From: Ramlibacter pinisoli
Lineage (GTDB): Bacteria > Pseudomonadota > Gammaproteobacteria > Burkholderiales > Burkholderiaceae_C
Reading direction: 5' to 3'
Length of the DNA stretch: 64,000 nt
NCBI RefSeq assembly: GCF_009758015.1
Contig: NZ_WSEL01000009.1
Location: forward strand, 1,158,501-1,222,500
Shown: one piece after another, positions 1 to 64,000 of the stretch
Layout: each line of letters starts with the position of its first letter
How positions within the stretch are numbered: position 1 is the first letter of the stretch
The notes under the pieces: generated by a model
What the model saw: only the letters and a program-made list of their open reading frames with translations
Database searches by the model: none
Told to the model about the DNA's origin: nothing
Program-made: the position numbers and the translations under genes

Positions 1-62
1 GCAGCAGCGCCACGCTCTCCGCACTGCACCCGGAGCCACGCACCACCGATTCCCGTTGCCGC

Positions 63-98
63 AAAAAACAAAGCCGGCCAACGTGAGTTGACCGGCTT
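63..98 (-). terminator. Rho-independent terminator after tRNA-Leu
   Basis: On the minus strand a 12-bp stem (71-82 pairing with 87-98, one G-T wobble, 4-nt loop) is followed by a T-rich run (63-70). It starts 11 bases past the tRNA 3' end, so it should end the tRNA transcript and perhaps read-through from cphA. Confidence 0.85.
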
Positions 99-109
99 CA
101 TCAATGTTC

Positions 110-194
<85 letters not shown>

Positions 195-298
195 ATTTCA
201 GGAAGAGGTGGATTCTATATTGATCAGCCACCATCTTCAGCTGCCATGTCCGCTTCCGACCCGATGACAGACAGCGATCACTCGCGCGGTCTCGTCGT

Positions 299-2875
299 TC
301 AGTCGCCGGCAACGCGCCGGGCCAGGTGGGCGAGTGCCTCTTCCACCTGGTCCACCAGCACCAGGCACAGGTCTCCGGGTTGCAGCCGCGCGAGTGCGGC
401 GTCGATGGCGACGAACTCGCCGCGGATTTCCTCGACATGCGTGGTGCGGCTCGCGCCTTGCAGCCCCTCGCGCAGCAGCGCCATCACCTCGCCGTCGGCG
501 CGCCCGCGCTGGGCCGCGTCCTGGTACAGGAGGACGTCGTCGAAGGCGGCGCCCAGGATCAACGTCTGGTCGCGGATGTCCTGGTCGCGCCGGTCGCCGG
601 CGGCGCTGATGACCACCGAGCGGCGTTTCGCCGGCATCGCATCGACCGCGGCCACCAGCGCGCGCATCGCGTCGGGGTTGTGACCATAGTCGGCGATCAC
701 GGTCGCGCCCTGGTAGTCCATCACGTTGAAGCGAGCGGGCGCGTTGTGCGCGTCGTTGACGAAAGTCGCGAGGCCGTTGCGGATGGCGTCGAACGGCAGG
801 CCCGCGCCCCAGGCGGCGGCCACCGCCGCCATGACGTTCTCGACCTGGAAGCCGATCGTGCCGTTGCGGGTGATCGGGATGGCGGCCAGGGGGATGTGCG
901 CGCGCTGGCTGCCCTCCGCGGCGACCACGGAGCCTCCGTCCAGCGCCCGGTCGATGTAGACCTTGCGCCCGCCCTGGGCGCGATGCGCCACCATGACGGC
1001 GTTGTGGCGGTCGGCGGCGAAGAAGATCACCTTGCCCGGGCAGGCGTCGGCCATCGCCGCGACGATGGGATCGGCCGCGTTCAGCACCGCATAGCCTTCC
1101 TTGGGCGTCACGTTCTGCACGATCACGCGCTTGAGGACGGCCAGGTCCTCCACGGTGGTGATGTAGTTCAGCCCCAGGTGGTCCCCGTCGCCCACATTGG
1201 TGACAACTGCCACCTGGCAGTGGTCGAAGCCCAGGCCTTCGCGCAGGAGGCCGCCGCGCGCGGTCTCGAACACCGCCGCCTCGACGTCGGGATGCATCAG
1301 CACGCTGCGCGCGCTCTTCGGCCCGCTGCAGTCGCCGGAGTCGATCTGCCGGCCGTCGACGTAGACGCCATCGGTGTTGGTCATGCCCACCGTCAGTCCG
1401 CTGCTGGCGAACAGGTGCGCGATCAGGCGCGCCGTGGTCGTCTTGCCGTTGGTACCGGTGACCGCGACCACCGGGATGCGGCCGTCGTGGCCGGGTTCGA
1501 ACAGGTGGTGGATGATGGCCTCGCCGACGTGGCGCGGCCGGCCATAGGACGGCGACAGGTGCATGCGCAGCCCCGGCGCGGCGTTGACCTCGACGATGCC
1601 GCCGCCCTGCTCCTCCAGGGGTCTGAGCACGCTCTCGCACACCATGTCGACACCGCACACGTGCAGGCCCACCATCTGCGCCGCGGCGATCGCGCGCTCG
1701 GCGACCTCGGGGTGCACGTCGTCGGTCACGTCGGTGGCGGTGCCGCCGGTGGACAGGTTCGCGTTGTGGCGCATCCGCACGCGCTGGCCGCGCGCCGGCA
1801 CGCTGCCGATCGTCAGGCCCTGCTCGGCGAGCAGTGCGATGGCGATGTCGTCGATGCGGATCTTGGTCAGCGAGGTGGCGTGGCCATCGCCGCGGCGCGG
1901 GTCGGCGTTGACCTTGGCGACCAGTTGCTCCACCGTGTGCTCGCCGTCTCCCAGCACCAGCGGCGGCTCGCGCCGCGCGGCAGCGACCAGTCGGTCGCCC
2001 ACCACCAGCAGGCGGTAGTCGCTGCCGGGCAGGAACTTCTCGACCATCACCTCGCCGATCTCGGCCGCAGCCTTGTAGGCCAGCGCCATCGCGTCGCGGC
2101 TGGTGAGGTTGACCGTGATGCCCTTGCCCTGGTTGCCGTCCCGGGGCTTGACCACCACGGGCAGGCCGACCTCGAGCGCGGCGGCCCAGGCGTCGACCTC
2201 GTCGGCCACCGGCCGGCCGATGGGCACCGGCACGCCGGCGGCGTGCAACAGCTGCTTGGTCAGCTCCTTGTCCTGCGCGATCGACTCGGACACCGCGCTG
2301 GTCTGGTCGACCTCGGCGGCCCAGATGCGGCGCTGGTGCTTGCCCCAGCCGAACTGCACCAGGCTGCCCTCGGTCAGGCGCCGCCACGGGATGCCGCGCG
2401 CCGCCCCCGCCTGCACGATGGAGCCCGTGCTGGGGCCCAGGCGCACGTCCTCGTCGGTGTCGCGCAGACGGGCGATCGCCGCGTCGACGTCGAACCCGGC
2501 CTCGGGGTCCAGCGCGGCCGTGATCAGCTGCTGCGCGAGCTCGAAGGCCAGGCGGCCGACGGCCTCCTCGCAGTATTCGACGACGACCTGGTAGACGTGG
2601 GGTTCGACCGTGGCCTGCGTGCGGCTGAAGCTGACCGGGCAGCCGGCTTCTTCCTGCAGCGCGAGTGCCGCGGCCTCGAGCACATGGGCGAGCGACACCG
2701 CGCCGCCGGTGCGCAAGGCGCCGATGGCCGGAAACAGCTTGCGCAGCCGGGCCTCGAAGCCGGGGCGCCCGGTCATCGCGGTTTCGTCGGCCGCGCACGA
2801 CACGACGGCCTCGATGGCCGTGTGGCGGCTCCACAGGTTGGGCCCGCGCAGCGCGCGAAGGCGGGAAATGTCCAT
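299..2875 (-). CDS. cphA: Cyanophycin synthetase CphA
   Basis: Cytoplasmic ATP-dependent enzyme that builds cyanophycin (poly-Asp backbone with Arg side chains), a nitrogen store. At 858 aa it is close to the usual family length. The order is an N-terminal domain beginning with LRGPNLW, an ATP-grasp domain (about 190-460, with VVKPRDGNQGKG and IVEVNAAPG) and a Mur-ligase-like domain with intact P-loop GTNGKTTT near residue 474 followed by a complete C-terminal ligase lobe (ATVIADYGHNPDA). Both active sites therefore look functional. It follows cphA' by 13 bp and is surely co-transcribed with it. Export and degradation partners lie across a divergent promoter region. Confident call. Confidence 0.95.
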   Translation of the reverse strand: MDISRLRALRGPNLWSRHTAIEAVVSCAADETAMTGRPGFEARLRKLFPAIGALRTGGAVSLAHVLEAAALALQEEAGCPVSFSRTQATVEPHVYQVVVEYCEEAVGRLAFELAQQLITAALDPEAGFDVDAAIARLRDTDEDVRLGPSTGSIVQAGAARGIPWRRLTEGSLVQFGWGKHQRRIWAAEVDQTSAVSESIAQDKELTKQLLHAAGVPVPIGRPVADEVDAWAAALEVGLPVVVKPRDGNQGKGITVNLTSRDAMALAYKAAAEIGEVMVEKFLPGSDYRLLVVGDRLVAAARREPPLVLGDGEHTVEQLVAKVNADPRRGDGHATSLTKIRIDDIAIALLAEQGLTIGSVPARGQRVRMRHNANLSTGGTATDVTDDVHPEVAERAIAAAQMVGLHVCGVDMVCESVLRPLEEQGGGIVEVNAAPGLRMHLSPSYGRPRHVGEAIIHHLFEPGHDGRIPVVAVTGTNGKTTTARLIAHLFASSGLTVGMTNTDGVYVDGRQIDSGDCSGPKSARSVLMHPDVEAAVFETARGGLLREGLGFDHCQVAVVTNVGDGDHLGLNYITTVEDLAVLKRVIVQNVTPKEGYAVLNAADPIVAAMADACPGKVIFFAADRHNAVMVAHRAQGGRKVYIDRALDGGSVVAAEGSQRAHIPLAAIPITRNGTIGFQVENVMAAVAAAWGAGLPFDAIRNGLATFVNDAHNAPARFNVMDYQGATVIADYGHNPDAMRALVAAVDAMPAKRRSVVISAAGDRRDQDIRDQTLILGAAFDDVLLYQDAAQRGRADGEVMALLREGLQGASRTTHVEEIRGEFVAIDAALARLQPGDLCLVLVDQVEEALAHLARRVAGD

Positions 2876-2888
2876 GGCTAGCTCAAAC

Positions 2889-5084
2889 TCAGGCGGGCTG
2901 CGCGGAAGGGATGCCGTGGGCGTCGAAGGTCTCGATGCCGGCGATGATCAGGTCGGGCGGGATCTCCAGCGCCCAGGCGGCGGCGATCACGGCGAGCAGG
3001 GACTCGTCGGACAGGCCACCACGCGCCAGGCGCGCCGCGGGCGGCAGCCGCGTCTCGGCGCTGCCGGTGGCCAGCACGGGGCTGCCGTCCTGCAGGGTGA
3101 CGGCGCGACCGCCGCGCGCGCCGCTGCGGCGGTGCGCCAGCAGCGCCGGCACCTGCGGATCGGTGGCGTACAGGATCACCTCGCCGTCGCACAAGGTCCC
3201 CAGCGCGGCGACGCGTTCGTCGGCGGCGTTGAGCACCGCGACCCCGTCGTCCAGCACCACGTCGACCTGGGTACGCAGCACCTTGGCCATCTGCTCGATC
3301 GATTGCACGTCGAACTCGGCCAGCGTGCCGGCGCCGTCGAAATCCGTGACCACGCCGACCGTGCAGCGGTCGTAGGCCAGGCCGTCGCGCAGCATGGCGC
3401 GGGCATCGTTCTCGAACACCGCGGCCTGCACGTTGCGATTGACCAGCAGGCGGTGCGCCACGTCCCAGCGGCGCGCGTCGCCGGCCGCCAGCCGGCGGCG
3501 GTCGAGGTACAGGCCGTCGGCGCAGGCCAGGCCCACGCGCTGGCCGCGCAGCTGGGCGAGCCAGCCGACCAGCCGCGCGATGCGGGTGGTGTCGCGCGTG
3601 CCGGCGATGCCGACGATGGGGATGCGGCCGGCGTGCGCATGGTCGCCATTGCCGGGGAACAGCGCGTCGACGATGGCCCGGCCCACCGGGCGCGGCTTGC
3701 CGACGGCGGGTTTCAGGTGCGCCAGCAGGCCGGGGCCGGCGTTGACCTCGACGATCGCACCCCCCTGTTCGTGCAGCGGGCGGCCGATGTCCTGGGCCAC
3801 GAGGTCGACGCCGGCGATGTCCAGGCCGACGATGCGCGCGGCCAGTGCGACCACGTGCTCGACCTCGGGGTGGACCTGGTCGGTGCAGTCGATCGCGACG
3901 TTGCCATTGCGCTGGATCAGCACCTTGCGCCCCGCCTCGGGCACGGCCGCAGGCGAGAGGCCTTGCCGCGCCAGGTCGCCCAGGACGGACTCGTCTTCCT
4001 CGAGCACCAGGCGGTTCAGCGGGTGGTCCTCGCTGACGCCGCGGCGCGGGTCGCTGTTGATCTGCGCGTCGACCAGCTGGGCCACGGTGCAGCGGCCGTC
4101 GCCCGTGACCCAGGCGGTTTCGCCGCGGGCGGCCGCCACCACCTTGTCGCCGAGCACCAGCAGGCGGTGCTCGTCGCCGGAGACGTAGCGCTCGACCAGC
4201 ACCTCGCTGCCATGGCGCGCGGCGACCTCGAAGGCGGCCTCGACGTCCGCCCGGGTGCGCAGGTCCAGCATGACGCCGCGGCCGTGGTTGCCGTCGCTGG
4301 GCTTCACCACCACCGGCAGGCCGATGTCCTGCGCCGCCTCCCAGGCCTCGGCTGGCGATCCGGCGGCGCGGCCTTCCGGCACCGGCACGCCGCAGGCGGC
4401 GATCAGGCGCTTGGTCAGGTCCTTGTCGCGCGCGATGCCCTGGGCGATGGCGCTGGTGTGGTCGGTCTGTGCGGTCCAGATGCGGCGCTGGCGCGCGCCG
4501 TGCCCCAGCTGCACCAGGTTGCCGTCGTTCAGGCGGATGTGCGGAATGTGCCGGTCGGTCGCCGCGGCGACGATGGCCGCGGTGCTGGGGCCGAGGTAGG
4601 AGTCGTCGACCTGCTCGCGCACCTGCGCGACCGCGGCCGCGACATCGAAGGATTCGTCGTTGATCGCCGCCATCAGCAGGCGATGGCCCTGCGCCAGCGC
4701 GCTGCGCGCGACCTGCTCGTCGCGGGCACGGAACACCATGCGGTAGACGCCGGGTCGCGAGGTGCTGCGCGTCTGACCGAAGCCGGTGGGCATGCCGGCC
4801 AGGTTCAGCAGCTCGATGACCACGTGCTCCAGCACGTGGCCGGCCCAGGTGCCCTCCTGCAGGCGCTGCAGGAAGCCGCCGCGCTCCCCGACGCCGCAGT
4901 GGTGCTCGATCAGCGCCGGCAGCAGCGCGGTGAGGCGCTCATTGAAGCCGGGCAGCAGGTTCGAGGGCCAGTCTTCCAGTTCGCCGAGGTCCAGCCAGAC
5001 CTCGAGCACCGGGCGGTAGGTCCACACGTTGGGGCCGCGCAGGTAGTTGATGCGCAGCAGTTGGATGTCGTTCTTCTTGCTCAT
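2889..5084 (-). CDS. cphA': Second cyanophycin synthetase, CphA' type, degenerate Mur domain
   Basis: A 731-aa paralogue of the downstream CphA and first gene of the operon. The N-terminal domain (LRGPNVW) and ATP-grasp domain (VVKPSDGNHGRG, IVEVNAGPG) are well kept. The Mur-ligase P-loop at about 494-500 reads GTRDTT, so the glycine-lysine that binds ATP phosphate is gone, and the protein ends right where the third Mur lobe should begin. Paired cphA/cphA' genes are known in Burkholderiales, and cyanobacterial CphA2 with a reduced Mur half polymerises beta-Asp-Arg dipeptides. A similar role, or a structural subunit for CphA, is inference. Confidence 0.9.
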   Translation of the reverse strand: MSKKNDIQLLRINYLRGPNVWTYRPVLEVWLDLGELEDWPSNLLPGFNERLTALLPALIEHHCGVGERGGFLQRLQEGTWAGHVLEHVVIELLNLAGMPTGFGQTRSTSRPGVYRMVFRARDEQVARSALAQGHRLLMAAINDESFDVAAAVAQVREQVDDSYLGPSTAAIVAAATDRHIPHIRLNDGNLVQLGHGARQRRIWTAQTDHTSAIAQGIARDKDLTKRLIAACGVPVPEGRAAGSPAEAWEAAQDIGLPVVVKPSDGNHGRGVMLDLRTRADVEAAFEVAARHGSEVLVERYVSGDEHRLLVLGDKVVAAARGETAWVTGDGRCTVAQLVDAQINSDPRRGVSEDHPLNRLVLEEDESVLGDLARQGLSPAAVPEAGRKVLIQRNGNVAIDCTDQVHPEVEHVVALAARIVGLDIAGVDLVAQDIGRPLHEQGGAIVEVNAGPGLLAHLKPAVGKPRPVGRAIVDALFPGNGDHAHAGRIPIVGIAGTRDTTRIARLVGWLAQLRGQRVGLACADGLYLDRRRLAAGDARRWDVAHRLLVNRNVQAAVFENDARAMLRDGLAYDRCTVGVVTDFDGAGTLAEFDVQSIEQMAKVLRTQVDVVLDDGVAVLNAADERVAALGTLCDGEVILYATDPQVPALLAHRRSGARGGRAVTLQDGSPVLATGSAETRLPPAARLARGGLSDESLLAVIAAAWALEIPPDLIIAGIETFDAHGIPSAQPA

Positions 5085-5208
5085 GAGCGGAGCGCGGCCG
5101 GGTGATCAGCCGGGGGATCAATTGTGCGCCTGATGAGACGGGGGCCCGATTGGGCGAAAATCCGCGCCCAGGCAGGGCGCGAGGCCCCGGCTTCCCAACG
5201 AGCGTCGA

Positions 5209-7449
5209 ATGCAACCTACTTCTCCAGCCGCCACAGTGCCGGGCCTGCCACCGGACTGGCGACAGGCGCTCGCCGACAGGCTAGCCAGCAACGAGAACGT
5301 CCTGGCGACGCTTCAGGTTGACATCAGCCCGGCCATGAATTTCCACGACGGCGCGCTGGCCATGAGCGATCGCCGCCTGCTGGCCTGGGACGCAGGCCGC
5401 TGGTCGGAGTGGCCGTTGGCCGCAGGCCTGCAGCTGCGCCAGGGCGACCACGCCGGCATCGGCACCCTGGAACTGCTGGACGACCAGGGGCGGCTCGCCC
5501 TGTGGCGCTTCACGCTGGCCCAGCAGCGCGCGGTGCTGGACTTCGTCGCCCGCTTCGAGCGCCTGCAGTCGGGCAAGCCCGCTCCGGGGGAAGCCACTGA
5601 CGAGGACGAGGCCGACGAGGCGGACACCCGCCCCCCTTCGACCTGGGTGCTGCTGCGCCTGGGCCGTTTCGCCCGCCCCTACCGCAAGCAGCTCGCGATC
5701 GGGTTCGGACTGACGCTCGCGTCCACGGCCGCGACGCTCGTGCCGCCCTACCTGACCATCCCGCTGATGGACAAGGTGCTGATCCCGTTCCAGAACGGGC
5801 AGCGCATCGACCCGGGCTTCGTGTTGCTGCTGCTGTCGGGCCTGCTGGGTTCGGCGCTGCTGGCCTGGAGCCTGGGCTGGGCGCGGACCTGGCTGCTGGC
5901 CCTGGTGTCCGAGCGCATCGCGGCCGACCTGCGCACCACGGCCTTCGAGCACCTGCTGCAACTGTCGCTTGACTACTTCGGTGCCAAGCGCACCGGCGAC
6001 CTGGTCGCGCGGATCGGCTCCGAGACCGACCGCATCTCGGTCTTCCTGTCGCTGCACGCCCTGGACTTCGCCACCGACGTGCTGATGTTCGCCATGACCG
6101 CGGCGATCCTCTTCTCGATCAATCCCTGGCTGGCATTGGTGACGCTGCTGCCGCTGCCGTTCATCGCGTGGATGATCCACGTGGTGCGCGATCGCCTGCG
6201 CACCGGCTTCGAGAAGATCGACCGCGTCTGGGGCGACGTGACCAGCGTGCTGGCCGATACCATCCCCGGCATCCGCGTGGTCAAGGCCTTCGCGCAGGAG
6301 CGGCGCGAGGCGCAGCGCTTCCGCGAGGCCAACCAGGCGAACCTCGCCGTCAATGACAAGCTCAACAAGACCTGGAGCCTGTTCTCGCCCACGGTGTCGC
6401 TGCTGACCGACGTGGGCCTGCTGGTGGTCTGGGCCTTCGGCATCTGGCTGGTCAGCCGCAGCGAGATCACGGTGGGCGTGCTGACGGCGTTCATCGCCTA
6501 CATCGGGCGCTTCTACACGCGGCTCGATTCGATGAGCCGCATCGTCTCGGTCACGCAGAAGGCGGCCGCCGGCGCCAAGCGCATCTTCGACATCCTGGAC
6601 CATGTGTCCAACGTGCCCGAGCCGGCGAATCCGGTGCAGATCGGAACGCTGGAGGGCGCGATCGAGATGCGGGGCCTGGGCTTTCGCTATGGCAACCGCA
6701 GCGTGATCCGCGACCTCGACCTCGCGATCCGCCCCGGCGAGATGATCGGCCTGGTGGGCCACAGCGGCTCGGGCAAGAGCACGCTGGTCAACCTGATCTG
6801 CCGCTTCTACGACGTGAGCGACGGCGCGATCCGGGTCGACGGCACCGACATCCGCCGCTTCGGCGTGGCCGACTACCGGCGCCACATCGGCCTGGTGCTG
6901 CAGGAGCCCTTCCTGTTCTTCGGCACCATCGCCGAGAACATCGCCTATGGCCGGCCGGACGCGACCCGGGCCGAGATCGTGGCCGCGGCGCGCGCCGCGC
7001 ACGCGCACGAGTTCATCCTGCGCCTGCCGCTGGGCTACGACTCGATGGTGGGCGAGCGCGGCCAGGGCCTGTCCGGCGGCGAACGCCAGCGCATCTCGAT
7101 CGCCCGCGCGCTGCTGATCGACCCGCGCATCCTGATCCTCGACGAGGCCACCTCCAGCGTCGACACCGAGACCGAAAAGGAGATCCAGAAGGCGCTGGAC
7201 AACCTGGTGCAGGGGCGCACCACGATCGCCATCGCGCACCGGCTGTCGACCTTGCGCCGCGCCGACCGGCTGGTGGTGATGGACCGGGGCCGGGTGGTCG
7301 AGGTGGGCCCGCACGACGAGCTGATCGCCCGGCAGGGCGCCTATTGGCGGCTGTACGAAGCGCAGGCGCGCCAGGTCGACGAGGAAGACAGTGGCGAGGA
7401 CCTGCGCCTGCCGGCGCCCGCGCATGCGGCGCATCCCGCGGGGCAATGA
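5209..7449 (+). CDS. Cyanophycin-locus ABC exporter (fused TMD-NBD)
   Basis: A 746-aa half-transporter of the ABCB exporter type. Residues 1-125 form an extra N-terminal domain resembling a bacterial PH-like fold. Residues 126-145 are an acidic linker. A six-helix transmembrane domain follows (about 160-450). The ATPase domain has Walker [10 protein letters not shown], signature [10 protein letters not shown] and Walker [13 protein letters not shown], and should work as a homodimer. It is divergent from cphA' across 124 bp and overlaps the DUF1854 gene by ATGA. I recall this pair being repeatedly linked with cphA in Burkholderiales. The cargo is unknown; cyanophycin, its dipeptides or a precursor are guesses. 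Confidence 0.9.
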
Positions 7450-7910
7450 CGATGGTCCGACTCGAACGCAATCGCTTTGGTCGCCTGGTGCTGACGCTGG
7501 CCGACGGCACGGTGCACGAGGGCGTCGTGCCGGTGCGGGCCTTCCCGCTGGCCGCGCCTGAGGAGGGCGTGTCGCTGGTGGGCGCCGAGGGGCGCGAGCT
7601 CGCCTGGGTGCCTCACCTGGATGAGCTGCAGCCCCAGGACCGTGCGCTGATCGACGACGAACTGGCAGGCCGCGAGTTCGTGCCGACGGTGCAGCGCATC
7701 GAGGCTGTGTCCAGCTTCTCGACGCCCAGCACGTGGAGCGTGGTGACGGACCGCGGGTCGACGCGCTTCGTGCTGAAAGGCGAGGAGGACATCCGGCAGC
7801 TGGGCAATGGGGCGCTGCTGATTGCGAGCGCGGAGGGGATCAACTTCCGGATTGCGGATCGGTGGGGATTGGACCGGAAGTCGCGGGGGGTGTTGGAGAG
7901 GTTCCTGTAG
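7446..7910 (+). CDS. DUF1854 family protein of the cyanophycin locus
   Basis: 154 aa, soluble, no signal peptide or membrane segment. The start was chosen because its ATG overlaps the stop of the ABC transporter gene (ATGA), a translational-coupling arrangement. It has the DUF1854 look: an N-terminal beta-rich part with VPVRAFPL, then a region rich in short strands ending [14 protein letters not shown] and a C-terminal [13 protein letters not shown]. The function is unknown; the coupling suggests it regulates or docks on the transporter. The residues [10 protein letters not shown] look like a nucleic-acid or nucleotide-binding strand-loop, but that is only an impression. Confidence 0.85.
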
Positions 7911-7978
7911 GCTGCCTCGGCCTGGCGTCGGCGCTACACTCAGCAGAAGCCTTCTTCCGCACCGCTCTCGCCTGCCGC

Positions 7979-8905
7979 ATGCGCCGACGCGACCTGCTCT
8001 TCTCCTCGCTTCTCACTGGGACAACGATGCGCCTGGCCGCACAAACGCCCACCCGGGGTCGGCTCGTCATCGTCGGCGGCGCCGAGGACCGCGTGCAGGA
8101 CCGATTGATCCTGCGGCGCTTCCTCCAGCATGCAGGCGGACCGCAGGCCCGCGTCCGGTTGCTGACCGCGGCCAGCTCCGTTCCACTGGTGGTCGCCGCG
8201 AGCTACCGGCAGGCATTCGCCGAGCTCGGCGCGGGCGACTGTGAACTGTTGCCGCTCCTCGAGCGCGACGCTGCGTTCCTGCCCGAAGTCGTGCAGGCCA
8301 TCCTGGACGCGGATGCCATCTTCATCAGCGGCGGCAACCAGTCGCGACTGATGGACGTCCTGCGCGAGACGCCTGCGATGGCCGCCCTGCACCACGCCCA
8401 TCGGCACCTCGGGCGCTGCATCGGTGGCACGAGCGCCGGGGCGGCGGCAATGTCGCGCCACATGATCGTGCAAGGCCCTGCCATGCGCCATCCTCGCAAG
8501 GACGTGGTCGGCACGGGCGTCGGGCTCGGCCTCCTGCCGGCGGCGATCGTCGACCAGCACTTCTCGCAACGGGGACGGCTCGCGCGCCTGCTCTCGGCGC
8601 TCGCCCAGCGCCCCGACCTGCTCGGCGTGGGGGTCGACGAGGACACCGCCCTGGTCGTCGAGAGCCAGGAGGCGATCGAGATCATCGGCAGCGGCGCCGT
8701 CACGCTCGTGGACGCCTCTTCCGCGCACACCAACCTCGCCGAGCTCGAGCCGGAGAGCCAGATCGAGATGCTGGGTCTGCAGGTGCACACCCTGCCGGCG
8801 GGCCGCCGCTATCCGGTGCGACCCGCGCGGCAGAACGCGACGTGGCCGCCGGGGCTGCGGGAAGCGGTGCAGCGACTCGTCGAGCAGGTGCCGCTGCCGT
8901 CCTGA
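7979..8905 (+). CDS. cphB: Cyanophycinase (serine exopeptidase, S51 family)
   Basis: Hydrolyses cyanophycin to beta-Asp-Arg dipeptides. The nucleophile serine is in GGTSAGA (S152 with this start), with the preceding family motif FISGGNQSRLM and the VDQHFSQRGR region that helps form the active site. Two starts are possible: ATG 7979 (308 aa), which adds a twin-arginine-like MRRRDLLFSSLL stretch, and ATG 8027 (292 aa, weak GGGA upstream), which would be cytoplasmic like classical CphB. The longer form might be exported, which would matter because an exporter is encoded next door. Transcribed after the DUF1854 gene with a 68-116 bp gap. Confidence 0.92.
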   Translation: MRRRDLLFSSLLTGTTMRLAAQTPTRGRLVIVGGAEDRVQDRLILRRFLQHAGGPQARVRLLTAASSVPLVVAASYRQAFAELGAGDCELLPLLERDAAFLPEVVQAILDADAIFISGGNQSRLMDVLRETPAMAALHHAHRHLGRCIGGTSAGAAAMSRHMIVQGPAMRHPRKDVVGTGVGLGLLPAAIVDQHFSQRGRLARLLSALAQRPDLLGVGVDEDTALVVESQEAIEIIGSGAVTLVDASSAHTNLAELEPESQIEMLGLQVHTLPAGRRYPVRPARQNATWPPGLREAVQRLVEQVPLPS

Positions 8906-9040
8906 GAGAGTGGCCAGCCGCGGAGCAGCGCAAGGCGCTCAGCGGGTCTGGGTCACGGCTGCATCTGACCGAAGGCAGACCTCACCGGTGTCGCGATAGC
9001 CTCGGCTAGCAAGAAAGCGCGATGTGCCCCTGGCAGTGCC

Positions 9041-10444
9041 TCAACGCTGCGGCTTGGTGTTCACGGGGATGCACAGTCCTGCCGTCAGAAGGGCGAGCAG
9101 GACGTGGCTGACGTACAGCGGCACGAAGCTGGCGTGCGTGAGGTTACCGTGACCAAGCAGGAGGACGGTGACCGCGACGCCCATCACCGATCCGATCTGG
9201 CGCGTGGCCTGGTTCACGGCACTGCCGACGGCGAACTGGCCGGGCGGCAAGCGGTTCACGGCGGCAGCCGAGAGCGAGGGCAAGACCATGCCAATGCTGG
9301 AGCCGCTCAGGATCAGCCCGGGCAGCCAATGCGTGAGGTACGCCGGCTCCGCTCCCGGCACGAGCAGGAACCACGATCCGGCGCACGCGTAGAGAAGTCC
9401 ACCGCCGACCAGGAACGGACGATGGCCGATCCTGCCTGCCAGCCGCCCGGACAGGATCGCGAAGGGGATCACCAGCAAGGGTCCCGGCGTGATGGCCAGG
9501 CCGGCTGTGCGCAAGGGGTAGTGCCACACCTGGGTCAGGTAGAAGAAGAAGGCGAAGAACATCATCGAGAACGCGATGCCGAAGCTCAGGGTCGCGACGT
9601 TCGTGAAGGCGTACGTCCGATTCCTGAACAGGCCCAGGTCGACCAGCGGTGCGGGCGCGGTGCGAGCCCACAGGACGAACAGGACGAGCGCCGCCACACC
9701 GGCGACCGCCGCCGCGCCGAGTTCCGCGGCGGTCCACCGCGGCGACTCCATCTGCACGATGCTCAAGGCGATGGCGCCGACGCCCAGGATCAGCAATGCC
9801 ATGCCGACCCCATCCACCGGCCGCTGCCGTTCGGGCTTTCTGGCTTCCTGCAGCAATGCGGCGCCGCGCCACAAGGACAGGGCCCCCAACGGCAGGTTCA
9901 GGTAGAAGGCCCAGCGCCACCCCAGCGTTTCGACCACCAGCGACCCCAGGCTGGGCCCGACCGCAGCAGCCAGGCCGCCGACAGCACCCCACAGGCTCAC
10001 CGTCACCGCCCGCTTGTGCTGCGGGAAGGCGTCGAGCACGAGAGACAGGGAGGCCGGCGTCAGCAGCGCGGCGCCCACGGCCTGCAGGACACGGGCGGCA
10101 ACGAGCCAAGCCACGCTCCCGGCCAGGCCGCACGCAGCCGAAGCGACGAGAAAGAGGACCACGCCCAGGAGGAACACCTTCTTGCGGCCGTGCGTGTCGG
10201 CCACTCCGCCGGCGGGGATCAGCATCGCGGCATAGACCACCGTGTAGCCGTTCAGGACCCACGACATGTCGGCTGCCGAGGTGCCGGGGAAGCTGGCGCC
10301 GATGGCCCCGAAAGCGGCGAACAGCAGCGTCGAGTCAAGCGACACCAGGAACACGGCAATGCTGGAGATCCAGAAGATCGTCCACGGGGACAAGGTGGGC
10401 GCCGCCAGTGTCCCGGCCGTAGCGTGCGCGGCGGGGCGTGTCAT
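9041..10444 (-). CDS. MFS drug-resistance-type transporter (DHA2, 14 helices)
   Basis: 467-aa inner-membrane proton antiporter of the EmrB/QacA class. About 14 hydrophobic segments are visible, with the DHA2 motif A loop GGVADTHGRKKVF after helix 2, motif B RVLQAVGAALLTPASLSL, and motif C-like GPSLGSLV. Its ATG overlaps the stop of the azoreductase gene (ATGA), so the two form one operon, probably controlled by the divergent MocR regulator. The substrate is unknown; the redox partner suggests quinone-, azo- or nitro-type aromatics. Confidence 0.93.
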   Translation of the reverse strand: MTRPAAHATAGTLAAPTLSPWTIFWISSIAVFLVSLDSTLLFAAFGAIGASFPGTSAADMSWVLNGYTVVYAAMLIPAGGVADTHGRKKVFLLGVVLFLVASAACGLAGSVAWLVAARVLQAVGAALLTPASLSLVLDAFPQHKRAVTVSLWGAVGGLAAAVGPSLGSLVVETLGWRWAFYLNLPLGALSLWRGAALLQEARKPERQRPVDGVGMALLILGVGAIALSIVQMESPRWTAAELGAAAVAGVAALVLFVLWARTAPAPLVDLGLFRNRTYAFTNVATLSFGIAFSMMFFAFFFYLTQVWHYPLRTAGLAITPGPLLVIPFAILSGRLAGRIGHRPFLVGGGLLYACAGSWFLLVPGAEPAYLTHWLPGLILSGSSIGMVLPSLSAAAVNRLPPGQFAVGSAVNQATRQIGSVMGVAVTVLLLGHGNLTHASFVPLYVSHVLLALLTAGLCIPVNTKPQR

Positions 10445-11061
10445 TGCGTGACTCCCGACCACGCCGCGAAGTGCTCCTGCAGTGAACGGCCGACTCTCGC
10501 CCTGGCCTCGGCCGCCGCCGCGGGACCGAACGCCATGCCTTCCACGGAAAAGAACGTGACGTCGTGCAGGCCGATGATGCCCAGGATGGCTCGCAGGTAG
10601 GGCGTCAGGAAGTCGGGCTGGCGCGTGCCCTCCCCCGAGAACCGGCCGCCCGAGGACACGGCGACCAGCACCGGACGGTCGCGCAGCAAGCCAACCTTGC
10701 CCAGCCTGCTCACGTCGAAGGTGCGCCGCACGCGCACGACATGGTCGATCCACAGCTTCAGCGCAGCGGGGACGGTGAAGTTGTGCATCGGCGTGCCGAT
10801 GACGACGACGTCGGCGCTTTCCAGCTCCCGGATCAGGACTTCGGATCGCGATGCCGTCCCGCTGCTGGAAACATCGGCCGACCCGTGCTGGGACTGCGCG
10901 TAGTCCCCATCGATGCCCAGCAGGGTACCGTCACCGGCATGACGTTCGACGACCGTTGCCGCCGGATCGGCCTGCACCAGGTGATGGACGATGTCCTGGG
11001 CGAGCCGATGGCTCTCGGAGGCAGGGCCACGAGGGCTGCAGCTGACATGGAGGATGTTCAT
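10441..11061 (-). CDS. azoR: FMN-dependent NADH:quinone/azo oxidoreductase (AzoR family)
   Basis: 206-aa flavodoxin-fold enzyme that reduces quinones and azo compounds with NAD(P)H through bound FMN. It shows the N-terminal phosphate-binding turn SCSPRGPASESHRLA, the PMHNFTVPAALKLWIDHVVR segment typical of AzoR, and the SSGGRFSGEG loop. First gene of the two-gene operon with the MFS pump, divergent from the MocR regulator. The natural electron acceptor cannot be told from sequence. Confidence 0.92.
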   Translation of the reverse strand: MNILHVSCSPRGPASESHRLAQDIVHHLVQADPAATVVERHAGDGTLLGIDGDYAQSQHGSADVSSSGTASRSEVLIRELESADVVVIGTPMHNFTVPAALKLWIDHVVRVRRTFDVSRLGKVGLLRDRPVLVAVSSGGRFSGEGTRQPDFLTPYLRAILGIIGLHDVTFFSVEGMAFGPAAAAEARARVGRSLQEHFAAWSGVTQ

Positions 11062-11115
11062 CGTTGAGTCTTCCGGTTGGGGATTGCGGGTGAGGCATTG
11101 ACTCTACGAAGCGCA

Positions 11116-11159
11116 TGGTCCACGACCAAGATCCAAGAAGCGAGATTGCGATTGGTCCA
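11116..11159. promoter_or_regulatory. Putative MocR operator in the azoR/mocR divergent region
   Basis: A perfect inverted repeat TGGTC-CAC-GACCA occupies 11116-11128, and TGGTCCA recurs as a direct repeat at 11153-11159, 37 bp away. MocR/PdxR regulators typically bind such repeated TGGTCC/GGACCA elements. A related inverted pair CTTGGCC (12632-12638) and GGCCAAG (12674-12680) precedes the gene at 12721. Binding is inferred. Confidence 0.55.
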
Positions 11160-11184
11160 TGATCGCGGCAGATCGCGCCACCCC

Positions 11185-12612
11185 ATGAACGTCAAGAGCA
11201 CCACTGTCCCGCCGCTGGACCCCAATGCAGCCGAGCCGTACTACCGGCAGATCTACGAGCGGTTCCGTGGCGCCATCAACCATGGAGTCCTCGAGCCGGG
11301 CGACCGGATTCCCTCGGCCCGGGCGCTGGCGCAGGAGCTGGGCCTGGCCAGAGGCACGATCGACGCGGCCTATTCGCTCCTGGCAGCAGAGGGGTACATC
11401 CAGGCACGTGGCCAAGCCGGCACGGTGGTGACGCCGGGGCTCAAGCCAAGAGCGCCTGTCGCCACCCCGTCGGCACGCGTCCAGGTCAGCGAACCACCCA
11501 GCTTCCGGCCCGACTCGGTGCTGCCCTTTCAGATGGGCCTGCCCGCGCTGGATTCGTTCCCGCGCAAGATCTGGGCGCGCCTGGGCGCGCGGTGCGTCCG
11601 CGCGATGCAACCTTCCGACATGGCCCACCCTCCGGTGTACGGCTTGCCCGGACTCCGGACGCAGATCGCCGGCTACCTGCAGGTGTCGCGGGGCATCGAC
11701 TGCTCTCCTTCGCAGGTCTTCGTGACGTCGGGGTACCGCCACACGATCGGGTTGATCGCGCACGCGCTGCTCAAGGCGGGAGACCGGGTCTGGCTGGAAG
11801 ACCCTGGCTACCCGCCGACCCGGCAACTGCTGGGCCACCTGAACATCGCGGCTGTCCCGGTACCCGTCGACAACGAGGGCATGGTCATTCACCAGGCAGT
11901 GAAGGCGGCGCCGCGGGCGCGCGCTGCCGTGGTCACGCCGGCGCACCAGAGCCCGCTGTGCGTGTCCTTGTCGCTGCGGCGGCGCCTGGCGCTGCTGGAC
12001 TGGGCGACGCGCAACCAGTCCTTGATCATCGAAGACGACTACGACGGCGAGTACCGCTATGCGAGCCGTCCCCTTCCTGCGCTCAAGAGCCTCGACCGTG
12101 ACGGACGCGTCCTCTACGCGGGCACGTTCAGCAAGGTGCTGTTTCCCGGCATCCGGCTCGCATACGTCGTCGTGCCCGAAGCGCTGGTGGAGCGGTTCGG
12201 CCAGATCAGCCAGGCCTTCGCAGGCAGCTGTCCGGAGCTGACGCAATCGATCGTCACGGCCTTCCTGGAGGAAGGCCACTTCGCGCGCCACATCCAACGC
12301 ATGCGCAAGCTTTACGCCGAACGCCGGGAAGCGACAGCGGCCGGCCTCAGCGGCGTGCTGGGAAAGTTCATGCGCGTCGATCCGCAGCCGGGAGGCATGC
12401 ACCTGGTCTTGCGGCTGCAGGGCCAACGCTCGGATCGCCGGCTGGTCGCGCGCATGCTGGCAGAAGGCCTGTATGGCGAGGCACTGACCGACTGGACGGC
12501 GCAAGGCGACGGGCCGCCGGCGGTGCTTCTCAACTTCACGAACATCGACTCCCAGCGGACGGCGGAGAGGCACGCAACGCGCATCCTGGAACTGGTTCGT
12601 GGGTCGCGCTAA
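11185..12612 (+). CDS. MocR/PdxR-type transcriptional regulator (GntR-HTH plus aminotransferase domain)
   Basis: 475 aa. Residues 18-85 are a GntR winged helix (RIPSARALAQELGLARGTI). Residues 110-475 are a fold-type I aminotransferase domain with PLP lysine K317 in AGTFSK, the preceding IIEDDYDGEYR motif and the VWLEDPGYPP loop. Such proteins sense PLP or an amino-type ligand and do not usually catalyse. ATG 11185 was chosen over an upstream in-frame start because it begins just before the HTH. It is divergent from azoR-MFS and upstream of the 12721 gene, with related repeats before both. Confidence 0.93.
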   Translation: MNVKSTTVPPLDPNAAEPYYRQIYERFRGAINHGVLEPGDRIPSARALAQELGLARGTIDAAYSLLAAEGYIQARGQAGTVVTPGLKPRAPVATPSARVQVSEPPSFRPDSVLPFQMGLPALDSFPRKIWARLGARCVRAMQPSDMAHPPVYGLPGLRTQIAGYLQVSRGIDCSPSQVFVTSGYRHTIGLIAHALLKAGDRVWLEDPGYPPTRQLLGHLNIAAVPVPVDNEGMVIHQAVKAAPRARAAVVTPAHQSPLCVSLSLRRRLALLDWATRNQSLIIEDDYDGEYRYASRPLPALKSLDRDGRVLYAGTFSKVLFPGIRLAYVVVPEALVERFGQISQAFAGSCPELTQSIVTAFLEEGHFARHIQRMRKLYAERREATAAGLSGVLGKFMRVDPQPGGMHLVLRLQGQRSDRRLVARMLAEGLYGEALTDWTAQGDGPPAVLLNFTNIDSQRTAERHATRILELVRGSR

Positions 12613-12720
12613 CCGCACCGCAAGCAGCGGTCTTGGCCTAGTCCACAAAGCCATTCATGGCCCTTCCTGACCGGGCCAAGATCCCGCACGATCGAGTCCT
12701 TCAACCACCAAGGATTCCCC

Positions 12721-13173
12721 GTGACCCATCGCATCGACTATGCCAAGGCATCACCCGACGGCTTCAAGGCCTTCGGGGCCGTCTACGCAACGCTCCTGAA
12801 GGGCAGCCTGCCCAAGGCACTGATCGACCTCGTGTACTTGCGCGTCTCCCTGATCAACGGCTGCGCCTACTGCATCGACATGCATACCCGCGACCTGCTC
12901 AAGGGCGGCCTCCCGGTGGAAAAGCTGGTGCTGGTGCCGGTGTGGCGCGAGACCGGCGAAGTGTTCAGCACCCGCGAGCGCGTCGCCCTCGCCTGGACCG
13001 AAGCCGTGACGCTGGTGGCCGACACCGGTGTTCCGGATGCGGTCTACCAGGCAACGCTGGCGGAGTTCGAGGACAAGGAACTGGCCGAGCTGACGTACGC
13101 CATCGGCCTGATGAACGCCTTCAACCGCTTCGGCGTCGCATTTCGCTCGACACCGGCAGCTGCCAAGGCTTGA
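12721..13173 (+). CDS. Carboxymuconolactone decarboxylase/AhpD-like protein
   Basis: 150-aa all-alpha protein starting at GTG. The AhpD-like core has NGCAYCIDMHTRDLLKGG with a CxxC pair and the downstream His, the redox-active signature of alkylhydroperoxidase-like members rather than of true lactone decarboxylases. ALAWTEAVTLV and the C-terminal MNAFNRFGVAF match the family's later helices. A peroxide or electrophile detoxification role, alongside azoR and the pump, is an inference from the shared regulator. The next gene starts 19 bp after it. Confidence 0.9.
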   Translation: MTHRIDYAKASPDGFKAFGAVYATLLKGSLPKALIDLVYLRVSLINGCAYCIDMHTRDLLKGGLPVEKLVLVPVWRETGEVFSTRERVALAWTEAVTLVADTGVPDAVYQATLAEFEDKELAELTYAIGLMNAFNRFGVAFRSTPAAAKA

Positions 13174-13192
13174 GGTGCGCGACGTGGCACAC

Positions 13193-13513
13193 ATGGCATG
13201 GCCGCTGCTTTGCATCGCCGGCATCCTGGAGATCGCATTCGCCTTCAGCATGAAGGCGTCGGAGGGCTTCACGAGGGTGACGCCGGCGCTGTGCACCGTC
13301 GCGACCGGACTGGCGAGCGTCTTTCTCCTGTCGGCATCCTTGCGCACGCTCCCGATGGGAACCGGCTACGCCGTCTGGACCGGGATCGGCGCAGCGGGGA
13401 CCGCAATGGTCGGGATGGCCGTTCTGGGTGAGTCGGCGTCGCCGGTGCGGGTGCTCTGCATTGCCTTGATCCTCGCGGGCGTCATGGGCCTCAAGCTGGT
13501 ATCCGCCGATTGA
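13193..13513 (+). CDS. gdx: Guanidinium exporter, SMR family (SugE/Gdx type)
   Basis: 106-aa four-helix membrane protein that should work as a dual-topology dimer exchanging guanidinium for protons. The start at 13193 places the essential helix-1 glutamate at residue 13 (GILEIAF), as in the family, and LPMGTGYAVWTGIGAAGT matches the Gdx signature of helix 3. A GTG at 13175 is in frame but would shift this register. No guanidine riboswitch was seen in the 19-bp gap; the gene is instead coupled to the gene before it. Confidence 0.9.
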   Translation: MAWPLLCIAGILEIAFAFSMKASEGFTRVTPALCTVATGLASVFLLSASLRTLPMGTGYAVWTGIGAAGTAMVGMAVLGESASPVRVLCIALILAGVMGLKLVSAD

Positions 13514-13756
13514 GCGCACGACAACAGCGCAGTGACACTGCTCGATCGGCGTCTGCTCCTGGCTGACAGCTGCCCTCATCACGCGGCGTTCTCCACCACC
13601 TATGGCCCGCCGACAGGTGCAACCCGGTCCAGGCGATTGCGGCGGGCCCTCTTCGCCTCCCGAGGCTTCTGAAGGGTCTCTCTCGAGGATTCGGACCCGA
13701 TCGAGGTAAAATCTCCGGCCAGTCACCTCACCTCCGGCCAGAGCCGGAGCGTCTCG

Positions 13757-13966
13757 ATGTCCTCCGCACCTCATACAAACGTCATCTCTGATGACGGGCT
13801 GCGCTATTCCCGGGGCAAGCCCCCAGGTGGCGCGATCCTGTCCTCAGCCCGCCCGGGTTTCATGAGCTGCTTCAAGTGTGGCGGCTTCCGGCCGCTGGCC
13901 GAGCTTGCCTCCAAGCGCATTCTTGGCGCGAACCATAAGGTCTGCAAAGAGGGCTGCAAGCGCTGA
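13757..13966 (+). CDS. Small Cys-containing hypothetical protein
   Basis: 69 aa, family not recognised. The second half reads SCFKCGGFRPL with CxxC and ends KVCKEGCKR with CxxxC, a spacing that could bind one zinc ion like a small ribbon. The first half is polar and Gly/Pro-rich. It starts at ATG 13757 after a 240-bp gap from gdx and precedes the RRM gene by 227 bp. Codon use resembles its neighbours, supporting a real gene. Confidence 0.6.
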   Translation: MSSAPHTNVISDDGLRYSRGKPPGGAILSSARPGFMSCFKCGGFRPLAELASKRILGANHKVCKEGCKR

Positions 13967-14193
13967 CCGCTCCTTGCAACCGAGGGCCGCTGCGCCGCCG
14001 CCATACGTGCGCAGTAGCTCCAGCCTGATCGGGTTCCGCTGCCTGCCAGCAGACGTCCGTGCTGCATCCCCTCGCGCTGAGGGTCGGCTCGACGCAGATC
14101 CAACCCTCTGTCCCAGTTGCGGACGACTCCCGGTCCTCCTGCCCGCCTCCCCGGTGCGCACTATTGCGCGCCATCATTTAGAAAGGCTCTTCC

Positions 14194-14544
14194 ATGAGCA
14201 CCAAGATCTACGTGGGCAACCTGCCCTACTCCGTGACCGACTCCATCCTCGAGAGCAACTTTGCCGAGTTCGGCAGCGTTTCCTCCGCAAAGGTCATGAT
14301 GGACCGTGAAACGGGCCGCTCCAAAGGGTTCGCTTTTGTCGAAATGGCGTCCGCGGAAGCCGCCCAGGCCGCCATCAAGGCGCTGGACGGCAGGTCCGTG
14401 GATGGACGCTCGATCACCGTGAACCTGGCCCGTCCTCGTGAAGAAGGCCGTGGCCCGGCTGGGTACGGTGCAGAGGGCTTCAAGGCAACCAGGCGAGCGG
14501 ACGTTGGCTATGGCAATGGCGGCTACGGCGGTGGTCGCTACTAA
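14194..14544 (+). CDS. RNA-binding protein with one RRM domain and Gly-rich tail
   Basis: 116 aa. The RRM occupies residues 4-82 with RNP2 IYVGNL and RNP1 KGFAFVEM, the aromatic residues that stack on RNA present. The tail is short and rich in Gly, Tyr and Arg (GYGNGGYGGGRY). The layout matches the cold-inducible RNA chaperones found in cyanobacteria and many Proteobacteria. A long leader (about 227 bp from the previous gene) and a strong terminator frame it as its own transcript. Confidence 0.93.
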   Translation: MSTKIYVGNLPYSVTDSILESNFAEFGSVSSAKVMMDRETGRSKGFAFVEMASAEAAQAAIKALDGRSVDGRSITVNLARPREEGRGPAGYGAEGFKATRRADVGYGNGGYGGGRY

Positions 14545-14564
14545 CGCCGTCGCTTCCAGCAAAG

Positions 14565-14586
14565 AACCGGCTCAGCCGGTTTTTTT
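14565..14586 (+). terminator. Rho-independent terminator of the RRM gene
   Basis: Stem AACCGGC/GCCGGTT with a 3-nt TCA loop followed by six further Ts, 20 bases after the stop codon. Confidence 0.9.
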
Positions 14587-14740
14587 CGTTTGGACCAGGC
14601 GCTGACCAGTCCGATCGGCTCAGCGAGCTCCATTCCTTTGGTCGCTCTTGGGGCGGGAGGACTCTGCTGGCCTTTCAATGATTCGGGGTAGCCCCCGGCG
14701 CACAGAGGCGCGGGCTGTCGGAACTGCACCGCGCAAAGAT

Positions 14741-14764
14741 GGCTGCTCCTGGCCGGAAGCCGCC
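14741..14764. repeat. REP-like palindromic element, copy 1
   Basis: Reads GGCTGCT-CCT-GGCC-GGAAGC-CGCC. The core GGCTGCT-N3-GGCC followed by RGAAGC recurs at 16161, 21595 (minus strand) and 27714, and its left half flanks both IS copies. Found in non-coding DNA only. Confidence 0.55.
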
Positions 14765-14799
14765 GTGCCGCTTCGAAGCGTCTCGTGCAGTGCGCTGGC

Positions 14800-15264
14800 C
14801 TAGGAGCAGCATGAACGGCCCGCAGTTGGCTTGCCCGTACGCGATGCGGGCATCGCCAAGTCTTCGAGAATCGTGCAGTCCGCGGCAGGCCCGCCAACGC
14901 ACGCGGCATTGCAGCTCAGGACGAACTTGGAGAGGCTGGCTTCCAGCGCCTGCAGTTCGGCAAGCTTCTTCTGCACCTCCTGCAGGTGCAGCTGTGCGAT
15001 GTCGCGAACTTCGACGCAGTCCCGATCAGGCTGGTGCACCAGCCCCACGAGTTCCCGGACCTGCTCAATCGTGAAGCCAAAATCGCGGCAGCGCCGGATG
15101 AAGGTGAGCCGCTGAATGGCTGCTTCGTCGTAATGACGCTGATTACCCTCGGACCTCAGCGCGGCAGGCAGCAGTCCGATCTCCTCGTAGTACCGGATCG
15201 TGGGCACGCTGCAGCCGGTCTGCTTCGAAGCGGCTCCGATGGACAGGGGTAAGACTGCGCTCAT
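14800..15264 (-). CDS. MerR-family heavy-metal-responsive regulator
   Basis: 154 aa. An N-terminal winged HTH (SIGAASKQTGCSVPTIRYYEEIGLLP) is followed by the long dimerisation helix starting DCVEVRDIAQLHL and a C-terminal metal loop with CNAACVGG and DCTIL. The Cys arrangement (one before the helix, several after) resembles CadR/PbrR/ZntR-type sensors of divalent metals more than copper sensors. ATG 15264 gives the canonical start. It lies downstream of the small membrane protein on the same strand, which is preceded by a MerR-type promoter. Which metal is not determinable. Confidence 0.9.
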   Translation of the reverse strand: MSAVLPLSIGAASKQTGCSVPTIRYYEEIGLLPAALRSEGNQRHYDEAAIQRLTFIRRCRDFGFTIEQVRELVGLVHQPDRDCVEVRDIAQLHLQEVQKKLAELQALEASLSKFVLSCNAACVGGPAADCTILEDLAMPASRTGKPTAGRSCCS

Positions 15265-15367
15265 GGTCTCTATCGTAGTCACGGAAACGCCTAAGACATT
15301 CTGGCCAAGCAGCCAGCAGGCTGAACTCGAGCGTGCAGGCGAACGGGCGTGCCTGGGTCTTGACCAT

Positions 15368-15655
15368 TCATGCCGTCTCTTTCCCGCAATCGGACGCAGC
15401 GCTGGAGCATCCGCAGCCCCCCGCAAGTGGGGAGGCGGATCGCCGGCGGCGCCGCACGAACAGGACGGCCCCGGCCGCCGCCGTGCCCACAGCGGCCACC
15501 GGGAGCCACGATCCGGCGTACGCGGACAAGATGCCCATGCTTGCGGCGAACAAGCCGGAGCCGATGTTCAGCGCCGCCATGCCGCTGACGATAGGCGCGG
15601 CGCAGCAGGCCGCGCAGGCCACTCCGGCTCCCAGGACGAGTTTCCACGGTTTCAT
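15368..15655 (-). CDS. Small two-helix Cys-rich membrane protein (MerF-like layout)
   Basis: 95 aa. Helix 1 carries ACAACCAAPIV, a vicinal cysteine pair followed by proline as in MerT/MerF mercuric-ion transporters. Helix 2 (about 43-66) is followed by RRRRR and a cytoplasmic tail with GCGCSS and DC that could accept metal. It is the first gene after the MerR-type promoter at 15700-15730, with merR second. Homology to MerF is suggested by layout, not proven; Hg, Cd or another thiophilic metal is possible. Confidence 0.7.
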   Translation of the reverse strand: MKPWKLVLGAGVACAACCAAPIVSGMAALNIGSGLFAASMGILSAYAGSWLPVAAVGTAAAGAVLFVRRRRRSASPLAGGCGCSSAASDCGKETA

Positions 15656-15699
15656 CGATCAAGTGTTCAGAATGCATGGGTAAACCACCCACGCGCCGA

Positions 15700-15730
15700 A
15701 CGGTAGGACCTCAAGTTGCTTGAGGGTCAA
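15700..15730 (-). promoter_or_regulatory. MerR-type promoter/operator with 19-bp spacer
   Basis: On the minus strand TTGACC (-35, 15730-15725) and TACCGT (-10, 15705-15700) are separated by 19 bp, the over-long spacer typical of MerR-activated promoters. Within it lies the dyad ACCTCAAG-TTG-CTTGAGGGT (15708-15727). It drives the Cys-rich membrane protein and, divergently, could influence the YnfA-like gene. Confidence 0.85.
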
Positions 15731-15771
15731 GCGGTGACGGCACTTTTTTTGGAGACGAGGCCTGCGACACA

Positions 15772-16116
15772 ATGAACCGCATGGATGTGCTCAAGACCGT
15801 CGGCCTGTTCGTCCTGACCGCGATCGCGGAGATCGTCGGCTGCTACCTGCCGTATTTGTGGCTGAAGCGGGACCGCTCCGCCTGGTTGCTAGTACCGGCC
15901 GCGGCGAGCCTGGCGGTGTTCGCCTGGCTCCTCTCATTGCATCCGACGGCCGCAGGTCGGGTGTACGCCGCTTATGGTGGCGTCTACATCGGCGTGGCGA
16001 TCCTGTGGCTATGGGGGGTGGACGGCATTCGCCCCACCACGACCGACTGGATTGGAGTGACCGTGAGTCTGGCCGGGATGGCGATCATCATCTTCGGTCC
16101 TCGGCCGGCATCGTAA
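15772..16116 (+). CDS. YnfA/UPF0060 family membrane protein
   Basis: 114 aa with four hydrophobic helices. It carries the family hallmarks [16 protein letters not shown] in helix 1, the [20 protein letters not shown] segment and [19 protein letters not shown] at the end. YnfA proteins resemble SMR exporters and have been reported to act as such. It starts 42 bp from the divergent MerR-type operator, so metal-linked control is possible. A second in-frame ATG at 15781 would remove three residues. Confidence 0.92.
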
Positions 16117-16160
16117 GTGCGAGGGCTGGCACCAACAACGGGATCGCCGGAAGCCATCAC

Positions 16161-16180
16161 GGCTGCTAACGGCCAGAAGC
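16161..16180. repeat. REP-like palindromic element, copy 2
   Basis: GGCTGCT-AAC-GGCC-AGAAGC, the same core as at 14741 and 27714. It lies between the YnfA-like gene and a small secreted protein gene. Confidence 0.5.
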
Positions 16181-16220
16181 GGAAGTGGAGAGCCTGTTGC
16201 CTCGCGCTATGCTCATGTCC

Positions 16221-16505
16221 ATGAAGAGGGCGTCGGTCATAGTTGCTTTCCTGAGCCTTGTCTCCGTTGCGGCAGCGCAAGTCCCTGTCACTGACACTCT
16301 TCCTGCAAAGCGACCTATGACCAGGCTTCTGCCCGCAGGCACTCCGCCACCGAGTGATTTCCCGCCTCCAATGATTGATCCACCGTGTGCGCAGACAGGG
16401 CGCTGTTCTGCGGAACAACTCCAATCTTGGTACGGCGTGGGACCGCAGGCTGCTTCCCCGGCCTCCGCTCCTTCCATCGGAGTCTTGAAACGGCCGCGGC
16501 ACTGA
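16221..16505 (+). CDS. Small proline-rich secreted hypothetical protein
   Basis: 94 aa with a clear signal peptide (MKRASVIVAFLSLVSVAAAQ) and a short mature part rich in Pro (GTPPPSDFPPPMIDPPC) with two cysteines nine residues or fewer apart (CAQTGRC). No family recognised. ATGs at 16209 and 16215 are in frame, but 16221 gives the best n-region. It ends 50 bases before the IS element, so its 3' context may have been altered by insertion. Confidence 0.5.
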   Translation: MKRASVIVAFLSLVSVAAAQVPVTDTLPAKRPMTRLLPAGTPPPSDFPPPMIDPPCAQTGRCSAEQLQSWYGVGPQAASPASAPSIGVLKRPRH

Positions 16506-16579
16506 TTGATGGACGGGGCGGATGACGTCTTGGCACAGGACAACGGCTGCTTCGGGTCTACAGGGACTTCCCACCAAAG

Positions 16580-16840
16580 CAAGTGCTTTTGGCGTGATCT
16601 CGCTTTCTGACGAGCATCTTGGAGAACGACACCGAGGCAGGGCAGACTGCACATCTACAGGCGGGCTTGTGCCGGCGCGTTGCCGGGGCCCCAGATACGA
16701 ACCGCGCAGCAGGGCTCCATTCGATTGAAGTGGTCAGGCGAACCTGCCACGGACCCAAAGCCGAGTTCACCTGCTGCCGGTCTGACCTGTGGTGAGCATC
16801 TCCAATCGCACGTCCGAGTTGATGGGGGGCGTAGGTTCTG
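16580..16840 (-). ncRNA. Candidate bridge/seeker RNA region of the IS right end
   Basis: This 260-bp stretch after the transposase stop has no credible gene but is conserved with the decayed copy at 22140-22400 except for one block (about 16595-16632) that differs strongly. In IS1111-group elements the target-guiding RNA is encoded downstream of the transposase, and guide loops vary among related elements. The assignment rests on position and this conserved/variable pattern; no promoter or fold was computed. Confidence 0.35.
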
Positions 16841-16849
16841 CGGCTGCAG

Positions 16850-17950
16850 CTATGCGAGTTGGGCAGCTGGCGGCTTAGGCTGACGCGCTGCAGGTATCTG
16901 CGGCAAGTAGTCTGCGTCGAAGGTAGTCCCGTGGGTCATGATCGTCCAGAGGACTCTCGCGTTTTTGTTCGCCAGTGCGACGGTGGCCTTTTGCCAGCCG
17001 GCTCGGGCCTTGAGTTGCAGCAGCCACCTACTCAATCGGTCGGTTCGCTTGTTGGCCGTCATCACTGCGGCTTTTGCCCCCTGGATCAGCAGGGTACGAA
17101 GGTAGTCGTCGCCGCGCTTGGTGATGCCTCCAAGGCTAACCTTGCCTCCAGAGGAGTTCTGGCTGGGAACTAATCCAAGCCACGCGCCGAACTGGCGGGC
17201 GTTGCGGAACTGAGTGAAATCGCCGACGCCGGCGATGATGGCCGAGGCGGTGATTGGACCAATCCCCTGGAGCTGTAAAGCTTTCTTGGCACGGACGTCG
17301 GTCCTCACATGGACGTCGATCTGCTGATCACACCAGGCAAGCTGGGCATCCAGCTCTACCCAATGAGCGTGTGCGCGTTCGAGCGCGAGGCGCACCAAGC
17401 CGGGTAACTCGTTGCTGCCGTCTTCGAGCACCTCGATCAGCACGCGACGCAGCGTCTCCGGCCTCTTGGGAAAGACAAGGCCGAACTCGGTTAGCAGACC
17501 CCGTATGCGATTGATGCAGGCGCTTCGCTCTTCCTTGTAGCCTTCGCGCAAACGATGCAGGGCCACCTGTCCCTGGCGCTCTGTGGTTTTGACAGGCACG
17601 AAGTGCATGTGCGGGCGACTGGCCGCTTCGCAGATAGCGGCCGCGTCATTGGCGTCGTTCTTGCCGCTCTTGCCTGCCAGCCGATACGGTGCGACGAAGT
17701 GAGCGGCGATCAAACGCGCATCCAGACCCATCGCAAGCATGCGTCGAGCAATGTGGTGCGCGCCACCGCAGGCCTCCGTTGCAACCAGGCAGCCCACCGG
17801 CAGATCCGCGCACCAGGCCAGGAACCGCTCAGGCGACATCGGCTTGGCGAAAACAACCTCACCGGACCGATCCACCGCATGCACCTGGTACACCCGCTTC
17901 GAGAGGTCGACGCCGACACGCACGACCCGGGCTGCTGCACATTCGTTCAT
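16850..17950 (-). CDS. IS110-family transposase (DEDD)
   Basis: 366 aa. The N-terminal RuvC-like DEDD domain shows VRVGVDLSKRVYQVHAVD (first Asp), ATEACGGAHH (Glu) and GKNDANDAAAICEA (two Asp). The C-terminal transposase_20 domain contains LQGIGPITASAIIAGVGDF, ARQFGAWLGLVPSQNSSGGK and the GITKRGDDYLRTLLIQGAKA motif with its catalytic-serine region. Full length with no frameshift, so probably active. ATG 17950 fits the family N-terminus. IS110 enzymes insert at specific sites guided by an element-encoded RNA. Confidence 0.95.
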   Translation of the reverse strand: MNECAAARVVRVGVDLSKRVYQVHAVDRSGEVVFAKPMSPERFLAWCADLPVGCLVATEACGGAHHIARRMLAMGLDARLIAAHFVAPYRLAGKSGKNDANDAAAICEAASRPHMHFVPVKTTERQGQVALHRLREGYKEERSACINRIRGLLTEFGLVFPKRPETLRRVLIEVLEDGSNELPGLVRLALERAHAHWVELDAQLAWCDQQIDVHVRTDVRAKKALQLQGIGPITASAIIAGVGDFTQFRNARQFGAWLGLVPSQNSSGGKVSLGGITKRGDDYLRTLLIQGAKAAVMTANKRTDRLSRWLLQLKARAGWQKATVALANKNARVLWTIMTHGTTFDADYLPQIPAARQPKPPAAQLA

Positions 17951-18388
17951 GGCACATCCTTTCCTCGAGAGATTGACTTCGACGTGCCAATCTAGGCGGT
18001 GGGACATGCCTCAGCGATCACGGGAAGTCCCTTCGCATTCGTTTGCTGACGTACCCAAGGGAAGTTGAGCAGACGGGGGAGGAATTGGCCTTACGATGCT
18101 TCGCGCTCTAGTCGGCGCGGCGCTCGACGACTCGGTCGCATGGCCTTGCAGCACAAGCAAGCCGGACTCGCCAAGCGGGCTCGAGGGCGCGCCGGCGCCG
18201 ACGGGACTTTCATGCCGTGCACACGACGACCGGCGCAGCCCGATTTCGATATCTTCGCGCAGAATCGGCCTCGATCCTACTTTCACGCGCGTGCCATGCA
18301 ATGCCTGCTTCGGGCCTGCACCGACGACACCCTGCCCGCCGAGTGGCCCGCGAGGCCGCTGTGCGGCGGCGTGCAGGGGTCTAGGCGC

Positions 18389-19201
18389 GTGCGGCTCGCG
18401 TTGGCCTGCGTCGCGTTGCTGCAGGCAGCCGTTACCCACGCCCATGTCTACGGAATCGACCGCCGCGTGCAACGCGACGCCGACACGCTGCCGTACCGGG
18501 CGGTCGGCACGCTCGTCGAGCCGCGCACGGGCAGCGGCGGCACGGCTTTCCTCGTCGGGCGCTGCCATGTCGTCAGCGCGCACCACGTACCGTACGCCGC
18601 CGGCGCGTGGCGCGACCCGGCGAACCTGTGGAGCTTAGCCCGGCGGGCGCGCTTCCAGGCCCGCCCGCAGCCGGGCAAGGCACGGGTGTTCGCGTCGACC
18701 ACGATCGCGACCGTCGTCGACGCCGGGCGCTTCACCGAAGACGATTTCGCCGGCGCCGCGGGCGACTGGGCGATCCTGCGCCTCGACAACTGCCTCGGCG
18801 ACCGCTACGGCTGGCTGCGCGTCGACCGCTACACGACGCCGGAAAGCCTGCCCGGCAAGACGCTGACGAGCATTGGCTACCCCCGCTCGCGCGCTCGCCG
18901 GCCCGGCGTGACCGTCGAGACCGATTGCCGGGCACGCGACTTCGGCCCCGCGCCCGGCATCTTCGGCGTCGACTGCGCGTTCGAGAATGGCATGTCGGGC
19001 GGGCCGCTGCTCGCGCGCCAGCCCGACGGCACGTGGCGCGTGGTCGGCGTGATCTCGCAGTCGCTGGGCACCGGGTCTCCGACCAGGTACTCGATGGCGA
19101 ACCGCAACCAGGCGGTGCACGTCTCAGCATTCCGCAAGGCACTGGACCGCGCGCTCGGCGCCGAGACGCGGCGGACGGCGCCGGCGGCAAAGCGGCCCTG
19201 A
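18389..19201 (+). CDS. Secreted trypsin-like serine protease
   Basis: 270 aa when started at GTG 18389, which has AGGGG nine bases upstream and yields a clean signal peptide (LALACVALLQAAVTHA). ATG 18296 and GTG 18371 are in-frame alternatives that bury the signal. The chymotrypsin fold is recognisable: His in VVSAHHVPY, Asp in GDWAILRLD, Ser in ENGMSGGPLL, followed by GVISQS. Cysteines flank the active site (GRCHVV, VDCAFENG). It lies directly left-flank of the IS element. Substrate unknown; several such stand-alone proteases act in envelope quality control or as secreted factors. Confidence 0.8.
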   Translation: MRLALACVALLQAAVTHAHVYGIDRRVQRDADTLPYRAVGTLVEPRTGSGGTAFLVGRCHVVSAHHVPYAAGAWRDPANLWSLARRARFQARPQPGKARVFASTTIATVVDAGRFTEDDFAGAAGDWAILRLDNCLGDRYGWLRVDRYTTPESLPGKTLTSIGYPRSRARRPGVTVETDCRARDFGPAPGIFGVDCAFENGMSGGPLLARQPDGTWRVVGVISQSLGTGSPTRYSMANRNQAVHVSAFRKALDRALGAETRRTAPAAKRP

Positions 19202-19688
19202 TCGAGCTTCTTGCCCATGGCAGAGTGGAACGAACGAGAACACGAATGGCTTGCTCAGGCAGTCCCTGCCGAAGGGCCTGGACATGGCGTCCACCAGGAC
19301 GGCAAATTGGTTCCCATTCCGAGCAGTGCGGCGGAAGCTCCGTCCACGCAGTGATGCTGGTTTCGGCCAGAAACAGCCCCCGCCGCCGGTGAGGATCGCG
19401 ACGACGGCGCATTCGTACGGCAGCGAAGACCAGCCTCCCGCGCAAGTGCCGATCGCTGCAGTTTGAGCAGCGTCAAAATCAGACCGGGCGAGCCCGGGAT
19501 TGGCATCCCAGCCGGTGCGCGCCGCCGCCCGGGCCGCAAGGGGTCGCGGAATCCGAGGCCGATGGCTAGGCAGCCACCTGGAGCTAATGACCAGCTAGGT
19601 TGCGGCTCACCCAGACCAACCGCATCGGCGAGACGATCCGCGCCCCTAGAATGACCGCGGCCGCACCCGTGCGCTCAAGGAGAGGCAG
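19202..19688. other. Intergenic region, no gene seen
   Basis: About 490 bp between the protease and the hydrolase-cyclase gene. Short open frames here have no start signals, no domain pattern and no neighbour-like codon use. An AAGGAG at 19677-19682 serves the next gene. Confidence 0.6.
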
Positions 19689-21110
19689 ATGGCCGAACTC
19701 CAGCAGGACGTTCGTTTTTGTACGAGCAGCGATGGCACCAGCATCGCTTACGCGACCATGGGCAGCGGACTCCCGCTCGTCAGACCAGCCCACTTCCTCA
19801 CGCACCTGGAGTTCGATCTCGAGAGCCCGGTCATGCAGCCCTGGCTCGTCGAGCTCAGCAGGCACAACATGCTGCTGCGGTACGACGGCCGCGGAACCGG
19901 ACTTTCCAGTCGAGACCCTCCCGAAATCTCCTTCGAGACCGCAATTGCGGATCTCGAGGCGGTGGTGGATGGGGCCGGCGTGGATCGCTTCGCACTCTTT
20001 GGGTGTTCACAGGGATGTGCAACGTCGATCGCGTATGCGGCGCGGCATCCTGAACGAGTCACCCGTCTCGTCGTCTATGGCGGATACGCGCGCGGGTTCC
20101 TGAAGCGCAATCCGACGGAGCAACAGCGCCGCGAACTCCAGGCATTGCTCGATCTGATGAAGGTCGGGTGGGGTCGCGAGAACCCGGCTTACCGTCAGAT
20201 CTTCACGTCGCAGTTCATTCCCGACGCGAGCGCCAAGCAGGCCGCCTGGTTCAATGAGCAGGAGCGCATGTCGGCCACACCAGAGTGTGCGGTCCGCCTG
20301 CTCGAGTCTTGGGGAGCGATCGATGTCTCCGATCTTGCACGGCAAATCAAGTGCCCGACCCTCGTCCTTCACCTGCGCCAGGACATGCGTACTCCAGTGG
20401 ATGAAGGGCGCCTGGTGGCAAGCCTGATTCCGGGTGCGCGGTTCGTCTCCGTCGAAGGGCGCAATCATGTGTTGCTCAAGGGCGAGGCCTGTTTCGGCAA
20501 GGTGTTCTCGGCTCTGCAGGACTTCGTGAACCCCGGCCTGAGATCGACTGAAATCACGCCGGCGGCCTCAAGCGCAGATCTCAAGCAACGGCTCGTCGCG
20601 ATCCTTGCGGCAGACGTCGCTGGCTATTCGCGGCTGATGGCGCGGAATGAACTCGGGACCCTGAACGCGCTGGATCGCGCGCGCAGCATCTTCAACACCC
20701 TGATTGAATTGAACCAGGGTCGCGTCGTCGACATGGCAGGGGATTCGCTTCTTGCCGTCTTCGACACAGCGAACGGCGCGCTTGGCGCCGCCATCCAGGC
20801 GCAGCGCGCACTCGCTTCCAGACCAGGGAGCCCCGAGGATGACCGGATGAGTTTCCGGATCGGCGTCCATATCGGGGACATCATCGAGAAGCTCGACGGC
20901 ACCGTCTACGGGGACGGCGTCAACGTGGCGGCCAGACTGCAGGGTCTTGCCGAGCCCGGGGGCATCATGGTGTCCGACCTGATCTATTCCGTGGTTCGCG
21001 GCGACATGAAGGCAGCCCTTGTCGACGCCGGCGTTCACGCGGTCAAGAACATTGCGCATCCGATTCCCGCGTTTCGGGTGCGCATGACGCCCGGCATCGG
21101 CGCGCAGTGA
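19689..21110 (+). CDS. Alpha/beta-hydrolase fused to class III adenylate/guanylate cyclase
   Basis: 473 aa, no signal peptide. Residues 10-285 are an alpha/beta hydrolase with complete triad: S107 (GCSQG), D232 (RQDMRTPVDEG), H260 (GRNHVLL). Residues 299-470 are a class III cyclase homology domain with metal aspartates D309 (LAADVAGYSRLM) and D352 (AGDSLLAVF) and transition-state residues N412 and R416 (GVNVAARLQG). Both halves therefore look catalytic, so ligand turnover or binding in the hydrolase may control cyclic-nucleotide output. The fusion class occurs in rhizobia and Burkholderiales but its signals are unknown. AAGGAG precedes the ATG. Confidence 0.92.
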   Translation: MAELQQDVRFCTSSDGTSIAYATMGSGLPLVRPAHFLTHLEFDLESPVMQPWLVELSRHNMLLRYDGRGTGLSSRDPPEISFETAIADLEAVVDGAGVDRFALFGCSQGCATSIAYAARHPERVTRLVVYGGYARGFLKRNPTEQQRRELQALLDLMKVGWGRENPAYRQIFTSQFIPDASAKQAAWFNEQERMSATPECAVRLLESWGAIDVSDLARQIKCPTLVLHLRQDMRTPVDEGRLVASLIPGARFVSVEGRNHVLLKGEACFGKVFSALQDFVNPGLRSTEITPAASSADLKQRLVAILAADVAGYSRLMARNELGTLNALDRARSIFNTLIELNQGRVVDMAGDSLLAVFDTANGALGAAIQAQRALASRPGSPEDDRMSFRIGVHIGDIIEKLDGTVYGDGVNVAARLQGLAEPGGIMVSDLIYSVVRGDMKAALVDAGVHAVKNIAHPIPAFRVRMTPGIGAQ

Positions 21111-21286
21111 GCCGGCAGTTGATTGACACCCCCTTCCGGCTTCCTCAGGCCTCGCCGGGCTTCCAGTCCGGAATGCAGCCACCGAGCGTCGGGTGGTCCA
21201 TCTCATCCCATTGCGCTGGATGGATTCGACGTTCTGTCGAACTTCAGGGGATGCCGGGAATGTCCTTGCACTGCCGGTCAAGGTCC

Positions 21287-21323
21287 CAAAAATGAGCCCT
21301 CTGGCTTTCTGCCAGAGGGCTCA
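21287..21323 (-). terminator. Strong hairpin terminator on the minus strand, upstream gene lost
   Basis: A perfect 12-bp stem (GAGCCCTCTGGC, 21294-21305 with 21311-21322; a T-A pair extends it) and 5-nt loop is followed on the minus strand by ATTTTT. No convincing minus-strand gene lies in the 700 bp feeding into it, so it probably outlived its gene. It may also act weakly on the convergent hydrolase-cyclase transcript. Confidence 0.7.
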
Positions 21324-21372
21324 ACGGTCAGGCTGAAGAAACTTGCAAAGAACGCCTGCCACTGTCGATGAT

Positions 21373-21434
21373 GCGTCGGACTCTCGGGTGGAGTTGGCCT
21401 GATCGCGGGTTTGTCCCTAAGGCGCCTCGATGGT
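21373..21434 (+). repeat. 60-bp dispersed repeat, copy A
   Basis: Begins GCGTCGGACTCTCGGGTGGA, contains GCGGGTTTGTCCCTAAG and ends CGCCTCGATGGT. An inverted copy lies at 27575-27640, with three substitutions and a small insertion. Not part of a gene in either place. Confidence 0.75.
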
Positions 21435-22037
21435 CGGCAGAGCTCAACAAGCGAGGATGGGCAGGCAGGACCGAGCGGCTGCTTTGCTTGTAGTCCAAGT
21501 GTCGGCCGCATGAGGCACTCACCAGACTCACACTCTGGCGTATGCCGCACCTTCAGCTTCCTTGAACCGGCAACGCAACATACGACGGCAAGCAATCGGC
21601 CACAAGCAGCCACCGCACATTCGCTCGAATACTCCTGACGCATTCGCGTTAGATGTGTTCGCGGCGGGACTCGGGAATCCGAGCCGAGTGATATCTGCGG
21701 GGATATCAGACACCGTCTTTGGAAGTGCAGATGGGGGCGGACGTAAGCGTGGGCGGCGGCTGAGGCATTGCTGTTATGTCCGCGCCTTCGAGGCTCACTT
21801 CCGCCGCGTACCCGCCCTAACCAGTCCGCCAAAGCGGAACAATTGGATCGCAGTCTCCCGCTGGCCTGCCGAGGGGGAGGCTCCTTCCCCACCGCAGGCC
21901 AGCGGACGCCTGCTCGGCTTGCCGCCCCTTGTGCCAAGTGACAGACTCTCGGCCGATCCGGTGGTGGTAACGGGCAGGCCGCGAGGCTCGCATTCGCGAG
22001 TGGAAGGCTTTTCAGCGCGAGTGGGATGCCGGCTTCC
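21435..22037. other. Degenerate intergenic region
   Basis: 600 bp with no supportable gene. It holds a REP-like core on the minus strand (21595-21611) and a palindrome-rich stretch around 21880-21920. It ends where a transposase remnant begins, so it looks like insertion-sequence debris. Confidence 0.55.
21595..21611 (-). repeat. REP-like palindromic element, copy 3
   Basis: On the minus strand GGCTGCT-TGT-GGCC-GAT, the GGCTGCT-N3-GGCC core shared with 14741, 16161 and 27714. The right half is more diverged than in the other copies. Confidence 0.4.
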
Positions 22038-22130
22038 CTATGGACGATCATGACGCGCGGGACCACCTTTGATGCAGATCACGTGCCGCAGATACCGGTT
22101 GCGCACCTACCCGCGCCAGCAGCGGCGTAG
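22038..22130 (+). pseudogene. C-terminal fragment of a second IS110-family transposase
   Basis: Thirty codons plus stop read LWTIMTRGTTFDADHVPQIP and a short Ala/Pro-rich end, matching the last residues of the intact transposase at 16850-17950 (LWTIMTHGTTFDADYLPQIP). Nothing upstream continues the homology, so the rest of the gene is deleted. Opposite orientation to the intact copy. Confidence 0.85.
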
Positions 22131-22139
22131 CTGCAGCGG

Positions 22140-22424
22140 CGAACTACTTCCTTCTTTCACCTCGGACGTGCGATTGAAGATGCTCACCACAGGTCAGACC
22201 GGCAGCAGGCGAACTCGGCTTTGGGTCCGTGGCAGGCTCGCCTGACCACTTCTTTCGAATGGAGCCCTGCTGCGCGGTTCGTATCTGGGGCCCCGGCAAT
22301 TCAGCCGGCACAAGACCGCCTGTAGATGTGCAGTCTGCCCTGCCCGGTGTCGTCTCTACGAACACGTCGGAAGTGAGTTCGACACCATCAAAGCGCTTGC
22401 TTTGGCGGGAAGTCCCTGTAGACC
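22140..22424 (+). mobile_element. Right-end remnant of a second IS110-family element
   Basis: By eye roughly 90% identical to the inverted 16557-16830 right end, including the terminal GGGAAGTCCCT (22407-22417), except for a block at about 22349-22392. It is followed by the AGCAGCC (22428-22434) half of the REP-like palindrome on the same side as in the intact copy. Together with 22038-22130 this is the 3' end of an element whose 5' part was lost. Confidence 0.8.
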
Positions 22425-22526
22425 CATAGCAGCCGTCGCACAGTGACGGTATCCACGCCGAACCCCCATAGGTCCCTCATATGTGCGCTGGTTACGCATG
22501 CGAAGAGCTCGTGGCACCCGGTCCGT

Positions 22527-24032
22527 TCACCAGTAACCCAGCACTTTCCACCAGGCGACTCCGACCACGGCATAGATGATCAGCTCGACCACGCTCATCA
22601 CGAAGCCCACGCGCCACCAGTTGCCCAGCGTGACATAGCCACTGCCGAAGACGATAGGCGAGGTCCCGGTCGCATAGTGCGTCAGCGTCATCATGATGGT
22701 CGAACTGGCCACCATCATGAGCATGAAGGGCGCCAGGTACTCGGGTGGAATCAGCTGGGCACCGACCGTCACAAAAGCGAGGAACATGGCGCTGATGTGC
22801 GCCGTCGTGCTGGCGAACAGGTAGTGCGAATAGACCAAGGCCAGCGCCAGCACCGCGGCGATGGCGCCCCAGCCCATTCCGCTCGCGACGATCATGTCCT
22901 TCATGCCTTCGGAGAACCACTTGATGACCCCGAGCTTGTTCAGCTGTTCGGCCAGCATCACCAGGGCGCCGAACCAGATCAGCGTATCCCAGGCGCTCTT
23001 TTCCGACAGCACGTCGTCCCAGTCGATCGTGCCGGTGATGATCAGGATGAACAAGCCGACGAAGGCGACCACCGTTGGATCCAGTGTCAACGCATTCCCG
23101 AAGATCATCGCCGGTACGTTGGCCCACAGCAGCAGCAGCAGCGCGAACGTCCCGATCATGACTTTCTCCTTCGGGGACACCGGGCCCATGCGCTCCAGTG
23201 CGCTGCGCGCATAGCCTATCGCATCTGGCGTCGCCTTTAACTGCGGCGGGGACAGCAAGTAGATGAGCGCAGGCATCAGGAGCATGCACAGGAGCCCGGG
23301 CACCAGCATGCACAGCGCCCAGTCCGTCCACGACAGTTGCAGCTTCATGTTGGTGGCCTTGGCCACGTAGTCCACGACCAGGGGATTCGGCGCGGTGGCG
23401 GTGATGAACATCCCGGACGAGATCGTGTTGGCGTGGTAGTTGACCAGCGCCAAGTAGGTGCCGACCTTGCCCTCGGTGCCCGTCTCCGGATCCGACTGGA
23501 AGGAACTGGAGATGGATTTCATGATCGGGTGCACGATGCCGCCGCCCCGCGCGGTGTTGCTCGGCGTGAACGGGGCCAGCAGCAGGTCGCAGATGGCCAG
23601 GCCGTAACCGATGCCGATGGTGCGCTTGCCCAGCATCGAGATGAAGATCAGGCCTAGGCGACTGCCCAGGCCGGTCTTCTTCAGCCCGCGCGAGATCAGC
23701 ACCGCGGCGACGATCAGCCAGATGAGCGGACTGTCGAAACTGCTGAGCGCATCGGCGACCGCGTCCTTGGAAGAATTCGACGTCACCTGCGCCAGCGAGA
23801 CGATCACGATGGCCATCAAGGCCATCACCCCGATGGGCATCACCTTCAGGATGATCGCCACGATCGTGGTCAGGAAGATCGCGACCAGCGTCCAGGCGTT
23901 GGGCTTGAGTCCCTCCGGCGTGGGCACCAGCAGCAGGATGACCAGTACTGCCGTCGTGACCAGCGCCGGCACCAGCCGGAAGGGCACCGCCTCTTCGAAG
24001 TAGCGGAGCATGGCAATCAGTTTGGCTAGCAT
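22527..24032 (-). CDS. DASS-family sodium:anion symporter or antiporter (SLC13/CitT type)
   Basis: 501-aa inner-membrane carrier with about 12 helices. It shows the two SNT-type substrate loops of the family, TPSNTARGGGI near residue 170 and ATGTSPIVFGSG near 465, and the conserved SFDSPLIWLIVAA. Likely substrates are di- or tricarboxylates such as malate, 2-oxoglutarate or citrate. ATG 24032 has AAGGGAG eight bases upstream. No enzyme gene adjoins it, so the substrate is open. A 20-bp motif 221 bp upstream recurs upstream of the P-type ATPase gene. Confidence 0.9.
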   Translation of the reverse strand: MLAKLIAMLRYFEEAVPFRLVPALVTTAVLVILLLVPTPEGLKPNAWTLVAIFLTTIVAIILKVMPIGVMALMAIVIVSLAQVTSNSSKDAVADALSSFDSPLIWLIVAAVLISRGLKKTGLGSRLGLIFISMLGKRTIGIGYGLAICDLLLAPFTPSNTARGGGIVHPIMKSISSSFQSDPETGTEGKVGTYLALVNYHANTISSGMFITATAPNPLVVDYVAKATNMKLQLSWTDWALCMLVPGLLCMLLMPALIYLLSPPQLKATPDAIGYARSALERMGPVSPKEKVMIGTFALLLLLWANVPAMIFGNALTLDPTVVAFVGLFILIITGTIDWDDVLSEKSAWDTLIWFGALVMLAEQLNKLGVIKWFSEGMKDMIVASGMGWGAIAAVLALALVYSHYLFASTTAHISAMFLAFVTVGAQLIPPEYLAPFMLMMVASSTIMMTLTHYATGTSPIVFGSGYVTLGNWWRVGFVMSVVELIIYAVVGVAWWKVLGYW

Positions 24033-24410
24033 CGTGCGACTCCCTTCGGAACTGGCGCCATCGGTTCGATGGACATGCGGCGAGGATCGCCCGCGGCGGT
24101 GGAAGAAATGCAGGGCACTGGCACCACTCCTTCGCATCCCCGATCGCAGGGCCTCCCGCTCCCACACGACCGCCACCCCGATCTTGGCCCGCGTCGGTCT
24201 CCTGCGCTCGGACTGCCACGTGTCCAAGCCTAAGACGGCGGCATGTGTTGGCCCATGGGACCTTGGGTCAATAGCTCGGCTGGGAACCCGGATTGAGCCA
24301 GCGCAAAGTGCGGCGCCGCCGGCGCGGGTCTCGCGCGTGTCGCCGTCGATCCTCACGGAGCTTGTGCGTCGCCACTCAGGCCCGTCCAGAGTCCATGAAG
24401 TCGGGCAGCC
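24033..24410. other. Leader region of the DASS gene
   Basis: About 380 bp between the ATPase stop and the transporter start, with no gene. It contains the motif described at 24253-24272. This length is unusual for the otherwise compact strand and leaves room for a long 5' UTR. Confidence 0.5.
24253..24272 (-). promoter_or_regulatory. Shared upstream motif, DASS copy
   Basis: Minus strand ATTGACCCAAGGTCCCATGG. It differs at one base from the motif at 27400-27419 and lies 221 bp before the DASS start in the same orientation. It contains TTGACC, which could be a -35 element. Confidence 0.45.
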
Positions 24411-27197
24411 TCACTTGCGCGTGGCTTGCAACACCCGCTTGCGTAGCTCGCTTTCCCACAGGACGACGCTGGCCAACGCGACGCAGGTCAGCCACTGATC
24501 GGCCGTGAGCGCCACGGTGCCGAAGGCGATGTTGAGAAAATCTACATGGACGACGGCGACCTGCAGCAGCACTGACAGGCCCACCGTGCACCAGAGCCAG
24601 GGGTTCACAAACAGATGCTCGAAGGCGCTTGTCGTCTCCGAACGGGCCGCGAAGCAGTTGAAGAGCTGCGCCAGCACGAGCACGGTGAACGCCGCGGTGC
24701 GCGCGTTGTCGAGATCGCGGGTGCCTTCGATCAGGCCACCGGGCAGGTATAGGTCGAGCGCCAGCAGCGTGACGGAGGCCATCACCACCCCGGCGATCAT
24801 CACCTCAGCCCACATGCGGGTATCGATGATCCGGTCGGTCAGGCGACGCGGCTGACGCGCCATGACGTCATGGGTCGGCGGATCGATGCCCATTGCGAGC
24901 GCAGGCCCGGAGTCGGTGATGAGGTTGATCCACAGGATCTGCGTGGCGAGCAGCGGAAGGACGACCGCATCCGCGCTGGCATCAGCCAAGCCGATCGAGC
25001 CGGCGAGCACCACCCCGAGGAACACGGTCAGCACCTCGCCCATGTTCGACGAGAGCAAGTAACGCAGGAACTTGCGGATGTTGTCGAAGATGACGCGCCC
25101 TTCGCGCACCGCATCGACGATCGTTGCGAAGTTGTCGTCGGCGAGGATCATCCTCGCCGCCTGCTTGGTGACCTCAGTGCCCGTGACGCCCATCGCGACA
25201 CCTATGTCGGCCGACTTCAGCGCCGGCGCGTCGTTCACGCCGTCGCCGGTCATTGCAACGACGTGCCCGTCGGCCTGCAGCGCATCCACGATGCGCAGCT
25301 TGTGCTGGGGCGCGACGCGCGCGTAGACCGACGTAGAGCGCACGGCCTGCGCGAAGCCCTTGTCATCCAACTTGTCGAGCTCCAGCCCGGTGAGCGCCTG
25401 CGCCCCCGGCTCGACGATACCGAGGTCCGATGCGATGCGCGCGGCGGTGCGCGGATGATCCCCCGTGATCATGATCACCCGCAGTCCCGCACGACGCGCC
25501 TCCCGGATCGCAACGGCGGCCTCTTCGCGAGGAGGATCGATGATGCCCACCGTGCCGGCAAAGATGAGGTCGCGCTCCAGCGCCGCGTCGTCTCCGCCGT
25601 CCTCGCCCGGCTTGAGCGGCCGATAGGCGACGGCCAGCGTACGCAATGCCGCATCTGAGAGCCTGTCTACGCCGGCCAGGATTCGATCGCGCCACAAATC
25701 GTCCATGGCGATCACGTCCATGCCGCTCCTCACCCGCGAGCAGCGACCGAGCAGGACGTCGGGTGCCCCCTTGCTGATGAGCACCAGCGCGTCGCCGTGC
25801 TCGTGGTCCACCTCGATCGTGGACATCATCTTGCGTTCGGAGGTGAAAGGAATTTCGCGGACCCGGTCAAAACGCCGCGCTCGCCGCGCGGACACGCCGA
25901 GCTTGCGCTCCGCAACCAGGAACGCCGCCTCCGTCGGATCGCCCTGGATCTCCCAGATCCTCGCATCCGTCTGCCGCAGGTCGGCGTTGCCAGCCAGGCT
26001 GCCGCCGCTGAGCACCACGATCATCTCGGCCAGTGCGCGCTCGTCATCGCCGTGCTCGTGCTCGACCCGGCCCTGCGGCGTGTAGCCCACTCCGCTCACG
26101 CGAGCGCCGCCCGACGCGGTCATCACGCGCTCGATGGTCATTTCTGACCGGGTCAGGGTGCCCGTCTTGTCCGAGCAGATCACCGAAGCCGATCCCAGGG
26201 TCTCCACTGACGAGAGGTCCTTCACAATGGCCTTGCGCCCGGCCATGCGCTGCACGCCCAGTGCCAGCACGACCGACAGGATCGCGGGCAGGCCTTCGGG
26301 AACGGCCGCCACCGCGAGCGACACTCCTAGCAGCAGCACGGTGATGAGGGAGGCGCCGCGAACGCCGGAGACGAGCACGATGGTGGCCATCACCACGAGT
26401 GCGATCACCACAACGGCGACCCCGAGCATGCGCCCGACGCGCGCCACCTCGTCCTGCAGCGGCGTGCGCTCCTCTTCGGTCGCCTCGAGCAGGTGGGCGA
26501 TCTGGCCCATTTCGCTCTGCATCCCCGTCGCGGTGACGACCGCGCGGCCGGTGCCCTGCACGATGGCTGTTCCCCCGAACACCATGTCGAGCCGGTCCCC
26601 GAGCGCGGCCGGGGCGGATAGGGTGGACGCATCTTTGAGTACGGCCATGCTTTCGCCGGTCAGCGAGGCTTCTTGCACACGCAGGGACGCGACCTGGACC
26701 AAGCGCGCATCGGCGCCCACCGCGTCGCCTTCCCCGAGAACCAGCAGGTCCCCCCGGACGATCTGTGCGCTGGGTATGCGGTGCAGTTGGCCATCGCGCA
26801 TCACTGCGGAGGTCACCGCGGTCATCCGGGCGAGCGCGGCCACCGCACTCTGGGCCTTGGCTTCCTGCAAGTAGCCGAGCGTCGCGTTCACGACCACGAC
26901 CATCGCGATGACGATGGAGTCCACTGGGGCGTGGACGCGTCCCTCGATCCACCAGGCGACAAGCGAGACTCCAATCGCGGCCAGCAGCAGGTACACCAGC
27001 GGGTTCTGGAAATGCGCCAGGATCCGCTGCCAGGTCGGCACAGCCGGCGCGGCACGGAGTTCGTTGGGGCCGTCAGCGGCTAGTCGGCGGGCGGCCTCAC
27101 TGGCACTGAGTCCCTGCTCCACGTCGGTGTCGAGCGCGCAGATCACCGCGGCGATCTCCGCCGTAGAAGGATCCTGGAGAGAGATTCCTGGATTCAT
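24411..27197 (-). CDS. P2-type cation-transporting ATPase (Ca2+-type)
   Basis: 928 aa, full length for the family. In order: N-terminal cation_ATPase_N domain, actuator with SLTGES near 179-183, helix 4 VAAVPEGLPAI (P2 ion-site motif), phosphorylation site D343 in SDKTGTLT, hinge MTGDGVNDAPALK, helices 5-6 with SSNMGEVLTVF and ILWINLITDSGPALAMGIDPP, and a C-terminal helix bundle. The helix-6 N-L-x-T-D pattern resembles Ca2+ pumps; Mn2+ or Na+ cannot be excluded. ATG 27197 was chosen over an upstream TTG. Stand-alone gene in a stress-type neighbourhood. Confidence 0.93.
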   Translation of the reverse strand: MNPGISLQDPSTAEIAAVICALDTDVEQGLSASEAARRLAADGPNELRAAPAVPTWQRILAHFQNPLVYLLLAAIGVSLVAWWIEGRVHAPVDSIVIAMVVVVNATLGYLQEAKAQSAVAALARMTAVTSAVMRDGQLHRIPSAQIVRGDLLVLGEGDAVGADARLVQVASLRVQEASLTGESMAVLKDASTLSAPAALGDRLDMVFGGTAIVQGTGRAVVTATGMQSEMGQIAHLLEATEEERTPLQDEVARVGRMLGVAVVVIALVVMATIVLVSGVRGASLITVLLLGVSLAVAAVPEGLPAILSVVLALGVQRMAGRKAIVKDLSSVETLGSASVICSDKTGTLTRSEMTIERVMTASGGARVSGVGYTPQGRVEHEHGDDERALAEMIVVLSGGSLAGNADLRQTDARIWEIQGDPTEAAFLVAERKLGVSARRARRFDRVREIPFTSERKMMSTIEVDHEHGDALVLISKGAPDVLLGRCSRVRSGMDVIAMDDLWRDRILAGVDRLSDAALRTLAVAYRPLKPGEDGGDDAALERDLIFAGTVGIIDPPREEAAVAIREARRAGLRVIMITGDHPRTAARIASDLGIVEPGAQALTGLELDKLDDKGFAQAVRSTSVYARVAPQHKLRIVDALQADGHVVAMTGDGVNDAPALKSADIGVAMGVTGTEVTKQAARMILADDNFATIVDAVREGRVIFDNIRKFLRYLLSSNMGEVLTVFLGVVLAGSIGLADASADAVVLPLLATQILWINLITDSGPALAMGIDPPTHDVMARQPRRLTDRIIDTRMWAEVMIAGVVMASVTLLALDLYLPGGLIEGTRDLDNARTAAFTVLVLAQLFNCFAARSETTSAFEHLFVNPWLWCTVGLSVLLQVAVVHVDFLNIAFGTVALTADQWLTCVALASVVLWESELRKRVLQATRK

Positions 27198-27399
27198 GCC
27201 CGTCAGGAGGAGGGACAACGCTCACGGAGCGACGGGGCGGTCTCGCTCAGTCGGGGTCGAAGACCTTGAGCGGCCGGCCAACAACCTCGGTGCGCAACAG
27301 CGGGCGCGCGGAGGGCGGTGGTTCTGTCTGGTCGTCATGCGCGTTGTCTCTGCCACAAACCGCTACCCTCCGCATGTTCGCGCAGCCGCGCGCGGCACA

Positions 27400-27419
27400 C
27401 CATGGGACGTTGGGTCAAT
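27400..27419 (-). promoter_or_regulatory. Shared upstream motif, ATPase copy
   Basis: Minus strand ATTGACCCAACGTCCCATGG, 203 bp before the ATPase start and one mismatch from the copy upstream of the DASS gene. Confidence 0.45.
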
Positions 27420-27574
27420 GACGGCTCAGCGGCCGGCGATCGAGCTTGTGGCCTGCTCGCCTGGAGGCTGTGAATGGGTGTCGCCAACTCCAGGACCCAA
27501 GGCTACGAATCGCGCTGTCTGGCGCAGGCGAAGGCAACCGGCCGGCATTGCGCCTGTCTCCCCCGCCAAAAATC

Positions 27575-27640
27575 ACCATCGAGGCGGCGGGCTTAGGGAC
27601 AAACCCGCAATCAGACCACCTCCACCCGAGAGTCCGACGC
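27575..27640 (-). repeat. 60-bp dispersed repeat, copy B
   Basis: Reverse complement of the element at 21373-21434 with about 95% identity apart from a few inserted bases after TTGTCCCTAAG. The two copies lie 6 kb apart in inverted orientation, bracketing the DASS and ATPase genes. Confidence 0.75.
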
Positions 27641-27713
27641 TCTCCACCCGTCACGCCTTGATTGTGTCCATCACTGGTCCTGCTAAGTTCAACTCTGACC
27701 AAACCAGGGGGGC

Positions 27714-27737
27714 GGCTGCTCATGGCCGGAAGCAGCC
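27714..27737. repeat. REP-like palindromic element, copy 4
   Basis: GGCTGCT-CATGGCCGGA-AGCAGCC, the cleanest copy: 7-bp arms around a 10-nt centre, so it can fold as a hairpin in DNA or RNA. Confidence 0.6.
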
Positions 27738-27799
27738 CCCGGTTCACACTTCGGCAAGGGGGTCGACCGGATCGGCCGTCGCGGCACAATCCGCGGGCC

Positions 27800-28165
27800 A
27801 TGCGTCAAGGCAAACAGCTGTTGCTGAAAGTGGTTGCCGTCACCTGCCTCGTGCTGGGCGTGATCGGCGTGTTCGTGCCCGTTATGCCCACGGTGCCCTT
27901 CATCCTGGCCGCAGCTTGGGCTGCGTCCCGCAGTTCGCCGAGGCTGAATGCCTGGCTGGAAGGACACCAGCGGTACGGACCGATGATCCGGAACTGGCGT
28001 GAAGGCGGCATAGTGGGCCGCTCCGCGAAATGGGCTGCGACGACGACGATGCTCGTCAGTGTCCTGTTCATCCTGATTGCCGTCCCCAACCGTTGGATCG
28101 CCGGGCTGTCCGGCGCCTGCATGGGATGCGTGCTGCTTTGGCTGTGGCGGCGGCCCGAACGTTGA
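27800..28165 (+). CDS. YbaN/DUF454 family inner-membrane protein
   Basis: 121 aa with three to four hydrophobic segments. The family pattern is clear: VLGVIGVFVPVMPTVPFILAAAW, then SPRLNAWLEGHQRYGPMIRNW and REGGIV before the next helix. The function of the family is unknown. ATG 27800 was chosen because the residues before it are repeat-derived and unlike the family. Confidence 0.9.
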   Translation: MRQGKQLLLKVVAVTCLVLGVIGVFVPVMPTVPFILAAAWAASRSSPRLNAWLEGHQRYGPMIRNWREGGIVGRSAKWAATTTMLVSVLFILIAVPNRWIAGLSGACMGCVLLWLWRRPER

Positions 28166-28849
28166 GGACGGTCAGTCGGCGACGTCTCGCCAAGTGGAGG
28201 CCAGGGGCTACACGACCAAGGAACCGAAGCGGTCCATCTGATGGACGGCCGCTTGGCCGCCAGCGGAAGTCGTGAAGTCAGAGCTCCTCCTTCGTGAAGC
28301 CTGGGCCAAGCTCCACGTCCGCTCCCGCCCAATAGCTGCCACCGAAGGACGTTCCACGACGCTCCCTACTGCAACCAGGTGACGGCGAAGTGAGCAAGTC
28401 CCCAAAGACCGCATTCCAACGCAACGAGCAACGTCAGGTAGACAACGATGAGCGCCAATGGCGTGACACCCTCGAAATCATGGCCACCTCCGCGTTTGTT
28501 CCGCACCAGCGGGGGAGCACCGTTGTTGCGAATTGGTGGCCAACTCGCTGGCCTGAGCCAGCGGCGGCGAACGGGCGCGCATGCATTCTGGCAACACTTG
28601 CGGGGGCATTGCCGCGCAGCTGTGACGGACCGCCCCTGCTGGCCTAGACTCCTCACCATGAACCGCCCGCTGATTCCGACGCCACCGTTGCCGCACACCC
28701 TGCGGCGCGGTCGTGCGCTCGCACATTCCTGAGCCCGGCGGTTCACCCTTCCCCTCTCGCGCAATTCCAACCGCCGGGCCTCGCAAGCGCAACGTCCCCG
28801 CATGCGCGTGCCCTGCGCACGCCGTGCCTTGTTTGCCAAGGAGCCCTGC
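28166..28849. other. Intergenic region
   Basis: 680 bp with no strong gene; only the weak minus-strand candidate at 28366-28506 stands out. The last 12 bases carry the AAGGAG of the rnk-like gene. Confidence 0.5.
28366..28506 (-). CDS. Possible 46-aa single-helix membrane protein
   Basis: From GTG 28506 the frame gives a basic N-terminus (RNKRGGGHDF) and then one strongly hydrophobic helix (PLALIVVYLTLLVALECGLW) and a short tail. The composition is far more membrane-like than chance frames nearby. No family, no Shine-Dalgarno and no partner gene, so this stays tentative. Confidence 0.3.
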   Translation of the reverse strand: MRNKRGGGHDFEGVTPLALIVVYLTLLVALECGLWGLAHFAVTWLQ

Positions 28850-29263
28850 ATGGCCGCCGTTTTCGCGCCCGAGCGCATCCTTACCCAGATCGACTATGTC
28901 CGCATCACGCGGCTCCTGAATGCCGAGCGCGCCGCCGGCAGCGCGGACGCGCTCGACGAACTGCTCGCACTTAGCGAGCTGGTCGCTTCGCCCGCAGTCC
29001 GCCCCGACGTCGTGACGATGTACAGCCAGGTCGTCGTCTCCGACGAAGCGAGCAGCACGCGCAGGATGATTTGCCTGTGCTATCCCGCCGACGCGGATCC
29101 GCCGGCAGGATTCATCTCCGTCCTGGCGCCCATGGGCACCGCGCTCCTGGGCCTGCGCATCGGTGACGTCGCGCGATGGACCGGACCTGGCGGCGAGTCG
29201 CATGCCGTCCGCATCGTCGAGATGCTGTTCCAGCCGGAAGCCTCCGGCGACTACACCTCGTGA
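28850..29263 (+). CDS. rnk: Rnk-like regulator of nucleoside diphosphate kinase (GreA/B C-terminal fold)
   Basis: 137 aa. An N-terminal helical hairpin (ILTQIDYVRITRLLN, with a following DALDELLALSEL helix) precedes a GreA/GreB C-terminal FKBP-like domain (VVTMYSQVVVSD, GFISVLAPMGTALLGLRIGD). This is the Rnk architecture: binds RNA polymerase secondary channel region but lacks the Gre cleavage tip. ATG 28850 has AAGGAG at seven bases. The Usp gene starts 8 bp after its stop, so they are co-transcribed, pairing transcription and stress functions. Confidence 0.9.
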   Translation: MAAVFAPERILTQIDYVRITRLLNAERAAGSADALDELLALSELVASPAVRPDVVTMYSQVVVSDEASSTRRMICLCYPADADPPAGFISVLAPMGTALLGLRIGDVARWTGPGGESHAVRIVEMLFQPEASGDYTS

Positions 29264-29271
29264 GGACAGCC

Positions 29272-30171
29272 ATGATGCAAGAACGAATCCATGAATGGCA
29301 TTCGCCGCGCAGCCTGCTGGTGCTGCACGACCTCACGCCGCAAGCCGGCCACGCCGCATGGCGCGCTGGCGTGATCGCCCGCGACCAGGGCGCGGACCTT
29401 TGCCTGCTGCATGCGGCGAGCGAGCCCGGCGCCGCTGAGAGCGCACGCATCGCGCTGGAGCGTGTCGCCGGCGGCCTCGCCGCACGCCTGGGCGTGCAAG
29501 CCGAGGTGCGGGTGGTCCATGGCGATCCCGTGCGCGCCGTTATGCAGGCGGCGGGGAGCGCGGACCTGGTGGTGCTGGCCGCCCGGCGCTCCAACGTCCT
29601 GCGCGAGTGGTTGTTCGGCACGCCGGCCGAGCGCCTGATCCGCCTGTGCGGCCGTCCGCTGCTGGTCGTGAAGAGGCCGGCCATCGCGGGTTACCGGCGC
29701 GTGCTGGTGCCGGTCGACTTCGGGCCCGCTGCCGCGCCCGCCATCGCGGCCGCCGCCAGCTTGTCGCGCTCCACGGCGATCGAGGTGTTTCATTCGGTGG
29801 CCGTGCGGGATGAAGTGACGATGCGCACGGCCGACGTGCCGGAGGCAGCTGTCCGTGAGGACCGGCAGCGCAACGCCGACCACGCCCGGGCTCGGATCCG
29901 CGAGCTGATCGGGACGGTGTCCGGGGCGAGGTCGTCGGCCATCCCGTCGCTCGCGTTCGGCCATGCCTCCAGCATGGTGTTGGCCAAGGAGCAGGCGATG
30001 CGTGCCGACCTCGTGGTCATCGGCAAGCGGCGGCGCGGCCTGCTCGCCGACTTTTTCCTCGGCAGCGTGACACAGCGCGTCCTGGGTGCCGGGTCAGCCG
30101 ATGTGCTGGTGCTGCCGGCAGCACGGAAGGAACCCGGGCCGGTCCAGCGCTTCAGGAATCTGCTGGCCTGA
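29272..30171 (+). CDS. Tandem universal stress protein
   Basis: 299 aa made of two Usp domains (about 14-137 and 140-285). Domain 1 is degenerate in its nucleotide loop (VVLAARRSNVLREWLFG); domain 2 keeps the fold and the VVIGKRRRGLLADFFLGSVTQRVL segment resembling the G-2x-G-9x-G(S/T) ATP motif in relaxed form, and starts RVLVPVDFG. Both domains end with LLVVKRP or VLVLPAA as expected. Cytoplasmic. In Proteobacteria such tandem Usp genes often respond to low oxygen or stasis. ATG 29275 is an equally possible start. Confidence 0.9.
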   Translation: MMQERIHEWHSPRSLLVLHDLTPQAGHAAWRAGVIARDQGADLCLLHAASEPGAAESARIALERVAGGLAARLGVQAEVRVVHGDPVRAVMQAAGSADLVVLAARRSNVLREWLFGTPAERLIRLCGRPLLVVKRPAIAGYRRVLVPVDFGPAAAPAIAAAASLSRSTAIEVFHSVAVRDEVTMRTADVPEAAVREDRQRNADHARARIRELIGTVSGARSSAIPSLAFGHASSMVLAKEQAMRADLVVIGKRRRGLLADFFLGSVTQRVLGAGSADVLVLPAARKEPGPVQRFRNLLA

Positions 30172-30349
30172 GAACGGTGGCAGGCCCCGCCTACACATGG
30201 CACTCATGTCGCCCTGGTGGCTGGTTGCCGCCCCCTTCCGAGCCAGACAAGCTCATGGCGTCGCGCACCTTGTCCTCGAAGATGCGCAAGCTCCGCTCAT
30301 GGCGGCGGAACGCCAGGCCGTCCACCAAGGACCCTTCCGCCCGAAGCCC

Positions 30350-31252
30350 CTAGGGTCTCGCCAGCGCGTCGCTGATGCAGCCACGGAGCCAGCGCAGCCC
30401 CTCGTCCTGGTCGGTGCGTTGCGACCAGGCCATCTGCGTGCGGAACGGCGGCAGCTCGACCGGTGGCGTCGCGACATGCAAGGTGGCCGCGACACCGGGT
30501 CTTCGCAGCAGGCTCTCGGGTCCGGTGTAGACCATGCGCGATCCGGCCAGCAGCGCTGGCGCGGTCGCGAAGTGGGGCACCGTCAGGACGATGCGACGCG
30601 CCTGGCCACGCACGGCCAACGCCTCGTCGATCAAGCCCAGGGCGTCGCCTTGCACCAGCACGTTCAGGTGCTCCGCGGCCAGGAAGGCCTCCACGGTCCG
30701 CGGCGGCCGGATGCCGGAGTCGCGTGCGACGGCGCAGAGGTAGCGCTCCTCCAGCAGCGGCTGGCTTTGCAGGTCGGCCGTGAGCGTATTGAAGATGCCC
30801 AGTGCGAGATCGAGCTGGCCCGAGCGCAACATGGCCGGTGCATCGGCCCGGCCGGCATGCAGGACGCGCAGCCGCAGCGACGGTGCCTCCTGCCGGATGC
30901 GCGGCAGGACCCGGGGCAGCACCAGCATGGCGGCATGGTCCGACGCGCCGATGTGCACGCTGCGCTCGGAGGTCGCCGGATCGAAGCGGCCGCCGTGCGA
31001 CAGCAGGCGGCCCACTTGCGCCAGGATGGACCGCACCTCGGGCAGGGCCGCCAGCGCGACGGGCGTCGCTTCCATCGCGCGGCCCTGCCGCACCAGGATC
31101 GGATCGCCGAACGCCTCGCGCAGCCGGCCCAGCGCGTGCGACAGGGCCGGCTGGCTCAGGTGCAGCCGGCGCGCCGCGCGCGAGACGCTGGCTTCGGCCA
31201 CGATGGCCTCGAAGACGACAAGCAGGTTCAGGTCGATGCGGCGCAAGCTCAT
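30350..31252 (-). CDS. LysR-family regulator of the TctC/PEP-mutase pair
   Basis: 300 aa. The HTH covers residues 5-65 (LNLLVVFEAIVAEASVSRAARRLHLSQPALSHALGRL), followed by a periplasmic-binding-protein-like effector domain. It is divergent from the tctC-like gene across 111 bp that contain a TGCA-N7-TGCA LysR box. Control of uptake and breakdown of a small carboxylate is the natural reading; the inducer is unknown. Confidence 0.92.
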   Translation of the reverse strand: MSLRRIDLNLLVVFEAIVAEASVSRAARRLHLSQPALSHALGRLREAFGDPILVRQGRAMEATPVALAALPEVRSILAQVGRLLSHGGRFDPATSERSVHIGASDHAAMLVLPRVLPRIRQEAPSLRLRVLHAGRADAPAMLRSGQLDLALGIFNTLTADLQSQPLLEERYLCAVARDSGIRPPRTVEAFLAAEHLNVLVQGDALGLIDEALAVRGQARRIVLTVPHFATAPALLAGSRMVYTGPESLLRRPGVAATLHVATPPVELPPFRTQMAWSQRTDQDEGLRWLRGCISDALARP

Positions 31253-31277
31253 GGGGCGAGATCATCCATCCATCGCG

Positions 31278-31292
31278 TGCATGGCCGGTGCA
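31278..31292. promoter_or_regulatory. Candidate LysR box
   Basis: TGCA-TGGCCGG-TGCA, a 15-bp T-N11-A dyad in the divergent region 26 bp from the LysR start and about 70 bp from the tctC start, the usual recognition-site form for this family. Confidence 0.5.
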
Positions 31293-31363
31293 TCGGAAAC
31301 CAGCATTTCCCAACCGCGGCGGGCGCCGCTAAGGTGGTGGACGTCCAGACACGAGGAGACACG

Positions 31364-32350
31364 ATGACGATATTCACCGGCGCGGGCAATGCCCGCCGCC
31401 GCCTGCTGATGGCCGGAGCCCTGCTGGCCACCGGCGTCGCCCACGCGCAAGCCCCGGCCGCGCGCCCGATCAAGCTGGTCGTTCCGTTCGCGGCGGGCGG
31501 TTCCACCGACGCCATCGCGCGCCTGGTCGGCCAGAAGCTCGGGGAAGGCCTCGGGCAGCCTGTCGTGGTGGAGAACCGGCCCGGCGCCGCCGGGGCCATC
31601 GCCAGCGAACAGGTCGCCAAGGCGCCCGGCGACGGCCTCACGCTGCTGCTGGCGACCACCAGCACGCATTCCATCCTGCCGGTGGCCAACCCGAAGCTGG
31701 CGTACGACGCGGTTGCGGACTTCGCGCCGGTTGGCCTGGTGGCACGGGCGCCCAACGTCCTGGTGGCCAGCCCGAAGTCCGGGGCCGCGACGATGAAGGA
31801 CCTGGTGCAACTGGCGAAGTCCAAGCCGGGCGCGCTGAGCTTCGCCTCCAGCGGCAACGGCACCATCACGCACCTGGTGGCCGAGGCGTTCAACGCCGCC
31901 GCCGGCATCCAGGCCGTGCATATCCCGTACAAGACCGGCGTGCAGGCGCTGGCGGACGTGGTGTCGGGGCAGGTCGACTACCAGTTCGACTCGATCGTCT
32001 GGACCCTGCCGCAGGTGCGGGCCGGCAAGATCCGCGGGCTGGCGGTCACGGGCATCAAGCGCTCGGCGCTCGCGCCCGACCTGCCGACCGTCGCCGAGTC
32101 GGGCCTGGCCGGCTTCGAAGGCGTGACCTGGTTCGCGCTGGTCGCCCCCGCGACCACGCCCAGGGACGTGGTCGCCCGCCTCAATGGCGAACTGAACAAG
32201 GCGCTGCAGTCGACCGACGTGCAGGACAAGCTGGCCGCCCAGGGCGCCGAGCCGGCACCCGGCACCCCCGACGACCTGGCTCGCGTGATGCGAGAGGACC
32301 GCGTCCGGTGGGGCAAGGTGGCGCGCGACGCAGGAGTGAAATTCGAATGA
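31364..32350 (+). CDS. Bug/TctC-family periplasmic solute-binding protein
   Basis: 328 aa with signal peptide (RRRLLMAGALLATGVAHAQA). Family marks: IKLVVPFAAGGSTDAIARLVGQKL, VVVENRPGAAGAIASEQVAKA, and VHIPYKTGVQALADVVSGQVDYQF. These proteins bind carboxylates for tripartite TTT transporters, but as often in Burkholderiales no TctA/TctB genes lie here, so it may share a distant transporter or act as a sensor. GAGGAG precedes the ATG. Its stop overlaps the next start (ATGA). Confidence 0.93.
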   Translation: MTIFTGAGNARRRLLMAGALLATGVAHAQAPAARPIKLVVPFAAGGSTDAIARLVGQKLGEGLGQPVVVENRPGAAGAIASEQVAKAPGDGLTLLLATTSTHSILPVANPKLAYDAVADFAPVGLVARAPNVLVASPKSGAATMKDLVQLAKSKPGALSFASSGNGTITHLVAEAFNAAAGIQAVHIPYKTGVQALADVVSGQVDYQFDSIVWTLPQVRAGKIRGLAVTGIKRSALAPDLPTVAESGLAGFEGVTWFALVAPATTPRDVVARLNGELNKALQSTDVQDKLAAQGAEPAPGTPDDLARVMREDRVRWGKVARDAGVKFE

Positions 32351-33195
32351 ACCGTTTCCGTGAACTGGTCGCCTCCGAGCGACCCCTGGTGCTGCCCGGT
32401 GCGCATGACGCGCTGTCGGCGCTTCTCATCCGGCAGACGGGATTCAAGGCCTTCTTCATCGGTGGCTTCCCGGTCGCGGGCGTGCGCCACGGCCTTCCCG
32501 ACCTGGGCCTGCTGGGCCTGCGCGAATTCGCCGATGCCTACCGCGACATCCTGGCGGTCACGGACCTGCCGGCGCTGGTGGACGCCGACAACGGCTACGG
32601 CGACGTGAAGAACGTCGTGCACACGGTGCGTACGCTGGAAGCGCTCGGCGCCCAGGCGCTGTTCTTCGAGGACCAGGTCAGTCCCAAGCGTTGCGGCCAC
32701 ATCGCGGGCAAGGCCATCGTGCCGGCGCAGGAGATGGCGGCCAAGATCCGCGCGGCGGCGTCCGAGCGCAGCAATCCCGACACCTTCCTGATCGCCCGCA
32801 CCGACGCGCGCGAGGTGGTCGGCCTGGACGAGGCGCTGCGCCGCGGCGAGCAGTACCTGCGCGCCGGCGCGGACGGCCTGTTCATCGAGTCGCCGATGAG
32901 CGTGGAGGAGATGGCCCGCATCGGCCGGGAGTTCGACGTCCCGTTGCTGGCCAACATGCTCGAGGGCGGCCGCACGCCCATCCTGCGGCCGGCGCAGCTC
33001 GAGGAGCTGGGCTTCCGCATCGTGATCTACGGTATCTCGCTGCTGATGCGGGCCACCGCCTCCATGCGCGAGACGCTGGCCGACATCGCGTCTGGCGAGT
33101 TGCGGCTGAGCGGCACGGGGGTCAGTTTCGACGACTACAAGCGCATCGTCGGGATCGACGAATGGACGCGGATCGAAGACAGCTACAAAGCGTAG
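32347..33195 (+). CDS. Isocitrate lyase/PEP mutase superfamily enzyme
   Basis: 282-aa TIM-barrel enzyme. Catalytic C116 sits in PKRCGHIAGK, Mg-binding residues in LVDADNGYG and FFEDQ. The set resembles 2-methylisocitrate lyase, carboxyvinyl-phosphonate mutase and oxaloacetate-decarboxylase-like members, which act on 2- or 3-substituted succinates. Coupling by overlap to a carboxylate-binding protein and to a LysR regulator suggests lysis of an imported dicarboxylate or tricarboxylate. Exact substrate undetermined. Confidence 0.88.
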   Translation: MNRFRELVASERPLVLPGAHDALSALLIRQTGFKAFFIGGFPVAGVRHGLPDLGLLGLREFADAYRDILAVTDLPALVDADNGYGDVKNVVHTVRTLEALGAQALFFEDQVSPKRCGHIAGKAIVPAQEMAAKIRAAASERSNPDTFLIARTDAREVVGLDEALRRGEQYLRAGADGLFIESPMSVEEMARIGREFDVPLLANMLEGGRTPILRPAQLEELGFRIVIYGISLLMRATASMRETLADIASGELRLSGTGVSFDDYKRIVGIDEWTRIEDSYKA

Positions 33196-33251
33196 CCGGT
33201 CGTGCAGTGCCTCGGCATCGGGGCTGCTGGTCGGCAAGAGGGAACGACTGC

Positions 33252-34439
33252 TCAATCGCCCAGCAACTCGCCCAGTGGTTTCAAGTTGTCGACACGGTCG
33301 CACACCGCCTTGATGATCATCATCACTGGCACGCCCAACAGCAGGCCCCACACTCCCCAGAGCCAAGCCCAGAACAGCACGCCTACAAACACCGATACAG
33401 CGTTGATGCTGCTTGCGGCGCTAGTCAGCCAGGGGACTATGAGGTTACCCGTCATGGTGTGGATGACGAGTGAGGCGCCCACTACCATGGTCGGCAGTTC
33501 GGCATCGCCGGTCTGCAGGAAAGCCGCGGCTCCGCTGCAGACGGCAATGAGGATGGAGCCCAAGTAGGGAACCAGATTCAGGAGGCCGGCTGCCACCCCC
33601 CAAGCGGCGGCGTGCGTCAGTCCGATCCAGGCGAACGCCGCACCGGAGACGATGCCAACGCCGAGGCTGGTGAGCAACTGCACCAGCAGGTAGCGTTGGA
33701 TCTGGACGTTGATCTCGTCGAGCGCTTGTACGGTGAGCTTCTTCTGCGCCAGCCCCGGCCCAGTGATCTTGACAAGCTTGCGCCGGAAGCTGTCGCCGGA
33801 CACCAGCAGGAAGTAGGTGAGGAAGGTCACCAGCACCATCTGGCCCACGGCGGTGGTCAGCCCCATGGCACCGCTCCATAGGTGCTCACGGATGTCGAAC
33901 TGAGGCTTCTCGACGCGCACGCGCTGAACGCCGCTCGGCGCCCTCGAAGTGCTACGCCCGGCGGCGTCCTCCACCACCTGCGCCAGCTCGTCCGCAGCAC
34001 GTTGCACCGGCTGCAGCGCCCCGTGACTCTGGCCCAACTTCTCGTTCAGCAATTGCCGCAGGCGCTGCGCCGCGACAGGCAGTGAGTTGATGATGGTGTT
34101 GGCGTCATCCGCGAGCCACCAAGCGGCACCGCCGCCGCTAACGAGCATGCCAATGACGAGCAGGGCGGCGCCCGCGGCGCGCGGAATGCGAAGTCGGGCC
34201 ATCGCATCCACGATCGGCGACAGCGCGTAGTAGAAGACGAAGCTCACCAACAAGGGAATGAAGAAGGCACTGGCCCACTTCAGCATTGCCATGGCCGCAA
34301 CGGTGGCCAGGATGGCGACACCAACCCTGCGCACGTCTGTGGTCGCGTGCAGCACCGTGTGCGGCGGCTCCCTCGGATCGAGCGTCTCAGGACGCGGGAC
34401 CGCGAGGAGAGCCTGATCCACCTGCCGCTCTTCGATCAT
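33252..34439 (-). CDS. AI-2E/PerM-family transporter
   Basis: 395 aa from ATG 34439; an upstream in-frame ATG at 34493 would add 18 residues. Eight hydrophobic segments surround a long soluble insert (about 125-220). The family core includes LLTSLGVGIVSGAAFAWIGLTHA and GLLNLVPYLGSILIAVCSG. Members include AI-2 exporters and Na+/H+ antiporters, so transport cargo is not assignable. Stand-alone, convergent with the previous operon. Confidence 0.88.
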   Translation of the reverse strand: MIEERQVDQALLAVPRPETLDPREPPHTVLHATTDVRRVGVAILATVAAMAMLKWASAFFIPLLVSFVFYYALSPIVDAMARLRIPRAAGAALLVIGMLVSGGGAAWWLADDANTIINSLPVAAQRLRQLLNEKLGQSHGALQPVQRAADELAQVVEDAAGRSTSRAPSGVQRVRVEKPQFDIREHLWSGAMGLTTAVGQMVLVTFLTYFLLVSGDSFRRKLVKITGPGLAQKKLTVQALDEINVQIQRYLLVQLLTSLGVGIVSGAAFAWIGLTHAAAWGVAAGLLNLVPYLGSILIAVCSGAAAFLQTGDAELPTMVVGASLVIHTMTGNLIVPWLTSAASSINAVSVFVGVLFWAWLWGVWGLLLGVPVMMIIKAVCDRVDNLKPLGELLGD

Positions 34440-34683
34440 CAACGCCCTCGTGAGCGCACGCCAGCGTGCGAGACCGCTAAAGTATGGGCGCATCCAGAGG
34501 CGGGCGCCTGACCTACCACTGACCCGGCCAGCTCATCGCAGAACGGTCCACCCCGGCGTGCCAGCCCGTGCACAGCTTGCGATCAACGCGTGCGCGACGA
34601 GAGGTCGCGCACGCCTTCCGCCTCGAGCGGCGCAAGGACATGCATCGCAGCGCACCCAGCACGTTCTGGAGTGCCGCGGACCG

Positions 34684-34965
34684 TCAGGACTTGTTGGCCG
34701 GTGCCGCGGGCGCGGCCTGTTGCGGCTGCTGCGACTGTTGGGTCTTCTGCGCCGCCTGGTCGGCCTGCTGCGCCTCGTCCTTCTTCTTGGCGTGATGGGC
34801 ACCCACGGCGCAGCCGGCTGCAGCGCCGACGGCTCCGTGGTTGCCGGCCACATGGCCGGCCACGCCCCCGACGGCGGCACCCTTCAGGCAGCCCTTGGCC
34901 TGGGCCATCGGTGAGGCGGCGACGAAAGCCAGCACCGAAGCGGCGACGAGGATGTTCTTGCGCAT
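34684..34965 (-). CDS. Glycine-zipper exported protein
   Basis: 93 aa. Signal peptide (NILVAASVLAFVAASPMAQA), then a glycine-zipper segment (GAAVGGVAGHVAGNHGAVGA with AAGCAVGAHH after it), then a Gln/Ala-rich low-complexity tail (QQADQAAQKTQQSQQPQQAA). Two cysteines flank the zipper. Such proteins insert in or line the outer membrane. ATG 34980 is an alternative start. Confidence 0.78.
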   Translation of the reverse strand: MRKNILVAASVLAFVAASPMAQAKGCLKGAAVGGVAGHVAGNHGAVGAAAGCAVGAHHAKKKDEAQQADQAAQKTQQSQQPQQAAPAAPANKS

Positions 34966-35279
34966 GGAGTCACTCCACATTGTTTGGATGCGCCCATGCT
35001 GGCATCGGCCCGCACCCGACCATGTGCGCGGGCAGCGGCGCTGCAGGTAGGAAACCTGGGAGCGCGCGGCCGGCGATCGACCGACGTTGGCTGACTGGAA
35101 CCCGACTCGCGTGCAGGGCCGCCCCGCATCGGGACGGAGAAAGGCATCACGGGCGGCTTCTGCACGCCCGCGTAGCTGAAGCTGGCACCTTCTGCTGGAG
35201 CGCAATAGCCTTGCGTGGCCTTGATTGAGGCCCGGGGGCGGTCTACTGCACGGAGCAGGCAACAAAAGGAGAATGGACT
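34966..35279. other. Intergenic region, nothing seen
   Basis: 314 bp between divergent genes. AGGAG at about 35268 serves the next gene; no repeat or hairpin of note. Confidence 0.5.
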
Positions 35280-35705
35280 ATGGACCTGCGTCAAAACCCC
35301 GCCATCACCTTTCTTGCCGTCTTCACCTCGGAGCTGCGCAATGCACTCTCCCCCCTGACAGAGGAGCATTTCGTGGCGGAATTGAGCAGCCGCCACGATG
35401 CGTACGTCATGTACACCGAGGTACGGCTGAGCCCTAGGGAGGGCGGTGACTTTCGCATCGCTCGCTTCAAGCTCGAGGGACTTGAATTCGAGGTCAATCT
35501 CATTCAGGACCACCCGACGCCCGAAATCGCCAAGGTCTTCGGACTGAAGGTGTCTGTGCTGACGGAAGAATCGCAGATCGCCGATACGGCTCAGGAATGC
35601 GCAAAGCTGGCCTTCAGCTGGCTTGCGTACGCCACTGTCCCGGAAGCGGACGAGCTCAAGGCCAAGATCGCCCTTGCGGGCCTCGCCCCAAGCGACCTGC
35701 AGTAA
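35280..35705 (+). CDS. Conserved-looking hypothetical protein
   Basis: 141 aa, soluble, acidic, family not recognised. The middle is beta-rich (AYVMYTEVRLSPREGGDFRI and FKLEGLEFEVNLI) and the end helical (AQECAKLAFSWLAYATV). ATG 35280 has AGGAG about nine bases upstream. Composition and codon use match neighbouring genes. Confidence 0.7.
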   Translation: MDLRQNPAITFLAVFTSELRNALSPLTEEHFVAELSSRHDAYVMYTEVRLSPREGGDFRIARFKLEGLEFEVNLIQDHPTPEIAKVFGLKVSVLTEESQIADTAQECAKLAFSWLAYATVPEADELKAKIALAGLAPSDLQ

Positions 35706-35887
35706 TGATTGCGCCCAGCCTCCTTCTTGCACCGCCCGGGGGCGAGCGCATGGGCGGCGCGGAACCCTGCGTCGCCCCCTTCGCCGCCGGACGGCAAGGG
35801 CCGGACGCTGGTGCAGGGCGCGCACCGTTGAAAGCGCGCCGGGTCGACTGTTCTACGGCCTAGGAGCTGCTGCAGGCCGTGGCGCGC

Positions 35888-36589
35888 CTACCGTGCGGCG
35901 TCCGCCGAGGTCGCTTGCAGGACCTGCAACAGCGCCTGGGCGCCCGCCCCCGACGAGGCCGGGTTCTGGCCGGTGACTAGCAGCCCGTCGGTGACAACAT
36001 AGGACTGCCAGTCGCTGCCCTTGCTGTAGAGGGCGCCTTCGGCCTTGAGCATGTCCTCCACCAGGAACGGCACCACCTTGGTCAGGCCGACGGCCGCCTC
36101 CTCGCTGTTGGAGAAGCCCGTCACGCGCTTGCCCCTCACCAGCGGTGCGCCGTCGGGCGTCTTGACATCGCGCAGGACGCCGGGCGCATGGCACACCGCC
36201 GCCACCGGCTTGCCGGCAGCCAGCGTAGCCTCGATCAGGGCGGCGGAATCGCGGCTTTCGGCCAGGTCCCACAGCGGGCCGTGGCCGCCCGGGTAGAACA
36301 CCGCGTCAAAGTCATCGGCGCGCATCGACGCGAGCGTGCGGGTGGAGGCCAGGGCCTGCATCGCCGCTTTGTCGGCGCGGAAACGCCGGGTCGCGTCGGT
36401 CTGGGCATCGGGTTCATCGCTCTTGGGGTCGAGCGGAGGCTGGCCGCCCAGCGGCGAGGCGAGCGTGATGTCGGCGTCGGCATCCTGGAACACGTAATAG
36501 GGCGCGGCCAACTCCTCGAGCCAGAAGCCGGTCTTCTTTCCGGTGTCGCCGAGCCGGTCGTGCGACGTGAGAACCATCAGGATCTTCAT
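35888..36589 (-). CDS. DJ-1/PfpI family protein (Hsp31-like class I amidotransferase fold)
   Basis: 233 aa. Nucleophile C133 in AAVCHAPGVL, the FYPGGHGPLWDL loop before it and an early Glu (FWLEELAAPYYVF) match the type-1 GATase-like hydrolases of the Hsp31/glyoxalase III group. These detoxify methylglyoxal or repair glycated protein. ATG 36589 begins the typical MKILMVLTSHD strand; longer starts do not fit. Confidence 0.9.
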   Translation of the reverse strand: MKILMVLTSHDRLGDTGKKTGFWLEELAAPYYVFQDADADITLASPLGGQPPLDPKSDEPDAQTDATRRFRADKAAMQALASTRTLASMRADDFDAVFYPGGHGPLWDLAESRDSAALIEATLAAGKPVAAVCHAPGVLRDVKTPDGAPLVRGKRVTGFSNSEEAAVGLTKVVPFLVEDMLKAEGALYSKGSDWQSYVVTDGLLVTGQNPASSGAGAQALLQVLQATSADAAR

Positions 36590-36886
36590 GAGGGGGCCTC
36601 GCGATGTAGTGGAGTTGCAGAGCTCGGGATGTCCGCACGGCGGCGGCCGCGGGAGGTCACGGATCGAAGCACAGGGTAAGCGATGCGCCACGGCCGAGCC
36701 CGCGCGGATCGGCCCGCCTCAGCAGAGCGCCCCGAGTGTCTGGCTCCAGTCTTCGATGGGCCTGCACGCTCGCGCTTCTTCTTGCCCCTCACCCTTTCGC
36801 AAACGTCGTCGGCGACCTCTGAGCCGGTTCGACTTGCATCGTCTTCGGCAGCCCCGAGCTCCAAGAGCCTCGCCCGCCGCACCGCA

Positions 36887-37498
36887 CTATCGAGAGCGCA
36901 TGAACTGGATCGCAAGGGGAACAAGCGACAGGATGACGATCCCGAGGGTTACCCAGCCGAAGTGCTGCTGGACCCATGGGATGCGACCTGTGAAGGAGCC
37001 GAGGCCGATCATGAGCGCTGACCAAAGAACACCACCCAAAGCATTGAAAGCAAGAAAGCGCCGAACCGGCATCTCCGAAAAGCCCGCAACGAAGGGGGCG
37101 ATGGTCCTGACAACAGGAACGAACCGCCCGATGGTCACAGCGGATCCGCCGAATCGTGCAAAGTAGTCGCGTGTGCGCTTGAGATGGCTCGCACGAATCC
37201 ATCCCCGGCGAATCACCCACGGTCCGACGGCCGTCCGCGCGACTGTGTAGTTGACTGCGTCGCCTAATACCGCAGCAACAAGGACCGTAGCCCACACAGG
37301 CCAAGGTGAGCGGCTCGCAATTGCAGCAGATGCGCCAAGCGCAAACAACAGGGAGTCACCCGGCAGGAACGGAAACACCACGACTCCGGTCTCTAGAAAG
37401 ATGACCCCCGCAGCAACGATCAAGCCCAAAGTCCAGTTCGATCTCAACAGCTCCTGAACCGCTTGCGGATCGAGGAGAAGTGAGAGTGAGAAGTCCAT
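36887..37498 (-). CDS. DedA-family membrane protein
   Basis: 203 aa with about five helices. Family features are FLETGVVVFPFLPGDSLLFALG, the GDAVNYTVARTAVGPWVI stretch and FARFGGSAVTIGRFVPVVRT with the conserved F/Y-x-R-F-x-P-x-x-R-T. DedA proteins act in lipid-carrier recycling and envelope homeostasis. Stand-alone gene. Confidence 0.93.
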   Translation of the reverse strand: MDFSLSLLLDPQAVQELLRSNWTLGLIVAAGVIFLETGVVVFPFLPGDSLLFALGASAAIASRSPWPVWATVLVAAVLGDAVNYTVARTAVGPWVIRRGWIRASHLKRTRDYFARFGGSAVTIGRFVPVVRTIAPFVAGFSEMPVRRFLAFNALGGVLWSALMIGLGSFTGRIPWVQQHFGWVTLGIVILSLVPLAIQFMRSR

Positions 37499-37685
37499 GC
37501 GAACCTAAGTGACCAGGCGGTGTGCGCGGGAAGTCTGCGTAGGCATCCGTCGCTTCATACTCGCGACGAACCGCCACCGCTGGGCTGCGTCGGCACCTGG
37601 TCGACGGTGTGGCGGTGCGTCCGAGCCTGATTGACCGCTGGCGTGTCAGCGCCGGTCTCTCCCACGAGTGCCGGCGCCAACGAAG

Positions 37686-38030
37686 TCAATTGGCCGACTT
37701 CTTGGTGGCCTCCGCCTTTTCCTTTTCGACCTTCCTGGACACTTCGGCCTTTTCCTTGTCCGTTTTCGCTTCGGCCATTTCGTGCTTTCCGCGTGCATCG
37801 GCTTCGGCCTTTTCATGCGTGGCCTTGGCGTCCTTCAGACAGGTCTCGCGTTCATCGCCCTTCATCGCGCTGCACGACTTCTTGGCCTCCTTGTATTCGG
37901 CCTCAGACTGCTTCTTCATGGCCTTGGCGTCCGCCTTCGCCGCGCCGGCATTGGTCGTGGCGGTTGGCGTCTGTGCGGCTGCGATTGTCGAAAAGGCAAC
38001 AGCAGCGATCATCAAAGGGAACGATTTCAT
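37686..38030 (-). CDS. Exported Lys/Glu/Ala-rich helical protein
   Basis: 114 aa. Signal peptide (MKSFPLMIAAVAFSTIAAAQ) followed by a highly charged, almost wholly helical body (AKADAKAMKKQSEAEYKEAKK, KTDKEKAEVSRKVEKEKAEA) with a CSAMKGDERETC pair of cysteines that could form one disulfide. Periplasmic. The type is frequent in Burkholderiales but its function is unknown. Confidence 0.8.
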   Translation of the reverse strand: MKSFPLMIAAVAFSTIAAAQTPTATTNAGAAKADAKAMKKQSEAEYKEAKKSCSAMKGDERETCLKDAKATHEKAEADARGKHEMAEAKTDKEKAEVSRKVEKEKAEATKKSAN

Positions 38031-38572
38031 GGCAACTCCAGAGTGAGACAGTCCCTTTCTATGCTCCCCCAGCCTCTAGCCAATGTAGGACGACTGTTGT
38101 CCGAGGCGCCGGACGCAGAAGTTCAATGGCGTAGGTGGGCAAGGCAGGGCCGTGACCTATTCGGCAAGCCGGCTCCTAGCCCGCAAATCTCTGCACGGCG
38201 ACCCCGCACTCTTGGGAGCAGACCGCCAACAAGCGTGCGCGTTCTGTCACCTCAAGTGTCCAGGGTCCCGGCGGCCCAACTGCAGGTACCTCAGCGCCCG
38301 ACCAGGAATGACGGCCCGTCGAAGGAGTGCCAGCTCCCCTGGATGGCTCCTTCCTGATGAACCTGGTCTGAGAAAGTGTGCCCAGCGCCGGCTGAGCTGC
38401 TCAACTTGCCCGCGCTACGGCCTGCTGCCAAACTGCTTGCCAGTCGGACTGGTGTAGTCCGGCAGATTTGCCGGCAAGCCAGGAAGGCACTTACGTGCGT
38501 ACGAGCGCCAGCAGATTCCGCACGTCCCGGAAACCGGCTTCTGGCGCGATTGACGTCACTTCGGGCGCTGAC
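38031..38572. other. Intergenic region
   Basis: 540 bp with no supportable gene. A short hairpin CCGGCA-GATT-TGCCGG lies near 38459-38474, before the next weak gene. Open frames here lack domains and starts. Confidence 0.5.
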
Positions 38573-38875
38573 ATGGATTGGTTGAATCGAGGCATGATTT
38601 CCGCCGCCAAGGACGCCAGGACACGAGTCCTGGCGCTGTTCTACCTTCTGCACGAGCGATACGATCTCGAGGCGAAGCACGCGGGCCGGAGGTTGTGGAT
38701 CGATTATTCCGAAAGCGCCGAGATTCGAGCTCTCTTGCAAGAAGTACGCACGACGCTCGAATCGGAAGGTGGATGTCCGGTGGTGGGCTTCGCCTCCGAG
38801 GCGCAGATACGGCAGTATCTCGGTGCCGTGATCGAGACCTTTGAGTCGCTACCTGGAGATTCAGCCAACAGCTGA
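38573..38875 (+). CDS. Hypothetical protein
   Basis: 100 aa, no family recognised. A helical N-terminal half (AAKDARTRVLALFYLLHERY) is followed by charged helices and a GGCPVVGFASEAQIRQYLGA segment. No signal peptide. A weak Shine-Dalgarno and the isolated position keep confidence modest; ATG 38594 is another possible start. Confidence 0.45.
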   Translation: MDWLNRGMISAAKDARTRVLALFYLLHERYDLEAKHAGRRLWIDYSESAEIRALLQEVRTTLESEGGCPVVGFASEAQIRQYLGAVIETFESLPGDSANS

Positions 38876-39322
38876 AGTCACCGGCCGTGAGCCCGTGCAC
38901 TCGGAGGAGCGAAAAGGCGGCGATGCGCGCCCGAGGCGAGACGATCCACGGTGAAAGCGTCGCGCAATCTGATGGAAAGCAGTCATGCGGGCATCCAATG
39001 TGTCATCCCAGCCACGCCGGCTCCGGAATTCGCCAGCCTCCCTTGGTGCTGCTCAAGAAATGGGCGATCCGCTGGGACGCGCTCCGTGACTGGGCCTCGC
39101 ACGGTTGCCAGTCAGTTCTCCACAGGGTTCTCCACGCGCTCTGTGCAGATGCGAGGTCCGGCCTTGTGGTAGGGGTGCAGGCCCCCGGCGCGCGGTTGTT
39201 CGTTCAACGCCGCCTGCGCTGGACAGCCCCCTAGCAAGCCCCCCCCCCCGCGAAGAGGGGGCGGGTCATGACACGGCGCAAGTACGCTGGCGGGCTTTGC
39301 TCACAGAGGGGTGGCCCGGTAG
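38876..39322. other. Intergenic region with an 11-C run
   Basis: 450 bp without a supportable gene. It contains a run of 11 cytosines (39239-39249) followed by GCGAAGAGGGGG, a possible short C/G hairpin. GAGGGG near 39305 may serve the next gene. Confidence 0.5.
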
Positions 39323-39535
39323 ATGGACGCGCAGTTTCAACGATGGCATGACGCCGAGCGCGTGGTCAGGGAGCTCGAGAAGAGGTCGATGATGGCGCAG
39401 GCCCGCGAAGGCGCTGGATCGATGACGATTCCCTTCAGTGTCCTTCGGCAGCAGCTGTTGGACGCACGGGCCGCTGCTGACCGGGCTCTTGAAGACTGCC
39501 TCCACCTCGTCAGCCGACAACGGGCAGGCGGCTGA
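39323..39535 (+). CDS. Small helical hypothetical protein
   Basis: 70 aa, predicted largely helical with heptad-like stretches (WHDAERVVRELEKRSMMAQA and LRQQLLDARAAADRALEDCL). No family recognised. It is convergent with the sugar dehydrogenase gene and ends 24 bp before it. Confidence 0.5.
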   Translation: MDAQFQRWHDAERVVRELEKRSMMAQAREGAGSMTIPFSVLRQQLLDARAAADRALEDCLHLVSRQRAGG

Positions 39536-39559
39536 ACGCACCGGCCCGCGCGCCCCTCG

Positions 39560-40750
39560 TTACTGGGCCACGCGGTTGATCCGCAGCACCTGTCCCGCCG
39601 CCGTGAGGACGTACAGCTCCTTCTGTCCGTCTTCGCCGAAGGAGAGGACCGTCCCCATGTTCGCGATGGATTGCCGCTGGTCCGTGGCAGCGCCGCCGCT
39701 GAACACGAAGCTGCGCAGCCAGCCGCTGCAGAGGTCTGAATAGAAGTACCGTCCCTGCAGCTCGGGGACTGCGCTCCCGCGATAGACGAACCCGCCGATG
39801 ATGGAACATCCGCCAGCCGGATCGTGCGCGTACTCCAGCACCGGCAAGGTGAAGCCGGTCTTGTCACAGGGATCCGTCCGGAAGCATGACGTCCCTTCGG
39901 TGGCATTCCAGCCGTAATTGAGCCCTGCGCTGTCAGCGGCGCTCACATCCACTTCCTCGATGCGGCCCTCTCCGACGTCGCCGATGTAGAGACGGTCGCT
40001 GGCCGGATCGAATGCGAAGCGCCAGGGGTTGCGCAGCCCATAGGCCCAGATCTCGGCGCGCCGGCCCGGCAGGCCCACGAATGGATTGGTCGAGGGGATG
40101 GTGTAGGGGGTGCCGGCGCTGGCCTGGCGCACGTCGATGCGCAGGAGCTTGCCCAGCAGCGAGTCGAGGTTCTGCGCGTTCCCGGGTGGATCGCCGTTGC
40201 CTCCGCCATCGCCGGTCCCGAGGTAGAGGAAGCCATCGGGTCCGAACCTGACCAGCCCGCCCTTGTGATTGGAGAACGCGCGGTGGGGAATCGTCAGGAT
40301 GCGAAGCGGCGCCGGGTCCGCGACATCGGGATTGGCGGGTGAGACCCGGAAGCGCTCGACCGCGATGTCGCCGCTCGTCTCCGTGAAATAGACATAGAAG
40401 AACCCATTGAGGGCATATTGCGGGTCGAACGCCATCGACAGGAGACCGCCTTCGCCTGTGGTGCCGACCCGCGCCGAGATGTCCAGGAAGGGCGTGGCCG
40501 ATCTCGCGCCTCCCTGCGCGACCACGATGCGGCCAGCACGCTCGACGATGAAGAGACGTGCATCCCCGTCGGGTGCGGTGGCGAAGACGGGCGTACTCAG
40601 GCCCGAGACTGCCACCGATGTGGCCAGGGGCAGGGGCTGCGGGGGAAGCGGAGCAGGACCACCACCACCACCACCACCACCACCACCACCACCACCACCA
40701 CCGCCGCAAGCGGACAGCATCACCATCAGGAGCAGGTGGGTTGGCTTCAT
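39560..40750 (-). CDS. PQQ-dependent sugar/aldose dehydrogenase-like lipoprotein
   Basis: 396 aa, lipobox LSAC at residues 13-16, so a membrane-anchored lipoprotein. A 16-glycine tract follows the cysteine. The rest is a six-bladed glucose/sorbosone dehydrogenase propeller: STPVFATAPDGDARLFIVER, SNHKGGLVRFGPDGFLYLGT with the catalytic-type His and GDGG, IWAYGLRNPWRFAFDP, YIGDVGEGRIEEVD. Soluble glucose dehydrogenase relatives oxidise aldoses with PQQ. No PQQ synthesis genes in the window; some family members do not bind PQQ. Confidence 0.85.
   Translation of the reverse strand: MKPTHLLLMVMLSACGGGGGGGGGGGGGGGGPAPLPPQPLPLATSVAVSGLSTPVFATAPDGDARLFIVERAGRIVVAQGGARSATPFLDISARVGTTGEGGLLSMAFDPQYALNGFFYVYFTETSGDIAVERFRVSPANPDVADPAPLRILTIPHRAFSNHKGGLVRFGPDGFLYLGTGDGGGNGDPPGNAQNLDSLLGKLLRIDVRQASAGTPYTIPSTNPFVGLPGRRAEIWAYGLRNPWRFAFDPASDRLYIGDVGEGRIEEVDVSAADSAGLNYGWNATEGTSCFRTDPCDKTGFTLPVLEYAHDPAGGCSIIGGFVYRGSAVPELQGRYFYSDLCSGWLRSFVFSGGAATDQRQSIANMGTVLSFGEDGQKELYVLTAAGQVLRINRVAQ
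40658..40702. repeat. In-frame (ACC)15 microsatellite
   Basis: Fifteen perfect ACC triplets, GGT on the coding strand, encoding most of the glycine tract after the lipidated cysteine of the sugar dehydrogenase. Slippage would change linker length without shifting frame. Confidence 0.95.
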
Positions 40751-41087
40751 GACAATCCCCGGGGGTCGGGGAACTGTTGGCGCTGCCGCCCGGTCGAGCA
40801 GTCGGACAACGCGCAATCGCGTTGTCAGCGGTTCCAAACGCAGCGTTGCCGAGGTATCGAGGGCTCCTTCCAACCCGGCGAAGCAGCGCCATCGCGCTGG
40901 CGCGCCGCTGGACGCAGGCATGCCCAAGCTCATCCCCACGTCGACGGCACGCTGGCAATCGGGCAACTTGCCGGGTACAACCTGACCGGCATCCCCGTGA
41001 ACGATGCATCGTCCGGACCCGCCAACCCTCGCTCCACATGTCAACCCCGTCCGCACGGACCGCAGGCCGACGCCGTGAGGAGGCCGC
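40751..41087. other. Divergent intergenic region
   Basis: 337 bp between the divergent sugar dehydrogenase and patatin genes. No gene or clear operator seen. Confidence 0.5.
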
Positions 41088-42251
41088 GTGAGCGGCCCCG
41101 CCGCCCGCCGAGCCGCCAGCGTGCGCGCCAAAGCGCGTGCACACCCCCCGCTGTCCAGCCAGGTGGTCCTGGTCTTTCAAGGTGGCGGAGCCCTCGGCGC
41201 CTACCAGGCCGGCGTGTATGAAGCGATGCATGAGCGCGGCATCGAGCCCGACTGGGTCATCGGCACCTCGATCGGTGCCATCAACGCGGCGATCATCGCC
41301 GGCAACCGGCCCGAGCATCGGCTCGCGCGCCTGCATGCGTTCTGGGACGGCGTCCAGAAGAGCTCGCCCCTGGACTCCTTCCTGCGTCTGTGGCCAGGGG
41401 CATCGGGCTACTTCGGGAACGTGGAAACCATCGTCCACGGAATCCCCGGGTTCTTCGCCCCGAATCCCGCGTCGTGGGTCGGTATGCACTTCCCGCTCGG
41501 GGTGGAGGGAGCCGCGTACTACAGCACGGAGCAACTGCGCTCCACGCTCGCATCCCTGGTCGATTTCGAGCTGGTCCGGGCCTGCCGCCCACGCCTGACC
41601 GTCGGCGCGGTGAATGTGCGAACGGGTGCGATGCGCTATTTCGATTCGCGCAAGGAGGCGCTGGCGCCTGACCATGTGATGGCGTCGGGCGCGCTGCCGC
41701 CCGCGTTTCCGGCGATCCGCATCGATGGCGAGCCGTACTGGGATGGCGGCATCTACTCGAACACGCCGATCGAGGCCGTGCTGGAAGACACGCCGCGCCG
41801 CGACTCGGTGATCTTCAGCGTGAACGTGTGGCGTCCGCAAGGCGACGAACCGGACACGATCTGGCGGGTGATCGGTCGCCAGAAGGACATCCAGTACGCG
41901 AGCCGCGCCGACAGCCACATCGAGAAGCAGAAGCAGCTGCACCGCCTGAGGCACGTGATCCGCGAACTGGGCAAGCAGCTGCCGCCGGCCAGGCTCCGGT
42001 CGGCCGAGGTCAAGGACCTGATGGCGTGGGGCTGTGGCACGACGATGCACGTCGTGCGCCTGCTGGCGCCGGGCCTGGACGGTGAGGACCACACCAAGGA
42101 CATCGATTTCACGGCCGAGGGGATCCGCTCGCGCTGGATGGCGGGTTACTCGGACACGCTGCGCGCGATCGACCGGCGCCCCTGGGAGGGCCATGAAGAC
42201 GCGATCGAAGGCGTGATCGTGCACGAACCAGGGCGCGCGCCGATCCGCTGA
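41088..42251 (+). CDS. Patatin-like phospholipase with DUF3734
   Basis: 387 aa from GTG 41088. The patatin catalytic dyad is complete: oxyanion loop FQGGGALGAYQAGVY, nucleophile S61 in GTSIGA, aspartate D219 in YWDGGIYSN. The C-terminal part (about 300-387) fits DUF3734 found in this subfamily. No signal peptide, so likely cytoplasmic acting on membrane or storage lipids. Relatives are often near polyhydroxybutyrate genes, none of which is seen here. Confidence 0.92.
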   Translation: MSGPAARRAASVRAKARAHPPLSSQVVLVFQGGGALGAYQAGVYEAMHERGIEPDWVIGTSIGAINAAIIAGNRPEHRLARLHAFWDGVQKSSPLDSFLRLWPGASGYFGNVETIVHGIPGFFAPNPASWVGMHFPLGVEGAAYYSTEQLRSTLASLVDFELVRACRPRLTVGAVNVRTGAMRYFDSRKEALAPDHVMASGALPPAFPAIRIDGEPYWDGGIYSNTPIEAVLEDTPRRDSVIFSVNVWRPQGDEPDTIWRVIGRQKDIQYASRADSHIEKQKQLHRLRHVIRELGKQLPPARLRSAEVKDLMAWGCGTTMHVVRLLAPGLDGEDHTKDIDFTAEGIRSRWMAGYSDTLRAIDRRPWEGHEDAIEGVIVHEPGRAPIR

Positions 42252-42293
42252 CGTCAAGCGGGATCACGAACGCGCCGGATGTCGCGTGGCTTG

Positions 42294-43091
42294 CTAGATC
42301 GACGACGTGCGGCACCGTGCCGCGAGAAACCCGGTCGCCGCGCCGAGATCCAGGTCCGCCACCAGCAGGCCTTCCTGCCCGTAGGGCTGGAAGCATTGCA
42401 GGGTGCCGTCCGGCCGCGCGATGGCCGACGTGGTGCCGGAGCCCTCGCTCGCACAGTTCACCGACGCGACGTAGCACGTGTTCTCCGCGGCCCGGCAAAG
42501 GATGGCCTTCTCGTGGAACGTGTTGGCGGGATCGGCGAATGTGACGGGGCGATAGCTCCCGGGCTGGGCGATGCTCGCATGCGGATGGAAGACCACCTGC
42601 GCACCCCGACGCACGGCCCAGCGCACGGTCTCCGGGTAGCGCCAGCCCTCGTGGCAGATCACCACCCCGAAAGTCAGTGCGCCGACCCTGAAGACGCGGC
42701 GTTCCGTCGCCAGAGCGGGATAGGTCGCCTCCTCGGTGGGGTCGATCTGTCCCTTGTCCTGCCAGCCCAGGACGCAGCCGTCCGCATCGATCACGCAGGC
42801 GGTGATCTGCAAGCCGCGCCCGGTGACTCGCTCGGTTCCAAGGATGACCGCCACGCCGGCAGCCCTGGCGGCATCGGCGACCTCGGCCCAGGCGCGCTCG
42901 AGGAACACCGGATCGGGCGGCGGCGCCACGCTGCCGGGCCACCGATACCCCGGGACGAAACACTCCGGAAAGCAGATCACGAGCGCGCCTTGCCGGCCCG
43001 CCTCGCCGACGGCCTCCGTCGCCAGTCGCACGGATTCCTCCGGCGTCGATGGTGCGCGGACGTTCGCGAGGGCAATCCGGACCGTGCTCAT
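42294..43091 (-). CDS. Nitrilase-superfamily amidohydrolase
   Basis: 265 aa, catalytic triad E43 (FPECFVPGY), K113 (WQDKGQID), C146 (VICHEGW). Cleaves a C-N bond, amide or nitrile; the superfamily branch cannot be settled by eye. Its ATG overlaps the stop of the DUF3820 gene (ATGA), and it is the last gene of the P450-led operon. It may process a nitrogen-bearing substrate or intermediate of that pathway. Confidence 0.92.
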   Translation of the reverse strand: MSTVRIALANVRAPSTPEESVRLATEAVGEAGRQGALVICFPECFVPGYRWPGSVAPPPDPVFLERAWAEVADAARAAGVAVILGTERVTGRGLQITACVIDADGCVLGWQDKGQIDPTEEATYPALATERRVFRVGALTFGVVICHEGWRYPETVRWAVRRGAQVVFHPHASIAQPGSYRPVTFADPANTFHEKAILCRAAENTCYVASVNCASEGSGTTSAIARPDGTLQCFQPYGQEGLLVADLDLGAATGFLAARCRTSSI

Positions 43092-43324
43092 GGGCTTGCC
43101 CCGCCCTCACCCTTGCCGGCCGCGCGAAGGGGCCGGAGCAGGTGCTGCAGCCCGTTGTGGTCGATCTCGTGCATCAAGGCAAGCAGGCGGCCCAACTGCC
43201 CGGGCGGGAAGCCTTCCCGGGCGAACCAGTTCAGGTAGTTGCCCGGCAGGTCGGCGATCAGCGTGCCCTTGTACTTGCCATAGGGCATCTCGGTCTTGAG
43301 CAGGAGGTCCAGGGGTTCCGACAT
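43088..43324 (-). CDS. DUF3820 family small protein
   Basis: 78 aa. The family motif is plain: LLLKTEMPYGKYKGTLIADL then PGNYLNWFAREGFP and a helical end (QLGRLLALMHEIDHNGLQHL). The domain also occurs in exonuclease-related contexts and in a quorum-linked protein, with no agreed function. Starts 65 bp after fahA and overlaps the nitrilase gene by 4 bp. Confidence 0.85.
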   Translation of the reverse strand: MSEPLDLLLKTEMPYGKYKGTLIADLPGNYLNWFAREGFPPGQLGRLLALMHEIDHNGLQHLLRPLRAAGKGEGGASP

Positions 43325-43389
43325 GCGCAGGATTGTCGCGCCGCCGACCAGGACCGCTGGCTCCCGCAAGCGGCCGCCAGCCGCCTGGC

Positions 43390-44706
43390 TCAGCCGCGCG
43401 CTGGTAGCACCGTGCCCGTGCAGGGACCGAAGCCGATGCGCGCGGCACCCGCTCGCTCGCACCGGCCACGCAGGGTGACGGTGTCGCCGTCTTCCAGCCA
43501 GGTGCGGGTTTCACCACCAGGCAGCTGCACCGGGTGCTTGCCGGCCTCGGTGAGCTCGATCAGCGCCGCGGCCTGGGCCAGCGTCGGGCCGGACAGCGTG
43601 CCGCTGCCGAACAGGTCGCCGGGCCGGAGGTTGCAGCCGTTGACCGTGTGATGGGCCACCAGCTGGGCCGCCGTCCAGTAGGCGTGCCGGTAGTTCGTCG
43701 TGCTGATGCTGGCGGCAGGAATGCCGGCCTGGCCCATGCGGGCGGTCTGCAGCTCCACCTGGAGTGCGATGTCGAAGGCACCCCGGCTGCGCACCTGCGG
43801 CGAGTCGAGGTACTGCAGCGGCGACGGGTCGCCATCGGGCCGCTCCAGCGGCGCGCGGAACGGCTCCAGCGCCTCCAGCGTCACGATCCACGGCGACAGC
43901 GTGGTGGCGAAGCTCTTGGACAGGAAGGGCCCGAGCGGCTGGTATTCCCAGGCCTGGATGTCGCGCGCGGACCAGTCGTTGAGCAGGCTGATGCCGAACA
44001 CGTGCTCCTCGGCGCGGTCGATCGGGATCGGCTCGCCGCGCGCGTTGCCGGCGCCGATCCAGATGCCCAGTTCCAGTTCGATGTCGAGCCGCCTGGAGGG
44101 GCCGACGGCTGGCCGTGCGGCGCCGGGCGCCATGGTCTGGCCCTGCGGACGCGCAAAGGCCTCGCCCGAGATGCCCAGGCTGGAGCTTCGGCCGTGGTAG
44201 CCGATCGGCACCCACTTGTAGTTGGGCAACAGCGGGTTGTCCGGACGGAACTGGCGGCCGATGTTGGTGGCGTGGTGGATGGACGTGTAGAAGTCCGTGT
44301 AGTCGCCCACCAGCGCCGGAACCTCGTGCTCCGCCTGCGCCTGCGGCACCAGGCAGTTCTCGAGCAGCGGCTGTTCCTTCGCGCCCTGGCGGAGCGCCCG
44401 CGACAGGGCCAGCCGCAGCTGGCTCCAGGCCGCGGGCCCGAGTGCCATCAAGCCGTTGAGCCTGTCCGCCGAAGCTGACTGCAGCGCCCGGCCTGCCATC
44501 CCCTCGAAGGGGGCGATGCGGGCCACGGCCGCCAGGTCCAGCACCTGGTTGCCGATCGCTACGCCGCCGCGCCATGGCTCGCCGGCCCCGCGCCGGCGGA
44601 AGATGCCGAAGGGAAGGTTCTGGATGGGGAAGTCCCCGGCCGGCTCGTTGGCGCTGGCCACCCAGCTGCGCAGCGCCGGATCATGGGTCTCGTTCAGGCC
44701 CGTCAT
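43390..44706 (-). CDS. fahA: Fumarylacetoacetase
   Basis: 438 aa, full-length homogentisate-pathway FAH rather than the short FAHD type. It has the SH3-like N-terminal domain (GDFPIQNLPFGIFRR) and catalytic domain with DYTDFYTSIHHATNIGRQFR (Asp metal ligand and catalytic His), WVPIGYHGRSSS, LDIELELGIWIG, ISLLNDWSARDIQAWEYQPL and LFGSGTLSGP. Splits fumarylacetoacetate or a similar 1,3-diketone. Its ATG overlaps the VOC gene stop. No homogentisate dioxygenase is present, so a parallel ring-cleavage pathway is likely. Confidence 0.95.
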   Translation of the reverse strand: MTGLNETHDPALRSWVASANEPAGDFPIQNLPFGIFRRRGAGEPWRGGVAIGNQVLDLAAVARIAPFEGMAGRALQSASADRLNGLMALGPAAWSQLRLALSRALRQGAKEQPLLENCLVPQAQAEHEVPALVGDYTDFYTSIHHATNIGRQFRPDNPLLPNYKWVPIGYHGRSSSLGISGEAFARPQGQTMAPGAARPAVGPSRRLDIELELGIWIGAGNARGEPIPIDRAEEHVFGISLLNDWSARDIQAWEYQPLGPFLSKSFATTLSPWIVTLEALEPFRAPLERPDGDPSPLQYLDSPQVRSRGAFDIALQVELQTARMGQAGIPAASISTTNYRHAYWTAAQLVAHHTVNGCNLRPGDLFGSGTLSGPTLAQAAALIELTEAGKHPVQLPGGETRTWLEDGDTVTLRGRCERAGAARIGFGPCTGTVLPARG

Positions 44707-45260
44707 GCGCCCAGCGCCTTCTCGTGCATCCAGGCTGCATGCTTGGGCGCGCGCTTGGTGCGGCTCCACTCCTCCAGCATCGCCCACTTCACCTCGGCCG
44801 CCTTGGCCGCGAGGTCCGGCGTGCTGGTGTCGGCGGCCAGCTCGAGCCGGTGGCCGTTCGGGTCGAAGAAGTAGATCGACTTGAACAGCGTGTGGTCGGT
44901 CACGCCGACCACCGGGATGCCGTCGGCCTGCAGCCGCGCCTTGACGCGTTCGAGTTCCTCGACGGAGCCGACCTCGAAGGCGATGTGCTGCACCCAGTCC
45001 GGCGTGTTGGCGTCGCGGCCCATCTGGGGCGCGTTCGGCAGCTCGAAGAACGCGAGCACGTTGCCGCCGCCGGCATCCAGGAAGATGTGCATGTACGGAT
45101 CCGGCGCCTTGGTCGAGGGCACGTGGTCCTCGGCAAAGGCGAGCTGGAAGTCCATGCCCAGGTACTTGGCGTACCACTCGACGGTCTGCTTCGCGTCCTT
45201 GCAGCGGTACGCGACATGGTGGATCTTGAGGATGTTCATGGGTTGTGGAGTCAGGGCCAT
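44703..45260 (-). CDS. VOC-superfamily protein, possible ring-cleaving dioxygenase or lyase
   Basis: 185 aa. Two beta-alpha-beta-beta-beta modules: ILKIHHVAYRCKDAKQTVEW with metal His, FLDAGGGNVLAFFELP, then DWVQHIAFEVGS (second His) and SIYFFDPNGHRLELAA with terminal Glu ligand. A C-terminal helical tail (VKWAMLEEWSRTKRAPKHAA) is added. Position between a P450 hydroxylase and fumarylacetoacetase suggests extradiol-type cleavage, but glyoxalase-like chemistry is possible. ATG 45260 overlaps the P450 stop (ATGA), which decided it over ATG 45239. Confidence 0.85.
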   Translation of the reverse strand: MALTPQPMNILKIHHVAYRCKDAKQTVEWYAKYLGMDFQLAFAEDHVPSTKAPDPYMHIFLDAGGGNVLAFFELPNAPQMGRDANTPDWVQHIAFEVGSVEELERVKARLQADGIPVVGVTDHTLFKSIYFFDPNGHRLELAADTSTPDLAAKAAEVKWAMLEEWSRTKRAPKHAAWMHEKALGA

Positions 45261-47605
45261 CAGATTTCCAGGACCAGCCGGCCGCCTGCGCAGGCGCGCG
45301 AACAGCAGGCCATCATCTTGTCGCCCGCCTGTCGCTCGGCGCGGGTGAGCACCACGTCGCGGTGGTCCACCTCGCCGGACAGCACGTGCACTTCGCAGGA
45401 GCCGCACAGGCCCTCGCCGCAGTCGCTCGGCACGTCGATGTTCGCGGCGCGCAGCGCCTCCAGCAGCGTGCGGTCGGCGGGCACGGACACGACCAGGCCC
45501 GAGTCCTTGCACTCGACCTCGAACGCCAGCTCCCGGCTGGGGTCGAGCTTGCCGGGCGCGGCCTGGAAGTGCTCGACGCGCAGCGCGTCGTCGGGCCAGG
45601 CGGCGCAGCAGGCGGCCAGTTCGTCCAGCAGCCGTGCGGGACCGCAAGCGTAGACGCGGGTGTCCGGCCGCGGTTCGGCCAGCAACGCGCGGTAGTCGGC
45701 GCGCGTGCCCTCGTCCCTGACGTGCAGGTGCAGGCGGTCGCCGTGCAGCGCCGCCAGCTCCTGCACGTAGGCCATGGTGGCACGCGACCGCCCGCTGTAG
45801 TGCAGCTCGTAGTCCATGCCCAGCTCGCGGGCGCGCCGGGCCATGGCAGCGATGGGGGTGATGCCGATGCCGCCGGCCACGAGGATCACCCGGCGGGCGC
45901 CCTCCTCCTCGAAGCGGAAGTGGTTGCGCGGCCCGCGGACCGTGAGCAGGTCGCCCGGCCTGGCGTTCGCGTGGATCCACGCCGAGCCGCCGCGGCTGGC
46001 CGGATCCCTGAGCACGGCCACCTGCAGCGCGCCGGCGTCGGCCGGATCGCCGCACAGGGAGTACTGGCGCGACAGCCCCTCCCCGCCGCACAGGAGGTCG
46101 ATGTGGGCGCCGGGCGTCCAGCGTGGGAGGGCACGGCCGTCGGCCGGCGCCAGCCGCAGCTCGACGATGTCCTCGGCGACGGTGCGCACGCCCTCCACCC
46201 GCAGCGTCCGCGCGACGGCGGCCCGGGACGACTCGCCGATGCGCACCGGTTGCGACCGGCCCAGGACGGCCGGGTCGCGCCGCTCGGGGTTGAGCGCCGG
46301 GTCCCATTCCACCAGCAGGTGCTCCGGCCCGCGGAACGAGGTGTTCGACAGGTAGTGGAAGGTCTGCGGCGCCAGCGTCATGTGCGGCAGGCGCCGCGAC
46401 AGCTCCTCCAGGAAGATCTGCAGCTCCATGCGCGCCAGGTTCTTGCCCATGCACTGGTGCGCGCCGTAACCGAAGGAAAGGTGGTCGCCGGCGTTGTCGC
46501 GATGGATGTCGAGCAGGTCGGCCTCGGCGAAGTGGCGGCCGTCGTGGTTGCCCGAGGCCATCACCATCAGCACCCTGGAGCCGGCCGGCAGCGTGACGCC
46601 GGCGACGTCCACGTCGCGCAGGGCCACGCGGCGCCAGGCGATGATCGATCCGGAAAAGCGCAGGCACTCCTCCACCGCGTTCGGGATCAGCGAGGGGTCC
46701 TCGCACAGCTCGCGCCACGCGGTGGGGTGCTGCAGCAGCAGGCGCACCGCGTTGGCCGTGGCGTTGGCCGTGGTCTCGTGCGCGGCGACGATGCCGGCCA
46801 TCATCATCGAGTGCAGGTACGAATCCGTCACGACGTCGGGATGCTCGGCCTGCATGCGGATGCCGAACTTCATCCAGCCGGTCCCGGAGGGATCGCGCCG
46901 CATCTTCTCCAGGATGTTGCCGGCCAGCTGCCAGAAGTTGCCCACCGCGTCCGCGACCCGCAATTGCTCGTGCTCGTCGGGACGCCCCCAGGTGTTGACG
47001 GTGTGCGCGATCGAGTACTTGCGCAGCAGCGGCATGTCCTCCTCGTCCACGCCCAGGAAGTGCAGCGCGATGGTCAGCGGCACCTCCCACAGCATCTGGT
47101 CCACCAGGTCCGCGCGGCCGTCGTCGATGAACCGGTCCACGTACTCGCGCGCCAGCTTGCGCACCAGCGGCTCGTGGTGGCGCAGCGCCTCCGGCGTGAA
47201 CGGCTCCAGCAACAGCCTGCGCCGCGCCATGTGGGCCGGCTCGTCCTCGTTGACCAGCGTGCGGCTCATCGCATAGCCGTACGACGCGAGCACCTGCTGC
47301 GCCGCCTCGCTGGGCGGGGTGATCTTCTCCAGCGCGTTCGACGGACTGAAGCTGCCGTGGTCGCGGAAGATGGCCTTGATGTCGTCGTAGCGCGAGACGA
47401 CCCAGTAGCCCAGCGTCGGGTTGTAGAAGACCGGCTCCTGCTCGCGCGCCCAGCGCAGGTACTCCGGCGGATCCTGCAGGTAGGCGTCCTCGAACGGGTC
47501 GAAGGCGGCCGCGCGGGCGCTGACGGGGCAGCCGTTGGGCGCGCGCAGCGCAGCGTGGTCCACGGGACAGCCGGAGGTGACGGAGCGGGGAAGTGGCGCG
47601 TTCAT
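45260..47605 (-). CDS. Self-sufficient cytochrome P450 (P450-PFOR-[2Fe-2S], CYP116B type)
   Basis: 781-aa fusion. Residues 1-440 are P450 with I-helix AGIVAAHETTANATANAV, ExxR at 313-316 and heme ligand C385 in FGYGAHQCMG. Residues 465-690 are a phthalate-dioxygenase-reductase-like part with FMN motif RQYSL (513-517) and NADH loop GGIGITPI (578-585). Residues 695-781 are a plant-type ferredoxin with C729, C734, C737 and C767. Electrons flow NAD(P)H-FMN-FeS-heme. Start ATG 47605; ATG 47638 would extend through the IclR operator. Leads the catabolic operon, so its substrate is probably the pathway entry compound. Confidence 0.95.
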   Translation of the reverse strand: MNAPLPRSVTSGCPVDHAALRAPNGCPVSARAAAFDPFEDAYLQDPPEYLRWAREQEPVFYNPTLGYWVVSRYDDIKAIFRDHGSFSPSNALEKITPPSEAAQQVLASYGYAMSRTLVNEDEPAHMARRRLLLEPFTPEALRHHEPLVRKLAREYVDRFIDDGRADLVDQMLWEVPLTIALHFLGVDEEDMPLLRKYSIAHTVNTWGRPDEHEQLRVADAVGNFWQLAGNILEKMRRDPSGTGWMKFGIRMQAEHPDVVTDSYLHSMMMAGIVAAHETTANATANAVRLLLQHPTAWRELCEDPSLIPNAVEECLRFSGSIIAWRRVALRDVDVAGVTLPAGSRVLMVMASGNHDGRHFAEADLLDIHRDNAGDHLSFGYGAHQCMGKNLARMELQIFLEELSRRLPHMTLAPQTFHYLSNTSFRGPEHLLVEWDPALNPERRDPAVLGRSQPVRIGESSRAAVARTLRVEGVRTVAEDIVELRLAPADGRALPRWTPGAHIDLLCGGEGLSRQYSLCGDPADAGALQVAVLRDPASRGGSAWIHANARPGDLLTVRGPRNHFRFEEEGARRVILVAGGIGITPIAAMARRARELGMDYELHYSGRSRATMAYVQELAALHGDRLHLHVRDEGTRADYRALLAEPRPDTRVYACGPARLLDELAACCAAWPDDALRVEHFQAAPGKLDPSRELAFEVECKDSGLVVSVPADRTLLEALRAANIDVPSDCGEGLCGSCEVHVLSGEVDHRDVVLTRAERQAGDKMMACCSRACAGGRLVLEI

Positions 47606-47611
47606 GAGTTC

Positions 47612-47636
47612 TACGCTTTGCGTAATCGGTTTACGC
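47612..47636. promoter_or_regulatory. IclR operator, P450 side
   Basis: TACGC-TTT-GCGTA-N7-TACGC, exactly the architecture repeated at 48564-48588. It ends seven bases from the P450 ATG, so bound protein would block initiation. A further TACGC follows at 47641-47645. Confidence 0.75.
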
Positions 47637-47710
47637 ATAATACGCGAACGGCGGCTGTCCCGCCAAGTGCTGCGTCCAGCTTTTCCGCTACGACATGAGG
47701 GAAAAACCGC

Positions 47711-48529
47711 TCAGGCGGCGGCGCGACGGTCGGGCTCGTGCCCCGAGGCGATGCTGATCGCCTGTGCTTCGCGGATGACCTCGGGGCAGATGCGGCCGCC
47801 CGGGCGCGCGTCGAACCCGCTGCTGGCCCCCAGCGCCGTGAGCATGGCGCTGACCTTGCCGGTCGCGTCGAAGATCGGCGCCGAGACCGCGCTGATGCCC
47901 TTGAGCATGGTGTCGTTGACGATGGCGCAACCCTGGTCCCGCACCTGGCGGCGCAGGCGCTCGATCGGCCGCGCCCCAGCCAGCAGGGCCCGCTGCTCGG
48001 CGGGGGCGGCGGCGAATTCCTCCTCCGCCTGGCGCAGCACCGCGGCTTCGTCCGAGAAGCCCAGGAACGCCTGGCCGGTCGCCGACCACAGCAGCGGCAG
48101 CACCGAGCCCGGACGCATGTTCACCGTCACCGGCAAGGCGGGCTCCTCCATGCGCAGGACCGTGGGGCCCTTGTTGCCCATCACGGCGATGAAGCAGGTG
48201 ACCTGCAACTGCTCGCGCAGCCGCACCAATGCCCCCTCCCCCATGCGCACCGGGTCGCACTGGCGCAGCGCGGCCAGGCCAATGCGGATGGCTTCGCGCC
48301 CGAGGTAGTAGTGCTGGGTCGCCGCGTCCTGGGCCACCAGGCCTTCCTGCGCGAGGCTCGCGAGGTAGCGGTGGACCTTGGCCGTGCTCTCCTCGACGGA
48401 GTTGGCAAGGGAGGTCAGGCTGGCCGCGCCGCCGAGATCGGCCAGCGCCTTGAGGATGGCCATTCCCATCTCCGCCGACTGCACGCGCTGGCGGCGGTCG
48501 GCGGGCTTGGCGGCGGCGGATCGGGGCAT
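47711..48529 (-). CDS. IclR-family transcriptional regulator
   Basis: 272 aa. N-terminal winged HTH (MAILKALADLGGAASLTSLA and STAKVHRYLASLAQEGLV) and IclR effector domain (about 100-260) with GSVLPLLWSATGQAFLGF and the GCAIVNDTMLKGISAVSAPIF region. ATG 48529 was preferred to 48556, whose extra residues fit no family N-terminus. Lies between the P450 operon and a divergent tctC-like gene, with matching operators at both, so it probably controls all three units. Confidence 0.92.
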   Translation of the reverse strand: MPRSAAAKPADRRQRVQSAEMGMAILKALADLGGAASLTSLANSVEESTAKVHRYLASLAQEGLVAQDAATQHYYLGREAIRIGLAALRQCDPVRMGEGALVRLREQLQVTCFIAVMGNKGPTVLRMEEPALPVTVNMRPGSVLPLLWSATGQAFLGFSDEAAVLRQAEEEFAAAPAEQRALLAGARPIERLRRQVRDQGCAIVNDTMLKGISAVSAPIFDATGKVSAMLTALGASSGFDARPGGRICPEVIREAQAISIASGHEPDRRAAA

Positions 48530-48563
48530 GGACGGAGCGTAGGCGATTCGGAGCACCGCATTT

Positions 48564-48588
48564 TACGCTTGGCGTAGTACGATTACGC
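48564..48588. promoter_or_regulatory. IclR operator, iclR/tctC side
   Basis: TACGC-TTG-GCGTA-N7-TACGC in the divergent region, 35 bp upstream of the iclR start and 30 bp upstream of the tctC start. Identical spacing to the site at 47612-47636. Confidence 0.75.
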
Positions 48589-48617
48589 TACCGAGACATC
48601 CATCCCTAGGAGCATCC

Positions 48618-49595
48618 GTGATCAACAGACGACGCGCCGCCAGCCTGCTGGCCGTCTCCGCCCTGTTCGGCGGCACCGGCACCGCCTACGCGCAAACCTA
48701 CCCCGCCAAGAGCATCCGTTGGGTGGTCCCCTACCCGGCCGGCGGTGGCTCGGACTTCCTGGCCCGCACCATCGGCCAGCAGCTGTCCACGCAGGCCGGC
48801 CAGACCGTGCTGGTGGACAACAAGCCGGGCGGCAACACGGCCATCGCCGCGGTGGACGTAGCGCGCTCGCCGGCCGACGGCTACACCATCCTCTCGGCCG
48901 ACAACGGCACCATGGTGTTCAACCCGGCCCTGTATTCCAAGCTCACCTACAACCCCGAGAGCGACCTGGTGCCGGTGACGCTCATGGGCAAGTTCCCCAT
49001 GATCCTGGTCGTGGGCCCCGGCTCCGACGCGAAGGACGCGCGCGACTTCATCGCCAAGGCCAAGGCCCGCCCCGGCAGCGTCAACTACGGTTCGGCCGGC
49101 GCCGGCAGCCCGCACCACCTGGCCATGGAACTGCTGAAGGTCCATGCCGGGCTGCACATGGTCCATATCCCGTACCGCGGCGCTGCGCCCGCCCTCGCCG
49201 ACCTGGCGGGTGGGCAGGTGCCCGCCATGATGGTCGACCTGGCCGCCGGCGCGGGCTTCATCAAGGGCGGCAAGATCCGCGCGCTGGCGGTGGCCAACCC
49301 CACGCGCCTGCCGCAACTGCCGGACGTGCCCACGTTCGCCGAACTGGGCTTCAAGAACGTCGAGGCCGCCGCCCAGGTGGGCATCGTGGCGCCCGCCCGC
49401 ACGCCGGCCGACGTGGTCAATGCCCTGCAGAAGCAGGTGGCCGCCGCGATCAACACGCCGGCCGTGCGCCAGAAGCTGGTGGATTTCGGCATCGAGCCGG
49501 TCGCCAGCACGCCGCAGGACTACGCAGACCTGAACCGCAGCGAAGTCGCGCGCTGGCACAAGCTGATTCGCGATCAGAAGATTTCGCTCGACTGA
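48618..49595 (+). CDS. Bug/TctC-family periplasmic solute-binding protein
   Basis: 325 aa from GTG 48618 with TAGGAG ahead of it. Signal peptide with double arginine (MINRRRAASLLAVSALFGGT), then family motifs IRWVVPYPAGGGSDFLARTI, VLVDNKPGGNTAIAAVDVAR and HIPYRGAAPALADLAGGQV. Probably captures the substrate of the adjoining P450 pathway, given the shared IclR operator. No transporter membrane genes are nearby. Confidence 0.93.
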   Translation: MINRRRAASLLAVSALFGGTGTAYAQTYPAKSIRWVVPYPAGGGSDFLARTIGQQLSTQAGQTVLVDNKPGGNTAIAAVDVARSPADGYTILSADNGTMVFNPALYSKLTYNPESDLVPVTLMGKFPMILVVGPGSDAKDARDFIAKAKARPGSVNYGSAGAGSPHHLAMELLKVHAGLHMVHIPYRGAAPALADLAGGQVPAMMVDLAAGAGFIKGGKIRALAVANPTRLPQLPDVPTFAELGFKNVEAAAQVGIVAPARTPADVVNALQKQVAAAINTPAVRQKLVDFGIEPVASTPQDYADLNRSEVARWHKLIRDQKISLD

Positions 49596-50287
49596 TCGTT
49601 CGACCGGCGCCGGGCTGCCGGACCGGACGAAGCGATCCGGCGCGACAACTCGCTCCCGCGTGCCGCCAGGAAGGCCTGCAGCCGCTCGGCATGGTCCGGG
49701 AGGGCGGCGGCCCGGACCGAAGGCCGGCCGGACAGCGCGGCCCGCCAGGCCCGCACGCGGGGCGTGTGGTCGAAGCAGCCGGGTTCACCGACCGACTCGA
49801 ACGCGTCGAAGTAGCGGAACACGGGGGCGAACACCGCATCCACGATGCTGAACGAGGCGCCGGCGAAGAACGGCCCTTCGGCGTCCAGCGCCTGCTCAAG
49901 CTGCCCGAAGCGCGCGCGCAGCAGGTCGCGCTGCGTCTCAAGCTGCCTCGCGTCGGCGGCTCGGTAGTAGGCGCCGATCGTGTCCAGCACGCCGGAGCCG
50001 AACTCCGTCCACGCGCGATGCCGCGCCCGCTGCAGCGCGTCCTCGGGATGCAGGCGCGGCGGCCGGGTGTCGTCGAGGTATTCGCAGATCACCGCCGACT
50101 CGAAGATCGCCTCGCCGCCGGCCAGCAGCACCGGCACCTTGCCCAGCGGCGAGATCGCGGTGAACCAGTCCGGCTTCGCGGCGAGGTCGACCCAGCGGCG
50201 GGAGAACGGCACGCCCTTCTCGGCCAGGACGATCGCCGCGCGCTGGACGTAGGGGCAAAGGACATGGCTGACCAGCGTGAGTTCCAC
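49574..50287 (-). CDS. Glutathione S-transferase, Cys-type (omega-like)
   Basis: 237 aa from GTG 50287, two bases after the stop of the upstream GST gene. The thioredoxin-like half starts with SHVLCPYVQRAAIVLAEKG, a CPY active-site cysteine as in omega/stringent-starvation-type GSTs, and has PLGKVPVLLAGGEAIFES for glutathione binding. Helical half from about 90. It could serve as a cis-trans isomerase or dehalogenase-like step in the adjoining aromatic pathway. Its 3' end overlaps the convergent tctC gene by 22 bp. Confidence 0.88.
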   Translation of the reverse strand: MELTLVSHVLCPYVQRAAIVLAEKGVPFSRRWVDLAAKPDWFTAISPLGKVPVLLAGGEAIFESAVICEYLDDTRPPRLHPEDALQRARHRAWTEFGSGVLDTIGAYYRAADARQLETQRDLLRARFGQLEQALDAEGPFFAGASFSIVDAVFAPVFRYFDAFESVGEPGCFDHTPRVRAWRAALSGRPSVRAAALPDHAERLQAFLAARGSELSRRIASSGPAARRRSNDQSSEIF

Positions 50288-50289
50288 GG

Positions 50290-50904
50290 TCAGCCTTTCA
50301 GCAGGCCTTCGGCCTGCAGCGCGGCCCGCACCTGGGGACGCGCACGGACACGATCGAGCCAGGCCACCACGCTGGGCCAGCTGGCCAGGCCCATGCCCAC
50401 CATGGGCGCCCAACCCATGATCGTGAAGCCGTAGGCATCGGCCACGGTGAAGCGGTCGCCCACCAGCCACTCACGCCCGGCCAGCCGCGACTCCAGGTCG
50501 CCGATGCGTTGCTTGAGCTTCGCGCGCACCGCCTGGCGGGTGGAGTCCGCCGTCTCCTTGTGGAACAGCCAGGGGCTGAAGCCCTTGTGAAGCTCGCTGG
50601 AGACGAAGGTGAGCCACTGCAGGACCTCGAAGCGCTCCCGGCTGCCGGCGGGCGGCATCAAGCCGCTGGCCGGGGCCAGGTCGCCCACGTACTGCAGCAG
50701 GGCGGCCACTTCGGTGTGGCGGCTGCCGTCGTCCAGCTCCAGCATCGGCACATAGCCGCGCGGATTGATGGCGCGATAGTCGGCCCCGGCGGCCGTGCGC
50801 CCGGCGACGGTGTCGACCTGCACCAGGTCCGCGGCGATGCCGGCTTCGCGCAGGGCGATGTGCACGGCCAGGGAGCAGTAGGCGGGGGCGAAATAGAGCT
50901 TCAT
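50290..50904 (-). CDS. gstA: Glutathione S-transferase, beta class
   Basis: 204 aa. N-terminus MKLYFAPAYCSLAVHIALRE with the beta-class catalytic C10, the INPRGYVPMLELDDG cis-Pro loop and HTEVAALLQYVGD. C-terminal helices with FTVADAYGFTIMGW. First gene of the two-gene GST operon, divergent from a LysR regulator whose probable operators lie at 50944-51001. Confidence 0.92.
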   Translation of the reverse strand: MKLYFAPAYCSLAVHIALREAGIAADLVQVDTVAGRTAAGADYRAINPRGYVPMLELDDGSRHTEVAALLQYVGDLAPASGLMPPAGSRERFEVLQWLTFVSSELHKGFSPWLFHKETADSTRQAVRAKLKQRIGDLESRLAGREWLVGDRFTVADAYGFTIMGWAPMVGMGLASWPSVVAWLDRVRARPQVRAALQAEGLLKG

Positions 50905-50943
50905 GGAAAAGTCCTCGCGGTAGTTGGTGGACGCCACTGTAGG

Positions 50944-51001
50944 ATTGCAGCGACGCAATGAGAACAGGCGTTCATGAAATCACCGATTGCATCGACGCAA
51001 T
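50944..51001. promoter_or_regulatory. Duplicated LysR operator
   Basis: Two near-identical 16-mers, ATTGCAGCGACGCAAT (50944-50959) and ATTGCATCGACGCAAT (50986-51001), each ATTGC-N6-GCAAT dyads with centres 42 bp apart, four helical turns. The first is 40 bp from the GST start, the second overlaps codons 5-10 of the lysR gene, which suggests autorepression and looping. Confidence 0.8.
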
Positions 51002-51906
51002 ACAGCCTCACGGCCGCCGACCTGGCGATGGTGCTGTCCCTGGTGCGCGGCGGCACGCTGGCGGCGGCAGCGCAGCGGTGCGGCAGCGACGCCTCCACCG
51101 TGTTCCGTTCCCTGCAGCGGCTGGAGCAGCGGCTCGGCCAGCGCCTGTTCGAGCGGACCCGCCAGGGCTACCTGCCGACCGATACCGCGAGCGACGTCGC
51201 GCGCCACGCCGAACGCATCGAAACGGAACTCGAAGCGGCGCGGGCAGCGGCCTTCGCGACGGGCGCGCAGGTGTCCGGCCGGGTGCGGCTCAGCACGACC
51301 GATTCCGTCCTGCGGGGGCTGGTCCTGCCCTGCCTGCCGGCGCTGGCGCGCGCCCATCCCCTGCTCCAGCTGGAGCTGCGCGCCACCAACGAACTCCTGA
51401 GCCTGAGCAAGCGCGACGCCGACATTGCGCTGCGCGCGACGGCCAAGCCGCCGGAACACCTGGTGGGCCGGTCGCTGGGCAGGATCCAGTTCGCGGTGTG
51501 CGGCTTGCGCTCCCGCGCCACGGCCAGGACGCCGGCTTTGGAGCAACTGGACTGGATCGCGCCGGACGACGCCATGCCGGACCACCCCTCGGTGCGCTGG
51601 CGGCGCCAGCACCTGCAGAAGGTCGCGCCGCGCCACCTGGTCGACGGCATCGTCTCGGTTGCCGACGCGATCACGGCCGGGCTGGGCGTGGGCATCGTTC
51701 CCCTGTTCATGCTGGCCGTCGAACCGCAACTCAAGGCGTTGACGCCGCCGCTGGAGGGCTGCGAATCCTCCCTCTGGCTACTCGCCCATCCCGAATCGCG
51801 CCACCTGCGGCGGATTGCCGCGGTGTACCAGCACCTCGGCGACGGCATCCGGCTGCCGCAGGCGGAAGAACCCGCCGGCCGGCGCCGGACCGGCGCCGCC
51901 AGGTGA
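50974..51906 (+). CDS. LysR-family regulator of the GST operon
   Basis: 310 aa. HTH at residues 12-70 (LAMVLSLVRGGTLAAAAQRC, DASTVFRSLQRLEQRLGQRL), then an effector domain (GRVRLSTTDSVLRGLVLPCL). The second helix of the HTH is slightly unusual (CGSDASTVFRSL instead of L-x-x-S-QPAVS). Divergent from the GST pair with strong duplicated operators. Inducer unknown. Confidence 0.92.
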   Translation: MKSPIASTQYSLTAADLAMVLSLVRGGTLAAAAQRCGSDASTVFRSLQRLEQRLGQRLFERTRQGYLPTDTASDVARHAERIETELEAARAAAFATGAQVSGRVRLSTTDSVLRGLVLPCLPALARAHPLLQLELRATNELLSLSKRDADIALRATAKPPEHLVGRSLGRIQFAVCGLRSRATARTPALEQLDWIAPDDAMPDHPSVRWRRQHLQKVAPRHLVDGIVSVADAITAGLGVGIVPLFMLAVEPQLKALTPPLEGCESSLWLLAHPESRHLRRIAAVYQHLGDGIRLPQAEEPAGRRRTGAAR

Positions 51907-51932
51907 GGGGGCGCCTGCGCCCGCTCTGGGTT

Positions 51933-52595
51933 CTAGTCGCCGGGCGCGGCGCTGCGGCCTGCCGGGAGCTGGTAGCCGGTGACCAGCGCCCAGGCCCTCA
52001 ATCCCGTCGCCACCACCGCGGCGACGATGAAAGCCAGCCCGGGCGGCAGCGCGGAGTGAACAGCCAGCACGTAGGCCCAGCCACCCAGGAAGGCGCAAAC
52101 GGCATAGGGACGATGGTCGCGCAGGGCCGTCGGGATCTCGTTGCAGACCACGTCGCGCATGACCCCGCCGGCCGTGGCCGAGACGACGCCCATGAGCACG
52201 GCGACGATGGCTGGAAGGTCCTGGGCCAGTGCCAGCTGCGTGCCGCTGGCCGTGAACAGCCCGAGCCCCAGCGCGTCGGGCCACTGGATGGCCTTCTCGG
52301 TGAACTCGAAGTGGCCCGCGCGCAGGAACAGGATGGCAGCGATGGCCAGTCCGATGAGGATCCACAGCCAGGTGGGCTGCGCGACCCAGAAGAACGGGCG
52401 CCGATCCAGCAGCACGTCGCGCAATGTGCCGCCGCCGAACGCCGCCAGCCCCGTGACCACGCAGAGACCGACCACGTCGAGCCGCTTGCGGACGCCGGCC
52501 AGCAGGCCGGACAGCGCGAACGCGACGTTGGCGGTTGCCTCCACCAGCGTGTGGAACCATGTCAGGACGAGGTCGGTGTTGGCCATCGCGGCCAT
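51933..52595 (-). CDS. TRIC-type trimeric cation channel (UPF0126)
   Basis: 220 aa, seven hydrophobic helices in two repeated halves. Each half carries the GG-kinked motif: TGLAAFGGGTLRDVLLDRRP and SATAGGVMRDVVCNEIP. Prokaryotic TRIC proteins are monovalent-cation channels or glycine-linked transporters. Stand-alone, divergent from the FMN reductase. ATG 52583 is a second possible start. Confidence 0.9.
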   Translation of the reverse strand: MAAMANTDLVLTWFHTLVEATANVAFALSGLLAGVRKRLDVVGLCVVTGLAAFGGGTLRDVLLDRRPFFWVAQPTWLWILIGLAIAAILFLRAGHFEFTEKAIQWPDALGLGLFTASGTQLALAQDLPAIVAVLMGVVSATAGGVMRDVVCNEIPTALRDHRPYAVCAFLGGWAYVLAVHSALPPGLAFIVAAVVATGLRAWALVTGYQLPAGRSAAPGD

Positions 52596-52772
52596 TGTTC
52601 ACCGTTTGCGATCCGCGCAACCGGCAGCCGAACCATCGGCCGGCGTGGGGCTTGGCACGACCTGAAGGACAGCGCGTTTCAGCTGTTCCACGAGCGGTCG
52701 TGAGGTCGGCGAACGCGAGGTCCCGTGCGGCGCAGAATGGTGAGTTCGACACCACGACTGGGGAAGCAGGCC

Positions 52773-53339
52773 ATGACCGCCATCCTGGGACTTTCGGGAA
52801 GCCTGCGCTCGGGCTCGTACAACACCGCCCTGCTGCACACGGCCGCGGCGCTCATGCCTGCGGGCTCGACGCTGGAGATCGCCACGCTGCACGGCATCCC
52901 GCTGTATGACGGGGACGTGGAGGCACGTGACGGCATCCCCGCGGCCGTGCAGGCACTCAAGGAACGCATCGTCGCCTGCGACGGTCTCCTGCTCGCCACG
53001 CCCGAATACAACAACGGCATGCCGGGCGTGCTGAAGAACGGCATCGATTGGCTGAGCCGGCCCAATGGCGATATCGCGCGGGTGTTCGGCAACCGCGCGG
53101 TCGCCGTGATCGGTGCGTCGCCGGGAGGGTTCGGCACCATCCTCGCGCAGAACGCCTGGCTGCCTGTGCTGCGCACGCTGGGCACGCGGCCGTGGTTCGG
53201 CGGCCGGCTGATGGTCTCGCGCGCGGGCCAGGTGTTCAATGAAGCCGGGGAGATGGTCGACGAGAAGGTGAAGGCGCAGCTGCAGCAGTTCCTCCACGGT
53301 TTCGTTGCTTCGCTGCAGGCGCCGCCCGCACGGCCATGA
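52773..53339 (+). CDS. NADPH-dependent FMN reductase-like flavoprotein
   Basis: 188 aa. Flavodoxin fold with phosphate loop LSGSLRSGSYNTALL and the LLATPEYNNGMPGVLKNGIDWLSR motif of chromate/quinone reductases (ChrR, YieF type), and ASPGGFGT. Reduces quinones or metals, or supplies reduced FMN. ATG 52773 chosen since GGGGAAGC precedes it and the family starts here; an upstream ATG adds an unrelated stretch. Confidence 0.92.
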   Translation: MTAILGLSGSLRSGSYNTALLHTAAALMPAGSTLEIATLHGIPLYDGDVEARDGIPAAVQALKERIVACDGLLLATPEYNNGMPGVLKNGIDWLSRPNGDIARVFGNRAVAVIGASPGGFGTILAQNAWLPVLRTLGTRPWFGGRLMVSRAGQVFNEAGEMVDEKVKAQLQQFLHGFVASLQAPPARP

Positions 53340-53465
53340 GGAGCGAACAGGCTTCATATCCCGGCGCGCACGGTTCCCCCTTTCGCCGCGCGCCTCGACG
53401 CCCCTAATGGGCCGGTGAGTGCATCGCCGCTAGCGGGCGGCGGCCCTCGCGTCCTGCGTCCGCAA

Positions 53466-54260
53466 TCACACGGTTGCCCGGACCGCCCAGGCCCGGGCGA
53501 CCATCCGGATCGATCCGTCGTCCTCTGCCGGCAGCCGCTCGCGCAGCGTGCGCCTCAGCTCGTTGCGGGCCTGCTCGTCGAGCGACATGGCATAGGCGGG
53601 CGCCGGGCCCTGGCCGCCCAGGAACGGTTCCCAGAAGTCCTCGAAGCTGGCGAACGGGGTGGCGATCTCGATGGCGGTCGTCTCCGCGGCGCCGAAGCCG
53701 GCGGCAGCGCAGGCGCCGAGCAAGGCATCCGGACGGCAGATGGGGAAGCGCCGGCCTTCGTCCCATTGCACCGCGGCGGCATCGAGCGCGACGGCCGCAT
53801 CCCAGAAGTGCCGCATGAGCTCCATCCGGCCCGCGTAATCCCAGACATAGGCGCCGAAGGTCCCGCCCGGCGTGCACACCCGGGCCGATTCCCGCAGGGC
53901 CGCCGGCAGGTCCGGGAGGAAGTTCAGGACCAGGCCCGAGACGACCACGTCGACCGAGTCGTCCGGCAGCGGAATGGCGGCGGCGCTGCCCTGGCGCAGG
54001 TCGACACGATCGGCCAGCGCCTGGCGCGCCGCGGCAATGAAGCCCCCGGACGGTTCGACCCCGGTCAGTGCCGCGGGTGCGCAACGCTCGACGATGGCAG
54101 AGCACAACGCGCCGGTGCCGCAGCCCACGTCCACCCATCGCCGGCCGGGTGGCTCATCCAGCCAGGCCAGGAATGCAGGCGCGACGTGCCGGCTCCAACG
54201 GCCGACATAGCGCTCGTACGCACTGCCGACTTGCCAGTGATCGGATGGCTGCGAGCGCAT
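53466..54260 (-). CDS. Class I SAM-dependent methyltransferase
   Basis: 264 aa. Methyltransf_11-type: motif I WVDVGCGTGALCSAI, acidic GVEPSGG, post I AAIPLPDDSVDVVVSGLVLN and CTPGGTFGAYVWDY. Substrate unknown; the WQVGSAYERYVGRWSR start is typical of a small-molecule methyltransferase group. Adjoins an MFS pump on the same strand, 99 bp apart. Confidence 0.9.
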   Translation of the reverse strand: MRSQPSDHWQVGSAYERYVGRWSRHVAPAFLAWLDEPPGRRWVDVGCGTGALCSAIVERCAPAALTGVEPSGGFIAAARQALADRVDLRQGSAAAIPLPDDSVDVVVSGLVLNFLPDLPAALRESARVCTPGGTFGAYVWDYAGRMELMRHFWDAAVALDAAAVQWDEGRRFPICRPDALLGACAAAGFGAAETTAIEIATPFASFEDFWEPFLGGQGPAPAYAMSLDEQARNELRRTLRERLPAEDDGSIRMVARAWAVRATV

Positions 54261-54359
54261 GGAGAAGCCTTCGTCACGGTGGGCTGGCCAATGTACTCGC
54301 CACCCACGCTGTCTTCAACGGCAACCGGCCCATCCGCACGGCCGGCTGCAGGCACCCCA

Positions 54360-55802
54360 TCAGGACGGGCGTGCGGCGCCGTGGCGCAGGCGCAGCGTGC
54401 TGAACACGGCCGCGCAGCCCGCCAGGACGGCCGCCGCCGCGAGCGCGACGACCGGCCCGCGGCCATCGCGCACGCCCAGCAGGCCGAAGATCACGCCCAC
54501 CAGCACCGCCCCGACCGACTGGCCCGTCAGGCGCGCGGAGCCCAGCATGCCGCTGGCCGCGCCGGCGCGCGCGAGCGGGGCGCTGGTGATGATGGTGTGG
54601 TTGTTGGGCGACTGGAACAGCCCGAACCCCGCGCCGCACAGCACCAGCCGCCAGGCCATGTCCAGCCCCGACGCGTGCGCCGGCAACGCGGCCAGTGCGG
54701 CCAGGCCCAGCGCCATCGACCCCAGCCCGATGCCGCCCAGCAAGCCGCCGGGATGGCGGGCGATGAGCCGCCCGGCGATCGGCGCCAGGCACACGGTGGC
54801 CAGCGGCCAGGCGGTGATCACCAGGCCGGCCTGGAAGTAGCTGCGGCCCTCGCTTTCGAGCAACAGGAAGGGCAAGGCCACGAAGGCCAGGGTCTGCGCC
54901 GCGAAGGCGGTGACCGACGTGCACATCGACAGCGCGAAGACGGGGATGCGCAGCAGGTCCACCGGAAACAACGGACGAGGCTGGTCGAGCTGCCTGCGCA
55001 CATAGAAGATGCCGACAACGATGCCGGCTGCGAGCAGCAGGATGCCGACGCCGGCCGGCGCTGCGGCGCGTTCCGTCCCGGCCCGCGCGCCGATCGCATC
55101 GGCGCCCAGGAACACCAGCGAGAACATCAGGATGTTGAGGCCGGCATCGACCAGCCGTAGCGGGCCCAACGCCGGCTGGGGGGGACTGTGCGGCAGCGAC
55201 CGCCGGCCCAGCCAGAGCACCAGCACCCCGAGCGGAATGTTGACCGCGAACAGCCACTGCCAGGACGCGATCGACAGCACGGCCGCAGCGACGGTGGGAC
55301 CGGCCACGGAAGATGTCGCCACCGTCACGGAATTGAGGGCGATGCCGCGCCCCAGCATGCTGGACGGATAGATCAGCCGCACCAGCGCCGCGTTGACGGA
55401 CATCATGCCGGCCGCGCCGATCCCCTGGATGGCCCGTGCCGTGGCGAGCATCGGCAGGTTGACCGCGGCGATGCAGCCGAGGGACGACACCGTGAACAGA
55501 CCCAGGCCCCAGAGGTAGACGCGGCGATAGCCGAGCCGCTCGCCCAGGCTCGCGAACGGCAGCAACAGGCCCAGGATGGCGAGCTGGTAGGCCGTGACCA
55601 CCCAGACCGACGCCGAGGCCGACGCGCCGAGGTCGCGCGTGATGTCGGGCAGGGCCAGGTTGACGATGCTGCCGTCGATCACGGATACGGAGATGCCCAG
55701 CAGGCTCGCTGCCATCGCCCAGTAGCGCTCGGGAACCGGCAGCCCGTCGGGCACGGCCGTCCTGCGGGTCGAAACGTCCCCTCCGCTGTTGTTGTCGCTC
55801 AC
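54360..55802 (-). CDS. MFS efflux transporter (DHA2, 14 helices)
   Basis: 480 aa with about 14 helices. Helix 1 has SVSVIDGSIVNLALPDITRDLG (motif D1 of DHA2), motif A GERLGYRRVY, motif B ARAIQGIGAAGMMSVNAALV, motif C SVAGPTVAAAVLSIASWQW. Resembles multidrug and methylviologen pumps. Upstream of, and co-directional with, the methyltransferase gene. Substrate unknown. Confidence 0.92.
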   Translation of the reverse strand: MSDNNSGGDVSTRRTAVPDGLPVPERYWAMAASLLGISVSVIDGSIVNLALPDITRDLGASASASVWVVTAYQLAILGLLLPFASLGERLGYRRVYLWGLGLFTVSSLGCIAAVNLPMLATARAIQGIGAAGMMSVNAALVRLIYPSSMLGRGIALNSVTVATSSVAGPTVAAAVLSIASWQWLFAVNIPLGVLVLWLGRRSLPHSPPQPALGPLRLVDAGLNILMFSLVFLGADAIGARAGTERAAAPAGVGILLLAAGIVVGIFYVRRQLDQPRPLFPVDLLRIPVFALSMCTSVTAFAAQTLAFVALPFLLLESEGRSYFQAGLVITAWPLATVCLAPIAGRLIARHPGGLLGGIGLGSMALGLAALAALPAHASGLDMAWRLVLCGAGFGLFQSPNNHTIITSAPLARAGAASGMLGSARLTGQSVGAVLVGVIFGLLGVRDGRGPVVALAAAAVLAGCAAVFSTLRLRHGAARPS

Positions 55803-56044
55803 TGCTGAAGTCTACGTCGGGCCCATGGCGGCGACCGCGCGCTGCGGCCGTCCCGGCATCGCATGTCGCTGTCGATGAGTTCGCAGCCGGCGGCGGTGTG
55901 CAGCGAAACGAAAGTGCCACCGGAACCGGTAACGGTCGTCGCTTCGCTTCCTGCTCTGCAACATGCGGCCGCGCCTGCTTGCACTCGCCGGTCGCCGGGG
56001 GTATGAACAGGAAGGGGGACGTCATCTCCCGCCAGGAGGTCCGC

Positions 56045-56491
56045 ATGAGATCACTGCTGCTTCCGCTGGCTGCCTGCGCCGCGCTGGGGGGCTGCTATTC
56101 GTATGCGCCGTATGGCTACGGGTATCCCTACGGCTCCCCCACGGTCTACTACCAGCAGCCGGGAACCACCAGCTCGACGGCCGGGACTGCGGGCACGACG
56201 GCCCAGGTGCAGAACGGGACGCAGGCACCGAACGGCTCGGTCCAGGTGCCGGCAGACGGGACGGCGGCCCCGAACGCACAGGTCTACACGCCTGCGCCGA
56301 CGACCTACGCCTATCCCTATCCGTACGCCTACCCCTATGCGTACCCCTACTACGGCTATCCCTACTACGCCTACCCGTACTACGGGTACTCGCCGTTCTA
56401 CCTGTCGGGGAGCTTTTTCTTCGGCGGCGGCCACGGTCATGGCGGACACGGACATGGCGGCCATGGCGGCCACGGGCACGGGCGACGCTAG
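56045..56491 (+). CDS. Tyr/Pro- and Gly/His-rich lipoprotein
   Basis: 148 aa. Lipobox LGGC at residues 14-17. The mature protein starts Tyr-rich (SYAPYGYGYPYGSP), passes through a Thr/Gly/Ala linker and a long Tyr-Pro repeat (TYAYPYPYAYPYAYPYYGYP and more), and ends in a Gly/His repeat (HGHGGHGHGGHGG) that could bind Cu, Ni or Zn. AGGAGG precedes ATG. Surface-exposed function unknown. It lies 280 bp before the secreted protein/peroxidase pair and may belong to that system. Confidence 0.8.
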   Translation: MRSLLLPLAACAALGGCYSYAPYGYGYPYGSPTVYYQQPGTTSSTAGTAGTTAQVQNGTQAPNGSVQVPADGTAAPNAQVYTPAPTTYAYPYPYAYPYAYPYYGYPYYAYPYYGYSPFYLSGSFFFGGGHGHGGHGHGGHGGHGHGRR

Positions 56492-56583
56492 GCCGCGTCC
56501 GCACGATTCGACAGTGCGAAACCCCCTCTCCAGGCGACTCTGAGCCGGGCCACCTCGCCCCGGCGAACCAGCTCCCCACCCGG

Positions 56584-56597
56584 CCCCAAAGTTGGGG
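56584..56597. promoter_or_regulatory. CCCC-N6-GGGG palindrome before the secreted-protein operon
   Basis: CCCC-AAAGTT-GGGG, 175 bp upstream of the start at 56772. A palindrome of the same form, with longer arms, lies 173 bp upstream of the histidine kinase gene. Candidate response-regulator site. Confidence 0.35.
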
Positions 56598-56771
56598 AGA
56601 ATCGCCCGCCGCCGAGCCAGGGTGAACCCTTGTCGCGTGGCACGGGTCGGGCCGGCGCCTGACGCCAGTTCTACTCTCAGCAGCTGCTTCCAGCCTCCCG
56701 TCCGGCCGTCACGCTGAGCCAATGGCACAGCCTGTGCAGTGAGCACGTTCTCGCTGCCACCAGGAGTTGCC

Positions 56772-59072
56772 ATGCCCCTCTTGCGACCGTCCACGGCCCA
56801 CCGTTCCGCGCTGCGCTGGCCGGCAGCCGGGCTGCTGCTGCTCGCCCTGCTGATCGCCGTCGCCCGGCCCGCGCTGGCACAGGGCACGCCATTCATGGCC
56901 CCCGTGATCCCCGCGGTGCCCGGCGTTCCACCGGGCTTCGACATCACCGGGTTCATCCAGGAAGCCACGCTGGATGCGAACGGCACGATCTGCCGGCCGA
57001 CCCATCCCCGCCTGGCCGGCGGCACCGTCACGCTGAACGGCCAGAAGGTGATCATCCCCTGCAACACTGTCCTGCAGATGCCGGCGTTCACGTTGACGTG
57101 GGCCGACCTGTTCTCGGGCGGCCCCACGGACATCACGCCGGCCGGCCAGACCGGACTGGCGCTGGCGGACGCGATCGGCCCGGTCAGCGGGGCGACGGTG
57201 ATGGCGACGCGGCCCGGATTCCTCACCGCGCCGGGTCCCGACGGAACCGTCCGTGCCAGCGCCCCCCTGCCCTCGTACGAGATCCACGTCGTCGGCAACG
57301 TGGTCAACGGCCAGTACCTCGCCGGCCTGGTGTTCATCTCGCAGCAGTCGACCAATGCCGGCCAGGGCACCATCAGCTGCATCGACTACGCGACCGGCGA
57401 GGTGCAGGTCGGCGGCACGCCCGTCGATCCGACGGTGGCCCCGTACGCCTGCCCCAGCCCGCCACCGCCGGGCGTCACGCGCGTGCGGCTCAATGACGCC
57501 GTCGGCCGCTATGGCAAGAGCCACGCCGCCAGGTGCTACGGCCGCGCCGACTGCGTCGAGGAGCCCGGCTTCGATCCGCGCTTCACGCCGGACACGGACA
57601 ACCCCACCGTCCATGCCTCCACCGGCTACCCGATGTGCATCCCGCGCGTGAACCCGTTCATCGCCGGGGCCGTCGATCCCGAATGCCCGCAGTCGAACCG
57701 GCCGCTCGCCCCGTACTGCAGGAGCTTTCCTGCCGAACTGGGCCTCACGCCGTTCCCGACGCCCAACATGGGCTACTGCATGACCTACGTCATGGATGCG
57801 CCCCGCACCTCGCCGCCGCCCGGCGTCACCGGTTCGTGCCCCGGGCCGGACCCGCTCTGCCCCACCGACCCGACCCGGCAGGTGCCCTTCGAGATCGGCG
57901 ACAACGTCGTCTTCAACGGCACGCTGAAGACCGACAGCGCCGGCAGCTACGTCTCGGCGCACACGATGACGGCCAACCTGGGCATCTACACGCAGCCCAA
58001 CCTGCCGCCGGCCTACACCTTCGTCGAGGAGGTCCTCGCGGGAACCGATGCGCGCCCCGTGGCAGGCATCAACCAGGAAGCGACCGGCCGCGTCAAGTTC
58101 GTCGGCTTCACGACCGACATCACCAATCTCGTCGACCTGTTCGCGCTGGACCAGGACCCGGTCAGCGGCGTGGTGACCGAACGGCTGCTCGGCACGCACA
58201 GCCCCGTGTCCACCCCGCTGCTGGGCCGCTTCCGCACGCCGGCCAACAACAACGGCGCGTTCCTGCCGCCGACCCGCAACTACCGGGCCGTCAGCCGCAC
58301 GATGTGCGCGAACAGCTCGGGGCCCGACAGCCCCTGCACGCTCCAGCAGCGCTCGACCGAGACGTTCGCGAACGGCCTCAACGCCGGCCAGTACCTGCTG
58401 CCCAACTTCGAGTTCATCTTCCCGGAGAACCTGCTGTTCGGCGAGGCGATGGTGCCGAACAACTTCCAGGACCTGCCCTTCCTGTTCTGCGGCTCCGGGC
58501 CGGTGGACGGGCCGGGCAGCCTCTCCCCCGTGGTGGGCCAGCTCGATCCTGCGCCCTGGGCGCCGCCGATGGACGACCCCATCTTCCACGGCTCCCTGTG
58601 TCCCACCGCCCGCGGCGTCGCTGCGCGCGAGTTCCCGCCGGTGGCCGGTGCGCCGGATGTCCTGACCATCGTCGCGGCCAGCTGGGACAACCGGGCCGGC
58701 AAGGGCAAGGTGAACCTGGTCGTGACCTCCAGCAAGAGCCCCGCGCCGGCCGGCATGTTCATGACGGCCAGCCTGGTGAACGCCGGCCTGCAGCCCGGCG
58801 TGCCCGGCAGCGTCGACAACCCGATCAACGTCGGCATGGTGCTCGCGGGCAACTCGCCCGCGGCGCCGGCCGTCTGCCCGACGACGGAACCGTGCTGGCA
58901 GCTGCTGGCTCCGGGGTTCATCGTCGACCCGCAGGGCGCGGGCGGGAACGGCATCCCGACGCTGGTGCCGCCCACCCAGATCACCGTGCGCTCGAGCTAC
59001 GGCGGAAAGGCCACGACGACAGCCATCACCACCCGTGCCTGCGTGCCCACGCGCCGGCTGACCTGCCTGTGA
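56772..59072 (+). CDS. Large Cys-rich secreted protein of unknown family
   Basis: 766 aa. AGGAG six bases before ATG. A long signal peptide ends PALAQ near residue 37. The mature protein has more than 20 cysteines, no CxxCH heme site and no membrane segment. Repeating beta-type units can be seen: PSYEIHVVGNVVNGQYLAGL, FEIGDNVVFNGTLKTDSAGS and a third-unit GRVKFVGFTTDITNLVD, suggesting OB-like or Ig-like modules. Two DPRFTPDTDNPTVHASTGYP-like segments resemble a conserved core. No function assigned. It is 12 bp from the diheme peroxidase gene, so the two are co-expressed and probably interact outside the cytoplasm. Confidence 0.85.
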   Translation: MPLLRPSTAHRSALRWPAAGLLLLALLIAVARPALAQGTPFMAPVIPAVPGVPPGFDITGFIQEATLDANGTICRPTHPRLAGGTVTLNGQKVIIPCNTVLQMPAFTLTWADLFSGGPTDITPAGQTGLALADAIGPVSGATVMATRPGFLTAPGPDGTVRASAPLPSYEIHVVGNVVNGQYLAGLVFISQQSTNAGQGTISCIDYATGEVQVGGTPVDPTVAPYACPSPPPPGVTRVRLNDAVGRYGKSHAARCYGRADCVEEPGFDPRFTPDTDNPTVHASTGYPMCIPRVNPFIAGAVDPECPQSNRPLAPYCRSFPAELGLTPFPTPNMGYCMTYVMDAPRTSPPPGVTGSCPGPDPLCPTDPTRQVPFEIGDNVVFNGTLKTDSAGSYVSAHTMTANLGIYTQPNLPPAYTFVEEVLAGTDARPVAGINQEATGRVKFVGFTTDITNLVDLFALDQDPVSGVVTERLLGTHSPVSTPLLGRFRTPANNNGAFLPPTRNYRAVSRTMCANSSGPDSPCTLQQRSTETFANGLNAGQYLLPNFEFIFPENLLFGEAMVPNNFQDLPFLFCGSGPVDGPGSLSPVVGQLDPAPWAPPMDDPIFHGSLCPTARGVAAREFPPVAGAPDVLTIVAASWDNRAGKGKVNLVVTSSKSPAPAGMFMTASLVNAGLQPGVPGSVDNPINVGMVLAGNSPAAPAVCPTTEPCWQLLAPGFIVDPQGAGGNGIPTLVPPTQITVRSSYGGKATTTAITTRACVPTRRLTCL

Positions 59073-59084
59073 CGGTGGACGATC

Positions 59085-61547
59085 ATGACCACGATCCAGC
59101 CCGCCACTCCCCGCCCCGCCAAGCGCTCCCCTGCGGGCGCCCGGGGTGCCGCGCCCTGGCAGCGCGCCCTCCTGCTCGTGCTGGCCACGACGATGGTGGT
59201 CTCGCCGGTGTCCGCCCGCGGACCCGGGCGTCCAGGCATTGCCGACCTGGTCGAAGAACCCGACGTGCTTCCGGCACGAATCACCCGCAAGACGGCCAAC
59301 CTGGCCGCCAGCCTCGATCCCACGCAACGCCTGCCGGGCAACCCCAGCGTGCCGGGCTCCAGCGTGGACGCCTCCGGCGAGCAGCCCCTCACCGTCTCCA
59401 TCGACGCCATCCGCGGCTCGCCCGAGACCATGACGATGGGGCAGACCGTCATCTCCGATTCCGGCGAGCTGATGGTCCCGCTGCAGGGCGTCGCGGCAAC
59501 TGCCACGGTGGGCGGCCGGCCCGCCATTCCCGCCGTCAACGCGCACATCGGCACGGTCGACCTGGTGCCGCCGCTCGTGTCCCTGAAGGCCACGCCCATT
59601 CCGCCCGTCACCGGGATCGAGCAGTTCGTGCGCGACAGGTCCGCCGCGATCGCGCTGGGCAAGGCCCTGTTCTGGGACGCCAAGGTCGGCAGTGATGGCC
59701 AGGCCTGCGCAAGCTGCCACTTCTCGGCCGGCGCGGACAACCGCCTGAAGAACCAGCTCAACCCCGGGCAGCGGGGCAGCGACAACCTCTTCAACCGCAC
59801 GTTCACCGGCGAGGGCGGGCCCAACTACGTGCTCAAGCCCGAGGACTTCCCGTTCCTGCGGCTGCTCAATCCCCTCGACCGCAACTCCGCCATCACGTTC
59901 CAGACCAACGACGTCGTCTCCTCGCAGGGCACCTTCGCCGGCGACTTCATGGGCCTGGCCTCCGGCGGCACCGAGAAGTGCGGCAACCGCCCGGTCGACG
60001 AATTCAGCGTGCACGGCATCCTCACGCGCCGGGTGGCCCCGCGCAACGCCCCGACCGTGATCAACGCGGTCTTCAACTACCGCAACTTCTGGGACGGCCG
60101 CGCCAACAACACCTTCAACGGCAACAACCCGTTCGGCGAGCGCGACCCCGATGCCCGGGTGCTGCAGCGGCAGGGCCAGGGCCAGGCGGCCTGGGTCCGG
60201 ATCCACCTGCCGAACGCCAGCCTGGCCTCGCAGGCGGTCGGGCCGGCGCTGAGCGACTTCGAGATGTCGTGCGCCAACAAGACCTTCCCCTACCTCGGCC
60301 GCAAGATGATCCCGCTGCGGGCCCTGTCCGGGCAGAAGGTCCACGCGGAAGACTCGGTGCTCGCGCCCCTGCGCGACTCCACGGGCGTGGGGCTGACGCA
60401 GACCTACGAGCAGATGATCAAGGCGGCCTTCCTGCCCGAGTGGTGGAGCGCGCCGGGCACCTACGCCGGTTTCAGCCAGATGGAGTCGAACTTCTCCATG
60501 CTGTGGGGCCTGGCGATCATGCTCTACGAGACGACGCTGGTCTCCGACGAGGCACCGATCGACCGCTTCGTCGGCTGGTCGGGCAGCCCGCCGGATCCGA
60601 ATGCGCTGTCGGTGCAGGAACGGCGCGGACTGGCCATCTTCCGCGGCGGCAAGGCCACCTGCGTGTCGTGCCACCGCGGCGCCGAGTTCACTTCGGCGGG
60701 CTCGGGGCTGCAGCAGACCCGCGGCGAAACCAACCTGGTGGAGCAGATGTTCGTGGGCCGCGGGACGCTGGGCCTGTACGACTCGGGCTTCTACAACATC
60801 GGCGTGCGGCCGACGGCCGAGGACGTCGGGGTCGGCGGCACCGACCCGTTCGGCAACTCCCTGTCGTTCTCGCGCCAGTACCTCGCCCGGCTGGGCGGCC
60901 AGCCGGCGCCGGACCGCTTCCTGGTGGACCCCTGCCTGTTCTCGGTCAAGAGCCATGCGTTCAGCTGCTGGCTGCCGCCTTCGCCGGCGCTCTCGCGGGT
61001 CGGTGTCGACGGCGCCTTCAAGGTGCCCAGCCTGCGCAACATCGCCCTCACCCAGCCGTACTTCCACAACGGCAGCCGCTTCACCCTGGAACAGGTGGTC
61101 GAGTTCTACAACCGGGGTGGCGACCGCCGCGGGCCGGACGGCAACGACACCACCGGCTTCGGCGGCGCCACGGCACCGAACGGCGGCGGCTCGAACGTGC
61201 ATCCCGCGATCCGCCCGCTGGGCCTCACGCCGGCGGAGAAGAACGACCTGGTGGCCTTCCTGCGCAATGCGCTGACCGACCGCCGCGTGGCCTGCGAGCG
61301 GGCCCCGTTCGACCACCCGGCGCTGCGCATTCCCAACGGCCATTCCGGAACCACGACCAAGCTGACCGCGGTCAGGAACGACATCAAGGCGGTCGACGAG
61401 TTCATCGACCTGCCGGAAGTCGGTGCCAAGGGTGTCGCGCCCCGCCCCTGCATGAAGGACGACCTGGGAACGCCCTTCGTCGAGGCGAAGCAGGCGGACG
61501 TCAAGGGGGACAAGAAGGACGACAAGGAGCCGAAGAAGGAGAAGTAG
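59085..61547 (+). CDS. Large diheme cytochrome c peroxidase/MauG-family protein
   Basis: 820 aa, more than twice a classical CCP (about 330) or MauG. A hydrophobic export segment (RALLLVLATTMVVSPVSA) follows a 26-residue basic lead. Heme 1 binds at CASCH (208-212) and heme 2 at CVSCH (526-530). Family marks are NYRNFWDGRANN and VPSLRNIALTQPYFHNGSRF. The N-terminal 175 residues and the region between the hemes are extra. The tail is Lys/Asp/Glu-rich (KGDKKDDKEPKKEK). Likely periplasmic or surface. Peroxide reduction, or MauG-like oxidation of the co-encoded secreted protein, are the main options. Confidence 0.9.
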   Translation: MTTIQPATPRPAKRSPAGARGAAPWQRALLLVLATTMVVSPVSARGPGRPGIADLVEEPDVLPARITRKTANLAASLDPTQRLPGNPSVPGSSVDASGEQPLTVSIDAIRGSPETMTMGQTVISDSGELMVPLQGVAATATVGGRPAIPAVNAHIGTVDLVPPLVSLKATPIPPVTGIEQFVRDRSAAIALGKALFWDAKVGSDGQACASCHFSAGADNRLKNQLNPGQRGSDNLFNRTFTGEGGPNYVLKPEDFPFLRLLNPLDRNSAITFQTNDVVSSQGTFAGDFMGLASGGTEKCGNRPVDEFSVHGILTRRVAPRNAPTVINAVFNYRNFWDGRANNTFNGNNPFGERDPDARVLQRQGQGQAAWVRIHLPNASLASQAVGPALSDFEMSCANKTFPYLGRKMIPLRALSGQKVHAEDSVLAPLRDSTGVGLTQTYEQMIKAAFLPEWWSAPGTYAGFSQMESNFSMLWGLAIMLYETTLVSDEAPIDRFVGWSGSPPDPNALSVQERRGLAIFRGGKATCVSCHRGAEFTSAGSGLQQTRGETNLVEQMFVGRGTLGLYDSGFYNIGVRPTAEDVGVGGTDPFGNSLSFSRQYLARLGGQPAPDRFLVDPCLFSVKSHAFSCWLPPSPALSRVGVDGAFKVPSLRNIALTQPYFHNGSRFTLEQVVEFYNRGGDRRGPDGNDTTGFGGATAPNGGGSNVHPAIRPLGLTPAEKNDLVAFLRNALTDRRVACERAPFDHPALRIPNGHSGTTTKLTAVRNDIKAVDEFIDLPEVGAKGVAPRPCMKDDLGTPFVEAKQADVKGDKKDDKEPKKEK

Positions 61548-61576
61548 GGGAAGCGCCCCTCCAGCGGGGCGCCCCC

Positions 61577-62221
61577 TCAGCGCGAGGGCTTGCCGTGCCG
61601 GCTCGCCAGCAGGGCCGCCTCGACCCGGCTGCGCACCTGCAGCTTCTGCAGGATGTTGGTCACGTAGTGCTTGATGGTCTGCTCGGACAGGAAGATCTTC
61701 TCGCCGATCTCGCGGTTGGTGTAGCCGTCGCCGATCAGCGCCAGGATGTCGCGCTCGCGCGGGGTCAGCTCCTGCAGCGGGTCGGGCGCCTTGCCCTGGG
61801 TCAGCGAGACGAGCATCTCGCCGGCCAGCGACTGCGAGACGTAGACCTCGCCCGCGGCGGCCGCGCGCAGCACGCGGGCCAGCTCCTGCCCCGACACGCC
61901 CTTGAGCACGTAGGCCCGGGCGCCCGCCTTGAAGGCGGCGAGCAGACGGTCCTTGTCGTCGGACATGGTCAGCATGACGATGGTGGTGGCGGGGCAGGCG
62001 GTGCTGACCTTCTCGGCCGTGACGATGCCGTCCCAGCCCTCCATGCTGATGTCGAGCAGCATGAGGCGCGGCATCAGGGTGCGCGCCAGCTGGAGGGCCT
62101 GCTCGCCCGAATCGGTCTCGCCGACCACCTCCAGGTCGGCTTCGCCGGCCAGGGAGGTGACCACCCCGTGCCGGAACAGGGGGTGGTCGTCGACCACCAC
62201 GACGCTGATGCGATCAACCAT
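61577..62221 (-). CDS. NarL/FixJ-type response regulator
   Basis: 214 aa. Receiver domain with DD at 11-12, phospho-acceptor D57 (LMLLDISM) and K at the end of strand 5 (YVLKG). A LuxR-type HTH follows (LTPRERDILALIGDGYTNRE, IFLSEQTIKHYVTNILQKL). Its ATG overlaps the kinase stop by 8 bp. Convergent with the peroxidase operon; a G/C hairpin (61553-61572) lies between. It is the obvious candidate to control that operon and its own. Confidence 0.95.
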   Translation of the reverse strand: MVDRISVVVVDDHPLFRHGVVTSLAGEADLEVVGETDSGEQALQLARTLMPRLMLLDISMEGWDGIVTAEKVSTACPATTIVMLTMSDDKDRLLAAFKAGARAYVLKGVSGQELARVLRAAAAGEVYVSQSLAGEMLVSLTQGKAPDPLQELTPRERDILALIGDGYTNREIGEKIFLSEQTIKHYVTNILQKLQVRSRVEAALLASRHGKPSR

Positions 62222-63722
62222 TGTCTTCCTCCTGCGCGCCCAGCGGCAGCACGGCCCGCACCAGGGCGCCCCGGCCCGGCGCCGATTCGACGGCCAGGGT
62301 GCCGCCCGCGATCTCCACCCGCTCGCGCATGCCGACCAGCCCGAGCCGGCCCTTGCGCGCGTAGTCGGCCGCAAGCCCCGGGCCCTCGTCCCTGACCTCG
62401 ACGGTCAAGCTGTCCCGGTCGGCATGCACCTTCACCCGGCAGCCGCTGCCCTTGGCATGGCGGTAGGCATTGGCCAGCGACTCCTGCAGCACGCGACAGA
62501 CGGTGATCTTGGTGCGGGCCGGGACCACCAGCCCGTGCACGTCGCACTCGACCAGCACGCTCGAGTTTGTCTTGACCTCGTAGTCGCGCACGGCCCGCGC
62601 CACCAGGTCGGCCAGCGTGAGGTTGCGCACATCCGGCAGCTGCAGGTCGGCCGAGATCGCACGCAGGTCGGCCAGGGCAGCATGCACGGCCGCGCGCACG
62701 GGCGCCAGCTGGCCCGTCACGCGGCAGCTCCTGCCATCGGCTCCGGTGCAGGCCGGGTCCTCGGTGGTCAGCTGCATCAGGGCGAACCCGAGGTCCTGGC
62801 CCGGCCCGTCGTGCAAATCGGCCGACAAGCGCTGCAGGAAGTTCTCGTTGAGGGCCGTGGCCCGCACCGCCGCGCGCCGGGCGCGATGGTGGAGGTCGGC
62901 GTTCTGCGCGTTCAGCACCGTGAGCTGCGCCAGCTTGTCACCCAGCTCGCGCTGCTGCCGCTCGATCGTCTGGCTGCCGCGCCGCACCACCACGAACAGC
63001 AGCAGGTACATGGCGGCCATGGCCCCCGCCATCTGCAACCAGCTCTGGCGCTGGGCCACGGCGACCTCGCGGTCGACCTCGTCGGCCTCCTCGTAGAACT
63101 CAGCCGCCGCGATGATCTTGCCCACCTTGTCGGCATGGATCGGCGTGTACGTCTCGATGATGCGGGGACGCGGCTGCCCGTGCGCCTGCTGCTCCTCGTC
63201 CTCGCGCACGCTCAGCTCCGACGAGATTCCGCCGGCCAGCGCCGCCGCCAGGCCCTCGTCCACCGGGTAGGTCTTCCCGACCTCCTCCGGCGTCGTGCTG
63301 AACAGCACCCGGCCATCGGGACGCCAGATCTTCAGGCTGACCACCTTCTGGCCCAGTGGAGTGCTCTCCAGCAGGCGGGCAAGCTCGGCCCGGTCGGTCT
63401 CGGTGAGGTCGTCGGAGCGCAGCAGCGTCTGCGAGTGGGGGGCGATGAAGCTGTCCACGTACAGCGCCGTCACGGCACCCATGCGGTGGACCACGCTGGA
63501 CTGGACCCGCAGGCCGATCCAGTGGCCGATCAGCAGCGTGCCGCCCAGCAGGATGGGGAAGCTCAACAGCAGGAACTGCTGCGACAGCGACAGGCGGAAG
63601 AACCGGACCTGCATCGCGCGAAGCACCCGCCTGGCCCCCGCCCGGGCAGAGCGCGCAGGCTGCTCGTCGCGCGCAGTCGACCACCATCCACCGAACGGCC
63701 GCAGCGCCTTGATCGAACGCAT
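62214..63722 (-). CDS. Membrane sensor histidine kinase (HisKA_3)
   Basis: 502 aa from ATG 63722. TM1 about 49-71, an extracytoplasmic sensor of about 155 residues (IAPHSQTLLRSDDLTETDRA, then a PAS/Cache-like part LKIWRPDGRVLFSTT), TM2 about 229-247, a coiled coil, and the DHp domain with H304 in LSADLHDGPGQDLG. The ATPase part shows ESLANAYRHAKG and RDEGPGLAAD and GRLGLVGMRERV. No cysteine or heme motif in the sensor. Partner of the overlapping response regulator. Ligand unknown; redox or metal stress is plausible by context. Confidence 0.93.
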   Translation of the reverse strand: MRSIKALRPFGGWWSTARDEQPARSARAGARRVLRAMQVRFFRLSLSQQFLLLSFPILLGGTLLIGHWIGLRVQSSVVHRMGAVTALYVDSFIAPHSQTLLRSDDLTETDRAELARLLESTPLGQKVVSLKIWRPDGRVLFSTTPEEVGKTYPVDEGLAAALAGGISSELSVREDEEQQAHGQPRPRIIETYTPIHADKVGKIIAAAEFYEEADEVDREVAVAQRQSWLQMAGAMAAMYLLLFVVVRRGSQTIERQQRELGDKLAQLTVLNAQNADLHHRARRAAVRATALNENFLQRLSADLHDGPGQDLGFALMQLTTEDPACTGADGRSCRVTGQLAPVRAAVHAALADLRAISADLQLPDVRNLTLADLVARAVRDYEVKTNSSVLVECDVHGLVVPARTKITVCRVLQESLANAYRHAKGSGCRVKVHADRDSLTVEVRDEGPGLAADYARKGRLGLVGMRERVEIAGGTLAVESAPGRGALVRAVLPLGAQEEDNG

Positions 63723-63892
63723 TGAAGTCCTCCCGGGCAGGTCCAAGCATCAGGCGAGCCACTGACTACCCGCCCCCTCCTCGCGCTCGAACCTTCCCAC
63801 GTCCGGACCCTCGCTGCAAGGGGGCTGGCGCGAATGACGCGTGCAACGGACAACTTCGCCGCTGCCACGTGGCTTTCCGGTGGGGGGCGTTT

Positions 63893-63910
63893 TTCCCCAC
63901 ATGCGGGGAA
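63893..63910. promoter_or_regulatory. TTCCCC-N6-GGGGAA palindrome before the two-component operon
   Basis: Perfect 6-bp arms around ACATGC, 173 bp upstream of the kinase ATG. Same CCCC-N6-GGGG core as at 56584-56597. Confidence 0.45.
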
Positions 63911-64000
63911 CGCACCCGCCTGCCCCCGCTCCCTGTCGGCGTCCTGCCGGCCCGCGCCAGAGCGGAACGCAGGGCCGGCGGTGCCGACAGGCGATGGCAC

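Follow-up and report, generated by a model that had tools for sequence, protein, structure and literature searches.

A long MauG-type diheme CCP and the exported, Cys-rich protein encoded beside it appear to form a unit in Ramlibacter pinisoli, a conclusion that is strongly supported by their occurrence as neighbours in several bacterial groups and, in some relatives, by their fusion into one chain. Our main reading, to which we assign a probability of roughly 0.45, is that the exported MauG-type enzyme draws electrons from this dedicated partner, likely via the tryptophan W596, and most likely matures it. Pairing, fusion, residue conservation and gene neighbourhoods were computed in the present study. 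The features discussed below are numbered within the window, which is the whole stretch of 64,000 nucleotides that was analysed.

56772..59072, + strand: open reading frame of the exported Cys-rich partner, 766 aa, with a core at residues ~40-612 and a C-terminal domain at ~626-760
57099..57101, + strand: codon of W110, the second conserved Trp (Trp in 133/145 proteins, Tyr or Phe in some relatives)
57960..57962, + strand: codon of H397, which is the partner's most conserved His (143/145)
58557..58559, + strand: codon of W596 (in QLDPAPW), a highly conserved Trp (142/145)
58647..59051, + strand: C-terminal domain common to the tails of 12 other CCPs
59085..61547, + strand: long MauG-type diheme CCP, 820 aa (PF03150, 73.1 bits)
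59706..59720, + strand: first heme c motif CASCH, residues 208-212 (heme His kept in 202/203)
60090..60092, + strand: W336 in FWDGRA, aligned with the inter-heme Trp position (202/203)
60261..60263, + strand: E393, aligned with the Glu of the bacterial-CCP motif GPxxxxxEM (202/203)
60660..60674, + strand: second heme c motif CVSCH, residues 526-530 (heme His kept in 203/203)
61107..61109, + strand: Y675, aligned with the axial Tyr at position 294 of the MauG chain and, in 1iqc, with a Met (Tyr in 203/203)
61577..62221, - strand: NarL/LuxR-type response regulator (Response_reg and GerE), convergent with the CCP; start codon inferred
62214..63614, - strand: HisKA_3 sensor kinase (HisKA_3 and HATPase_c), in an open reading frame open to 63746; start codon inferred

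Regarding the partner, a sequence-only reading of this DNA had described a secreted 766-aa protein with more than 20 cysteines; the size and the signal, which is of the Sec type as judged by eye, are as described, and the translation of 56772-59072 contains exactly 20 Cys. No CXXCH motif was found in the whole translation. Pfam and NCBIfam returned 0 matching families at E<=1 and, with the profile search of solved chains also taken into account, the partner seems to lie outside any characterised family that was found. Its third-codon-position GC, like that of the CCP, is 0.93-0.94.

The CCP reading frame begins 12 bp past the partner stop codon, and its two CXXCH motifs and its PF03150 CCP_MauG score against a cut-off of 25.6 bits bear out the proposed assignment to this superfamily. 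Its N-terminus is signal-like by eye. The unusual length noted earlier also holds, since the 29 solved chains matched by the CCP span 308-477 aa. The best NCBIfam model was that of MbnH (TIGR04039), at 106.9 bits against a cut-off of 362.85, and the MauG model TIGR03791 gave 77.7 bits against 443.85. A RoxA-type rubber oxygenase was considered and rejected because the score on PF21419 was 19.5 with a cut-off of 26.7.

The CCP is predicted to bear MauG-type residues, namely a Tyr at the axial position, an inter-heme Trp and a catalytic Glu. By sequence alignment only, the sixth ligand of the second heme would be Tyr rather than Met. We take the W336 position to be that of the inter-heme Trp of known diheme enzymes, and the Glu of GPxxxxxEM, hence E393, to be catalytic. 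The conserved Glu and Trp positions would also suit an enzyme that scavenges H2O2 near the cell surface, with the partner as an unmodified electron donor or scaffold, and the thioredoxin/redoxin domains fused to two CCP relatives (P0172 and P0176) could supply electrons to it. However, the axial position is invariably Tyr where the classical peroxidase 1iqc has Met, and scavenging needs neither a dedicated partner of such size nor fusion; we regard this explanation as very unlikely.

A CCP gene lies within 1.5 kb of the partner gene in 36/54 distinct partner genes outside the window. This denominator was obtained from an alignment of 57 partner cores by removing the window and the duplicates L021/L024 and L064/L065, and it excludes loci with partner fragments too short for alignment (e.g. 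L015, L039, L042, L051-L054, L056, L058, L059 and L061). Partner and CCP are fused in 25 of the 323 fetched proteins, in the order CCP-partner in 24 and partner-CCP in one (P0282, from an Acidobacteriia record). Co-occurrence as neighbours had been set beforehand as a check on the sequence-only reading, and neither rare co-occurrence nor a characterised family for the partner, either of which was to count against it, was found. Side-by-side occurrence and fusion suggest that the enzyme oxidises the partner, perhaps at one highly conserved Trp; of the earlier proposal that the CCP modifies or acts with the secreted protein, the unit is what stands and the modification is what we infer.

Thirteen further genomes carry a Trp-bearing or truncated partner with the CCP absent on the fetched stretch, and in 11 of them a CCP was matched elsewhere, with top scores of 235-1235 bits, each at E<=1e-60, and in some cases on the contig of the partner. 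No CCP was found in G546 and G549, which have a Trp-bearing partner and for which genome completeness is not given. By comparison, a CCP match was present in 5/250 sampled genomes of the window's family, and CCP relatives of ~50% identity occurred in 4/250 family genomes without any partner match. At seven Pseudomonas loci with both genes, these are divergent and ~1 kb apart, and do not form an operon. Partner and CCP distances correlate over 36 pairs (r = 0.92), a value that we do not count as evidence because the species tree is uncontrolled.

Among the partner residues, W596 is Trp in all 37 CCP-adjacent partners including that of the window and W110 in 36 of them, the exception being the partner of L004, which has Tyr; W110 is replaced by Tyr or Phe in 9/57 partners shorter than 800 aa. 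The PxPW motif is the C-terminal end of 23/25 fusions, with W596 as the last residue, and the genome loci add 10 short, unfused partners that end in the same way, in comparison with 0 of 166 CCP-only proteins. Four short database partners extend >20 residues beyond the motif. Trp at W596 is not universal even in fusions because P0315 has Tyr at the aligned position and P0282 has a gap there, with a Trp two residues away. The distant partner homologues L063 and L064 have lost both W596 and W110 and retain H397 and Y415, and their two genomes gave 0 CCP matches at E<=1e-30. Since both come from one genus and are distant from the window partner (122-219 bits), divergence alone may account for this loss. 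In the sequence alignment, H397 is the only near-invariant His in the core of the window's partner. H251 is Gln in 23/25 fusions and is also replaced in Pseudomonas and Hyphomicrobiaceae partners; a MopE-like copper site of two His and one Trp is unsupported because of the replacement in most fusions.

According to the main reading, H2O2, or O2 together with electrons, would raise the diheme centre of the CCP to a high-valent state, and the enzyme would draw electrons from the adjacent exported partner, with W596 in PxPW, the chain end in most fused relatives, as the likely contact residue. The most likely outcome would be a maturation like that of preMADH by MauG and that proposed for MopE/CorA, with oxidation turning the Trp into a redox group or one that binds metal. 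Once matured, the partner would cooperate with secreted copper oxidases beyond the cytoplasm, and the type II secretion system (T2SS) encoded nearby would probably deliver it; we infer the secretion route, the Trp oxidation and the copper or metal role. A more far-reaching version, which we hold only tentatively and consider somewhat doubtful, is that of a self-contained extracellular maturation device, in which the enzyme targets its own C-terminal Trp (PxPW-COOH) or the matching Trp of the partner, giving a novel cofactor derived from the protein, or else a radical site at its surface, that acts alongside secreted copper oxidases when metals or organic compounds are oxidised outside the cell.

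Instead of being matured, W596 may serve as a permanent electron relay, the surface radical of which oxidises external substrates, for example Mn(II) or phenolic and humic compounds, that are bound by the partner, so that CCP and partner are an extracellular oxidase. The C-terminal position of W596 in most fusions, where it is therefore probably exposed, is consistent with this role, as is the Tyr of P0315, which is also able to carry a radical. Relatives in records of Leptothrix discophora and Gallionella favour it, whereas many carriers, in records of Pseudomonas and Methylobacter, are to our knowledge not known as Mn oxidisers. A multicopper oxidase cluster adjoins the pair in 15/58 loci and an SCO1 cluster in 16/58, a copper context that also favours the main reading, but the nearest solved chains of the neighbouring multicopper oxidase that was examined are bilirubin oxidase and CotA. 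In Ramlibacter pinisoli, the multicopper oxidase genes sit elsewhere in the genome, away from the pair, and two RTX animal-heme peroxidases are encoded near them; according to the part of a published account that was available, haem peroxidases and multicopper oxidases are enzyme classes linked to Mn oxidation (PMC8218464). MofC of the Leptothrix mof operon, which the consulted excerpt describes as joining a periplasmic binding domain to Cyt c and does not present as CCP/MauG (PMC5566968), is unlike the CCP, and a mofC identity was set aside. Overall, a permanent relay seems unlikely to us.

A T2SS secretin cluster was found in 8/58 loci. That of Ramlibacter pinisoli lies ~10 kb from the CCP and, with matches for pseudopilins, GspE and GspF, the secretin, ATPase, GspF and pseudopilins are encoded within ~20 kb of the CCP. 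Such linkage may also indicate that the partner serves in export or in anchoring at the surface, with PxPW as a signal for sorting or folding, and that delivery in common, not chemistry, ties it to the CCP. The C-terminal domain of the partner is carried by 12 CCPs among the 323 fetched proteins, and 9/50 aligned partners contain PKD domains, both of which would fit an export module. (Matches to NF038112 in 12/50 partners and to NF038111 in 9/50 were left aside; we take them to be due to PKD repeats.) On the other hand, PxPW is internal in partners of the window's type, with 170 residues after it, the 25 fusions take in the whole 500-residue core and not merely a tail, and many conserved residues are spread along the length of this core. 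We consider a pure export role quite unlikely.

The convergent NarL-type sensor-regulator pair was found as previously noted, with both genes on the minus strand and an overlap of 8 bp, provided that the inferred start holds. The sensor region of the kinase recurs in kinases at 5/58 partner loci and has one other clear copy in the Ramlibacter pinisoli genome, near the secretion cluster, and the regulators adjoining other copies are of mixed types; the idea of a dedicated signal-sensing system is therefore favoured by the recurrence of the sensor and weakened by the variety of regulators. The Tyr/His-rich lipoprotein encoded at 56045-56491, which had been suggested as a third component, was rejected because it is not conserved with the pair: no homologue was detected at E<=1e-8 among the partner loci compared.

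The comparison singles out one Trp, offers the fusions as a natural single-chain form of the pair and points to enzyme-free genomes as a possible source of Trp-less controls; how enzymes of this kind choose a partner Trp is therefore directly testable. A new protein-derived cofactor may emerge in a copper-oxidase-linked secreted system of environmental bacteria.

Among known systems, MbnH provided the best NCBIfam match to the CCP. The C-terminal part of the CCP best matched the solved 'di-heme enzyme' 6e1c, which we take to be MbnH and which has Tyr at the same place; in contrast to MbnH, the CCP is more than twice the length of the solved chain (388 aa), fusions occur, and the model score is far below the cut-off. 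The CCP also matched chain 6nx0 (477 aa), presumably BthA, and is longer (820 aa). As in MbnH/MbnP, for which the consulted portion of one report describes conserved pairing of a MauG-like diheme enzyme gene with the gene of its partner next to it (PMC3621798), a diheme enzyme is encoded beside its partner; the MbnP model matched neither the window partner at E<=1 nor any of 50 partners at E<=0.1.

SACCP/MopE and CorB/CorA of methanotrophs likewise unite CCP and partner: according to an excerpt (PMC3912023), the diheme CCP, located at the surface or in the periplasm, shares a transcript with a partner that binds copper and has a Trp converted to kynurenine. The present protein family also occurs in Methylococcales. 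Unlike MopE/CorA, the partner has no conserved His-His-Trp triad at the level of sequence, and its profile search of solved chains matched no MopE/CorA structure at E<=1; the comparison with MopE made earlier holds only as an analogy. Similar to MauG, the CCP has Tyr at the axial-ligand position and an inter-heme Trp. In the accessible part of one study, MauG and BthA share Tyr-His ligation, and changing this Tyr abolishes the near-infrared (bis-Fe(IV)) signal (PMC6405878). The same source supplies the model of partner Trp oxidation by MauG on preMADH, from which the present system differs in that the partner is unrelated to any model found and, in some relatives, forms one chain with the enzyme. 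It also describes BthA of Burkholderia as a CCP_MauG protein with no mau operon and with Ser in place of the inter-heme Trp, whereas W336 is almost always kept in the CCPs compared here. The multicopper oxidase and SCO1 genes beside the pair at some loci recall the MofABC/OmpB clusters, which, in the excerpt of PMC5566968, encode an exported multicopper oxidase and in some cases an SCO1-SenC chaperone and a c-type cytochrome. In the literature covered, few diheme enzyme/partner pairs have been described (MauG, MbnH and SACCP/CorB), and we read the pair of Ramlibacter pinisoli as a probable new family of MauG-type enzyme and partner that parallels MbnH/MbnP and SACCP/MopE but is built around an unrelated partner.

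In the window, the exported Cys-rich protein (the partner) and the diheme CCP/MauG protein (the CCP) are encoded in tandem, partner first, with a gap of 12 bp between the two ORFs, and genes for a response regulator and a sensor kinase lie on the minus strand, convergent with that of the CCP.

56772-59072, plus strand: partner, exported protein of 766 aa (ORF; signal peptide judged by eye)
59085-61547, plus strand: CCP, diheme protein of 820 aa (ORF; signal peptide judged by eye)

The sequence-only reading of a Cys-rich secreted protein beside a CCP stands in its length, its export as judged by eye, and its position; however, the partner has exactly 20 Cys, not more than 20, together with 5 Trp and no CXXCH motif. 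Neither Pfam nor NCBIfam gave it a match at E<=1, and its profile gave a single match among solved structures, at E = 0.5, which is not meaningful; membership of a characterized family unrelated to redox chemistry, named beforehand as an argument against the proposed pairing, was thus not found in these searches. The CCP matched the Pfam family CCP_MauG with 73.1 bits, above the cut-off of 25.6, and its top NCBIfam match was MbnH, but far below the cut-off of that model. The genome carries one copy of each gene, a second CCP match being short and weak (E 2.9e-4).

The clearest evidence that the pair belongs together is the occurrence of both proteins in one chain. A Hyphomicrobiaceae record (L047) contains a 1452-aa ORF with 2 heme motifs, in which the CCP spans residues 85-807 and the partner core 893-1446. 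A database search with this fusion, followed by domain assignment, yielded 25 fusions among 323 fetched proteins, which is not a frequency because the search favored fusions. The order was CCP-partner in 24 of the 25 and the reverse in P0282, from an Acidobacteriia record. Among the same 323 proteins, the C-terminal domain of the partner forms the end of 12 further CCPs. Two members of the window's CCP family (P0172 and P0176) are single chains that also include thioredoxin/redoxin domains; these might feed electrons or fold disulfides.

At E<=0.001, protein searches that each scored 8000 candidates found 526 relatives of the partner and 7264 of the CCP among these, 120 of each being listed. 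A scan of species genomes, run with an alignment of the partner, gave 58 loci, many of them metagenome bins, in records of Burkholderiales, Ramlibacter, Polaromonas, Leptothrix, Methylococcales, Pseudomonas, Hyphomicrobiaceae, Methylotenera, Gallionella, and others. One locus (L007) has the gene order of other Burkholderiales bins, yet the title of its record names a metagenome bin of Bordetella parapertussis, and the label may be wrong. A long CCP gene was present within 1.5 kb of the partner in 36 of 54 distinct alignable partner genes (genome scan plus family sample, two duplicates removed), which bears out the expected co-occurrence as neighbors; in Pseudomonas, all seven loci that carry both show a divergent arrangement. 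Regarding 13 genomes with a partner but no CCP on the fetched stretch, a CCP match was found elsewhere in 11, sometimes on the same contig, and genome-wide searches of the other two (G546 and G549) found none. The partner is rare, occurring in 3/300 genomes of the order and 3/250 of the family, both counts including the window's genome. In the 250-genome family sample, the CCP was detected at E<=1e-60 (347-1885 bits) in five genomes, four without a partner match, and the association of CCP with partner is weaker than that of partner with CCP. The CCP relatives of these four genomes (G310, G356, G537, and G539; L081-L084) have approximately 50% identity, and a different partner may exist there.

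Among 203 CCP domains, Y675, which aligns with chain position 294 of MauG and with a Met of the classical peroxidase 1iqc, was Tyr in all 203, while W336 (in FWDGRA) and E393 were each conserved in 202. For MauG and BthA, ligation by Tyr and His has been reported, with the near-infrared signal being lost when the Tyr was changed (PMC6405878). Taken together, the Tyr at the axial position, the conserved residues, and this report class the CCP, as judged by sequence, as MauG-type and not as a classical peroxidase. Six more Cys, kept in 193-202 of the 203 domains, are compatible with an oxidizing, extracytoplasmic location.

In 145 partner cores, W596, located in a PxPW motif, was Trp in 142, H397 was His in 143, Y415 was Tyr in 144, and W110 was Trp in 133. 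The three cores lacking W596 are P0110 (truncated) and the fusions P0315 (Tyr) and P0282 (a gap, with a Trp two residues off). PxPW-COOH is the exact chain end in 23 of the 25 fusions and in 10 short stand-alone partners of genome loci (records of Pseudomonas, Hyphomicrobiaceae, and a gamma proteobacterium); among short partners from the database, four others extend more than 20 residues beyond the motif, and none of 166 CCP-only proteins ends in it. Distant homologues (L063 and L064; 122-219 bits) in two genomes from a single genus, each with an estimated completeness of 100%, have lost W596 and W110 and kept H397 and Y415; these genomes have no CCP match at E<=1e-30, a pattern that is suggestive but not conclusive. 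Distant paralogues near multicopper oxidase genes (L006:2023-4905 and L030:6350-9454; 90-99 bits) have PFPF in place of PxPW by eye. W596 might itself act as a catalytic surface radical, the main rival to its oxidation by the CCP, although we regard this role as rather unlikely.

Neighbor families, defined as BLAST clusters over the 58 loci, included multicopper oxidases (15 loci), SCO1/SenC proteins (16), response regulators of mixed types (15), and a secretin with pseudopilins (8). Pfam bore out the multicopper oxidase, SCO1, and secretin with a cohesin domain in scanned examples, and bilirubin oxidase and CotA were the nearest solved structures to the scanned oxidase. In the window's genome, the best match to this secretin begins approximately 10 kb past the CCP, in a cluster that also has pseudopilins, GspF, and a GspE match; a masked stretch conceals part of the interval.

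L009:5645-7990 and L074:13024-15417: type II secretion system secretin that combines TPR repeats with a cohesin domain at its C-terminus; this architecture recurs near the pair
L074:16829-19444, minus strand: secreted 871-aa protein with C-terminal Ig/cadherin repeats, convergent, at the own-genome secretion cluster
L012:6868-9213, plus strand: relative of the 871-aa protein (34% identity), directly upstream of the partner
L076:9705-14001 and L077:9542-14001: very large animal-heme peroxidases with RTX repeats (PF03098 and PF00353)

The Ig/cadherin-repeat family, with a weak relative in Leptothrix (L017), is possibly another exported component. The window's genome is rich in secreted oxidases: it encodes five multicopper oxidases at other sites, of which four have, by inspection, an SCO1-like gene alongside and two adjoin the RTX peroxidases; both peroxidases are near a multicopper oxidase gene, and the L077 peroxidase has an SCO1-like gene nearby as well. 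A role in copper or metal chemistry is suggested by neighbor genes alone. A Tyr/His-rich putative lipoprotein with GGHGH repeats (56045-56491), once considered a possible third component, had no homologue in the partner loci searched and is no longer retained as such. Two adjacent large ORFs on the minus strand (299-5084) resemble, in their N-termini, a cyanophycin synthetase pair.

The N-terminal region of the window kinase recurs in kinases at five of the 58 loci (L012, L022, L023, L040, and L055; E<=0.01), and the window's genome has one weak match and one further clear copy, approximately 20 kb away near GspF. The kinase part of the latter is of the HisKA type; therefore, the sensor region is common and the kinase class different. 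In L005, L006, and L014, three loci of close relatives that extend past the CCP by several kb, neither the window's regulator nor its kinase had a homologue by BLAST. Thus, the two-component system previously described as dedicated may fairly be called linked; to call it dedicated goes beyond these results.

Oxidation of the partner by the CCP through W596, as a maturation step, is ranked as the most likely mechanism, with a probability of approximately 0.45. This proposal is based on an analogy with MauG and preMADH and with the conversion of Trp to kynurenine that two reports propose for SACCP and CorB (PMC3912023, PMC3621798). The copper site of MopE, described in the former as two His and kynurenine, is unsupported in the partner because H251 is Gln in 23 of the 25 fusions. 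As far as the open-licence literature was accessible, no description of this pair, its fusions, or the C-terminal Trp was found; MauG-type enzyme/partner pairs are, as a kind, already known.
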